Positions 1-35,750 of a DNA stretch of 35,750 bases are shown here, in pieces. The DNA comes from a virus. The notes beneath the pieces are model-generated. The model was given only the letters and a program-made list of their open reading frames with translations, had not been told where the DNA came from and ran no database searches. Every line of letters begins with the position of its first letter. Positions within the stretch are counted from its first letter, which is position 1. Made by a program: the position numbers and the translations under genes. The stretch covers positions 1-35,750 of the IMG/VR virus record IMGVR_UViG_3300045946_000072; one strand, 5' to 3'.

Positions 1-1
1 C

Positions 2-100
2 AACAAGTGGAAGTTCGACCCTGAGGACGTGAAACGGTTCCACGCCGAAGAGAAGGCGCGGACCGCTGCGCGGCGACTCGCCAAACGAGCAGGGCGATGA
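2..100 (+). CDS. C-terminal end of a MerR/excisionase-type HTH protein (partial)
   Basis: An open frame from base 2 encodes 32 residues beginning NKWKFDPEDVKRF and ending at a TGA that overlaps the integrase start (ATGA at 97-100). The W-x-F-x-x-x-D-V-x-x-F pattern is the wing end of the small helix-turn-helix domain of AlpA/Xis-like excisionases, which bind near att sites and steer the integrase toward excision. The N-terminal half is missing at the window edge. A matching N-terminal half sits at the other end (35637-35750), so the two pieces may be one gene cut by linearisation. Coupling to the integrase supports an excisionase role. Confidence 0.6.
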   Translation, partial: NKWKFDPEDVKRFHAEEKARTAARRLAKRAGR

Positions 101-1449
101 AGGCGCGATTTTCGATCCGGAAACGCGGTGAGAACTATTTCGCCAGGTTTCGCGATGCGACCGGGCGGCGCGTGGAAGTTGTTCTCGATACCACGTTGAA
201 GGGCGAAGCCCAGGATCGCGCCTACGAGCTCGCGCACGAGGCGTGGCGAAAGCGCAGGGGCCTCTCCTCGAACGCTTCCGGATTCACGCTCAATCATGGC
301 TGGAAGCTCTTCTCGGAAGCGAAGATGCATCAGCGGTCATTCAAGGACCGGAAGCAAAAGTACGAAGACCACATTAAGAATTTCGTCTCGGCCCCGGGAA
401 CGCTCCCGCTTGGCGAGCAAGCCATGGAGGCCATCGACGCTGGTCTAATCGAGCTGCTCATGTCGCGGAAGGTCCAGGACGGCTACTCGCTTAGGCAGGC
501 GGATCACCTTCGCGCCGTGTTTTCGGCGGTGTACAACTTCTGCCTGAAGAAAAAGCGGATGCGCCTGCCAGCAAACCCGGCCGAAGTGGCGGAGCGCCTG
601 CGGATACCGGATCCGATTCCGAAGGTAGTCGCCAAGAGCCTCATTCCGCGGATGCTGGATGCGGCGCCCTGGTGGTCGAAGGGCAGCCACTGGTCGAACG
701 GGGGTTATCCGGTGCGAGCACTGATCGCGACCTACGTCTACCTGGGGGACCGCAAGGGAGAGTCGCTCGGGCTTCGTCCCGAGGATGTGGACTTGGAGAA
801 TGGCGTCGTCTTCATTCGCCGAAGTTACGACAACGACACCACGAAGGACGGCAACCCTGCGCCGGTCGGGATTCCCGCAGAGCTCGTCCCGTACCTGGAA
901 TGGGCGCTCGAAAATTGTCGCGGGGAGTGGCTCTTCTCGAGGCCCGATGGCTCGATTATGAGCAAGCACACCAAGATCGAAAAATGGATCCGCAAGGCGT
1001 TCAGCGACGCCGGGATTGTTGCCGGCTACTGGCATCGATGCGTGTCTCGCGGGCAGCGCAAAGCGTGCGTCGGCGCTGAGGGCAAGCCCATCAAGGAGCG
1101 TCGGAAGAGCCCCGAGCGCATCCCATGCCCCAAGTGCAAGCGTCCGATGTGGGTGACACCAATCCCTGTCAGCTACTCTACCAAGGATCTACGCTCGACC
1201 CTCGTGACGCACCTCTCGGAGGCCAGCAAGGACATCGACTTGGCCGCGCGCCAGGCTCGGCACGCAGACCGCGAGGTGACCGCCAAGTTCTACAGGCTCG
1301 CCAACGTGAAGCACCTGGTCGATGGCGTTCAGGTGCTCCGCTTTAGGGACGGAGATTCTGCCCACAGGTTGCCCCACAATTCACAGGAAAATACCCAAAA
1401 GGAAGCGAAGGAACACAAGCCGCGAATGAGCGGAGGCAAAATAACATGA
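97..1449 (+). CDS. int: Tyrosine-type site-specific integrase with an internal zinc-ribbon-like insertion
   Basis: This 450-residue tyrosine recombinase should integrate and excise the phage chromosome at attP/attB. Residues 1-60 look like an arm-binding domain, about 65-165 a core-binding SAM-like domain, and 205-410 the catalytic domain. Visible catalytic positions are R219 (box I, in DRKGE), K250 (beta-hairpin lysine), R366 in KDLRST (box II), H389 in RHADRE and Y399 in KFYRLAN. The usual His of box II (HxLR) is Lys363 here. Between boxes I and II lies an unusual basic insertion (about 312-350) with C315, C324, C344 and C347, ending CPKC, like a zinc ribbon. The start overlaps the stop of the xis-like gene, and an attP-like site follows at once. 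The family call is firm; the role of the insertion is inferred. Confidence 0.95.
   Translation: MKARFSIRKRGENYFARFRDATGRRVEVVLDTTLKGEAQDRAYELAHEAWRKRRGLSSNASGFTLNHGWKLFSEAKMHQRSFKDRKQKYEDHIKNFVSAPGTLPLGEQAMEAIDAGLIELLMSRKVQDGYSLRQADHLRAVFSAVYNFCLKKKRMRLPANPAEVAERLRIPDPIPKVVAKSLIPRMLDAAPWWSKGSHWSNGGYPVRALIATYVYLGDRKGESLGLRPEDVDLENGVVFIRRSYDNDTTKDGNPAPVGIPAELVPYLEWALENCRGEWLFSRPDGSIMSKHTKIEKWIRKAFSDAGIVAGYWHRCVSRGQRKACVGAEGKPIKERRKSPERIPCPKCKRPMWVTPIPVSYSTKDLRSTLVTHLSEASKDIDLAARQARHADREVTAKFYRLANVKHLVDGVQVLRFRDGDSAHRLPHNSQENTQKEAKEHKPRMSGGKIT
1359..1375 (+). repeat. Left copy of the 17-bp attP arm-type repeat
   Basis: TGCCCACAGGTTGCCCC lies inside the 3' end of the integrase gene and recurs exactly at 1607-1623. 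The two copies flank the tRNA-like core, the arrangement expected of arm-type binding sites for the integrase N-terminal domain. The inner octamer CACAGGTT also occurs in the core at 1531-1538. Confidence 0.6.
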
Positions 1450-1514
1450 AAGAACACGCGCCTTTGCAAATTACCACAAGACCATCAGGCCCGTTCGGAT
1501 GCGAGGCCCGGGAC

Positions 1515-1556
1515 TTCCTAAACCGCAGGTCACAGGTTCGATTCCTGTCGGGGTCA
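1515..1556 (+). other. attP: Putative attP core: 3' half of a tRNA-Arg(CCT) gene
   Basis: This stretch reads as the 3' part of a tRNA. It has an anticodon loop TTCCTAA (1515-1521, anticodon CCT), a 3' anticodon stem strand ACCGC, a variable loop AGGTC, a T-stem ACAGG/CCTGT around loop TTCGATT (1537-1543), an acceptor strand CGGGGTC (1549-1555) and discriminator A1556. The upstream bases cannot form the matching 5' half, so it is not a tRNA gene. Phages that integrate into tRNA genes carry such a 3' half in attP to restore the host gene after insertion. It begins 66 bases after the integrase stop and has 17-bp repeats on both sides. The core is inferred, not mapped. Confidence 0.75.
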
Positions 1557-1606
1557 CTGGAAAACACTAGGGAATTTCAGATTGGAGCAGAAGGGCTAGG
1601 CCGGTT

Positions 1607-1623
1607 TGCCCACAGGTTGCCCC
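1607..1623 (+). repeat. Right copy of the 17-bp attP arm-type repeat
   Basis: This is an exact second copy of the repeat at 1359-1375, in the same orientation, 248 bp downstream and 51 bp beyond the tRNA-like core. Arms on both sides of the core indicate an unintegrated attP instead of attL or attR. Apart from the attP elements, bases 1450-1642 show no convincing gene. Confidence 0.6.
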
Positions 1624-1642
1624 CGTTTTTCGGATGGCCACC

Positions 1643-1753
1643 ATGAGGCTCCTCCTCTGGCTCCTCTACGGCTTCGTCCTCCTCCTCATCTCGGCGCCCG
1701 GCCTTCTCGCCGCCCTGCTCGCCATCGCACTGCGTAGGGCGGTGCGGCGATGA
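1643..1753 (+). CDS. Small single-span membrane protein (36 aa)
   Basis: The frame begins MRLLLWLLYGFVLLLISAPG and ends in a basic tail LRRAVRR. Almost the whole protein is one hydrophobic helix, so it should sit in the inner membrane. Its stop overlaps the next start in an ATGA at 1750-1753, and the next gene also encodes a membrane protein. It opens the early operon. An in-frame ATG does not occur upstream; the ATG at 1634 is also in frame (three codons earlier, MATMR...), so the exact start is uncertain. A holin or holin-like role is possible given the size, but nothing shows it directly. Confidence 0.6.
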   Translation: MRLLLWLLYGFVLLLISAPGLLAALLAIALRRAVRR

Positions 1754-2106
1754 GCGCGCTCGTGTTCAAGCTCCTCTGCGGCCACGCGCTGGCGGACTTC
1801 GCACTCCAGTCCGAGTGGATGGCGAAGGCGAAGAATCGGCACGCCGTATCGCCCGGCTATGACGAGAAACTCCATGGTCCCAAGCAAGCTGTCTGGCCCT
1901 ACGTCCTATCCGCCCATGCGCTGCTCCACGGGCTAGCCGTTTTCTGGGCGACCGGGTCTGTCGTCCTCGGCATTGCAGAGACGGCGGCTCACTGGCTCAT
2001 CGACTTCGGCAAGTGCGAACGCTGGTACGGCATCCACGCCGATCAAGCCGCGCACCTGGCCTGCAAGGGGTTGTGGGCGCTTCTGTTGATTGGCGGTGTG
2101 CCGTGA
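1750..2106 (+). CDS. DUF3307-family membrane protein
   Basis: This 118-residue protein begins with the H-A-L-A-D-F-x-L-Q-S-E-W-M pattern (about residues 12-24) typical of DUF3307. It continues with a conserved H-A-L-L-H (about 55-60), H-W-L-I-D-F-G-K (about 81-88) and D-Q-x-x-H (about 97-101). The hydrophobic segments between these His/Asp-rich motifs predict three or four membrane helices. DUF3307 proteins occur in bacteria and phages, and their biochemical role is not established; conserved His and Asp at membrane faces suggest metal or active-site residues. It is coupled by ATGA to the small membrane protein before it and by GTGA to the HTH gene after it. Confidence 0.75.
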   Translation: MSALVFKLLCGHALADFALQSEWMAKAKNRHAVSPGYDEKLHGPKQAVWPYVLSAHALLHGLAVFWATGSVVLGIAETAAHWLIDFGKCERWYGIHADQAAHLACKGLWALLLIGGVP

Positions 2107-2276
2107 GCACCCCATCCCGTCCCCGCCCCCTCTCCCCTGCCAAGCGCAAGGCGGCGGTGCGGCACTTCTTGGCCGGGGCCAGCCGCGCACAGGTGGCGCG
2201 TGCGCTGGGCGTGTCCCGTTCGGACGTCGAGAAGGCGCTACGCGAAACCGGGAAACGAAAGCGGGTGCGAAAGTGA
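2103..2276 (+). CDS. Small helix-turn-helix protein (57 aa)
   Basis: A GTG start overlaps the previous stop (GTGA at 2103-2106). After a proline-rich, basic N-terminus, residues about 16-48 form a compact helix-turn-helix: A-A-V-R-H-F-L-A-G-A-S-R-A-Q-V-A-R-A-L-G followed by V-S-R-S-D-V-E-K-A-L, like the resolvase/homeodomain-type HTH. The protein is too short for any second domain, so it could be a small DNA-binding regulator. No partner or target is visible. Confidence 0.7.
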   Translation: MSTPSRPRPLSPAKRKAAVRHFLAGASRAQVARALGVSRSDVEKALRETGKRKRVRK

Positions 2277-2482
2277 ACGCCTTCCCTAAGAGCTACCTCG
2301 GAGACGGCGTGTACGTCGCGCTCGATGTGTACGGGGACGTCCTGCTCACAACCGAGAACGGCCTAACCGCAACGAACACCATCGTCCTTGAGCCGGAGGT
2401 GCTGGCGAAGCTTGAGTGCTGGCTCAGTGATGCCCGCGAACAAGTCCAGCGAGCACGTTCGGTCCGCGAGGGAAGCCGATGA
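2273..2482 (+). CDS. Conserved small phage protein of unknown function (69 aa)
   Basis: The GTG at 2273 overlaps the previous stop (GTGA). The protein contains Y-L-G-D-G-V-Y-V-A-L-D-V-Y-G-D-V-L-L-T-T-E-N-G, then I-V-L-E-P-E-V-L-A-K-L. Small proteins with this GDGVYV...TTENG...IVLEPEVL signature are common in phage early regions, with no assigned function. The predicted fold is a short beta sheet followed by a helix. Its stop overlaps the next start in ATGA at 2479. Confidence 0.7.
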   Translation: MNAFPKSYLGDGVYVALDVYGDVLLTTENGLTATNTIVLEPEVLAKLECWLSDAREQVQRARSVREGSR

Positions 2483-2730
2483 GCGCCCTCCCTCCCGGCC
2501 CCTGGCATGCGGAACCGCACGGGCAACACGCAGAAATGTGGGGCGTCTACGCGCCGGACCGCGACCCGAATTCCGAGAACGACGGTGTCGTGTGCATCGC
2601 GGACTACCTTTCCGAGGACGTGGCCCGGCTTGTTGCGGCGGCGCCCGACTTGCTCGCGGCCTTAAAGGAGCTCGTCGGCCAGCTGGAGCGCATGCGCGCT
2701 GCGATTGCCCTGGCCGAGGGGAAGCCATGA
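2479..2730 (+). CDS. Small phage protein of the PGPW...AAPxLLxAL type (83 aa)
   Basis: It has the two marks of a widespread phage accessory family: an N-terminal P-P-G-P-W (residues 5-9) and a C-terminal helix D-V-A-R-L-V-A-A-A-P-D-L-L-A-A-L-K, ending A-I-A-L-A-E-G. The function is unknown. A relative is encoded in the leftward operon at 31349-31615, so this phage keeps two diverged copies in opposite operons. Both ends overlap neighbours by four bases. Confidence 0.75.
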   Translation: MSALPPGPWHAEPHGQHAEMWGVYAPDRDPNSENDGVVCIADYLSEDVARLVAAAPDLLAALKELVGQLERMRAAIALAEGKP

Positions 2731-3041
2731 GCGGGCCCTGTCTTTGGGAGTGCTGCCATTGCGGCAAGACGGACATCATCTTCACCCGGCCATCGGGCGA
2801 AGCGGTCGGATACTTCCTGGCGCCAGAATCGAACGAACTAACCGAGAGGCCCCAGCAGCGGTCTTGGCTGGAATGCACGAGGGGCATACGTGCTGCCCGT
2901 GGACCCGCATATGGAAACGGTAGGTGGTGGGGGGTTGAGCGCGACGCGAGCGCCGCGTACTACTGCTCGCCCGAGTGCCTTGAGGCTTCGCTCAAAGAGT
3001 TCCTAGATGAGTGGATTCGCCCGAAGGGCGGGCGGCCATGA
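2727..3041 (+). CDS. Cysteine-rich hypothetical protein (104 aa)
   Basis: The start ATG overlaps the preceding stop. The N-terminus has C-x-x-C-x-x-C spacing (LWECCHCGK, residues 7-15) and the C-terminal part has Y-Y-C-S-P-E-C-L-E (about 83-91), together enough ligands for a zinc-ribbon or treble-clef finger split by a central loop. The family was not recognised. Its place in a chain of overlapping early genes supports expression. Confidence 0.65.
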   Translation: MSGPCLWECCHCGKTDIIFTRPSGEAVGYFLAPESNELTERPQQRSWLECTRGIRAARGPAYGNGRWWGVERDASAAYYCSPECLEASLKEFLDEWIRPKGGRP

Positions 3042-3376
3042 CGGCGCCGGCGGAGGAGATGGGCCGCAAGGACGACGCGGGCAAGCCGCGGCTGGACTTG
3101 CTGCCGTTCGCTGAACTTGAAGAGGTCGCCCGCGTCCTCGACTTCGGCGCCAAGAAGTATTCGCCCGGAAACTGGCGCTTCGTCCAGGACGGCGCGCAGC
3201 GCTACCTCCGCGCCGCGCTTTCGCACCTCGGCAAGCACGCGGACGGGCATCTCGTCGACGAAGAGTCTGGGCTTCTTCACGTCGCCCACGCGGCGTGCTC
3301 TGCGCTGTTTCTGATTCGGTTTGTGCCAAAGGCCAAGCCCCCGGTCGCCCGGCAGGCCCAGCTGGTGGACCCATGA
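3038..3376 (+). CDS. dATP/dGTP diphosphohydrolase-like protein (DUF5664 type)
   Basis: The 112-residue protein contains K-D-D-A-G-K-P-R-L-D-L-L-P, then V-L-D-F-G-A-K-K-Y-S-P-G-N-W, A-L-S-H-L-G-K-H and D-E-E-S-G-L-L-H-V-A-H-A. These are hallmarks of the all-alpha, MazG-like phage dATP/dGTP diphosphohydrolase domain. The paired His, Glu and Asp residues would hold metal ions for removing pyrophosphate from purine deoxynucleotides. The family occurs in many phages and is thought to shape the nucleotide pool. No PurZ-like gene accompanies it, so there is no sign of a base-substituted (Z) genome. The ATG at 3038 is preferred to an upstream in-frame ATG at 3011 because it overlaps the previous stop in ATGA. 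Confidence 0.8.
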   Translation: MTAPAEEMGRKDDAGKPRLDLLPFAELEEVARVLDFGAKKYSPGNWRFVQDGAQRYLRAALSHLGKHADGHLVDEESGLLHVAHAACSALFLIRFVPKAKPPVARQAQLVDP

Positions 3377-3549
3377 AGCCCACCACCATCGAGCAGTCCG
3401 CGCACCGCACGGCCGTCCGACATCTCGTCTACGAGCTCGAAGTGAGAGAGCGGCGCATCCGGATGCTGGAGGCGGACGTCAAGCAGCTTAGGAAGAGCCT
3501 CGACGAAGCCTATGGCGAACTCGCGCTCATGGCGAAGGAGAGCCGATGA
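3373..3549 (+). CDS. Short coiled-coil protein (58 aa)
   Basis: Starting at an ATGA overlap, the protein is almost entirely one charged amphipathic helix (residues about 15-55, E-L-E-V-R-E-R-R-I-R-M-L-E-A-D-V-K-Q-L), a likely coiled coil. The family is unknown. It ends in another ATGA overlap at 3546. Confidence 0.6.
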   Translation: MKPTTIEQSAHRTAVRHLVYELEVRERRIRMLEADVKQLRKSLDEAYGELALMAKESR

Positions 3550-3896
3550 GCGCATCCCGGATGGACGAAGTCCTCGAGGAGTTCGCCGAGGCGTGCATGT
3601 TTCGGCGCCGTCGCGAGCGCTTCGATGCCAGCGCGTTTTTGGTGTGGAGCCCAGCCGATGAGGCGGCAAGGCAACGCGAGCTGCATCGGCACCTCCTCGC
3701 CACGCAGCCAGAACTCGTTAAGAAGCTGCGGAAACGAACGTACGAGCGTGTAAAGGCCGACCCCGCGCGTTTAGATGCGCTCAGAGAATACAACCGCGAG
3801 GCATACCGGAAGCGCGCACTAAACCCTGCTTGGCGCGAGGCCCATAACCGAAGGCGCCAAGAGCTCCGCCGGCGGAAACGTGAGGCGGCGCCATGA
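3546..3896 (+). CDS. Arg-rich hypothetical protein (116 aa)
   Basis: This strongly basic protein has a helical C-terminal half containing repeated R-x-Y-x-R-x-K-A and Y-N-R-E-A-Y-R-K-R blocks (about residues 72-115). Similar basic repeats occur ahead of HNH domains in phage nucleases, but no H-N-H motif follows here. Nucleic-acid binding is plausible from charge alone. It lies directly before the methyltransferase gene and overlaps it by four bases, so it may be co-expressed or act with it. Confidence 0.6.
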   Translation: MSASRMDEVLEEFAEACMFRRRRERFDASAFLVWSPADEAARQRELHRHLLATQPELVKKLRKRTYERVKADPARLDALREYNREAYRKRALNPAWREAHNRRRQELRRRKREAAP

Positions 3897-4735
3897 GCGC
3901 GCCCGACTCCATGGAGGCGGTGGAGGAGGTCCTCGCGGGTCGACGCCGGTGGGCGCTGCTCTGCGCGGACAACCGCGACGCGCTCCCCGTGCTCCCGGAC
4001 GGTTCGGTCGACCACGTGATCACCGATCCGCCGTACGAGGCCGAGGCGCACACGGCGCATCGACGCGTGCTTAAGGGGACTCGCCCTGGACGCGCGCGGA
4101 GGTGGCAGCCAGGAGATGCGCGCGAACTCAACCCAATCACATTTGAGCCGATTGATCCGGATGGCCGTGATGCGGCAGGCGCAGAGATCGGGCGCATCGC
4201 CGGCCGATGGGCGCTCATTTTTTGCCAGGTGGAGGCGGCGCAGAGCTGGGCGCGCGCCGTCAGGATCGCTGGCATGCGCTACCGGCGCACGTGCGTGTGG
4301 GTAAAGCCGGACGCGCAGCCGCAGATCTCCGGAGATCGGCCGGGCCAGGGCTACGAGGCGATCATGGTCGCGCACGCTCCAGGACGGATGCGCTGGAACG
4401 GCGGCGGCCGATGCGGCGTTTTTGAGCACGTCAAGAACGTAAGCGGCTCACAGGAGGCCAACCCGCACCCCACGACAAAGCCCCTCCCACTCATGATCGA
4501 GCTGGCCGAGCTGTTCACGGACCCCGGCGAGATCATCCTCGACCCCTTCGCCGGTAGCGCGACAACCGGCGTCGCGTGTCTCCGCCTCGGGCGCCGTTTC
4601 ATCGGCATTGAGAAGGACCCGGTGTTTCACGCCACCGGAACCGAACGCCTCGAGGCCGAAAGCGTCGGCCTTTCACTCAGCGCCGCGCGCGCCGGACAGA
4701 TGCCTCTCTTTCGCTGGGCGGAGGGCGCACCATGA
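3893..4735 (+). CDS. Beta-class DNA methyltransferase (N6-adenine or N4-cytosine), orphan
   Basis: The 280-residue protein has catalytic motif IV D-P-P-Y at 45-48, the H-P-T-T-K-P motif at 192-197, the SAM-binding motif I L-D-P-F-A-G-S-A-T-T-G at 216-226 and F-I-G-I-E-K-D at 236-242. Motif IV before motif I marks the beta class. DPPY fits adenine-N6 methylation but does not exclude cytosine-N4. The stretch between DPPY and HPTTKP carries the target-recognition region. There is no restriction enzyme nearby, so it is probably an orphan that protects phage DNA from host restriction or marks it for regulation. Both ends are coupled by ATGA overlaps. Confidence 0.92.
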   Translation: MSAPDSMEAVEEVLAGRRRWALLCADNRDALPVLPDGSVDHVITDPPYEAEAHTAHRRVLKGTRPGRARRWQPGDARELNPITFEPIDPDGRDAAGAEIGRIAGRWALIFCQVEAAQSWARAVRIAGMRYRRTCVWVKPDAQPQISGDRPGQGYEAIMVAHAPGRMRWNGGGRCGVFEHVKNVSGSQEANPHPTTKPLPLMIELAELFTDPGEIILDPFAGSATTGVACLRLGRRFIGIEKDPVFHATGTERLEAESVGLSLSAARAGQMPLFRWAEGAP

Positions 4736-4935
4736 ATGCGACCGAACGCCTTCACCACATCGCATTTCGGCTCGCATCCGCCGCCGTAGCCAACACAGGC
4801 CTTCCCAACGACGAAGCCAACGCGAGGGCGCTTGCAGGCCAGTCCTATTTGGCCGCGCGGATGCTTCTCGACATTGGCGCGCATGTCGAAGCCTCGATGT
4901 TCGGCGCCAAGAAAGGGGGCGACAAGAATGAGTGA
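4732..4935 (+). CDS. Small hypothetical protein (67 aa)
   Basis: A mostly helical, alanine-rich protein (F-R-L-A-S-A-A-V-A-N-T and A-R-A-L-A-G-Q-S-Y-L-A-A-R-M-L-L-D). It resembles many unnamed phage proteins and no domain was recognised. It begins at an ATGA overlap and its last codons overlap the next gene by eight bases. Confidence 0.6.
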   Translation: MNATERLHHIAFRLASAAVANTGLPNDEANARALAGQSYLAARMLLDIGAHVEASMFGAKKGGDKNE

Positions 4936-5158
4936 CTTTTCTGAGAAATTGGCACCGCCTGCTCCGCCCACTGTGCACACCCGCGCGAGGCAGACGTTGG
5001 CGCAGTTGGAACGAAGCCTCGGCCGGCTGGAAATTCTCGAAGGCAGCGAGTTTTCGCCGACGGTGCTCATGCGGACGTCGATGTCGCGGGTGTCCATTTG
5101 GAGACGGGTGTCCGGGAAGGGGTCGGCGGCGGTGTTCGAGCAGGAGCGGGAGGAATAG
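4928..5158 (+). CDS. Small hypothetical protein (76 aa)
   Basis: It begins MSDFSEKLAPPAPPTVHTRA and continues with a helix rich in L, E and R (A-Q-L-E-R-S-L-G-R-L-E-I-L-E-G). The chosen ATG lies within the end of the previous gene (eight-base overlap), consistent with translational coupling. It ends three bases before the replication gene. The function is unknown. Confidence 0.6.
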   Translation: MSDFSEKLAPPAPPTVHTRARQTLAQLERSLGRLEILEGSEFSPTVLMRTSMSRVSIWRRVSGKGSAAVFEQEREE

Positions 5159-5161
5159 CCC

Positions 5162-6076
5162 ATGAGCTACATCGGAATGGAACTGGATGCGCTGAATATG
5201 TGCCCCAGCATCGGCTTCGCCTGCGGCTTGGATGCCGCGAGGGTGTGCCATGGCCTCATGGAGATGTGGGCCTACGTCTTTCGCACCGAGGAAGAGGTCC
5301 TCGATGGGACGCGCATCCGGGGCTTCATGTACGGCAGCGAAGGCGCAGCCGCGGCGCTTGTGTCCTTCGGGATGCTGGAGCCGAGGGACGGTAATAAATA
5401 CCGAGTCAAGGGCACCGACCGACTCCTGGGTGTCCGAAAAGCGCGCCGTGCCGGCGGCCTGGCGGCCGTGGCGAATGGGAACCTTCGTCGAGGGAAAGAG
5501 TCGGCCAAACGTGAAAACAGCCCTGGAGAGCTAGCTGGAGGCCTAGCTGGAGGCCTAGCTGGAGGCCAGCTGGAGACCAGTTCCCAGCTGCGCTCCAGCT
5601 GCGCTCCAGCTCTTACACCGACTACCGACTACCGACTACCGACTACCGAGGTGAAAAACCTAGCGAGCGTCGCGCAAAGCGCGCCGCCGCCGCCCAAGCG
5701 CCGCGGGCGAACAGTAGGCGAAAGGCCTACGGCGCCAAACCCTCGCCATCATCCGCTGCAGCTCGCCATGGAACGCGCGCACCTTGACGCAACAGGCCAG
5801 ACGTACGCGATGACGGCCAGAGACCCGACCGGTCTTGCTCGACTCGCGTCAAGCCCACTCACGGACGATGAGATTTTGCGGCGCTGGGAGATTGCTCTGG
5901 GAAGCAGTGGCTTCGACAAGCCCACGGATATCTTCGATTTCGCGAGCAAGGTGAATCGCTACGCGCGCAACGTCGTGGTGGCCACGAAGCTGACGGGCAC
6001 TACGGATTCAGCCAGCTACGACTGGAGCGACGGCGGGGGCTTCAATGAGCTGAATCGAACCGGCGGTGCGGCATGA
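5162..6076 (+). CDS. O-like replication initiator (replisome organiser) with internal origin repeats
   Basis: Residues about 25-90 look like the winged-helix N-terminal domain of phage replisome organisers: M-E-M-W-A-Y-V-F, D-G-T-R-I-R-G-F, A-A-L-V-S-F-G-M-L-E-P and D-G-N-K-Y-R-V-K-G. A low-complexity linker (about 118-165) follows, then a helical C-terminal part (about 195-285, D-D-E-I-L-R-R-W-E-I-A-L-G-S). The linker is encoded by repeated DNA with inverted copies (5531-5650), as in lambda O where the origin lies within the gene. The next gene encodes a DnaC-like loader, which fits initiator-plus-loader organisation. GGGAGGAA just upstream is a good ribosome-binding site. The role is inferred from layout and weak motifs. 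Confidence 0.65.
   Translation: MSYIGMELDALNMCPSIGFACGLDAARVCHGLMEMWAYVFRTEEEVLDGTRIRGFMYGSEGAAAALVSFGMLEPRDGNKYRVKGTDRLLGVRKARRAGGLAAVANGNLRRGKESAKRENSPGELAGGLAGGLAGGQLETSSQLRSSCAPALTPTTDYRLPTTEVKNLASVAQSAPPPPKRRGRTVGERPTAPNPRHHPLQLAMERAHLDATGQTYAMTARDPTGLARLASSPLTDDEILRRWEIALGSSGFDKPTDIFDFASKVNRYARNVVVATKLTGTTDSASYDWSDGGGFNELNRTGGAA
5531..5650 (+). repeat. Iteron-like repeat cluster, candidate replication origin
   Basis: Three exact tandem copies of CTAGCTGGAGGC (5531-5566) are followed by a fourth, diverged copy. The octamer AGCTGGAG occurs at 5533, 5545, 5557 and 5568, and its reverse complement CTCCAGCT at 5593 and 5604. Four exact 7-bp tandem repeats ACCGACT (5617-5644) come next. The 7- and 11-bp periods are not codon multiples, so selection acts on DNA and not only on protein. 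Its position inside an O-like gene ahead of a helicase-loader gene suggests an origin. Binding and origin activity are inferred. Confidence 0.6.
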
Positions 6077-6921
6077 GCTGCCCGGATGGATTCGACACCA
6101 TCGAGTCCGTGCGCGAGCGAGTAGAGCGCTGGGGCGCCCGGTGCTCCGCAGCGGAGTACGGCGCAAACGGCGAGGAGTCGTTTAAAAGCCGCCTGCGCCG
6201 CGCCATTGAGTCCTGGCGGCTCCAGCGGGATTATGAGGCCCAGAACCCCGAAGTCCTCGCAGAAAAGCAGCGGAGGGCCTTAGAAGCGGAAATTTTGGAC
6301 CGCCGCCGACGCTGCGACGAGCATGAGGCCCGTTTCTACGCCGAAACCCCTAACGCATTGCGGCGCATGGGGCTCAAGGAGCAGGAGATTGGCGCCCTCG
6401 GCGACCTTCGGCCCACGGACGCGGTCAACGCCGTGGAGGCATGGCGGACTGGCGCGCGGCAATTCCTAGTTCTCGGCGGGCGTACGGGCGGAGGGAAAAC
6501 AATCGCCGCGGCGAGCCTGCTCATGCACGCGAAGGCCCGCTGGAAGTCGGAAAGCTTCGAGGGGTGGTTTTGGGAGACGGGCCGTGCGCGATTCGTGAAG
6601 GCCACGGAACTGGCGCGGCTGAGCTACTACGGCGAGGAAACGCGGGACAAGCTCGATGCCCTCGTCATCGTTCCCATGCTCGTGGTGGACGACTTGGGCG
6701 CAGAGCAAACGTCGGACGGATGGCGCTCCACCCTGCTCGATGTGCTTGATGCGCGGGTGCGCGAGGGTAACCGGACCTGTATCACGACCAATCTAAGCGA
6801 AAAGCCCAAGCCGGGTGAGCGCCGCTTCTCGGAGCATGTCGGTGAGCGCGTGTTCCGCAGGCTCAAAGACTTCGGGCACTTCGTGGCGGTGAACGAAAAG
6901 AGCAAGGCGGAGGCGGCATGA
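6073..6921 (+). CDS. DnaC-like helicase loader (AAA+ ATPase)
   Basis: The 282-residue protein has Walker A G-R-T-G-G-G-K-T at 136-143, Walker B L-V-V-D-D-L-G-A-E at 203-211, a sensor-1 C-I-T-T-N-L at 236-241, and an arginine-rich end R-V-F-R-R-L-K at 259-265. This is the DnaC/IstB pattern. The N-terminal 130 residues are helical and charged and would contact the host replicative helicase or the initiator. It should load host DnaB-type helicase at the phage origin. The start overlaps the end of the O-like gene in ATGA, matching the usual initiator-loader pair. Confidence 0.88.
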   Translation: MSCPDGFDTIESVRERVERWGARCSAAEYGANGEESFKSRLRRAIESWRLQRDYEAQNPEVLAEKQRRALEAEILDRRRRCDEHEARFYAETPNALRRMGLKEQEIGALGDLRPTDAVNAVEAWRTGARQFLVLGGRTGGGKTIAAASLLMHAKARWKSESFEGWFWETGRARFVKATELARLSYYGEETRDKLDALVIVPMLVVDDLGAEQTSDGWRSTLLDVLDARVREGNRTCITTNLSEKPKPGERRFSEHVGERVFRRLKDFGHFVAVNEKSKAEAA

Positions 6922-7445
6922 CGCACGAGACGAGCTCGGACAGGCAGGCGAGGCTTGCGGAGATGCGACGGCTAGTTCGCGACGGCGGCGCGTTGGGCTG
7001 GAGCACGTTCGATATCGGCTTTCTTCTCGCCGAGCTTGAGCGCGTGGAGAGGGAGCGGGACGAGCTTCTGGACTGGAAGCGCAGCGCGGAATTCGTAATG
7101 GACGATGCCGGCAAGGTCCGCCAAGAGGTGGGCATCGTGGGCGAAACCACGGCGGATACATTGCGGCGATTGGCGAAGGAGCGCGACGACGCCCTCGCGC
7201 GGCTCGACCGCACACGGGCCAACTTCGAGCGACACGTTGAGGAATTGTCGCGCGCGCTGGCCACGGCCGAGGCACGGGAGGTGAAGCTACTGGACCTAAT
7301 CCGCCGGCTCGTCTGGGATGCCATGACACCGCTTTGCCACCAGCCGGTGCTTGATGAGGCGCGGGCCGTCCTTGCCGACGAGCGGAAAGGACTCATCGAG
7401 CTGGGCTGGTTCGACCCCATCAAACCGAAGTCGGAGGGCGAGTGA
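6918..7445 (+). CDS. Coiled-coil hypothetical protein (175 aa)
   Basis: Residues about 38-130 form long charged helices with heptad-like spacing (L-A-E-L-E-R-V-E-R-E-R-D-E-L-L, then R-L-A-K-E-R-D-D-A-L-A-R-L-D and V-E-E-L-S-R-A-L-A), so a coiled-coil dimer is likely. The C-terminal 40 residues contain W-D-A-M-T-P-L and E-L-G-W-F-D-P. The family was not recognised. It is coupled by ATGA to the loader gene and by GTGA to the next gene. Confidence 0.65.
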   Translation: MTHETSSDRQARLAEMRRLVRDGGALGWSTFDIGFLLAELERVERERDELLDWKRSAEFVMDDAGKVRQEVGIVGETTADTLRRLAKERDDALARLDRTRANFERHVEELSRALATAEAREVKLLDLIRRLVWDAMTPLCHQPVLDEARAVLADERKGLIELGWFDPIKPKSEGE

Positions 7446-7663
7446 TGGCGAGTCTAGAGCCGCGGCCAGGATTCAATTGGGAAATAGTGCGTTGGTCCAT
7501 GCGCGCAGAAGACAGCTGCTCTTACTGCGACGTTCAGATTCCAGAGAGACAGGTGCCGCTTCGGCTCTGGAGGAAGGGCGGTCATATGGGCGCGCAGTTT
7601 TGCGAAGAATGCCAGCGCGCGTGGTGGGGCATCGAAGGTTTTGATGATGAGGGCGAGACATGA
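7442..7663 (+). CDS. Small CxxC zinc-finger-type protein (73 aa)
   Basis: Two pairs of cysteines, C-S-Y-C (about 26-29) and C-E-E-C (about 54-57), are spaced as in a small zinc ribbon around a short beta hairpin (V-P-L-R-L-W-R-K-G-G-H). The start is either GTG at 7442, overlapping the preceding stop, or the next codon, ATG at 7445. The function is unknown; nucleic-acid or protein binding would be typical. Confidence 0.7.
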   Translation: MMASLEPRPGFNWEIVRWSMRAEDSCSYCDVQIPERQVPLRLWRKGGHMGAQFCEECQRAWWGIEGFDDEGET

Positions 7664-7965
7664 GCGACCCGGTCCGTTTCGCGCGCCGCTACCTGGAGCA
7701 GCGCAAGGCTCAGCTTGAGGCGGAGAATGCGCGGCTGCGGGAGGCGCTGACCGAGGCGCTCGAAGAATGGGGCTACTGCGCTCAATACAAGGGCGATTAC
7801 TTGGCAAAGAAGCACGGCGACGGAGAGCGCATCGCGGAGTGGCGAGCCGTGCTTAACATTGCTCCGTGCGCCGCCCTCTCCGGGCCGCGCACGGTTGATA
7901 GGGTTGATAGTCCGGTTGATAGTCCGGAGGAACTATCAACCATCGACACGAGAGGCGAGTCGTGA
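7660..7965 (+). CDS. Coiled-coil hypothetical protein with repeat-encoded tail (101 aa)
   Basis: The N-terminal half is a charged helix (E-Q-R-K-A-Q-L-E-A-E-N-A-R-L-R-E-A-L-T-E-A-L-E). The tail contains V-D-R-V-D-S-P-V-D-S-P-E-E-L-S, translated from a cluster of GGTTGATAG repeats and an inverted copy (7893-7941). The protein family is unknown. Because the tail follows the DNA repeats, the coding sequence here may be shaped by a DNA site. Confidence 0.65.
   Translation: MSDPVRFARRYLEQRKAQLEAENARLREALTEALEEWGYCAQYKGDYLAKKHGDGERIAEWRAVLNIAPCAALSGPRTVDRVDSPVDSPEELSTIDTRGES
7893..7941 (+). repeat. GGTTGATAG repeat cluster with perfect inverted copy
   Basis: GGTTGATAG occurs at 7893, 7902 and 7914. 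The last two are parts of an exact 12-bp tandem, GGTTGATAGTCC. An exact inverted copy, ACTATCAACC at 7932-7941, pairs with 7914-7923 across an 8-base loop. The 12-bp period equals that of the cluster at 5531. It may be a protein-binding site (operator or accessory origin element) or an RNA hairpin near the end of the gene. Confidence 0.55.
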
Positions 7966-8252
7966 ACGCAAGCATGGGCGAGCTACCGTGCGGCAACTGC
8001 GGGCATCGTCTCAGCGAGCATCCGCCCGATGCGCCGTGTTGCGACAAGTGTAGCGGCTGGATACTCGTGTCGGATGCCGCGCTATGCGCCCAGGCCCGCC
8101 GTGAAGCGCTAGAGGATGCCGCGAAGGTGGCGGAAGGGTTCATCGGCACGACGCCTGGCGTGCTGGACACCGGTGAGATTCATCGCAGCGGGACCGCTGG
8201 CAACATCGCCTCCGCCATCCGCGCCTTGGCTGCGCGTGAGGATGGGACGTGA
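7962..8252 (+). CDS. Zinc-finger-type small phage protein with REALEDAAKVAE tail (96 aa)
   Basis: The N-terminus has C-G-N-C-G-H (10-15), then C-C-D-K-C (26-30), a compact zinc-ribbon pattern. The C-terminal half has R-R-E-A-L-E-D-A-A-K-V-A-E-G and G-N-I-A-S-A-I-R-A-L, a helix pair common in small phage and prophage proteins of unknown role. The next gene carries a similar pair, so the two share a domain. Start is GTG at 7962 overlapping the previous stop. Confidence 0.7.
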   Translation: MNASMGELPCGNCGHRLSEHPPDAPCCDKCSGWILVSDAALCAQARREALEDAAKVAEGFIGTTPGVLDTGEIHRSGTAGNIASAIRALAAREDGT

Positions 8253-8506
8253 GCGCCAGCCGCGCACAGCTGGAGGCGGAACTTGAGCGCGCGTGGGGTT
8301 CGTTCCGCGAGTCAGAGAAGCGGCGCATAGCGCTCGAGCGCAACCTCGCCCACGCTAGGCTCGCCACCCTTGAGGAAGCGGCGAAGGTGGCGGAGTCCTA
8401 CGAGCCAGAATGCGAGTCATGCCCGCGTGGCGTGGCGACCGCCATTCGCGCCCTCGTCGACGTGGAGGGCGGGGCTAAACTCGAGACAAACTCGGAGGCG
8501 ATGTGA
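8249..8506 (+). CDS. Small phage protein sharing the AAKVAES...AIRAL domain (85 aa)
   Basis: An N-terminal charged helix (L-E-A-E-L-E-R-A-W-G-S-F-R) is followed by L-E-E-A-A-K-V-A-E-S, a short C-x-x-C (C-E-S-C, about 55-58) and V-A-T-A-I-R-A-L-V. The second half is paralogous to the end of the preceding protein. Start is GTG at 8249 in a GTGA overlap. The function is unknown. Confidence 0.65.
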   Translation: MSASRAQLEAELERAWGSFRESEKRRIALERNLAHARLATLEEAAKVAESYEPECESCPRGVATAIRALVDVEGGAKLETNSEAM

Positions 8507-8691
8507 GCATTCAGTTTTTCTGGCGCGGCCTGGTGGTAACTGTGGACCATCCTCACGAAGTGGAAGCGATTGTCAGGTTGGGCGAGAAGATGGACGTGGA
8601 GGACAGGAGGCCCAAGGGTCTAGAAAAGTCAGTGCCCGAGTTGATGCGCGAGCGCGAGGCTAAATTTAGTGAACTGGCTAATTCGAGATGA
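8503..8691 (+). CDS. Small hypothetical protein (62 aa)
   Basis: A GTG start overlaps the previous stop. The N-terminus (S-I-Q-F-F-W-R-G-L-V-V-T-V) is beta-like and the rest helical and charged. It was not recognised. Its coupling at both ends in the early operon is the main support. Confidence 0.55.
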   Translation: MSIQFFWRGLVVTVDHPHEVEAIVRLGEKMDVEDRRPKGLEKSVPELMREREAKFSELANSR

Positions 8692-9329
8692 AGAACTATC
8701 GACCAGCGCAAGTGGGAGAGCGATTCGGCCTCTGGACGGTGGTTGGGGCTGGGCCGCGACGCGGCAGTCACGCAACCGTTCTCGTGCGCTGTCAATGCGG
8801 CCGCGAACGTGTGTCGCTGCTCTCGAATCTGCGCCGAAAAACGACGGTGGGTTGCTGGGTATGTGCCCATCCCGGTCGTGCGGCCATATGCGATTGTTGC
8901 CGTCGGAGCTTCCGGCCTCGTCATGCCGCCTCTCGTTTCTGCTCAAAGGAGTGCGCCGGGCGGCACCGTGTTATCTGGCGCGAGAGTCCCGAGAGGCATA
9001 GGCAATTCTTTGCGGACCGGTTCTGGGGTCATGTGGCGATTGGTGCGCCTGACGAATGCTGGAACTGGACAGGGGCGAAGCTGAAAAGCGGTGGTTACGG
9101 CGCATTCCGTCTTGATGGACTCACGCTTCGGGCGCCACGCGTGGCCTGGGCGCTCACCCATGGCGGCGAAAGCCCAGGCCAGCTCTTCGTCTGCCATCGC
9201 TGCGACAATCCTCCGTGCTGCAATCCGCGCCACCTGTTCCTTGGCACCGCCAAAGACAACACTGACGACAAGGACCGGAAGGGTCGCGGGCGCAACCAAG
9301 TCGGGCCGTGGCGGCGAGCGGCCGCGTGA
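8688..9329 (+). CDS. HNH homing-type endonuclease with N-terminal zinc fingers
   Basis: The 213-residue protein has cysteine pairs in the N-terminal 90 residues (C-Q-C, C-W-V-C, C-D-C-C, C-S-K-E-C) followed by an HNH module: D-E-C-W-N-W-T-G (about 125-132), G-Y-G-A-F, V-C-H-R-C-D-N-P-P-C-C-N-P-R-H-L-F-L-G-T (about 170-189) and D-N-T-D-D-K-D-R-K-G-R-G. This is the phage HNH_3-type nuclease. The catalytic His is in V-C-H and the metal-holding Asn/His in N-P-R-H. Such enzymes cut DNA as homing nucleases; some located near terminase genes assist packaging, but here it lies 1 kb upstream of the terminase genes. Start overlaps the previous stop. Confidence 0.9.
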   Translation: MKNYRPAQVGERFGLWTVVGAGPRRGSHATVLVRCQCGRERVSLLSNLRRKTTVGCWVCAHPGRAAICDCCRRSFRPRHAASRFCSKECAGRHRVIWRESPERHRQFFADRFWGHVAIGAPDECWNWTGAKLKSGGYGAFRLDGLTLRAPRVAWALTHGGESPGQLFVCHRCDNPPCCNPRHLFLGTAKDNTDDKDRKGRGRNQVGPWRRAAA

Positions 9330-9688
9330 TGTCCTTCGTCGTCCCCATAAGGACGCCAAGCGCCAGCAACTTGAGAGAGCACTGGGCAGCACGACATCGG
9401 CGCGCACAAAAGCAGAAGCGGGATGTCCGGCTGCTCTGTCCTCGATGGGAGCTGGGGCCCGTGTTGGTCGTTCGGCTGACCCGCATGAGCCCAAGGCAGC
9501 TCGACAGTCACGACAACCTACGGGCCGCCCTGAAAAGCACCGTGGATGCCGTGGCGAGCTGGCTTCGCATCGATGATGGCTCCATGCTTGTGCGCTGGGA
9601 GTATGCACAGGAGAAGGGGGAGGCGGCGGTTCGGGTCGAGGTAGAAGTCATCAATGCGTCGACCCGCGAATCGCTACTTGGCAAGTAG
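9329..9688 (+). CDS. RusA-like Holliday-junction resolvase (probable)
   Basis: The 119-residue protein has an N-terminal P-I-R-T-P-S-A-S-N-L-R-E-H-W like the substrate-facing segment of RusA proteins. Later comes D-S-H-D-N-L-R-A-A-L-K-S-T-V-D (about 61-75) and a D-D pair in L-R-I-D-D-G-S (about 82-88), matching the D..N..K...D...DD metal-binding layout. RusA cuts Holliday junctions made during phage recombination and replication, which fits the RecE-like exonuclease elsewhere in the genome. The start ATG at 9329 overlaps the HNH stop (TGATG). Sequence similarity is modest, so the call is probable, not certain. Confidence 0.6.
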   Translation: MSFVVPIRTPSASNLREHWAARHRRAQKQKRDVRLLCPRWELGPVLVVRLTRMSPRQLDSHDNLRAALKSTVDAVASWLRIDDGSMLVRWEYAQEKGEAAVRVEVEVINASTRESLLGK

Positions 9689-9745
9689 CGGACGTGATGA
9701 CCTCCTGCCGATGGACTGGCCGCTGCCGTTGCTATAGCGCGCGAC

Positions 9746-10027
9746 ATGATGGAAACATGCCTCTATTGCGATGAGCCGACGCTGCCAGGCGAGCGGACGG
9801 AGTTGACGACGTACGTCGATGAGGGCGTGGCAACGAAGCGCCTGGTGCATTTCGAGTGCAGCGCGCGCCAAGTCCTGGGAAGCGTAGGCCACCAGCGCAG
9901 GACGTGCAGTTGCTTTGGTGGTACTGAGGACGACCCACCAGGCGCAACGAGACGCGAGGCGGCGGTTGCTGCGCTCGAGGAGGCGCGGCGGCGGATGTCC
10001 GGGCGTCCGGTGCCCGTCCAGCATTGA
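9746..10027 (+). CDS. Conserved small phage protein with C-x-x-C and HFEC...CSC motifs (93 aa)
   Basis: It starts MMETCLYCDE, giving a C-x-x-C at residues 5-8. The centre, H-F-E-C-S-A-R-Q-V-L-G-S-V-G-H-Q-R-R-T-C-S-C, and the following D-P-P-G-A-T-R-R-E-A-A-V-A-A-L match a small family common in phages and actinobacterial prophages, with no assigned role. Cys/His content suggests a zinc-binding fold. It stands 57 bases after the previous gene and has no clear ribosome-binding site; either of the two first ATGs could be used. Confidence 0.7.
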   Translation: MMETCLYCDEPTLPGERTELTTYVDEGVATKRLVHFECSARQVLGSVGHQRRTCSCFGGTEDDPPGATRREAAVAALEEARRRMSGRPVPVQH

Positions 10028-10047
10028 CACCGTCTTTCATTTGAAAG
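10024..10047 (+). promoter_or_regulatory. TTGACA followed by a 14-bp palindrome upstream of the late region
   Basis: TTGACA (10024-10029) overlaps the end of the previous gene and is followed by the perfect palindrome CTTTCAttTGAAAG (10034-10047). No good -10 hexamer is visible at 17 bp, so promoter activity is doubtful. The palindrome could be an activator or repressor site for the late genes that begin at 10085. Confidence 0.35.
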
Positions 10048-10084
10048 CAGGCTGGCCTAGAACGGGGCCGCAAGGGGGTGCAGC

Positions 10085-10225
10085 ATGCTTGCGACGTCCG
10101 CCTCGATTTGGCCATTCCAGTCTGGAAACGCGCTTGTAGACACCGTTCTGTTCTGCATCTGGGCAGCTCTCTTTGGTTTCGCGGCCGGATGGGGTTGGAA
10201 GCTGTCCACCAAGCTGTTTCCGTAA
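10085..10225 (+). CDS. Small single-span membrane protein (46 aa)
   Basis: AAGGGGGTG lies 5-12 bases upstream of the ATG and is a good ribosome-binding site. Residues about 18-36 (D-T-V-L-F-C-I-W-A-A-L-F-G-F-A-A-G-W-G) form one hydrophobic helix ending in a basic tail (W-K-L-S-T-K-L). Tiny one-span proteins of this kind occur near packaging or lysis genes in many phages; some are holin-like, but this one shows no specific motif. Its stop lies four bases before the tRNA. Confidence 0.65.
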   Translation: MLATSASIWPFQSGNALVDTVLFCIWAALFGFAAGWGWKLSTKLFP

Positions 10226-10229
10226 GTCT

Positions 10230-10299
10230 TGCGGAGTAGGCCGGTGCCTACCGTGGCCTCATAAGCCAATGGGCTTGGGTTCAACTCCTGACTCCGCAA
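10230..10299 (+). tRNA. tRNA(CAT), Met or Ile2 type, phage-encoded
   Basis: Acceptor strands TGCGGAG (10230-10236) and CTCCGCA (10292-10298) pair fully, with discriminator A10299. The anticodon loop CTCATAA gives anticodon CAT on a four-pair stem TGGC/GCCA. The variable loop is five bases. The T-arm is TTGGG/CCTGA around TTCAACT with two G-T wobbles. The D-arm is reduced (TAGG...CCTA). CCA is not encoded and must be added by the host. CAT can be elongator Met or, after lysidine modification, Ile(AUA); the sequence does not decide. It ends directly before terS. Confidence 0.8.
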
Positions 10300-10314
10300 A
10301 TGGAGGCGCAATCA

Positions 10315-10731
10315 GTGCCGCGGCGAAAGTCCAAGGGCGGCCGGCCTACCAAGCTCGATGACGAGATGATTGCGACCATCTGTGAATCCGTTGCCAATGG
10401 CTCGCCCGCCGTCGCGGCTGCTGGAGCGGCCGGAATCGACGACGCGACGTTCTACCGGTGGCAGCAACAGGGACTCTCAAATCCATCGTCGCAATACGGC
10501 GCTTTCGCGAGAGCGCTGCGGGTCGCTCGCCAGCGGTGTCACGACAAACTGGCGCAGGCGACGTTCGGGAACGCCTTAGCCGATGGGAAGACCGGTCTCA
10601 ATTTCCTTGGGCGTCGTTTCTCGAGATGGTGGGCCGAAACACAGCGCATCCAGCACGCGGGAGCCGACGGCAAAAACCTTATCGTCGAGGTCCGGACGCT
10701 GCCGCCTGAGCCGAGCGAGGGGGAATCATGA
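10315..10731 (+). CDS. terS: Terminase small subunit
   Basis: Small terminase subunits recognise phage DNA and present it to the motor. The protein begins basic (P-R-R-K-S-K-G-G-R-P-T-K-L), then has a helix-turn-helix: I-C-E-S-V-A-N-G, A-A-A-G-A-A-G-I-D-D-A-T-F-Y-R-W and an R-A-L-R-V-A-R-Q-R helix, as in many podovirus and siphovirus TerS proteins. GGAGG at 10302-10306 is eight bases from the GTG at 10315. An in-frame ATG at 10300 would start right at the tRNA end and without a site, so GTG is preferred (138 residues). The large subunit follows after one small gene. Confidence 0.8.
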   Translation: MPRRKSKGGRPTKLDDEMIATICESVANGSPAVAAAGAAGIDDATFYRWQQQGLSNPSSQYGAFARALRVARQRCHDKLAQATFGNALADGKTGLNFLGRRFSRWWAETQRIQHAGADGKNLIVEVRTLPPEPSEGES

Positions 10732-10949
10732 GCGAGGAGTCGGATGCAATCAGGGTCCTCGTAGACGTGCTCGACGACCCGATTACGTCGGCGCTTTATG
10801 CCATCTCCCACGGGCTGAAGACGACCGAGCCGAGGGAGGGCCAGACGCGCACCGCGGCGGATGGCTTGTGCACCCTAGCGGAAGGGGCGCACCGGATTGC
10901 TGCTGCCCTCGAGCGCATCGCGGATGCCATGGAGGACGGCGAGTCATGA
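10728..10949 (+). CDS. Small hypothetical protein between terminase subunits (73 aa)
   Basis: A helical acidic protein with A-I-R-V-L-V-D-V-L-D-D-P-I and a C-terminal helix A-H-R-I-A-A-A-L-E-R-I-A-D-A-M-E. It overlaps both terminase genes by four bases, so it is probably translated in step with them. The family was not recognised. Confidence 0.65.
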   Translation: MSEESDAIRVLVDVLDDPITSALYAISHGLKTTEPREGQTRTAADGLCTLAEGAHRIAAALERIADAMEDGES

Positions 10950-12358
10950 GCGCGCCCTCCGAGCCGCTCGAGCCGGAACGTGGCGGCCGCATCGTCATTC
11001 CAAACTTCGACCCCCGCCCATACCAGTTGAGGGTGATGCGCTACCTCGACAACGGCGGCAAGCGCGCTGTTTGTGTTTGGCATCGCCGCGCCGGCAAGGA
11101 CTTGGTCGGAGGACACCAGGCGTGCAAGGCGATGCATAGGCGCGTTGGCAGCTACTGGCACATCTTCCCCACTGAGCGGCTTGGGCGCAAAGCCATCTGG
11201 ACCGGCTTCACGAAGACGGGCGAGCGCATCATGGAGCAGATTTTTCCCCGCGCCATTCGCAAGTCTCCCCGCGAGTGGACGCCCACCGGGGAAATGGTGG
11301 TCGAGCTCCGCTGTGGCTCCATCTGGCGGCTCATGGGCAGCGACCGGATGGAAGTGGTCGGCGCCGGCCCCGCGGGCGTTGTCTTCTCGGAGTACAGCGT
11401 GGCCAAGCCCAAGACGTGGGACCTGGTCCGCCCGATGCTTCGCGAGAACGATGGTTGGGCGCTCTTTCTCTTCACGCCTCGGGGCAACAACCACGGCAAG
11501 GCCATCTTCGACACCGCGGGCAAGGGATTTGGCTGGTTCCAGGAGCTCCTCACGCTGAACGACACGCGGGCCTATGACCCCGCCTCCACCATCGCGGATG
11601 AGCGCGCATCCGGCATGCCCGAGGCGCTGATTCAACAGGAATACTTCTGCGACTGGACCGCCGCGAACATCGGCAGCGTGTTTGGAGACTTGCTGCATGA
11701 GGTGGAGAAGGCCGGCAAAACGGGACTGGACTTCGCCTCGCCGCGCGCCTGCTTCACCTCCTGGGACTTGGGCATCGCGGACAAAACGGCAATCTGGGTC
11801 TGGGCGCTCACCCCCGAGGGCCTTACGCTATTCGACTACATCGAGGCGTCCGGCAAGCCCTTCTCCTTCTTCGCAGATTGGCTGAAAGGCAAAGACTACA
11901 AGTACCTCAAGCACTGGCTGCCGCATGACGCACGGGCTCGAAACCTCCTCACCGGCGGGACTGTCGTCGAGCTGGCGTCTGCCGCGTTCGGTGCCGAGAA
12001 CGTCGGCATCACCCCCGAGCTGTCCTTGGCGGATGGCATCCAGGCGGCGAGGTGGCTGCTCCAGAAACCCATTCGCTTTCACCGACGCTGCGAGGAAGGC
12101 GTCGAGGCGCTCAAGGCATATGCCTACGATTGGGATGATGAGAAGAAAGCTTTTAGCAAGAAACCATTGCACGACTGGTCGAGCCACGGGGCGGATGCAT
12201 TCCGCTACGTCGCGTGTGTCGTCCGCGTGTCTGAGGCGATGGTGGACGGCCCTGCCCAGAAGGTGGTGAAGATGCCCAAGCCCATTACCGAAGTGACGAC
12301 GCTTGACAACCTCTGGCGCGAGGAAGCAGCCAAGCGTGACAACTTCAGGAGGATTTGA
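10946..12358 (+). CDS. terL: Terminase large subunit (ATPase and nuclease)
   Basis: The 470-residue motor protein has the terminase Walker A variant H-R-R-A-G-K-D at 46-52, Walker B V-V-F-S-E-Y with Glu149, and coupling motif F-T-P-R-G-N at 176-181. The C-terminal RNase-H-like nuclease shows D274 in S-W-D-L-G, an acidic pair around D297/E300, and D417 in S-S-H-G-A-D-A-F-R-Y. It packs DNA into the procapsid and cuts it. The ATG at 10946 is used because it overlaps the previous stop; longer in-frame versions would run through two genes. Ends in TGATG with the portal gene. Confidence 0.95.
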   Translation: MSAPSEPLEPERGGRIVIPNFDPRPYQLRVMRYLDNGGKRAVCVWHRRAGKDLVGGHQACKAMHRRVGSYWHIFPTERLGRKAIWTGFTKTGERIMEQIFPRAIRKSPREWTPTGEMVVELRCGSIWRLMGSDRMEVVGAGPAGVVFSEYSVAKPKTWDLVRPMLRENDGWALFLFTPRGNNHGKAIFDTAGKGFGWFQELLTLNDTRAYDPASTIADERASGMPEALIQQEYFCDWTAANIGSVFGDLLHEVEKAGKTGLDFASPRACFTSWDLGIADKTAIWVWALTPEGLTLFDYIEASGKPFSFFADWLKGKDYKYLKHWLPHDARARNLLTGGTVVELASAAFGAENVGITPELSLADGIQAARWLLQKPIRFHRRCEEGVEALKAYAYDWDDEKKAFSKKPLHDWSSHGADAFRYVACVVRVSEAMVDGPAQKVVKMPKPITEVTTLDNLWREEAAKRDNFRRI

Positions 12359-14370
12359 TGAATCCATACGGCGAACAATCCGCCTCTGACTATGAGCAGA
12401 CGCCCTCGGGCTGGGCGCAGCGCTGGCGCGTAGAACTCCAGGCAGCCAAGAAGGAGGTCGAGACGTTTCACACGCAAGGCGACTCGGTGCTCGAGCGATT
12501 CCGGGACGAGAAGCGTGAGAGCGCCAAGACAAAGCGCGTGGCTATTTTTACGTCCAACATCCAATTCATGCGTTGCATCCTGTACGGCAGGACGCCATCC
12601 GTCTCCGTTCAGCGCAAGTGGAAGGATGCGAATGCGGACGTGGCCCGCGTCGCGGGCGTCATCCTCGAGCGGCTCCTCAACGCCGATGTCTGTCGCGATG
12701 GAGACAGCTACGCGCAGACGCTGGGCTATGCGCTGGATGACAGACTCTTGCCCGGGCTTGGGACAGCAACAGTGCGCTATGAGGCACACATCGAACAACG
12801 AGTCGACTCGGCAACGGGCATTTCGTCGGATGCGCTCGTCGATGAGTACGCCGAAGTCGACTACGTGCACTGGAAGTCCCAGCTTTGGAGCTGCGGCAGC
12901 CGTGTTTTCGGCGAGCGGCGCTGGTGGGCTTACGAGAAGCTGATGACCAAGGAGCAGCTACAAAAGCGCTTTGGACCCGAGCCATCGGATGACAGCGTGG
13001 AAGCCCGAGCTCGCCGAGCGCTCGTCGACTCAGTGCCGATGAAGGGGAAGTCTGGTCAATATGCGAGTCAGAATGGGAGCGAGTACAAGACGGAACCTTG
13101 GAGTCGCGCGTGCGTCTGGGAAATCTGGAGCAAGGAGGACGGGGCCGTCTACTGGTACGTGGACGGCATGGATGTGACGCTGGACATGCAAAGGCCCAAC
13201 CAGACAGACGGCCTCATTGCGTTCGAGGCGTTCTGGCCAGGGCCGCGCCCCATGTCGGCGAACCTCACCACGACGTCCGAAGTCCCCAAGGCGGACTTCA
13301 TCCTGGTGCAGGACACGTACAACGAGATTGACCGGGCGCAGACCCGAGCCGCGGACCTAATCGAAATGGCCCGCGTGCGTGGCTGGTATGACAAGCGCGT
13401 TGGGAAGGACATCTCCGCCGTAGCCGGCGCATGGGAAGGCGCACTCACTCCCGTTGAGAATCTCGCGGGACTGTCCGAGAGGGGCGGCATCGTCGGGCTC
13501 ATCGAGTGGTACCCGGTGGACCGAATCGTGGCGGCGCTTCAGCAAGTGCTTCAGTACAAGCAAGAGCAAGAGGCGGAAGCCGACAGAGTCTCAGGCATCG
13601 CGGACATCATGCGCGGGCAGGCCATAGCGCCTGGTGCCACGGCCACGGAGCAAGGCATCAAGGCGGGCTTTGGCTCGGTGCGTATGCAGGCGCTTCAGGA
13701 CGAATTCGCTCGCTTCGCGACGGACATCCAGAAACTCAAGGCCGAAGTGATTGCGAAGCGCTTCAGTCCAGAAACCATCATCCGCCGAAGCGGCATCATG
13801 CAGACGGCGGACGGGGCCAACCCCGAACTCGTCATGCAGGCGGTGGGCCTGCTCAAGTCCCGCTGGTGGGAGTACGCCATCGAGGTGAAGCCGGAGTCCA
13901 TCAACCTGACGGACCTCTCCTCGATGCGGAGCGAGAAGCAAGACACGCTTTCGGCGCTAGGCGGCTTCCTTCAAATTGCAGCGCCCATCGCGCAGCAGTT
14001 TCCCGGCAGCGCGCCCTACCTCATCGAACTGTGCAAGTGGACATTGGCGGGGACGCGCGGCGCGTCTACGGCCGAAGGCATCTTCGACAAGATGGCTGAA
14101 GCGGCGCAGCAGATGGCGGCGCAGCAAGCGGCCAACCCCCAGCCGCAGCAGATGGACCCGAAGCTTCAGGCGCAGATGCTCAAGAATCAAGGGGAGCAAG
14201 CGAAACTCGACAAGGAGCTACAGAACGACCTGGTCCGCTTGCAGGCGGAGACGGCCGCCAAGGGCGAGCAGGAGAAGCAGCAGGCGCAAGCGAACGTCGC
14301 CGAGGCCAGGGCAAAGGCGCTCGTCACGCAAAGCAATCGACTCGTTCCAAATGGGAGGCCTTTCCGATGA
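12358..14370 (+). CDS. Portal protein
   Basis: At 670 residues it sits at once after TerL, the place and size of podovirus portal (P22-like, head-to-tail connector) proteins. Conserved-type segments include T-S-N-I-Q-F-M-R-C-I-L-Y-G-R-T-P (about 63-78), P-G-L-G-T-A-T-V-R-Y-E (about 139-149), Q-D-T-Y-N-E-I-D-R-A-Q-T-R and Y-K-Q-E-Q-E-A-E-A-D-R-V-S-G-I-A-D-I-M-R-G. The C-terminal 100 residues are Gln-rich, coiled-coil-like. It forms the ring through which DNA passes. AGGAGGA (12347-12353) before ATG 12358 is a strong ribosome-binding site. Confidence 0.88.
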   Translation: MNPYGEQSASDYEQTPSGWAQRWRVELQAAKKEVETFHTQGDSVLERFRDEKRESAKTKRVAIFTSNIQFMRCILYGRTPSVSVQRKWKDANADVARVAGVILERLLNADVCRDGDSYAQTLGYALDDRLLPGLGTATVRYEAHIEQRVDSATGISSDALVDEYAEVDYVHWKSQLWSCGSRVFGERRWWAYEKLMTKEQLQKRFGPEPSDDSVEARARRALVDSVPMKGKSGQYASQNGSEYKTEPWSRACVWEIWSKEDGAVYWYVDGMDVTLDMQRPNQTDGLIAFEAFWPGPRPMSANLTTTSEVPKADFILVQDTYNEIDRAQTRAADLIEMARVRGWYDKRVGKDISAVAGAWEGALTPVENLAGLSERGGIVGLIEWYPVDRIVAALQQVLQYKQEQEAEADRVSGIADIMRGQAIAPGATATEQGIKAGFGSVRMQALQDEFARFATDIQKLKAEVIAKRFSPETIIRRSGIMQTADGANPELVMQAVGLLKSRWWEYAIEVKPESINLTDLSSMRSEKQDTLSALGGFLQIAAPIAQQFPGSAPYLIELCKWTLAGTRGASTAEGIFDKMAEAAQQMAAQQAANPQPQQMDPKLQAQMLKNQGEQAKLDKELQNDLVRLQAETAAKGEQEKQQAQANVAEARAKALVTQSNRLVPNGRPFR

Positions 14371-14417
14371 ATCGCGACATGACGCCAGGCGATGACGACC
14401 AGATGGAAGGTAACTAG
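14367..14417 (+). CDS. Possible 16-residue peptide between portal and FN3 genes
   Basis: ATGA overlap with the portal stop opens a 16-codon frame encoding MNRDMTPGDDDQMEGN, ending at TAG three bases before the next ATG. The overlap resembles the coupling seen elsewhere in this genome, but the size gives no further support. It may only serve to carry ribosomes to the FN3 gene. Confidence 0.25.
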   Translation: MNRDMTPGDDDQMEGN

Positions 14418-14420
14418 GCC

Positions 14421-15224
14421 ATGGCGAACAAGCCGCTCGCACCCATCATCGGCGGTGCCACCGCAGGCAACGCGCAGGCAACCGTCACGTTTGCTCCGCC
14501 CTCGAGCGATGGCGGCGCACCGATTACGAGCTATTTGGCCACGTCTACGCCCGACGGATTCATCGGGACGGGCGCGGCGAGTCCCATCACCGTCACAAAC
14601 CTCCACAACGGCACCGCCTACACGTTCAAGGTACGTGCGACGAACGAGGTAGGCACGGGGCCAGAGTCACAGGCGTCGAATTCTGTAACCCCGGCGACCG
14701 TGCCAGGCGCGCCGCTCATCGGTGCTGCTTACGCCGGAAACGCGCAAGCGATGGTTTCATTCACGCCGCCGACAACGAATGGTGGGAGCGCCATAGTCAG
14801 CTACACGGCGACGTCGAGTCCTGGAGGCATCTCGAGAAGTGGCCCCGCGAGTCCGCTTCTCGTTGAGGGCCTCGCCAATGGGACGACGTACACGTTTAGC
14901 GTCACGGCTACCAATGCGGTCGGGACAGGCCCACCCTCGTCGGTCTCGAATGCAGTGGCACCGAGCGCCGAGCCAACGTCGGGGCAGGCCAAGCTAGAAC
15001 TCATCGACACATTCGCAACGGCCGCGATGTCGGCGCTGATTATGGCGCACGCGACACACTCGGTGGCCCCGCCCGCGAATCACTACCTGCGTGTCGCGCA
15101 AGACGCGTACCTCGCCGCGCAGGCGATGCTTAACGCCCGCCTGGCGGCGCTCGAGAAATTCATCCCGATGGCCATCCCGTTGGGCCTCCCAGCGCCGTTA
15201 CCGCCACAACCGGAGCCACCATGA
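14421..15224 (+). CDS. Protein with two fibronectin type III domains and a helical phage domain
   Basis: The 267-residue protein has two FN3-like repeats (about 3-93 and 94-183), each with P-x-A-P-x-I-G, G-N-A-Q-A, a P-P-S/T-x-x-G-G-x-x-I-x-S-Y turn, N-G-T-x-Y-T-F and A-T-N-x-V-G-T-G-P. Residues about 190-245 (L-I-D-T-F-A-T-A-A-M-S-A-L-I-M-A ... V-A-Q-D-A-Y-L-A-A-Q-A-M-L-N-A-R) resemble the whole protein of the next gene, so an FN3 pair has been joined to that domain. FN3 domains in virions usually help surface attachment. Position between portal and scaffold suggests a head-associated accessory protein, but virion presence is not shown. Confidence 0.8.
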   Translation: MANKPLAPIIGGATAGNAQATVTFAPPSSDGGAPITSYLATSTPDGFIGTGAASPITVTNLHNGTAYTFKVRATNEVGTGPESQASNSVTPATVPGAPLIGAAYAGNAQAMVSFTPPTTNGGSAIVSYTATSSPGGISRSGPASPLLVEGLANGTTYTFSVTATNAVGTGPPSSVSNAVAPSAEPTSGQAKLELIDTFATAAMSALIMAHATHSVAPPANHYLRVAQDAYLAAQAMLNARLAALEKFIPMAIPLGLPAPLPPQPEPP

Positions 15225-15439
15225 CTCGCTCGCCGCCCTATGTGAATCCCGCGGAGCTGGCGCTGCTCGACTGGTACGCGGGCTGTGCGCTCCCGGGCCT
15301 CATCGCGGACCCACACGCTGACCATTCGACTTTCGAGGAGGTGTCGCAGGACGCTTTCGACATCGCCCGCGAAATGCTCAAAGCACGCTCGAGGCACGTC
15401 CCGCGTGAGGCCGTCCCGACAGAGGAGCCGACGCCGTGA
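15221..15439 (+). CDS. Small helical phage protein, paralogue of the preceding C-terminal domain (72 aa)
   Basis: It follows the pattern E-L-A-L-L-D-W-Y-A-G-C-A-L-P-G-L-I-A ... V-S-Q-D-A-F-D-I-A-R-E-M-L-K-A-R. Small phage proteins with this pattern (aromatic at the start, A-x-x-M-L-x-A-R at the end) are frequent and unassigned. It aligns with the end of the FN3 protein without large gaps and overlaps it in ATGA. Both copies are likely co-translated. Confidence 0.7.
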   Translation: MTRSPPYVNPAELALLDWYAGCALPGLIADPHADHSTFEEVSQDAFDIAREMLKARSRHVPREAVPTEEPTP

Positions 15440-15795
15440 GGCGCTACCGCATCTACTTCACGCGAGGCGGCATGCCCTGCGAGCCGTACACGATCGAGGG
15501 CGATGAAGAGTCAGAGGGCCAGCAGGCGCCGAAGCTCCAAATCATCACGGGCAAATGCCACGAGGGCCAAGTGGCGCCCGATGGCACCCTCATCGACACC
15601 CGGCGAAAACGCGAGGAGTACAAGCGGCGGGCCGGCGTCGAGGACGAATCCGACTGCAGAGAGTTCGTTCAGAAGCGCAAGCGCGAACGCGAAGCATTCT
15701 TTCTGGGCGAGCAACCCATAGGCCCCTACCGAGAAGCAGCGGCGGAGGCCTTTCGCGAGCTACGCGAAACCAAGGGACGAGGTAGGGACAGATAA
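15436..15795 (+). CDS. Hypothetical protein before scaffold (119 aa)
   Basis: A GTG start overlaps the previous stop. The N-terminus R-R-Y-R-I-Y-F-T-R-G-G-M-P is beta-like and is followed by a highly charged, helical second half (R-K-R-E-E-Y-K-R-R, Q-K-R-K-R-E-R-E-A-F-F). The function is unknown. Its stop overlaps the scaffold start in TAATG. Confidence 0.6.
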   Translation: MRRYRIYFTRGGMPCEPYTIEGDEESEGQQAPKLQIITGKCHEGQVAPDGTLIDTRRKREEYKRRAGVEDESDCREFVQKRKREREAFFLGEQPIGPYREAAAEAFRELRETKGRGRDR

Positions 15796-16952
15796 TGGAT
15801 GAGAGTGACAACATTCACGCCGAAGCACAGGCGGCGTTCGAGAGCCTCACGGGCACGGCCGAAAGCGCACCGGAACCAGCCCCAACGCCACCACCGCCTA
15901 CGCCAACGCCCGCGCAGTCCGAAGCCAAGCCGCTGGAAGTCCCCGCGCCAGCGCAGGCCGCGTCGATCGAGAAGTCGACGCAGGTAGCCCCGCAGCCCGG
16001 ACGAGACGAAAAGGGTCGTTTTCTTCCGGGGGCCACCAATGGCGCGCGCACGGTGGCGCCCAAGCCAGAAGCCACGGCGAAGACGCCAGAGCCACAAGCG
16101 CCCGCGGGCACTGAAGCAGCGGCGCCACAGCCCGGAGCGACCGACGTCTCCAAGCCGCCGGTGGGGTTTGGTCCGCTGGCCAGGGCCAAGTGGGAAGCCA
16201 CCCCGGTTGAGGTGCGCGAGGACATCTGGCAGCGGGAGAAGTCAGTCTCGCAGGCCCTGCGCGCCTCGACGGAGGCTAGGCAGTTTCATGACGCCTGGCA
16301 GAAAGTCTCGGCGCCCTATGAGGCGATGTTTCGCGCCGAGGGCGTGGATCACTTAACCGGCATTCAGAATCTGCTTCAGTCGATGGCGGTGCTTCATGGC
16401 CCGATGCCGTCCGCCAAAGCGGCGATTGTGGCCAGCATCATCAAAAACTATGGCGCCCCCATCGAGGGCGTGCTTCAGCTTTTGGGCGTCGACGTCAAGG
16501 ACGGCCAGCTCTCGGCCGCGCAGCCGCAGGTTTCTTCCGACTGGGCGCAGGCCCAGCAGCACATCAGTCAGCTTCAGCAGCGCATCTCCGACATGGAAGC
16601 GCAGCGCGCCCAGGCCGGCGAGCAGTGGGCCAAGGGGCATGTGGCGGACTTCCGGCGCATGCACGAATTCTACGATGATTTGAAGGACGACATCGCGAAG
16701 CTGTACTCCGCGGGCTACGAGCTCGAGGAGGCCTACGAGCTCGCCGCCTACCGAAACCCCCAGACGCGAAAGCTGGTCCAGGAGAAAGAGGCCCAGGCGC
16801 AGCTTCAACAGCAGCAGGCCCAGGCGCAAAAGGCCAAGGCGGCATCCGCCAGCGTTCGGAGCGCCCCCGTAGCGACGCCGAGGGCTCCGGTGGGGGATGA
16901 CCACTACTCAGAGGCCGCGGCCGCCTACCAGGAGCTCCTCGCGCGGGGGTAG
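15795..16952 (+). CDS. Scaffolding protein (probable)
   Basis: The 385-residue protein precedes the capsid gene. It has a disordered, proline- and alanine-rich N-terminus (about 20-120) and then helical segments: F-G-P-L-A-R-A-K-W-E-A-T-P-V-E-V-R, I-W-Q-R-E-K-S-V-S-Q-A-L-R, F-R-A-E-G-V-D-H and a C-terminal coiled coil (H-I-S-Q-L-Q-Q-R-I-S-D-M-E, then Gln-rich). This is the build of podovirus scaffolds, which guide capsid assembly and leave before packaging. The assignment rests on place, composition and the P.E.R..I..RE pattern common in such scaffolds. Confidence 0.72.
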   Translation: MDESDNIHAEAQAAFESLTGTAESAPEPAPTPPPPTPTPAQSEAKPLEVPAPAQAASIEKSTQVAPQPGRDEKGRFLPGATNGARTVAPKPEATAKTPEPQAPAGTEAAAPQPGATDVSKPPVGFGPLARAKWEATPVEVREDIWQREKSVSQALRASTEARQFHDAWQKVSAPYEAMFRAEGVDHLTGIQNLLQSMAVLHGPMPSAKAAIVASIIKNYGAPIEGVLQLLGVDVKDGQLSAAQPQVSSDWAQAQQHISQLQQRISDMEAQRAQAGEQWAKGHVADFRRMHEFYDDLKDDIAKLYSAGYELEEAYELAAYRNPQTRKLVQEKEAQAQLQQQQAQAQKAKAASASVRSAPVATPRAPVGDDHYSEAAAAYQELLARG

Positions 16953-16954
16953 GG

Positions 16955-16983
16955 TTGCGCATGCCATATGGGTTCCATATGCT
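16955..16983 (+). promoter_or_regulatory. Candidate promoter with a palindromic operator in its spacer
   Basis: TTGCGC (16955-16960) and TATGCT (16978-16983) are 17 bp apart, a sigma-70-like layout. The perfect palindrome CATATGGgttCCATATG fills 16965-16981, overlapping spacer and -10. It stands just before the genes that lead to the capsid, one of them a ribbon-helix-helix protein, so local autoregulation is possible. Activity is inferred. Confidence 0.5.
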
Positions 16984-17003
16984 AGCCCCAGAAAGGGGAG
17001 TGC

Positions 17004-17264
17004 ATGGCGGGAATCAATGGGAATGGCGGCAGCGGGAAGGACCTCTGGGTTGAAGTTCGTGAGTCCGTCGAGCAGTTGCAGTCGGACGTGGATGGCTGGG
17101 TCGATGACATCGCGGACTTGACGGACATCGTGACGCGGCTGGACAGGCGTTCTCGTCACATGCAGCGCAGCGTAAAGCGCTTCGGCGATCGCATCAGCAA
17201 ACTAGGCGAGCGAATGAAGGCCACGGAAGCGCGGGTGGCAGCGCTCGAAGGGAAGCAGCCGTGA
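17004..17264 (+). CDS. Coiled-coil hypothetical protein (86 aa)
   Basis: GGGGAG lies about seven bases before the ATG. After a glycine-rich start (residues 1-11), the whole protein is helical with heptad-like spacing (V-E-Q-L-Q-S-D-V-D-G-W-V, I-S-K-L-G-E-R-M-K-A-T-E-A-R-V-A-A-L), a probable trimeric or dimeric coiled coil. It is translated with the RHH gene that follows (GTGA overlap). The family is unknown. Confidence 0.65.
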   Translation: MAGINGNGGSGKDLWVEVRESVEQLQSDVDGWVDDIADLTDIVTRLDRRSRHMQRSVKRFGDRISKLGERMKATEARVAALEGKQP

Positions 17265-17509
17265 AGCGCGGACCGCGCGGCCCCGCTGGCAGCGCCGAGA
17301 CGGCGCTTCTGGTGGGCATGAGTCGGGGACTACGCAGAGACTTGGCCAGGGCGGCGAAGCGGAGCGGCGTCACCTCGACGGAGTATGTCCGCCAGGCCAT
17401 CCGCGAGCGGCTCTGGAAAACTGGCGCCCTCCCCTTGCTCGAGGCGAATAAGAAGGCGCCCCCCAGGGAGGCAGAGGGCGACGCCTTGAAATCAAACGCA
17501 GTCGCTTGA
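17261..17509 (+). CDS. Ribbon-helix-helix DNA-binding protein (82 aa)
   Basis: Residues about 15-52 (L-L-V-G-M-S-R-G-L-R-R-D-L-A-R-A-A-K-R-S-G-V-T-S-T-E-Y-V-R-Q-A-I-R-E-R-L) match the Arc/MetJ-type ribbon-helix-helix: one strand and two helices with the T-x-T-E-Y-V-R-Q-A-I second helix. The start is GTG at 17261. It may repress or tune the promoter at 16955-16983, whose palindrome suits an RHH dimer, but that link is inferred. Regulators lodged between scaffold and capsid genes are uncommon. Confidence 0.7.
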   Translation: MKRGPRGPAGSAETALLVGMSRGLRRDLARAAKRSGVTSTEYVRQAIRERLWKTGALPLLEANKKAPPREAEGDALKSNAVA

Positions 17510-17766
17510 CGAGTGCACGCCTTGATGCGCAAATAGCTACGTGCCCTTCTCAAAGGCCTAGGCGAGCGCGAAATCCGCCCCCACGCCGAACGCCCCAAAG
17601 AAGAGCAAAGCGGCCCCGTCCACGGTGCCGCGCCGAGCTGGGAGCGCCATAGGCCCCCACCTGGCTCGAAGGTCCCTTGGCGGTAACCTGGGACGCGGGA
17701 GCGCCGTGTAAGGCCCCTACCCGCGAAAGGCCGCGACAACCTCGCCTTTTGCGGAGCCCTGGGACT
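17510..17766 (+). other. Non-coding capsid leader with spaced direct repeats
   Basis: These 257 bases hold no convincing gene. GGGAGCGCC at 17640 and 17697 and AGGCCCCYACC at 17651 and 17711 form two related blocks about 57-60 bp apart. GTCCC/GGGAC at 17673 and 17690 can form a weak hairpin. TTGACG at 17506 is promoter-like, without a good -10. It may hold the capsid promoter, a translation-control RNA or an insertion scar. Confidence 0.5.
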
Positions 17767-18735
17767 ATGGCAGCCCCCAACGCATCCATTTCAGAAATCG
17801 CAGTCGTTACCTTGCGCAACCGGCGCGGGAAAATCGCCGACAACATCCTCAAGAACAACGCCGGCCTGGCGCGCATCCAGCAGATTGGCAACGCGAACCG
17901 CAAAATTACAGGCGGCAGCGAGATTCTCGAAGAAATCGCTTTCGCCGAAAACGGCAACGCGTCCTGGTACTCGGGCGCAGACCCGCTGGACACCTCGGCC
18001 CGAGAGATGTTCACGGCAGCGACGTACTCGCTCAAGCAAGTGGCGGCGGCGTTCACCGTCACGGGCCTCGAGGAACTCCAAAACTCCGGGCCAGAGCAGA
18101 AGATTGATTTGGCCGCGCAGCGCGCGAAAGCGAGCGAGTCTACCCTCCTAAACCTGTGCGCCGAGGCCTTCTACTCGGATGGCACGGGCTATGGCGGCAA
18201 GCAGCTACCGGGCCTAGGCGCGTTCATCATCGCGGCGCCTACCAGCGGCTCGGCCGGCGGCATCGACCGCTCCAACACCTGGTGGCGAAACGCGGCCACT
18301 GGCTCTCTAGGCGTACCCACGTCCGCGAACATCCAGGGCTTCATGAACACCGCGTTCAACGGTGTTGTCCGGGGCAACGATGCGCCAGACTTGATTCTCT
18401 TTGGCACCACCGTCTACGGGACGTTCGAGGCCTCGCTGCAGCCGCAGCAGCGCTTCACCGACCCAAAGATGGCGGAGCTGGGCTTCCAGTCGCTCAAGTA
18501 CAAGGGCGCGGTCGTCGTCCTGGATGGTGGCATCGGCGGCAATTGCCCGGCTGCCGTGGGCTACATGCTGAACACCAAATACATCCACTGGCGCCCACAC
18601 AAAGACAGAGACGTCGCCGTGATTGGCGGGGACAGAGTGCCGGTGAATCAGGACGCCATCACGCGCATTCTGGCATGGGCCGGTGCGATGACGGTGTCGG
18701 GCATGAAGTACCACGTGTATTTCCAGGCTAGCTAG
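17767..18735 (+). CDS. Major capsid protein
   Basis: The 322-residue protein matches the HK97-fold podovirus/siphovirus capsid type: G-G-S-E-I-L-E-E-I (about 49-57), W-Y-S-G-A-D-P-L-D (about 66-74), F-T-V-T-G-L-E-E-L-Q-N-S-G, then F-Y-S-D-G-T-G-Y-G-G-K-Q-L-P-G-L, G-G-I-D-R-S and W-W-R-N. It forms the shell around packaged DNA. No separate protease gene is seen. The ATG at 17767 follows GGAG (about 17750); a longer frame from 17677 would translate the repeat-rich leader and is less likely. A decoration-like gene follows. Confidence 0.92.
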   Translation: MAAPNASISEIAVVTLRNRRGKIADNILKNNAGLARIQQIGNANRKITGGSEILEEIAFAENGNASWYSGADPLDTSAREMFTAATYSLKQVAAAFTVTGLEELQNSGPEQKIDLAAQRAKASESTLLNLCAEAFYSDGTGYGGKQLPGLGAFIIAAPTSGSAGGIDRSNTWWRNAATGSLGVPTSANIQGFMNTAFNGVVRGNDAPDLILFGTTVYGTFEASLQPQQRFTDPKMAELGFQSLKYKGAVVVLDGGIGGNCPAAVGYMLNTKYIHWRPHKDRDVAVIGGDRVPVNQDAITRILAWAGAMTVSGMKYHVYFQAS

Positions 18736-18750
18736 AGAGGACGGGCGCAC

Positions 18751-19266
18751 ATGGCTTACTCAACCAACTATCAGGTGCTAACGCCCATCTGCGGCGCACA
18801 ACCCATCGCGGACGTCAGCACGACGAAGCAGCATTCGCTGGGAACCATCGTCCAGGCCATCGACAAGGGCAGTAACGACAACGGAGCCGGGCAGTTCATC
18901 TACGTGAAGGGCGTTACGAACGGAGCCGCTGGCTCATGGGTGACAATCAACTCGGATGACGGCTCAGTCACGCTTTTGGGTCAGAATGCCATCGGCCCGG
19001 TAGGCATCCTCATGGCTGCGCTGGATGCATCCACGAAGTACGGGTGGGCGCAAATCGCCGGCAAGGCCGTAGGCAAGGCGCTTGCTCTCTTCGCGGATGA
19101 CGCCAACGTCTACGCAACCGTCACAGCGGGCAGCGTGGATGATGCCGTCGTCGCAGGCGACAGAGTGAAGAATGCGAAGGGCGCATCCGCGATTGATGGG
19201 CCAGCAACGGGCATGGCGGAGTTCGAGATTCTCTTCCCGTTCATGGATGATGCGCTAGCGGCGTAA
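18751..19266 (+). CDS. Probable capsid decoration or head-associated protein (171 aa)
   Basis: It follows the capsid gene directly. The sequence has G-T-I-V-Q-A-I-D-K-G, G-A-G-Q-F-I-Y-V-K-G-V, G-S-W-V-T-I, then A-L-D-A-S-T-K-Y-G-W-A-Q-I-A-G-K-A and V-A-G-D-R-V-K-N-A, a beta-rich series found in proteins beside capsid genes of similar podoviruses. Exact role is unproven; decoration is inferred from place. AGAGGACGGG precedes the ATG. A strong hairpin follows the stop. Confidence 0.65.
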   Translation: MAYSTNYQVLTPICGAQPIADVSTTKQHSLGTIVQAIDKGSNDNGAGQFIYVKGVTNGAAGSWVTINSDDGSVTLLGQNAIGPVGILMAALDASTKYGWAQIAGKAVGKALALFADDANVYATVTAGSVDDAVVAGDRVKNAKGASAIDGPATGMAEFEILFPFMDDALAA

Positions 19267-19282
19267 GGACACAAGCCCAGAA

Positions 19283-19320
19283 CGCGACCTGGTGGGTCTC
19301 CGACTGTCCGCCAGGTCGCG
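19283..19320 (+). terminator. Hairpin after capsid genes
   Basis: CGCGACCTGG (19283-19292) and CCAGGTCGCG (19311-19320) pair perfectly for 10 bp around an 18-base loop, 16 bases after the stop. No T-run follows, so it may attenuate transcription or protect the capsid messenger's 3' end instead of stopping all transcription. Higher capsid expression than downstream tail genes would result. Confidence 0.6.
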
Positions 19321-19348
19321 CATTGGATGTCTCACTCGGGGGTAGCAT

Positions 19349-19996
19349 ATGCAGGGCGGCGTCAATGGTTACTGGGCGGACGAGGGAGATTTAACCAAGC
19401 CCGCGGCCGTGGGCGATGCTGCGCTTCCCGTCTACTTCTACACGGGCCGGCACTGGCGTCAGCCCATGGGCGAAGATGGAATCCCGACCGGCCCGGCGGA
19501 ATGGTTCGACGTGCCCTTCATCCACATCGAGCTTGGGGATGCGAACCTGGTGCCGGACAGGTTGGCGTGGATTGACGAGCGCCACCCGTACGCGGACAAC
19601 CGCCGCTGGCCTAAAGCCTGGGAGGCCTACAAGTCGGGCCAGGCCGCGGGACTCACCGGGACGCCGCTCGAGCAATGGCCGCTCATTCTGAAGGGGCAAA
19701 TCGAGACGTGTCGGCACCGCCACATCTACACCGTAGAGCAGCTGGCCAACCTGCCTGATGGCAATGCACAGTTTCTGGGCGGGCTGGAACTTAGGGAGCA
19801 AGCAAAGAAGTGGCTTCGGGACAGGGCCGAAGCCTCGGTAGCGAAAACGTCGGATGTGGACGCGATTAGGGCCGAACTCTCGGCCATGAAGGAAGAGAAC
19901 GCCAAGTTGCTAGCGCTCGCCGAGGCCAGGCCGGCTGCAGTCCCGCCGACTGTGCGCAAACGCGGACGCCCACCCAAGCAAGCGGTGGCACCCTAA
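19349..19996 (+). CDS. Conserved phage structural-module protein (215 aa)
   Basis: The N-terminal half has P-V-Y-F-Y-T-G, E-W-F-D-V-P-F-I-H-I-E-L-G-D-A-N, D-E-R-H-P-Y and G-T-P-L-E-Q-W-P-L-I-L. The middle has I-Y-T-V-E-Q-L-A-N-L-P-D-G. This order recurs in proteins between capsid and connector genes of related phages, without a known role. The C-terminus is a coiled coil (about 160-195) ending in R-K-R-G-R-P-P-K, an AT-hook-like DNA-binding motif. A head-inside or head-completion role is possible. Confidence 0.68.
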   Translation: MQGGVNGYWADEGDLTKPAAVGDAALPVYFYTGRHWRQPMGEDGIPTGPAEWFDVPFIHIELGDANLVPDRLAWIDERHPYADNRRWPKAWEAYKSGQAAGLTGTPLEQWPLILKGQIETCRHRHIYTVEQLANLPDGNAQFLGGLELREQAKKWLRDRAEASVAKTSDVDAIRAELSAMKEENAKLLALAEARPAAVPPTVRKRGRPPKQAVAP

Positions 19997-20030
19997 CCGG
20001 AGGGCCTACGTGGAAACGTTGGCATTGTGA

Positions 20031-20801
20031 ATGCCTCTCGCCTACACGTTCGCCTTCCTCTTTGGCGGCACATCCACTGCGCTGGACACGGCCGGCAGCA
20101 TCATCAACGACGCGGCCGTCGAAATGGGCCTTTCCGCGGTTGAGGACCCGTACACCAATACGAGCGACCCCAACTTCACTCAGCTCGCCGCGCTTCTAAA
20201 GTCTTTGGGTAGAGACCTCTGGCGGCGGCACACCTGGCCAAACCTCACGAAGGTGGCACTCGTCACGACGGAAGAAGATGACGGCGCATACCCGTTGCCG
20301 GCTGACTTCGGCTATTTCATCCAGGACACCGCCTGGAATCGCTCCACGTCCTACCCCATGTACCCGATGACACCCGCCGATTGGCAGGCCGTCAAAGGGC
20401 GTTCCACACAGCTCACGCTGACCAACTTCTTTCGCATCCAACAGCATCAACTCATGCTGTTGCCCGACACGACGCTGCCGGCCGGGCAAACCATCGCGTA
20501 TGAGTATGTGTCGCGCTTCTGGGTGCAGCCCGCGACGGAAAGCGAGCCCACCACTACCGCGCCGACTGCCAATGACGATGTCCTTTGGTTCGACCCGCTT
20601 CTGTGCGTCCGGGGCCTCAAGGCCTACTTCCTGGCGGCCAAGGGACTCCCCACGGCGGCCGCGGCCAAGGAGGAGTTCGACGAGACGCTTTACCTCTGCA
20701 TGGGAGACCATGAAACCGCCCCCGTTGTGTCCTCTGGGCCGCGGCATGTGCACTACCTCATCGATGAGAACAACCTGCCGGACACGGGGCACGGCACATG
20801 A
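20031..20801 (+). CDS. P22 gp4-like head-completion/tail accessory protein
   Basis: The 256-residue protein has A-G-S-I-I-N-D-A-A-V-E-M-G-L near the start, L-G-R-D-L-W-R-R-H-T-W-P-N-L, Y-P-L-P-A-D-F-G-Y-F-I-Q-D-T-A-W-N-R-S-T and D-W-Q-A-V-K-G, then Y-E-Y-V-S-R-F-W-V. The Y-P-L-P-x-D...W-x-R-x-T order is typical of podovirus gp4-like connectors, which bind below the portal and close the head. The gp10-like gene follows with a four-base overlap, as in P22-type phages. The exact fold is inferred. Confidence 0.75.
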   Translation: MPLAYTFAFLFGGTSTALDTAGSIINDAAVEMGLSAVEDPYTNTSDPNFTQLAALLKSLGRDLWRRHTWPNLTKVALVTTEEDDGAYPLPADFGYFIQDTAWNRSTSYPMYPMTPADWQAVKGRSTQLTLTNFFRIQQHQLMLLPDTTLPAGQTIAYEYVSRFWVQPATESEPTTTAPTANDDVLWFDPLLCVRGLKAYFLAAKGLPTAAAAKEEFDETLYLCMGDHETAPVVSSGPRHVHYLIDENNLPDTGHGT

Positions 20802-22627
20802 GGCCCCAGGCCAGAATGCCGGGCTACCCAAGGCGGCCCTTGCCGCTGGGAAACACCGACTCGGCGACGCTGCCGGCGCCATCCGGGGGTGTCAATGCAG
20901 TGGACCCGCCCACCGTAATGCCGGCATCGGACGCCATCTCGGCCTTCAACGTCATCGGCAGTAAACTCGGCGTCCGCGTCCGGCTCGGGTATGAGGAATG
21001 GGTCACCGGGTTGCCGAGCGACGTCTTGACCGAGATGCCTTTCTCTGGCAACGCGGCGACCGGCGCCGACGACAAGCTCTTCGCCGCTTGCTCCGAGGGC
21101 ATCTTTGATGTGTCCGCTTCCACGGACTCGCCCGTGGTGGACTTCGCGTTCGCCATTACCTCGGGTGAGGCGGGCCGGGGGATGTCGTTTGTCGCGAGCT
21201 CCACGGGCGCGCGCTTCCTCGTCTATTGCGATGAGGAGAATGGACTTCACATCTACCCCGCCGGCGGCCCGTGGGCGACGGTGCCGAATGAGACAACGCA
21301 GTTGTGGGAGCCCAATACCGAATATGAGCCCGGTAACCGTGTCATCAGCGGCGGCAACGTTTACGAATGCGACACCGCTGGCGTCTCCTCCTCCAGCGGC
21401 GGTCCGACCGGCATCGCCGCCGACATCGTGGATGGGACGACGCGCTGGGACTTCATAGAGGCCCAGACGCCCAACGCCATAGGGCCGAGTCTCGCGGACC
21501 AAAACCTCGGGTACTCTGGTGACCCAGCCAATTTCGTCTTCGGCACGGTGTGGGGAAGTCGCATCTGGTTTGTCGAGAAGAATTCCACGCGCGCTTGGTA
21601 TGGCGACATCCAGGCGCTGTATGGCACGTACACCTCTTTCGACTTCGGCACGCGCATGCGGCACGGCGGGCCGCTGAAAGCGCTCTACACCTGGAGCTAT
21701 GACGCGGGAGCGGGCCTCGAGTCGCTACTTGTTGGGCTGTCCGAGGCGGGAGACGTCGTCATCTACGGGGGTTCCGACCCATCCAGTCCCGAGACGTTTT
21801 CGCTGCGCGGCAGCTGGTTTGCCGGCGGCTTCCCGGCGGGGCGCACCATCGCGACCGAGGACGCGGGCGAATTGCTCGTGATGACGAAGCTCGGCATCTT
21901 GCCAGCGTCGCGGCTGATTACGGGCGCGAGCATCGAGGAAGCGAACATCTACATCACGAGGAAAATCTCCCCCATCATCGCCCAGCTCGTCGACAGCAAG
22001 GGCGACATTCCGGGATGGGCGCTGCACATTCACCCGACCGACAACGCGCTGTTGGCCCTCATCCCGGAGGAAGGCGAGCCAACGACGCAGTGGGCTTACA
22101 GCTACCTCACGAAGGGGTGGTTCCCCTGCGCGGACTTGCCCATGCTGTCGGCCGCCGTCTGGAACGGGCAGCTCTTTTTTGGGACGACGGATGGCCGCGT
22201 CTGCGTGAATCAGGGGAATCTCGACAACGTGCTGCTCTCGGACCCCAACGTCTCCTCGCCCATCAGCTGGGGCGTCCTGCACGCCTACCAAACGCTCGGC
22301 ACGGCCCGCCTCAAGCGTGTGCACATGGTGCGGCCCGTTCTTCTTTCCGACTCGCCCGACTCCCTGGTGACCGCTGGTGCGCGTTACGACTTTGACTTAA
22401 CGCCCCTCAACGCGCCCTCTGGGAGCGCTGCCACGAGTGGCGCTGCGCTTTGGGACACGGCGATTTGGGACGTAGACCTCTGGGGCGGTGACAGCTTCCC
22501 GACCGCGAGACTGCTGGGCGCGACGGGCCTAGGCCGAGCGGTATCCGTCGCGGTCCGCGGGACGAGCAGCACCGAAACGATTCTGGCGTCCACCGACGTC
22601 ATGTTCGATGTGGGTGGATTGTTATGA
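20798..22627 (+). CDS. P22 gp10-like tail needle-base/DNA-stabilisation protein
   Basis: The 609-residue protein, rich in beta structure, sits after the gp4-like gene. Repeated motifs such as W-G-S-R-I-W-F-V-E-K-N-S-T-R-A-W-Y, F-D-F-G-T-R-M, G-D-V-V-I-Y-G-G-S-D-P-S-S-P-E-T-F, L-L-V-M-T-K-L-G-I and W-A-Y-S-Y-L-T-K-G-W-F-P match the beta-propeller-like family of packaged-DNA stabilisation proteins (gp10-like). It would extend the tail and help retain DNA. The N-terminus has P-A-P-S-G-G-V-N-A-V-D. Starts and ends in ATGA overlaps. Confidence 0.78.
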   Translation: MRPQARMPGYPRRPLPLGNTDSATLPAPSGGVNAVDPPTVMPASDAISAFNVIGSKLGVRVRLGYEEWVTGLPSDVLTEMPFSGNAATGADDKLFAACSEGIFDVSASTDSPVVDFAFAITSGEAGRGMSFVASSTGARFLVYCDEENGLHIYPAGGPWATVPNETTQLWEPNTEYEPGNRVISGGNVYECDTAGVSSSSGGPTGIAADIVDGTTRWDFIEAQTPNAIGPSLADQNLGYSGDPANFVFGTVWGSRIWFVEKNSTRAWYGDIQALYGTYTSFDFGTRMRHGGPLKALYTWSYDAGAGLESLLVGLSEAGDVVIYGGSDPSSPETFSLRGSWFAGGFPAGRTIATEDAGELLVMTKLGILPASRLITGASIEEANIYITRKISPIIAQLVDSKGDIPGWALHIHPTDNALLALIPEEGEPTTQWAYSYLTKGWFPCADLPMLSAAVWNGQLFFGTTDGRVCVNQGNLDNVLLSDPNVSSPISWGVLHAYQTLGTARLKRVHMVRPVLLSDSPDSLVTAGARYDFDLTPLNAPSGSAATSGAALWDTAIWDVDLWGGDSFPTARLLGATGLGRAVSVAVRGTSSTETILASTDVMFDVGGLL

Positions 22628-23052
22628 CCATCGTCCAGGCTGCGCCGCCCGCAGACTATCGCTGGCTCAAGCGAAGGACGCACTGTGCCCTTACGGATGA
22701 CTTTCGCGCCATCGAGGCCATCGATGAGAGAGGGCGCATTCGAGGCATGGTGGGCTTCTGTCTTTGGGCGCCCAATTCGGTCCAATGCCACATGGCGACC
22801 GAGACGCCCATCATCTGGCGGCATCTGCTGCGGCCAGCGCTCTCGTACGCCTTCGAGGAAGTGGGGGTGTGGAAAATGATTGGCGTCATCCCCTCCAGAA
22901 ACCGCCACAGCATCTCATTGTGCGAGCACGTCGGGTTTAGGGAGACGCATCGCATTGATGACGGGTGGGAAAGGGGCGAGGATTTGTGTGTCCTGGAATT
23001 TACTCGCCAGGAGGCGGTGCGCTGGCTCTGTATGAATAGGAGGGCCGCTTAG
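22624..23052 (+). CDS. GNAT-type N-acetyltransferase in the tail module
   Basis: The 142-residue protein has a GNAT core: G-M-V-G-F-C-L-W (strand 4), V-W-K-M-I-G-V-I-P-S-R-N-R-H-S-I-S-L-C-E-H-V-G-F-R-E-T, where I-P-x-x-N-x-x-S-I-x-L-x-E-x-x-G-F is the acceptor/CoA-side motif B. It should transfer acetyl groups, with an unknown target. Similar genes sit in virion modules of some podoviruses, where modification of virion or host proteins has been suggested. It overlaps the gp10-like gene by four bases and so is expressed with structural genes. Confidence 0.82.
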   Translation: MTIVQAAPPADYRWLKRRTHCALTDDFRAIEAIDERGRIRGMVGFCLWAPNSVQCHMATETPIIWRHLLRPALSYAFEEVGVWKMIGVIPSRNRHSISLCEHVGFRETHRIDDGWERGEDLCVLEFTRQEAVRWLCMNRRAA

Positions 23053-23054
23053 TT

Positions 23055-24050
23055 ATGGGCAAGTCGGCTGGGCAAGTTCCGGACTACACCGGCGCCGCGC
23101 AGCAGCAGGCGGACGCTTCTCGAGCGGCGGTGGACCGTCAAACGCAACAGAATCGCCCGGGCATCAGTACGCCGTTCATGCAGCAGACATGGACGGTGGG
23201 GCCAGACGGCACGCCACAGCTTTCAACGGGCTTTGCCGGTGGCTTGGGCGCTGGCGTCAGCGCTGCGACAGACCAGGCGGGCCAGGCGCTCTCGAGGGGC
23301 CTAGACCCTTCCCTCTTCTCCCCGGTGATGTCGGGCAACGCGGCCAGAGACCAGGCCATTCAGGGCGCCTTCGATCAGTCGATGTCGCGGCTAAACCCCA
23401 TGCTAGAGCAGCGCGAGACGCAGCTGCGCGCGCGGCTCGCGAACCAGGGCCTCTCTCCCAACTCCCAGGCGTACCGGACGGCGAGCGGCGCCTTTGGGAG
23501 AGACCGAAACGATGCCATCCAGAGCGCACTCGCCTCCGCCATCGGTCAAGGTACGGCCGCGGGGGAGTCCGCGCTCCGCGGCAACATCGCTGGCTCGCAG
23601 GCGAACATCGCGAATGCGCTGACGCAACGAAACGCGCCGATTCAGTCGCTGGGTGCACTTCAGGGCCTCATGTCCACCCCGCAGTTTGCGCAAGCGGGGG
23701 CGGCGGACCCTGGGCAATTCCTGAATGCCCTGATGGCGCAAGGCAACTTCAACCTTCAGAACGCGCAGCAGCAGGGCCAGGCGTGGGGTAGTGGCTTGTC
23801 GGGGCTTCTCAGTGGCCTCGGCGGCTTCGCAATGCTTTCCGACGAGCGCCTCAAGACCAACATCGTCCGAGACTCCGTCGAGGCCCTTCCGGGTGTGCGG
23901 TTCGCTACATGGGAATGGAAGGGCACGCCCGGGCGACGCTACCTTGGCGTCATCGCGCAGGACGTCGAAAAGGTGCGGCCCGATTTGGTCTACGTGGGTC
24001 CAGACGGGTTTAGGCGCGTGGATTACAGCTTTCTTTGGGGTGACGCATGA
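23055..24050 (+). CDS. Ejection or tail protein with a C-terminal S74-like chaperone domain
   Basis: The 331-residue protein is Ala/Gly/Gln-rich in its first 255 residues, like podovirus internal ejection proteins. Residues 261-331 form a peptidase S74/intramolecular chaperone-like tail: L-S-D-E-R-L-K-T-N-I (Ser262, Lys267), then Y-L-G-V-I-A-Q-D-V-E-K-V-R-P-D and V-D-Y-S-F-L. In the family the Ser and Lys act in self-cleavage after trimer folding. Having it on a Gln-rich ejection-type protein, not a spike, is notable. It is followed by two further Gln/Gly-rich genes in series. Confidence 0.75.
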   Translation: MGKSAGQVPDYTGAAQQQADASRAAVDRQTQQNRPGISTPFMQQTWTVGPDGTPQLSTGFAGGLGAGVSAATDQAGQALSRGLDPSLFSPVMSGNAARDQAIQGAFDQSMSRLNPMLEQRETQLRARLANQGLSPNSQAYRTASGAFGRDRNDAIQSALASAIGQGTAAGESALRGNIAGSQANIANALTQRNAPIQSLGALQGLMSTPQFAQAGAADPGQFLNALMAQGNFNLQNAQQQGQAWGSGLSGLLSGLGGFAMLSDERLKTNIVRDSVEALPGVRFATWEWKGTPGRRYLGVIAQDVEKVRPDLVYVGPDGFRRVDYSFLWGDA

Positions 24051-24445
24051 ACGTGCCCGGAACGGGACAGCTCGACCTGCTGGCTGGGCTTTCGCCTGAA
24101 GAGAAGCGACGAATGATTAGCGACATACTCAGGCTTGGCCAGTCAGAGACGGCCGACGAACTGTCACAGCAAGAAATCCAGCGCGCGATGTCGGGAACGT
24201 TCGAGCCAGGAGCAGCGTACGGCATCGCGGGAGGCTTGGGCCAAGGGCTCGGCTCGGCGATGTCTAAAATCGCCGCAGGGATTGTTGGGAGCAGAGAGCG
24301 AGACGCTATGGCCAAGCGCGCGGCCGCGCGGCAGCCGATTCTCGAGGCGCTGGGAATGACACTAGGTCGCGACGCAACGCCAGGCCCAACCCCAGGCTCA
24401 ACCCCAGGTCCCGAGTCAGACCCGCTCTATTACATAAGGCGCTAA
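24047..24445 (+). CDS. Small ejection-type virion protein (132 aa)
   Basis: After an N-terminal amphipathic helix (S-P-E-E-K-R-R-M-I-S-D-I-L-R-L) it has a glycine-zipper stretch (G-A-A-Y-G-I-A-G-G-L-G-Q-G-L-G-S-A-M-S-K-I-A-A-G-I-V-G) able to cross or coat membrane. The C-terminus has a T-P-G-P repeat (about 111-122). ATGA overlap with the previous gene. Likely an inner virion protein released with the DNA, inferred from place and composition. Confidence 0.62.
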   Translation: MNVPGTGQLDLLAGLSPEEKRRMISDILRLGQSETADELSQQEIQRAMSGTFEPGAAYGIAGGLGQGLGSAMSKIAAGIVGSRERDAMAKRAAARQPILEALGMTLGRDATPGPTPGSTPGPESDPLYYIRR

Positions 24446-24448
24446 GCC

Positions 24449-25585
24449 ATGGACGAGCTCCTCACCGACGACGAGAAGCGACAGGCGATGCTGCAGGCGC
24501 TGGGCGCGCAGAGACAGCAGCGGCTCGGCCAAATCATGCAGCTGGCTGGCGGTAGGACTTTGCCCAGGTTGGGCGAGAGTCTCATGGCTGGCGGGCTTGA
24601 GCAGGCGAAGATGCTGGAGCGCACAGCCCAGAGAAGGGAAGAGGCCAAGATGCGCGCCGAGGCGATGGCGGCCGCGGCGGAGGAGCGACGCATCGACAAT
24701 GAGCGCGCCGAACGCATTTTCGAGTGGAACAAGACGCATCCGACAATGCAGTTTGCTGACCTTCAGGGCATGGGACTTGTTGGACTCAATACGAGAGATC
24801 CCAACGCACCGCCAGTGCCTGTCGGTGGCGGCGCAGCGCCGCCTGCGGGTGGTGCTGCGCCACAGCCGCCTCCTGCCGCGGCGGGCTCGCCTCCGTCCGC
24901 TCGTGCGGCGCCGCCGCTTCGCAAGTCGAAAGACTTGGGCAGACCAGAGAAGGAGGAGCTGCAGGCGGCGGCCGAGGGCGTCGCGGGCATCTCCCGGCTC
25001 GCCGAGACATTCAGGGACGAATACGCCGGTGGTGGTGCGCTCAAGGGCTCTGTGGACGAGCTCGCCGACCGCTACGGCGGCGGCGGCGGCGTCATGGGCG
25101 AAGTCGTGGGCGCCATCACGGGCCAAGACCCCGAGGCCATCAAGGAGAGATCGGAATGGTGGCGAACGTACGAAGGACTAATCAACCTGCCCGAGCGAAA
25201 CAGAATCTTTGGGGCATCTCTCTCCGAGGGCGAGCGCAAGTCATGGGAGCAAGCGAGGAAGGTGGCGCGAGGTTCTGACCATCAAAAGGCGCGCGAAGCA
25301 CTCTTGTGGCTTCAAGCAAAGGCCGAAGAGAAGCTCGCGGGCCTTCGTGAGTCTGCAATTGCGGAGGGAGCGGAACCCTCCGCCGTAAGCGCCCTCACGC
25401 GGACGGCTCCCATGCCAACTAGCGCGCCATCGCCGTCAGGGCAAAAGACACCTGCGCCAGTTGAGTCCCTCAAGGCCAGGCAGATTGAGGCCATCGCGAA
25501 GCTCAAAGCCTCTGGCATAACCGACACGAAAGCCATTCGCGGCCAGCTCGAGAAGTTGGGGCTCGTCTCAGGGGCTGGTCCATGA
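24449..25585 (+). CDS. Internal virion/ejection protein (378 aa)
   Basis: It begins with a long charged helix (about 5-90, E-K-R-Q-A-M-L-Q-A-L-G-A-Q-R-Q-Q-R), then a glycine- and proline-rich linker (about 120-160) and a helical domain (about 165-300), ending with an A-I-A-K-L-K-A-S-G-I-T-D-T helix. No enzyme motif, including lytic transglycosylase, is visible. The place before a larger glycine-rich protein and the tail fibres suits a DNA-ejection channel component. ATG at 24449 is three bases after the preceding stop. Confidence 0.62.
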   Translation: MDELLTDDEKRQAMLQALGAQRQQRLGQIMQLAGGRTLPRLGESLMAGGLEQAKMLERTAQRREEAKMRAEAMAAAAEERRIDNERAERIFEWNKTHPTMQFADLQGMGLVGLNTRDPNAPPVPVGGGAAPPAGGAAPQPPPAAAGSPPSARAAPPLRKSKDLGRPEKEELQAAAEGVAGISRLAETFRDEYAGGGALKGSVDELADRYGGGGGVMGEVVGAITGQDPEAIKERSEWWRTYEGLINLPERNRIFGASLSEGERKSWEQARKVARGSDHQKAREALLWLQAKAEEKLAGLRESAIAEGAEPSAVSALTRTAPMPTSAPSPSGQKTPAPVESLKARQIEAIAKLKASGITDTKAIRGQLEKLGLVSGAGP

Positions 25586-27468
25586 GTGACGCACTGGATG
25601 CGCTCATCGACGAGACGCCTCCGCGAGCGGGGGATGAGCTCGACGCGCTCATCGCATCCACGCCTACGCCAAAGGGGCGTGGCAGGGCCAAGTTGCCGGC
25701 CGTCGGCGTCGGCGAGGCGTTGCAGCAAGGAGCTGGACAAGGCGTCTATGGCCTAGGCGATGAACTCGGCGCGGGCCTTCAGGGATGGCTGAAGTTTTTC
25801 GGCAATCTCGGCAAGGGTCCCAAGGAGGCGATGCGGCTCGCCGAGAGAACGGAGCTGCAAGCGCTCGGCGAGAATCGAGCGCTGCGAGACGCTGCGCGTA
25901 CGCAGCATCCCGGCGCGTATTACCCAGCGATGATTGCCTCTGCTGTCGCAACGCCTGGGCCCAAGGGACTTAGGGAAGCAGCGTTTCTGCCCCGCCTCCT
26001 TTCGTCGGCCGGCGCTGGCTTTGTGCAAGGCGGTCTCTTCGGCGCTGGCGCATCCGACGCCCCCACGGAGGCCGGTCGCCTTAAGGACGCCGCACTGCCC
26101 GCCATCTTTGGCGGTGGAGTGGGTGGCCTCTTTACGGCGTTGGGCGCCCCTTTTCGCGCCGCTGCGCGGGGTCTCATAAAGCCTGGCCAGGCCGCGGGGG
26201 CACTCCAAAAGCTTGGCGTCGATGATTTGACGCTTGGGCAGATGGCGCCACAGAGCGCGCTCGGCAGCGTCGAGGCGGCGGCCGCAGAAACACCAAGTCT
26301 TCTGGGCACCGGCCTTCGCGCGCAAAGAGAGGGCGGCCTGGACTCCTGGCGCACAGCTGTATTGAACGCCATCCGCGCACCAGGAAAGGAGCGCCTGCAG
26401 CCAGGCACCATCCCAGAGCGCATTGCTGAGGCGCAGCGGGGCTTCGATGACATCTATGGCGCCATTAAGGCCGAACCTATTCCGGCCGAGATGGGTGGCG
26501 TCAGCATGCGTAAGGCAATGTCTGACGTGTTTCGTGAAATAACGGATGACCCATTGACATATGCGTCACAGACCGCGCGGGACGACGTGAGCAAGTATTT
26601 ACAGAACCAAGCCACCATCCTGGACAAGGTGCCCATCAGTCCTTGGCCCTCATCGCCGCTGTTGCCAGGTGGCGTCGTGTCCGGAGCGCGAGCATTGCCC
26701 GCTACGGGGGCGCAAGCGGCAGCAATGGTGCCGGCGGCGCAAAGCGCGCTAGCGCGTCAGGGCCTCGTCGTTCCGCCAAACCAAATCATTCCGCCCCTGC
26801 GCGGTTCAATTCCGGCAGAGGCCGTGATGAAGGCGCGAGAAGGCATCCGCGCCGCGAGGCGAGAAGTGCTGTCAGGGAAGAATCCCGACTATACCGCCGC
26901 GAAGTTTTTCGGTAGTGCCGAGGAGCCTTTGACGGAAGCGCTCGGGCGCTTTCTGCCTGAGGGCGCCGGTAAGGCGTTAAGGAAGGCTGATGAACAATAT
27001 CGCAAACTGAAAGTGGTCGAAGACGCTGTTCGAAGCGCCGGCGATTCGCCTCAAGGACTTTTGCCACATCAGCTGTCCAGCGCAGTCAGGGCGGCTGAGG
27101 AACGCAGCAGCTACGCGCGCGGTGGCGGCGGTGACTTGCGACAGTTGGCCGGGCTAGGGCGCGAAGTCTTCGAAGCCAAGACGCGCGGCACTGGCGCCCG
27201 TCTCTTGGGCTCGATTCCCATCGTAGACAAGCTGGTCCAAGGCGGCGTCTATTTGGCCAACGCGAACCCAACCCTAAGGCGTCTCGCGCTAGGACAGACG
27301 TGGCCACAGCGCATCGCTCAGGGCGCTGGCGGGTTGGCTAACCAGCTTAGGCTGGACGACGCCGCGGCCAAGGCCATGAAGCTGCTTCCCATCGACGCGC
27401 TGTTGGCGCAAAGAAGACGACGGGTCATCCAAGACGCGTTGTCAGAGGAGGCCAACAATGTCCCGTAA
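25582..27468 (+). CDS. Large internal virion/ejection protein (628 aa)
   Basis: The largest member of the three ejection-type proteins. It starts with two D-A-L-I-D/A-x-T-P repeats (about 5-33) and has Gly/Ala-rich hydrophobic stretches, such as G-A-G-F-V-Q-G-G-L-F-G-A-G and G-G-G-V-G-G-L-F-T-A-L-G-A-P, likely membrane-active helices. The rest is helical (V-M-K-A-R-E-G-I-R-A-A-R-R-E-V-L). No lysozyme or peptidase motif is clear. It would be stored in the capsid and injected ahead of DNA. Overlaps both neighbours. Confidence 0.68.
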   Translation: MSDALDALIDETPPRAGDELDALIASTPTPKGRGRAKLPAVGVGEALQQGAGQGVYGLGDELGAGLQGWLKFFGNLGKGPKEAMRLAERTELQALGENRALRDAARTQHPGAYYPAMIASAVATPGPKGLREAAFLPRLLSSAGAGFVQGGLFGAGASDAPTEAGRLKDAALPAIFGGGVGGLFTALGAPFRAAARGLIKPGQAAGALQKLGVDDLTLGQMAPQSALGSVEAAAAETPSLLGTGLRAQREGGLDSWRTAVLNAIRAPGKERLQPGTIPERIAEAQRGFDDIYGAIKAEPIPAEMGGVSMRKAMSDVFREITDDPLTYASQTARDDVSKYLQNQATILDKVPISPWPSSPLLPGGVVSGARALPATGAQAAAMVPAAQSALARQGLVVPPNQIIPPLRGSIPAEAVMKAREGIRAARREVLSGKNPDYTAAKFFGSAEEPLTEALGRFLPEGAGKALRKADEQYRKLKVVEDAVRSAGDSPQGLLPHQLSSAVRAAEERSSYARGGGGDLRQLAGLGREVFEAKTRGTGARLLGSIPIVDKLVQGGVYLANANPTLRRLALGQTWPQRIAQGAGGLANQLRLDDAAAKAMKLLPIDALLAQRRRRVIQDALSEEANNVP

Positions 27469-28891
27469 CCCAGCCGGCGACTACTCGCTCCCCGCGGGCA
27501 ACCCCGTAACGACGGGCACCGTCATCAACTCCACGGTGTACAACAACACGATGTCGGACATCGCGGATGAAATTACCAACAGCCTGGACCGCACTGGCAA
27601 CGGCGGGATGCAGGCGCCGCTCGGTTTGACGAATGGCTCCATCGTCGCGCCCTCCCTCACCTTCAACACCGAATCCGCAACGGGCCTCTACCGGCAAGGC
27701 AGCGGGGACATTCGCTTCAGTGTGGCCGGCACTCAAGTCCAGCGCTGGACGCCTACGGGCACGGTGTTTCCGGCTGGCGCCACACTGACTCAAACCGTCG
27801 CCGACTCGACGGCACTCGACGTCACAGGCAACGGCACCGGCCCCGGCGTGGACGCCACCGGCGGGAGCTCGAATGGCACCGGTGTCGTGGGCACCGGTGG
27901 CGTGACGAACGGAATCGGGGTCGATGGCCAGGGCACCGGGAGCGGCGCCGGTGTCCGAGGCACGGGCGGTGCCACCGGGGTCGGCGTCCAGGGAGTTGGT
28001 GGCGCCACGTCTGGCGCAGGCGTCACCGGAACGGCCGCCGCCGGGAACAGCTCGGGCGTTGTCGGGACGGGCATCGGGACCGGAGCTGGGGTTTCGGGCA
28101 CTGGCGGAACATCCCCTGGCGCATCAGGAGTCGAGGGCATCGGCGCAGGTGCGTCCGGGACTGGCGTCATCGGCACGGGAGCGGGCACTGGCGAGGGCGG
28201 CGAGTTTCAGGGTGGCCCGACGGCAGGCAACGGCGTCGAGGGCGTCGGTGGCTCGGGTGGAATCGGCGTGCTCGGCACGGGCGGCGGCAACGGCGTCGGT
28301 GTGCAGGGCATGGGCGGCAGCGGCAACGGTGATGGGGTCAAGGGCTACGGCGGAGGCACCGGCACCTCGGGCGTGTATGGCGAAGGCGGAAGCAACGGAG
28401 CTGGTGTCTGGGGGGTGGGCGGCACCGGCAACACGACTGGTGTCAGGGGCATTGCCGGAGGCTCTGGGGTGGGCGGCAATTTCACCGCGACCAGCGGGAA
28501 CGCCGTCACCGCGACTTCCACGAGCGGCAAGGGCGTCGTCGCGATTGCCTCCGGCGCAAACAGTGGCGTCGAGGGCTACAGCAACGGCGGCGATGGCGTG
28601 CTCGGCACTGCGTCCTCGGGCGGCGGCGCCGGCGTGCGCGGGGTCGCCGGGACCGGGAGTTATGCCGTCTTCGCGGACAACACCGGCGTCGGCGATGCGG
28701 TGGGCGCGCGTTCGGCGAACGGCTGCGCGGGCGTCTTCGAGGCGACGAACAACATCCGCGGGACCATCTACCTCGCTCAGGTGACGGCGGACCCAAGCTC
28801 TCCACAGAACGGAGACATCTGGATTCGCTCCGACACGAATCAATTCTGCGTTCGGATCGCCGGGACTACGCGAAGGGCCGCTCTCTTATAG
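27458..28891 (+). CDS. Tail fibre/spike with glycine-rich beta-solenoid-like repeats
   Basis: The N-terminal 110 residues (G-D-Y-S-L-P-A-G-N-P-V-T-T-G-T, N-N-T-M-S-D-I-A-D-E-I-T-N-S-L-D-R, G-L-Y-R) match virion-attachment ends of phage fibres. Residues about 112-420 are about twenty copies of an 11-12-residue motif, G-x-G-V-x-G-x-G-G plus a short spacer, forming a probable trimeric beta-solenoid shaft. The C-terminus (P-Q-N-G-D-I-W-I-R-S-D-T-N-Q-F-C-V-R-I) is compact and may bind the receptor. AGAGGAGGCC gives a strong ribosome-binding site. Overlaps the ejection gene by 11 bases. Confidence 0.78.
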   Translation: MSRNPAGDYSLPAGNPVTTGTVINSTVYNNTMSDIADEITNSLDRTGNGGMQAPLGLTNGSIVAPSLTFNTESATGLYRQGSGDIRFSVAGTQVQRWTPTGTVFPAGATLTQTVADSTALDVTGNGTGPGVDATGGSSNGTGVVGTGGVTNGIGVDGQGTGSGAGVRGTGGATGVGVQGVGGATSGAGVTGTAAAGNSSGVVGTGIGTGAGVSGTGGTSPGASGVEGIGAGASGTGVIGTGAGTGEGGEFQGGPTAGNGVEGVGGSGGIGVLGTGGGNGVGVQGMGGSGNGDGVKGYGGGTGTSGVYGEGGSNGAGVWGVGGTGNTTGVRGIAGGSGVGGNFTATSGNAVTATSTSGKGVVAIASGANSGVEGYSNGGDGVLGTASSGGGAGVRGVAGTGSYAVFADNTGVGDAVGARSANGCAGVFEATNNIRGTIYLAQVTADPSSPQNGDIWIRSDTNQFCVRIAGTTRRAALL

Positions 28892-28903
28892 CGAGGAACC
28901 TCG

Positions 28904-30526
28904 ATGCCATTCCTAGACGGTGAATTCGACATCGCGGGGCCGAAAAGCGATTTGACCGCGCCCACGAATGCCACGACCGAACTCAAGGCCGAGGACTGGA
29001 ACCAAGTCAGAGACGGCATGCACGAGATTCGCACCGTCGTGAATACCGTCGATGACATCGAGACGGACGTCGCGGCGGCCCAAACTGATGCCACCGCGGC
29101 CCTCGCAGCAGCGACAGCGGCCCAAACAGACGCCACGTCAGCGCTCGCCAGTGCGGCCACGGCGCAAGCTACAGCGACGTCTGCCGCCTCGGCCGCGAGC
29201 GCAGCACAGACTGATGCGACAAGCGCGCTTTCGGATGCTGCGGCCGCGCAGGCGGATGCAGATGCTGCGCAAGCGGATGCCGCGACTGCCCTCTTGACGG
29301 CAAATACGGCGAACACGGCGGCGAGCGCTGCGAGTTCGGCCGCCGCCGCGGCTCAAGCGGATGCGGCGGCCGCGCTCTCGAGCGCCGCAGCGGCGCAGGC
29401 AGACGCCGCGAGCGCGCTTTTGGCGGCGGCAGATGCCGAAACAGCGGCTGACAACGCTACTGAACTGGCGTTCGCTACGTTCTTCGGCACCGGCCACGAC
29501 GGTGACGTCGTCATGGGGGCGTCCGGCCTTACGCAGTTGGATAGGGATTACTATTACAACAGCCTCTCGTGGCCAGCGGCATCGACGGCACAAATAGACA
29601 GCAACAACTACCGCATCTTTGTCAAAGCCACTCTGGACCTAACCAACGCGCCAGTTGGCGGAATCAAGTGTAACGGCGTCAACGGCAACAACGGCACGAA
29701 CGCGAGCGCCGGGTCTGGAGGCACCGCTCGCGGGGGCGCCATCTTCGCGACCGCGGGCGCAGGCGTCGCCGGCGCCACGGGCGGAACAGCAAACGGCAAC
29801 AACGGAGGCGCGGCCGCAAACCTGGCCACCCCTGCTGGCGGCGGACGACCAAGCGCCAGCGCGTTCAATGGCAACGGCGGTGCCGGCAATGGTGGAGCTA
29901 CGAGTGGAGGCACGGGCGGCACAAGCAATGCGACGACCTCCTCGATGGCAATCGGTTACGCGACGACGCTGCCGCAGATTGGCAGCGGCGGGACTGTGCA
30001 ATCGCTTGGAGGGGGCAACGGCGCTCCGGGTGGCGGCGGAGGGGGTGGCGACGGAACCGCCGGCGCTGGAGGAGGCGGCGGCGGTGGCGGCGGAGGGTGT
30101 CTTGCTGTTTACGCGCGGACTCTCATCACGGGCGCGAGCACGCCCGCTGCCGCGATTTGTGCCCTCGGTGGCAACGGGGGAACAGGCGGGACCCCTTTGG
30201 CCGGAAACAGAGGCGGCGGAGGGGGTGGATCCGGCGGCGCGGGCGGCCTTGTGTATTGCGTCGTGGGCGAAAGGAGCGGCGCTGCTGTCACGGGCCTTCT
30301 GGCAGCGGATTCGGGCGCCGGCGGCGCAGCGGGTAACGGCACGGGCACGGGCACCGGTGGCAACGGCGGCGGGACAATGCAGGGAGGCCGCGTCACGCTG
30401 TTTCGCGTCGACACCCAGACCTTCTCAATGGTCGTGCCGTCCGGCGGCACGCTAACCGGTGGCACTGCCAGCGGCACGACGGGCGGCACCGGCGCCGCGG
30501 CGAGCCAGGCAAGGATTACGCTATGA
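28904..30526 (+). CDS. Second tail fibre: Ala-heptad coiled coil plus Gly-rich head
   Basis: After a 52-residue N-terminal domain (L-K-A-E-D-W-N-Q-V-R-D-G-M), residues about 58-185 form about 18 unbroken heptads, each close to A-Q-x-D-A-x-x-A-L-x-x-A-x-x, a long alanine coil. Then a domain (about 190-255, D-R-D-Y-Y-Y-N-S-L-S) and a very Gly-rich region (about 262-540) with N-G-N-N-G and G-G-G-G-G runs. Such heads are typical of receptor-binding tips. It is the last gene of the late operon and ends at a strong hairpin. Confidence 0.75.
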   Translation: MPFLDGEFDIAGPKSDLTAPTNATTELKAEDWNQVRDGMHEIRTVVNTVDDIETDVAAAQTDATAALAAATAAQTDATSALASAATAQATATSAASAASAAQTDATSALSDAAAAQADADAAQADAATALLTANTANTAASAASSAAAAAQADAAAALSSAAAAQADAASALLAAADAETAADNATELAFATFFGTGHDGDVVMGASGLTQLDRDYYYNSLSWPAASTAQIDSNNYRIFVKATLDLTNAPVGGIKCNGVNGNNGTNASAGSGGTARGGAIFATAGAGVAGATGGTANGNNGGAAANLATPAGGGRPSASAFNGNGGAGNGGATSGGTGGTSNATTSSMAIGYATTLPQIGSGGTVQSLGGGNGAPGGGGGGGDGTAGAGGGGGGGGGGCLAVYARTLITGASTPAAAICALGGNGGTGGTPLAGNRGGGGGGSGGAGGLVYCVVGERSGAAVTGLLAADSGAGGAAGNGTGTGTGGNGGGTMQGGRVTLFRVDTQTFSMVVPSGGTLTGGTASGTTGGTGAAASQARITL

Positions 30527-30543
30527 GCTTTCTTGTCACCAAA

Positions 30544-30586
30544 GAGAACGGCGGCATGGCGTCATTTCACGCCGGCCGCCGTTCTC
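30544..30586. terminator. Strong nested hairpin between convergent operons
   Basis: GAGAACGGCGGC (30544-30555) pairs perfectly with GCCGCCGTTCTC (30575-30586). An inner stem, GGCGT/ACGCC (30558-30562, 30569-30573), closes around CATTTC. It starts 18 bases after the last fibre stop and lies 24 bases from the end of the leftward operon, so it can terminate both. No long T-run follows on either side. It overlaps a 46-codon frame that is probably not a gene. Confidence 0.8.
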
Positions 30587-30609
30587 CGTTCCGGGAGTCG
30601 TTTCAGGTC

Positions 30610-30783
30610 CTACTGCACAACCCAGGACGCGTGTCCTGCAGGGCAGCGGTACTCGTACAGTAGTTTCCCCCAGGCGCTTCTTGTTTGGCCGGTCCATATC
30701 ATCATCATGTCGTCGAGCGGGCACGTGACGCTTCCGAATGCGAGTGCCACTGCTACCGCGAGCGCTGCAATTGCTTTCAGCAT
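30610..30783 (-). CDS. Small secreted protein, copy A (57 aa)
   Basis: The N-terminal 18 residues (M-L-K-A-I-A-A-L-A-V-A-V-A-L-A-F-G) form a signal peptide or anchor. The mature part has C21-P-x-D-D, W30-T-G, E-Y-x-C47, G-H51 and W-V-V at the end. It aligns without gaps to the protein at 31865-32041 (first 56 positions). AGGAG lies before the ATG at 30783. Two cysteines may form a disulfide or a metal site. Function unknown; last gene of the leftward operon. Longer in-frame starts lack a site. Confidence 0.75.
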   Translation of the reverse strand: MLKAIAALAVAVALAFGSVTCPLDDMMMIWTGQTRSAWGKLLYEYRCPAGHASWVVQ

Positions 30784-30826
30784 TGTGCGTTTCTCCTGTT
30801 GTTGAACGTGTTGGGTTGGACTTCGG

Positions 30827-31270
30827 TCAGTAGTCATCGGTCGCATCCTTTGCCGCTACGCGCAGGTGCACCACATTCTCCCCGATGCGGTTCGCCTCGC
30901 GCTCGAGCGCGTCACCTCGCGCGAAGTCGCCCGTCTTATAGGCCGCGACCGACTGCTTGCGGAGCTCCCACTCATCCAATTGGCCAGCGTCGGCGATCTG
31001 TTTCGCGTCCTGGCGCAGCTCGTTGAGGCCAGATTGGCGCTTCATCTCCTTCGCCCACATGGCCAATTCGCGGCGCAAGTCCTCGTCGTCGGATGCGCGA
31101 AAGGATTCTGGGCGCGCGACGCCGTTCTCGTCGAGGCCCCAGGCCAAGTCACTGCAGCGCGTGCAGAGTGATGACCACCGGTGGCCTGGCCCGGATGCGT
31201 GGCGGCCGCAGTTCCACTTGCAGGGCTTCGCGATGGTGTTCGTCTTCTTTCCAAACAGGGTTGCGAACAT
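30827..31270 (-). CDS. Zinc-finger-type hypothetical protein (147 aa)
   Basis: Cysteines at about 17, 21, 36 and 39 (C-K-W-N-C-G-R-H ... C-T-R-C) form a short zinc ribbon. The rest is helical and charged (R-R-E-L-A-M-W-A-K-E-M-K-R-Q, E-W-E-L-R-K-Q-S-V-A-A-Y-K-T-G-D-F), a likely coiled coil. AAGGAGAA precedes the ATG at 31270. Function unknown. It stands 78 bases after the preceding gene of the leftward operon; that gap holds only a weak CCTGG/CCAGG hairpin. Confidence 0.65.
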   Translation of the reverse strand: MFATLFGKKTNTIAKPCKWNCGRHASGPGHRWSSLCTRCSDLAWGLDENGVARPESFRASDDEDLRRELAMWAKEMKRQSGLNELRQDAKQIADAGQLDEWELRKQSVAAYKTGDFARGDALEREANRIGENVVHLRVAAKDATDDY

Positions 31271-31348
31271 GGACTTCTCCTTGGTGTGGGTACACGGGTG
31301 ACGTTCCTGGATCTCGCCAGGTGCTACGGGTTAGGGGTTTGAGTGGGG

Positions 31349-31615
31349 CTAGGGCGCTTCGCCCTCCGCCTTGGCGATGGCGGCGCAAGCCATGTCGTAG
31401 GCTGGCTCAATCTTCGCCCCGACGCCGAGCACTTCGACGCCGGCGACGAGCAGCGTCAGCGCCGTGAGCAGCTCCGGCGCGGCGGACGCGAGGCGCGCGT
31501 CCTCGCGTCGGTCCATGACGCCGATCAGGCGTCCATCGGTGCCAGGTTCCTCCGCATAGACGGTCCGCCCAACCTTGCGGCCCACGCGCCAGGGCCCTGG
31601 TGTGTGCTTACTCAT
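31349..31615 (-). CDS. TPGPW-type small phage protein, relative of the 2479 gene (88 aa)
   Basis: It has M-S-K-H-T-P-G-P-W-R-V at the start and D-A-R-L-A-S-A-A-P-E-L-L-T-A-L, then A-I-A-K-A-E-G at the end, the same two blocks as the rightward gene at 2479-2730. The start at 31615 is chosen for the classic T-P-G-P-W N-terminus and an eight-base overlap with the preceding gene. Unknown function. Confidence 0.72.
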   Translation of the reverse strand: MSKHTPGPWRVGRKVGRTVYAEEPGTDGRLIGVMDRREDARLASAAPELLTALTLLVAGVEVLGVGAKIEPAYDMACAAIAKAEGEAP

Positions 31616-31868
31616 GGGTGCCCTCGGCTTTCGCGATGACGGCTCCAACCTCGTCGCACTTCTGGACGTGTTCGATGCCGTTGTCCTCGTCTGGGACGCA
31701 ATAGGTGCCGCACAGATCGCGGCGCGCGCCCCTTAGCTCCTCGAGCAATACCCCTTCGCTCGCCCGCGCGCGGCGGACTTCCTCGACGAGCATCTGGAGG
31801 AAGCGGCCCTGTCGTTGCCGGGCCTGCTCGATGACGTCCTCAATCTCCGCGTCGTGAATGCGGCTCAT
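31608..31868 (-). CDS. Small helical phage protein (86 aa)
   Basis: A helical protein (I-E-D-V-I-E-Q-A-R-Q-R-Q-G-R-F-L-Q-M-L-V-E-E-V) with two cysteines in C-G-T-Y-C and an end V-I-A-K-A-E-G like that of its neighbour. Start 31868 overlaps the previous stop in ATGA. Function unknown. Confidence 0.62.
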   Translation of the reverse strand: MSRIHDAEIEDVIEQARQRQGRFLQMLVEEVRRARASEGVLLEELRGARRDLCGTYCVPDEDNGIEHVQKCDEVGAVIAKAEGTHE

Positions 31869-32041
31869 TGGGCCACCACCCACATCCGATGGCCGTAGAG
31901 GCACTTGTACTCTTTGAGCGTCTTCGCCAACTCGTACTCGACGCGGCCCGTCCACGCCATCGAACTGTCATCGATGGGGCACCGCGGCTGTCCGAAGGCG
32001 ATTGCGGCGATGACGGCCAGCCCTGCGAGAGCGCGCCTCAT
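31865..32041 (-). CDS. Small secreted protein, copy B (58 aa)
   Basis: The start overlaps the end of the SSB-like gene (ATGA at 32038-32041) and the end overlaps the next start, firmly placing it in the operon. Residues 1-17 are a signal-like helix (R-R-A-L-A-G-L-A-V-I-A-A-I-A-F-G). Then C21-P-I-D-D, W30-T-G, E-Y-K-C47, G-H51 and W-V-V match copy A at the same positions. Copies A and B are diverged paralogues. The Cys-x..Cys-x-x-G-H pattern may be a disulfide or a small zinc site. A periplasmic role, such as exclusion of other phages, is only a guess. Confidence 0.78.
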   Translation of the reverse strand: MRRALAGLAVIAAIAFGQPRCPIDDSSMAWTGRVEYELAKTLKEYKCLYGHRMWVVAQ

Positions 32042-32586
32042 GCGCCCCCCTGTGCAACTTCGGAGTCGGGCTGGAGCTCGCCAGTGTCAGGGTCGAATTC
32101 GTCGGCCTCGGGCTCGGATTCAGGCGGAGGGGCGGTTTCCGCGATCTTTCCGGCGGTCTTCTTGAGGCGAATGGTCGCCAGCACGACGCCAATCTGGCAC
32201 TCGACGTCGATGTCGCGTTCGATGTCAGGCGAACCGAGGATGCGGATTCCGTCCACCATCTGACCGCCGATCCCCCTCACCTTGCGAACGTGCATCGTCA
32301 CACGCTTGCCAATCCAGTCGGCGACCCGCTTGCCCCACATCCCCTTGAGGCATTCTCCGTTCGTCTTGTTCAGGATGAGCTGCATCTCGCGCTCCCGAAA
32401 CGCCATGACGACTTTCCACTTCATGGCGCCGGGAACATCGGGGTCGGGCATCTTCTCCATCTCAACTGCAGAGATGGTTAGCGTCACCGCCTTGCCCTTA
32501 AAAAGGCCGCTCTTCAGGAAGCGCCCAGGAAAAAGCTCGTCGTACGACTGCGGAACCTTCGTCTCTCTCTTCTCCTTCGTGCTCAC
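32038..32586 (-). CDS. RecE-associated phage protein, possible OB-fold ssDNA-binding protein (182 aa)
   Basis: The N-terminal part, E-L-F-P-G-R-F-L-K-S-G-L-F-K-G-K-A-V-T-L-T-I, with V-V-M-A-F-R-E-R-E-M-Q-L-I-L-N-K-T-N-G-E and W-I-G-K-R-V-T-M, is a conserved set in phage proteins coded beside RecE-like exonucleases. A beta-rich OB-type fold that binds single strands left by the exonuclease is plausible but unproven. The C-terminal 45 residues are acidic and disordered, as in SSB proteins. The start is GTG at 32586, overlapping the exonuclease stop. Confidence 0.68.
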   Translation of the reverse strand: MSTKEKRETKVPQSYDELFPGRFLKSGLFKGKAVTLTISAVEMEKMPDPDVPGAMKWKVVMAFREREMQLILNKTNGECLKGMWGKRVADWIGKRVTMHVRKVRGIGGQMVDGIRILGSPDIERDIDVECQIGVVLATIRLKKTAGKIAETAPPPESEPEADEFDPDTGELQPDSEVAQGGA

Positions 32587-33461
32587 GCTGCTTCCTCCAC
32601 TCCTTCGAGTCCAAGTGCCGACAGGTCGCCGTCGTCATCCTCCGGCGCGTCCCATGTCGGCAGCTCCAGTGTGATGGGCCGATCCGCATAGCCGCGCCAA
32701 TCGTTCGTCTGCTGGCAGCGATGGAGTTGGTCCAGGCACGTGCGAAACCTGCTCTCCCCGCGCAGCAACTGCGCCTCCGTGAGAATGTAGGGCTGGGAGA
32801 TGTGCGGCTCGTCACTCTCGACAGCGACCAGCACGCAAGGCAGGTCCTTACGCGTCAGCGTACGGTAGCCATGGCGGTAAAACGCAGACTGGCTCGTGTA
32901 CAGATATCGAGAAGCGGACTTGCCGAATTCGGTTGGGCTTCCGTCCTTCGTCGTCTTCAGGTCCACCAGCGCGTCCGCGCCGACGTCCGGGCGACCCTTG
33001 CATAGGATGCGGTAGCCAGGCTCGCCATCCGGTCCAGGAGGCGCCTCGTACCACCAGACGAGGGTGACTTCGGCTTGGCCACCGCGCAGGTACGCCGCGC
33101 AAAGCTCGTCGCGCGTAGCAGCCTCCGCCATCGCCTTGCTCTTGCGATGCATTTTTTCGGTGAGAATCTCGAGGCCCTCTGCCTCGCATTTCCTGGAAAA
33201 CGCCTTCCAGTCGTTCCCTGTGCGTCGCTCGCCGTCCCAGATCGCGAACCTGCGGAAGAACTGGTCCGGCTCGAATGCGAGCACGTGCGTTGCACTGCCG
33301 ATGCGCATCGGGTCGGTTACTTTCTTTTTTCGCTTGAGCTCGGCGCGGTAGTGCGCCGGCGAGCGCAGAATCTCTTTGAGCGTGCTCCAGTTGACCGCGT
33401 CGATCCGCTCGTAATCGGCTCGAGAAATGCCGGGGTAAATGCCAGGGGTGTTGGGAATCAT
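32583..33461 (-). CDS. RecE-like PD-(D/E)XK exonuclease
   Basis: The 292-residue protein has N-W-S-T-L-K-E-I-L-R-S-P-A-H-Y (about 23-37), G-S-A-T-H-V-L-A-F-E-P (about 55-65), and the nuclease core G-R-P-D-V-G-A-D-A-L-V-D-L-K-T-T-K-D (about 157-174), where Asp and Lys of D-L-K-T are catalytic, then Y-x-x-Q-S-A-F-Y. It belongs to the exodeoxyribonuclease VIII/DUF3799 type and would cut back 5' strands for annealing-based recombination. GAGGAG is before the ATG at 33461. No clear RecT/Red-beta partner is present; the next gene may replace it. Confidence 0.88.
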   Translation of the reverse strand: MIPNTPGIYPGISRADYERIDAVNWSTLKEILRSPAHYRAELKRKKKVTDPMRIGSATHVLAFEPDQFFRRFAIWDGERRTGNDWKAFSRKCEAEGLEILTEKMHRKSKAMAEAATRDELCAAYLRGGQAEVTLVWWYEAPPGPDGEPGYRILCKGRPDVGADALVDLKTTKDGSPTEFGKSASRYLYTSQSAFYRHGYRTLTRKDLPCVLVAVESDEPHISQPYILTEAQLLRGESRFRTCLDQLHRCQQTNDWRGYADRPITLELPTWDAPEDDDGDLSALGLEGVEEAA

Positions 33462-33673
33462 CAGACTTCTCCTCTCAGTACGGCGCGAACGGCACTGACG
33501 AAACCGGGGTACACGTTCTCGGTCGGCGAATACCTGTCGACCCACGTCTGCCGCCAGATGCGCGCCCTGCCGTCAGCCTCGATGGCGATGTGGCCATACA
33601 GGGTGTCTTCATTGGACAGCTGATGCAGGACAGTCCCGCCCTCGAGCTTGATTTCGTAGCGTTCCACACTCAT
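33461..33673 (-). CDS. Small hypothetical protein (70 aa)
   Basis: Its beta-rich centre (Y-E-I-K-L-E-G-G-T-V-L-H-Q-L, T-L-Y-G-H-I-A-I-E-A-D-G-R-A-R-I-W) suggests a small beta barrel or sheet. The start 33673 overlaps the preceding stop in ATGA and its own stop shares one base with the exonuclease start. An upstream in-frame ATG at 33733 would run inside the neighbouring gene. Unknown family. Confidence 0.6.
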   Translation of the reverse strand: MSVERYEIKLEGGTVLHQLSNEDTLYGHIAIEADGRARIWRQTWVDRYSPTENVYPGFVSAVRAVLRGEV

Positions 33674-33984
33674 TTCGCCCTCCGAACCATCGCTAGTGCT
33701 GCGTTTAGGCATTTCGCGTTCGTCCACATGCACTCCTCAATCTCGTCGCGCAACTCAGAGGCGGCGGCGCCAGGACGGTGTGCCATCGCCAAAAGCTTCT
33801 CGAGCCGCACCCGCACCAAGTCCAATTCGACCATGAGGTTCAAAGGCTCGCCGTTCAGCCTGACATCGCGCCTCGACTCACACTCGATGCTGCACGTCAC
33901 AAACCCCGCACCCTCTCCTGGAATCGGGATGCCGCACACTTCGCAGCGCGGAAACCTTGGAGGCGGTTTCGTTGGGTCGCTCAT
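33670..33984 (-). CDS. Zinc-ribbon-type small protein (104 aa)
   Basis: C-E-V-C-G-I-P-I (14-21) and C-S-I-E-C (31-35) form a short treble-clef or zinc ribbon. A helical part follows (L-V-R-V-R-L-E-K-L-L-A-M-A-H-R, S-E-L-R-D-E-I-E-E-C). The start overlaps the previous gene's end by four bases. It was not recognised; DNA or protein binding is possible. Confidence 0.65.
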   Translation of the reverse strand: MSDPTKPPPRFPRCEVCGIPIPGEGAGFVTCSIECESRRDVRLNGEPLNLMVELDLVRVRLEKLLAMAHRPGAAASELRDEIEECMWTNAKCLNAALAMVRRAK

Positions 33985-34262
33985 CGCGCCGCACCCTGCG
34001 ACAGAACGAATGCCCGCACCTTGGCCAGGTACGCCCGCGCCCTGACGGGGGATGCGCCAAGGTCCAGCGCGAGGCGGACGTAGTTCTCGAGAAGCGACTG
34101 CACTTCCCACAGCGAATCCATCGTCTCGAGGCGCTGGCGCTTGGCGATGGAGCTGCGCCCCGTGCACTCGGTGCACTCGTAGACGTCCATCACCTGGCCT
34201 TCCACGCGGAGCTCGTCCAGGTCCTCTTGGGTGGCCTCGTATCCGCATTCGCATGTCGTCAT
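33981..34262 (-). CDS. First gene of the leftward operon: zinc-finger-type protein (93 aa)
   Basis: C-E-C-G-Y-E-A-T (4-11) with C-T-E-C (30-33) makes a small zinc ribbon, followed by helices (L-E-T-M-D-S-L-W-E-V-Q-S-L-L-E-N-Y-V-R-L, A-R-A-Y-L-A-K-V-R-A). AGGACGCA before the ATG at 34262 is a modest ribosome-binding site. It lies 25 bases downstream of the leftward promoter -10. First in the operon, it may be a small regulator, but no direct motif shows this. Confidence 0.68.
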   Translation of the reverse strand: MTTCECGYEATQEDLDELRVEGQVMDVYECTECTGRSSIAKRQRLETMDSLWEVQSLLENYVRLALDLGASPVRARAYLAKVRAFVLSQGAAR

Positions 34263-34286
34263 TGCGTCCTCCGACCTGACCGAGAC

Positions 34287-34314
34287 AGTATAACCGTTTT
34301 TCGGTTACAGTCAA
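34287..34314 (-). promoter_or_regulatory. Leftward promoter with a palindromic operator in its spacer
   Basis: Read leftward, TTGACT (34314-34309) and TATACT (34292-34287) are 16 bp apart, a near-consensus sigma-70 promoter. The palindrome TAACCGtttttCGGTTA (34291-34307) fills the spacer and would block RNA polymerase when bound. It drives the recombination operon. The divergent ribbon-helix-helix gene at 34438 is the natural candidate repressor. Confidence 0.75.
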
Positions 34315-34437
34315 GACACGTGCTTGTTGTTGTACTAGGGTAGCGGGCGCGTTAGGAGTGCCCGTCAGATGGCGCCAGAGCCAATGTGGGATGTGGCGCA
34401 CACGGCTCGGCCGTGGAAATAAGGAGGGGATGCGTCG

Positions 34438-34803
34438 ATGTCGAAGGCGGGTAAGGGTAAGTCGCGGACTGTCAACTCAGTGCTGCCGCCTAAGGGCCGA
34501 TGGGGTGAATCGGGCATGAGCGCGCGCGAAGACGAAGACGGGCCGGTCCTGCCGCATAAGGACCCGCGCCTAAAAAACAGGAACGTGACGGTGACGCTCC
34601 CCAATTGGCTCTGGGACGCGCTGGACGAGATTATGAACGCCACGAACGCGACAATTGAGGAGGAGGAGGACCATTACAGTCGCAACCAAGTCATCAAGTA
34701 TTTCCTCGAGAATCGCGTTAAGGCATGGCGCCTCGAGCAGGCGCCGAAGCAGGCCTCCACAAAGGAGCCCGGACCAAAGGCCGGGCTACCCAGAAAATCG
34801 TGA
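34438..34803 (+). CDS. Ribbon-helix-helix regulator, divergent from leftward operon (121 aa)
   Basis: Residues about 48-100 (N-V-T-V-T-L-P-N-W-L-W-D-A-L-D-E-I-M-N-A-T-N-A-T-I ... Y-S-R-N-Q-V-I-K-Y-F-L-E-N) resemble the Arc/CopG-type strand-helix-helix. A run of Glu between the helices is odd. The tails are basic. AAGGAGGGG is nine bases before the ATG. It faces the leftward promoter (34287-34314) across 123 bases, so it is a plausible repressor of that promoter and perhaps of its own. No CI-like gene exists here, so it may set lysogeny control. Confidence 0.7.
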   Translation: MSKAGKGKSRTVNSVLPPKGRWGESGMSAREDEDGPVLPHKDPRLKNRNVTVTLPNWLWDALDEIMNATNATIEEEEDHYSRNQVIKYFLENRVKAWRLEQAPKQASTKEPGPKAGLPRKS

Positions 34804-34980
34804 TGCAGCCGCGAAACGAGCAAGTAGCGCGCATGCCATCGGACCGTGGACTTGTCCCGTGGTGCTATTGCAACGCCGTTTCCGTTGCCATATTCGGTGC
34901 CACCTGCCGCCCATGGCCCCAGGCTAGGGAGCGGTTACCCGTCACCACTGGTCTTGAGGGACCAGGGAAGGAGCAGCGCA
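34804..34980 (+). promoter_or_regulatory. Leader of the xis-int operon with two palindromes
   Basis: Two perfect inverted repeats lie here: GCAACGccgtttcCGTTGC (34870-34888) and CTGGTCttgaggGACCAG (34948-34965). The first overlaps a TTGCAA/CATATT pair with a short 15-bp spacer, promoter-like but weak. The second ends just before AAGGAG (34968-34973), where binding or an RNA hairpin could control translation. Open frames across it differ in phase and lack support. Confidence 0.5.
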
Positions 34981-35547
34981 GTGAATCAGCGGGACGTACG
35001 TCCGAAAGTCGCAGCGCCGGGTGCGAGAGGAAGCGGGCACCCGCTCCCGCTGCTCTCCCCGGTTTCCATCGCCTGGACTCGCCTCCGCGGCGAGCGGCGT
35101 GCTCTCCCTGGCACGGAAGCAGGGGGGCTCATCTCCATGGGTGATGGGCGCTGGTTTTTAGGGCCCGGTCTCTACCGCATAACGAGCGGCGTGCTCATCG
35201 AGCAGACGGACCTAAGCGATGAGCAGATGCGCGACGTCATCCAACCGGCCGCTGCGAGCGCGCCCGACTCGGATGAGCGCGAGGCTGCGCGCGTGCGTAC
35301 GGCCCAGATGGTCGAGACCTACCGCGCAAAGTTGGGCGAGCCACCCAGCGGCATTCCGTCCGCAATGGGTGCGTGGCTCACCGAATTCAGCGAGGACGTG
35401 GTGCGAGAGGCCATCATCGAGACGGCGGCCGCCATTGTTCCGCACTCCTTGCAAACCATCGAGGAGCGCTACCAGTTTTTACGTTCCGCGCTCGGACATC
35501 GTCGCAGTCGGGCCCGGCGCAGGCCGCCGCAGACAGAAAAACCCTAG
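34981..35547 (+). CDS. Hypothetical protein upstream of xis-int (188 aa)
   Basis: AAGGAG (34968-34973) lies seven bases before a GTG at 34981, preferred to an in-frame ATG at 34846. The N-terminal 50 residues are basic and disordered. Residues about 55-85 are beta-like (D-G-R-W-F-L-G-P-G-L-Y-R-I-T). The C-terminal half has G-A-W-L-T-E-F-S-E-D-V-V-R-E-A-I-I-E-T-A-A-A-I-V ... I-E-E-R-Y-Q-F-L-R-S-A-L, which faintly recalls DnaD-like replication domains. Function is unknown. The C-terminus is Arg-rich. Confidence 0.55.
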   Translation: MNQRDVRPKVAAPGARGSGHPLPLLSPVSIAWTRLRGERRALPGTEAGGLISMGDGRWFLGPGLYRITSGVLIEQTDLSDEQMRDVIQPAAASAPDSDEREAARVRTAQMVETYRAKLGEPPSGIPSAMGAWLTEFSEDVVREAIIETAAAIVPHSLQTIEERYQFLRSALGHRRSRARRRPPQTEKP

Positions 35548-35636
35548 GTAATGGGTCGGGAAGTTCGAGCCGAGCGGGAGTGGTGCGTGCGGTGAGTGCG
35601 AAGTGAGACTGTGCAAAACGAAAGTGAAGGTCCGCA

Positions 35637-35750
35637 ATGATGGAAGCGGCAGCGAGCGAGGAGCGACGGAACAAGTCACCGTTTTGGGGTGTGCCAGAGG
35701 CCGCCGACTACTTGGGGATGAAGCCCGATTGGGTGTATCGGCGCGCGGAG
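35637..35750 (+). CDS. N-terminal part of a MerR/excisionase-type HTH protein (partial)
   Basis: The frame (38 codons to the edge) has F-W-G-V-P-E-A-A-D-Y-L-G-M-K-P-D-W-V-Y-R-R-A-E, the helix-turn-helix beginning of AlpA/Xis-like proteins. The family continues with about 10 residues and then a W-x-F-D-P-E-D-V segment, which is exactly what bases 2-100 encode. If joined with about 29 missing bases, one small excisionase gene results, overlapping int. Both ATG codons at 35637 and 35640 are possible. The 89 bases upstream hold no gene. Confidence 0.65.
   Translation, partial: MMEAAASEERRNKSPFWGVPEAADYLGMKPDWVYRRAE

Follow-up and report, generated by a model that had tools for sequence, protein, structure and literature searches.

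A probable replication origin of iterons and tandem heptamers inside the initiator gene of a temperate tailed phage

The window analyzed here, the whole 35,750 bases of the linear IMG/VR virus record IMGVR_UViG_3300045946_000072, contained an integrase gene (97-1449) along with tailed-phage genes. Its terminase shared 55% identity with that of Myxococcus phage Mx9, which makes a myxobacterial host plausible on sequence similarity, and pieces of this terminase were identical in three other IMG/VR contigs that stop short of the region described below. A gene on the forward strand (5162-6076) encoded a 304-aa protein, P0001, for which profile searches returned no Pfam match above cut-off and no PHROG or NCBIfam match. 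An AlphaFold2 model built with nine homologous sequences comprised two domains, both with pLDDT ~90, separated by a disordered linker: a predicted N-terminal winged-helix domain, helix-rich with a beta hairpin (residues 6-105, encoded at 5177-5476), the linker itself (residues 111-195, 5492-5746, mostly pLDDT <50), and a helical C-terminal domain (residues 198-276, 5753-5989, pLDDT mostly 81-92). The best viral fold matches of P0001 were phage replisome organizers and replication initiators, and the best solved-structure match of the N-domain was the winged-helix domain of MCM8 (Z 6.7, 2.2 Å over 64 residues), a score below the level that excludes common arrangements. Together with homology and the open frame, the predicted structure supports P0001 as a two-domain replication initiator by architecture. 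The label "O-like" given to this gene in a preliminary description holds in that architectural sense and does not extend to proven homology with lambda O. Directly downstream, a DnaC-like AAA+ helicase loader, P0002, was encoded on the same strand (6073-6921); an AAA+ profile match (phrog_50, E 3.8e-18; IstB Pfam above cut-off) and a P-loop (GGRTGGGKT) place it among DnaC/DnaI-like loaders, and it was 32% identical to p20 of Mx8.

Two kinds of repeat fell within the linker-coding DNA, so that short sites cluster in the middle of the initiator gene. Four direct copies of AGCTGGAG on the forward strand (5533-5540, 5545-5552, 5557-5564 and 5568-5575), with starts spaced 12, 12 and 11 bp, were followed on the reverse strand by a degenerate inverted copy, TCCCAGCTG (5582-5590; two mismatches in nine against CTCCAGCTG), and by two exact inverted copies, CTCCAGCT (5593-5600 and 5604-5611), spaced 11 bp. 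The last of these ended 5 bp before a tandem array, (ACCGACT)4.7 (5617-5649, forward strand), whose copies are identical to one another, and the array ran into an A-rich stretch beginning GGTGAAAAACC (5650-5668, forward strand) that is weak in the window and clearer in several relatives as (T)AAAAGA. The preliminary description had listed four direct and two inverted iterons, on spacings of 11 and 12 bp, and four tandem ACCGACT copies within 5531-5650; all six iterons proved exact, the degenerate copy joins them, the array amounts to 4.7 copies, and the range is correct for iterons and heptamers. The 120 bp concerned contained seven clustered 8-mer copies, where dinucleotide shuffles averaged 2.9 and codon shuffles 2.6 and 0/200 of either reached seven, and ranked first for repeat density among 891 segments of that length in the record; the next-densest segments (27.8-30.4 kb) fell in Gly-rich repeat-coding genes.

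Cumulative GC skew of the record had its minimum near 1.5-2.5 kb and a step near 6 kb, and did not mark 5.5 kb as an origin. Between 5500 and 7500, GC skew climbed from ~0.03 to 0.13-0.15 at ~6 kb with the direction of transcription unchanged. A second two-orientation repeat cluster (7893-7936), consisting of three copies of GGTTGATAG (spacing 9 and 12) together with a single inverted CTATCAACC, was situated at the 3' end of an ORF (7660-7965); it had no sequence kinship to the AGCTGGAG sites and is possibly the binding site of another regulator. Among typical operators are inverted repeats to which winged-helix-turn-helix proteins bind. The iterons might likewise form an autoregulatory operator of the replication operon, with the true origin elsewhere, for example near 7893-7936, a reading with which the inverted repeats, the second cluster and the undiagnostic GC skew are all compatible. 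However, a mid-gene site ~370 bp past the start codon with an adjoining destabilized element fits an origin better than an operator, the same plan recurs in many phages, and we consider the operator highly unlikely.

The preliminary description had also argued that repeat periods not divisible by three reveal constraint at the level of DNA. This stands for the periods of 11 and 7 bp, which break codon phase, and fails for 12 bp, a multiple of three; moreover, slippage in a tolerant linker can itself yield periods of 7 and 11, so the period argument is insufficient alone and the case for a function at the DNA level is carried by comparison with relatives. With the P0001 protein alone as query, phages, plasmids, viral contigs and genome contigs yielded no relative, nor did genome contigs searched with a three-sequence alignment; relatives were reached by way of the heptamer DNA pattern and by alignments. 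Scanning 2.9 million viral contigs for four copies of ACCGACT retrieved a single contig, L008, where the array occupies the corresponding place in a distant P0001 homologue (33% identity over 253 aligned columns) and follows different iterons. L014 was found by protein in an alignment search and also carries iterons and heptamers, while wider heptamer patterns led to L016, L017, L032, L042, L068 and L077; no relative of L032 was found in phages. These eight and the window form our nine-gene set. In L008, the ORF directly after the initiator (8105-8716, reverse strand) contained a long run of 6-bp repeats (AYANANAYAYADANAY).

All eight distant homologues shared a common plan of short iterons, then ACCGANN heptamers and usually then an A-rich stretch. 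The heptamers occupied the same gene position in 9/9 genes and the array began at codon position 3 in each, and 8/9 genes had six to nine copies of an 8-mer in the 120 bp before the array, where the null mean was near 3 and 0/200 shuffles reached the count. Among the relatives, iteron clustering was significant in 7/8, the exception being L042 with three copies. Iterons were usually present in both orientations and mostly 11 bp apart, and the array, always in the sense direction, lay 3-5 bp from the last of them in most homologues, a position that is not independent of its neighbors. The iteron words themselves differed (AGCTGGAG, AGCCGGG, AGCCGAGA, AGCTCGGCTCA, AGCCGGAG, GACGCTCT and GAGCCGAG). 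Absence of the repeats from close relatives, which the preliminary description had named as evidence against an origin, is thus the opposite of what was found, since the homologues keep the iteron and heptamer plan while the iteron words change. Every relative except L014 (7/8) either came to light by means of the heptamer pattern or fits it, so their constant ACCGA is partly built in and cannot count as independent evidence. The search did not dictate that the matches should fall within homologous initiator genes, at a shared location and in a single frame, on the sense strand and beside iterons. L077 matched replication-initiation PHROGs through its own C-domain, and the C-domains of two homologues, P0003 and P0004, weakly matched Mx8 p19 (E 0.2 and 0.3), which RefSeq names a replication initiation protein. 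A recognizable P-loop loader was encoded downstream in the window only, of the nine loci.

We evaluated how far such heptamers extend beyond this family. A census of stretches with four ACCGANN copies gave 67, among which replication initiators were the commonest class of sense-strand gene (six DUF1376 proteins, PHROG initiation and O-like families, and the P0001 family); none of the antisense ORFs across arrays matched a replication family. Some fifty of the stretches lay elsewhere as plain repeats, which shows that the heptamer is not confined to origins. Several candidates were set aside: the ACCGAYT arrays of L009-L012 were plain repeats outside initiators, that of L018 matched by chance within a tail-like gene, and that of L019 lay in a small unclassified HTH-like ORF. 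L028, L044, L066, L074 and L075 each had two distant ACCGANN arrays outside initiators, several near gene starts or ends, which look like dispersed simple repeats.

Initiators found by protein were scored for 7-bp periodicity against 500 codon shuffles. Phages reached through the L077 C-domain scored 0/500 (BA3, X14, PGA and 234P9) or 9/500 (41E34), and 9/12 phages reached through a DUF1376 initiator scored 0-2/500, with arrays all at 44-56% of the gene. IFTN6, VvAW1 and Mx8 had a 6-bp array in place of the 7-bp one; by the same periodicity score a 7-bp array was absent in zth2-2, Carin1, D478 and the short Mcat25 ORF, and 0/89 control ORFs from the same loci reached that level with either a 6-bp or a 7-bp array. 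In DUF1376 and other protein-found initiators the array was usually (A)ACC-A-N-N and mid-gene, and iterons were mixed, being clear in D478, AM106, P19250A, VvAW1, 234P9, Vib1.183 and BA3 and absent by the same measure in about half. Excising and phasing the arrays by hand gave 81 heptamers with the consensus (A/T/C)-A-C-C-(A/G)-N-N, in which the A at position 2 was present in 81/81. We set aside a two-tier G-quadruplex built from the GG that recurs every 7 on the complementary strand, as the A before C is invariant (81/81) and the second C is found in only 70/81. In Vibrio phage 1.183.O (MG592549; L097, 1261-1290), the deposited annotation places a CRISPR spacer within the DUF1376 initiator gene, just before the array; a misreading of the repeats there is more likely.

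These comparisons bear on whether the repeats need have any function in cis. Simple repeats could have grown by slippage in a linker tolerant of sequence, in keeping with the predicted disorder of the linker, the identical heptamer copies in the window and the ACCGANN-like arrays elsewhere in viral contigs, which are often noncoding. Against such growth, diverged homologues retain both iterons and heptamers, ordered alike and within a few bases of each other; the heptamer copies of protein-found initiators often differ from one another at free positions yet keep AAC every 7 nt, which argues against fresh slippage; every initiator array is in the sense direction, with no replication-family match among antisense ORFs; and the control ORFs had no array. 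We therefore regard slippage without function as quite improbable. The repeats could also be kept for the encoded peptide, LTPTTDYRLPTT, for instance as a motif touching the loader or helicase, given that the reading frame is the same in 9/9 homologues with a similar peptide (SPNTEHRTPN), as it is in L019. Yet variation tracks the 7-nt period rather than the codon, the rare codons ACA, CGA and TCA are retained in GC-rich genes (partly a matter of ascertainment), DUF1376 initiators with the same kind of DNA array encode other peptides (NREPRTEN, LTTNQEP), and the peptide lies in a linker predicted to be disordered, all of which leave selection on the peptide extremely unlikely.

Initiator domains appeared shuffled between L008, L014, L016, L017, L032, L042, L068 and L077 on one side and L084-L091 on the other, with the joint at the array. 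Besides or instead of a part in opening, the array might provide short homology at the junction of N- and C-domain for module exchange between phages: one N-domain, iteron and heptamer module occurs with different C-domains (window, L077, L042, L017 and L068), and the same C-domain occurs with different N-domains (BA3, X14 and VvAW1), the array lying at the joint. Exchange leaves low duplex stability and proximity to iterons unexplained, however, and may follow from the conservation of an element at the joint; we find this explanation of the array very unlikely. In all nine P0001-type genes, computed stability put the array and its flank lowest or nearly lowest among the gene's 40-bp duplexes, an extreme matched by 0/20,000 random placements. 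The array is 57% GC within a 63% GC gene, and the easily opened tract that adjoins the repeats is therefore one of relative, computed stability rather than AT-rich in absolute terms.

In phage lambda, the origin lies in the middle of gene O and consists of iterons and an AT-rich tract, with the helicase-loader gene next (PMC7466680); initiator bound to iterons opens the neighboring tract, and the loader brings DnaB (PMC7466680, PMC5043065). The window resembles it in having iterons and then an easily opened tract mid-initiator gene, the heptamer array holding the place of the AT-rich tract, with a helicase-loader gene next (PMC7466680), and the lambda-like layout put forward in the preliminary description is supported by the domain architecture, the adjoining DnaC-like gene and the plan of the homologues. 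We consider it very probable, on these comparisons, that replication of a temperate tailed phage starts at 5531-5650, in an origin on the oriLambda plan, with the initiator acting on the iterons and the heptamers as an unwinding and loading element. By analogy with oriLambda, from which the roles given here to the initiator are taken, the product of the surrounding gene would bind the AGCTGGAG iterons through its winged-helix N-domain; spaced at about one helical turn in two opposed groups, the sites could support a wrapped complex, the strain of which would open the duplex where the heptamer array and A-rich flank adjoin them. As the proposed contact with loader or helicase, the C-domain would then bring the DnaC-like loader of the next gene and host DnaB onto the opened strand. 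We infer binding, opening and helicase loading alike.

Unlike oriLambda, the window has 8-bp cores that fall into two opposed groups with 11-12 bp spacing, and 57% GC heptamers rather than an AT-rich tract, its initiator lacks detectable similarity to lambda O, and its loader is DnaC-like rather than lambda P. The p19-p20 pair of Mx8 is similar in placing an initiator gene before a DnaC-like gene, and in the weak C-domain matches of P0003 and P0004; its p19 linker contains GTGGACGTCCACGGACGTCCGTGGAC and a 6-bp purine array. Its N-domain and repeat words differ, and hexamers replace heptamers. Initiators of the DUF1376 (PF07120)/primosomal-protein type likewise have an N-domain and a linker with a 7-bp ACC array mid-gene (9/12 sampled), and part of them have iterons ~11 bp apart as in the window, whereas their N-domain is unrelated or very distant, their heptamer is (A)ACCANN rather than ACCGANN, and their iterons differ. 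Short repeats within an unwinding element are known from the 13-mers of oriC and RK2 (PMC5043065). Iteron plasmid origins and oriC share with the window helix-phased initiator sites beside such repeats (PMC5043065), but here the repeats are 7-mers and lie inside the initiator gene.

Origins embedded in initiator genes are already known; what looks undescribed is the variant with a heptamer element, which is common to initiators whose N- and C-domains are unrelated. Searches of the open-access literature gave no account of such an array, and subscription journals may contain one. The element may bind a common factor, may only ease opening, or may mainly mark a recombination joint between domain modules. 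More tentatively, and with rather less than even confidence, we suggest that a 7-bp element with the consensus (A/T/C)AC(C)(A/G)NN may be a general, unrecognized origin module of tailed phages. It would lie between initiator-specific iterons and the code for the C-domain, accompany initiators whose N- and C-domains are unrelated, occur in phages that infect hosts from Chlorobi and Gammaproteobacteria to (probably) Myxococcota, and serve strand opening or loading through one common factor. Most environmental phages have unmapped origins. Should the plan hold, an origin would be readable from sequence, through iterons that precede an ACC heptamer array where the linker of a two-domain initiator is encoded, and the element raises a testable question, namely why the same 7-bp period lies beside iterons despite different DNA-binding and loader-binding domains.
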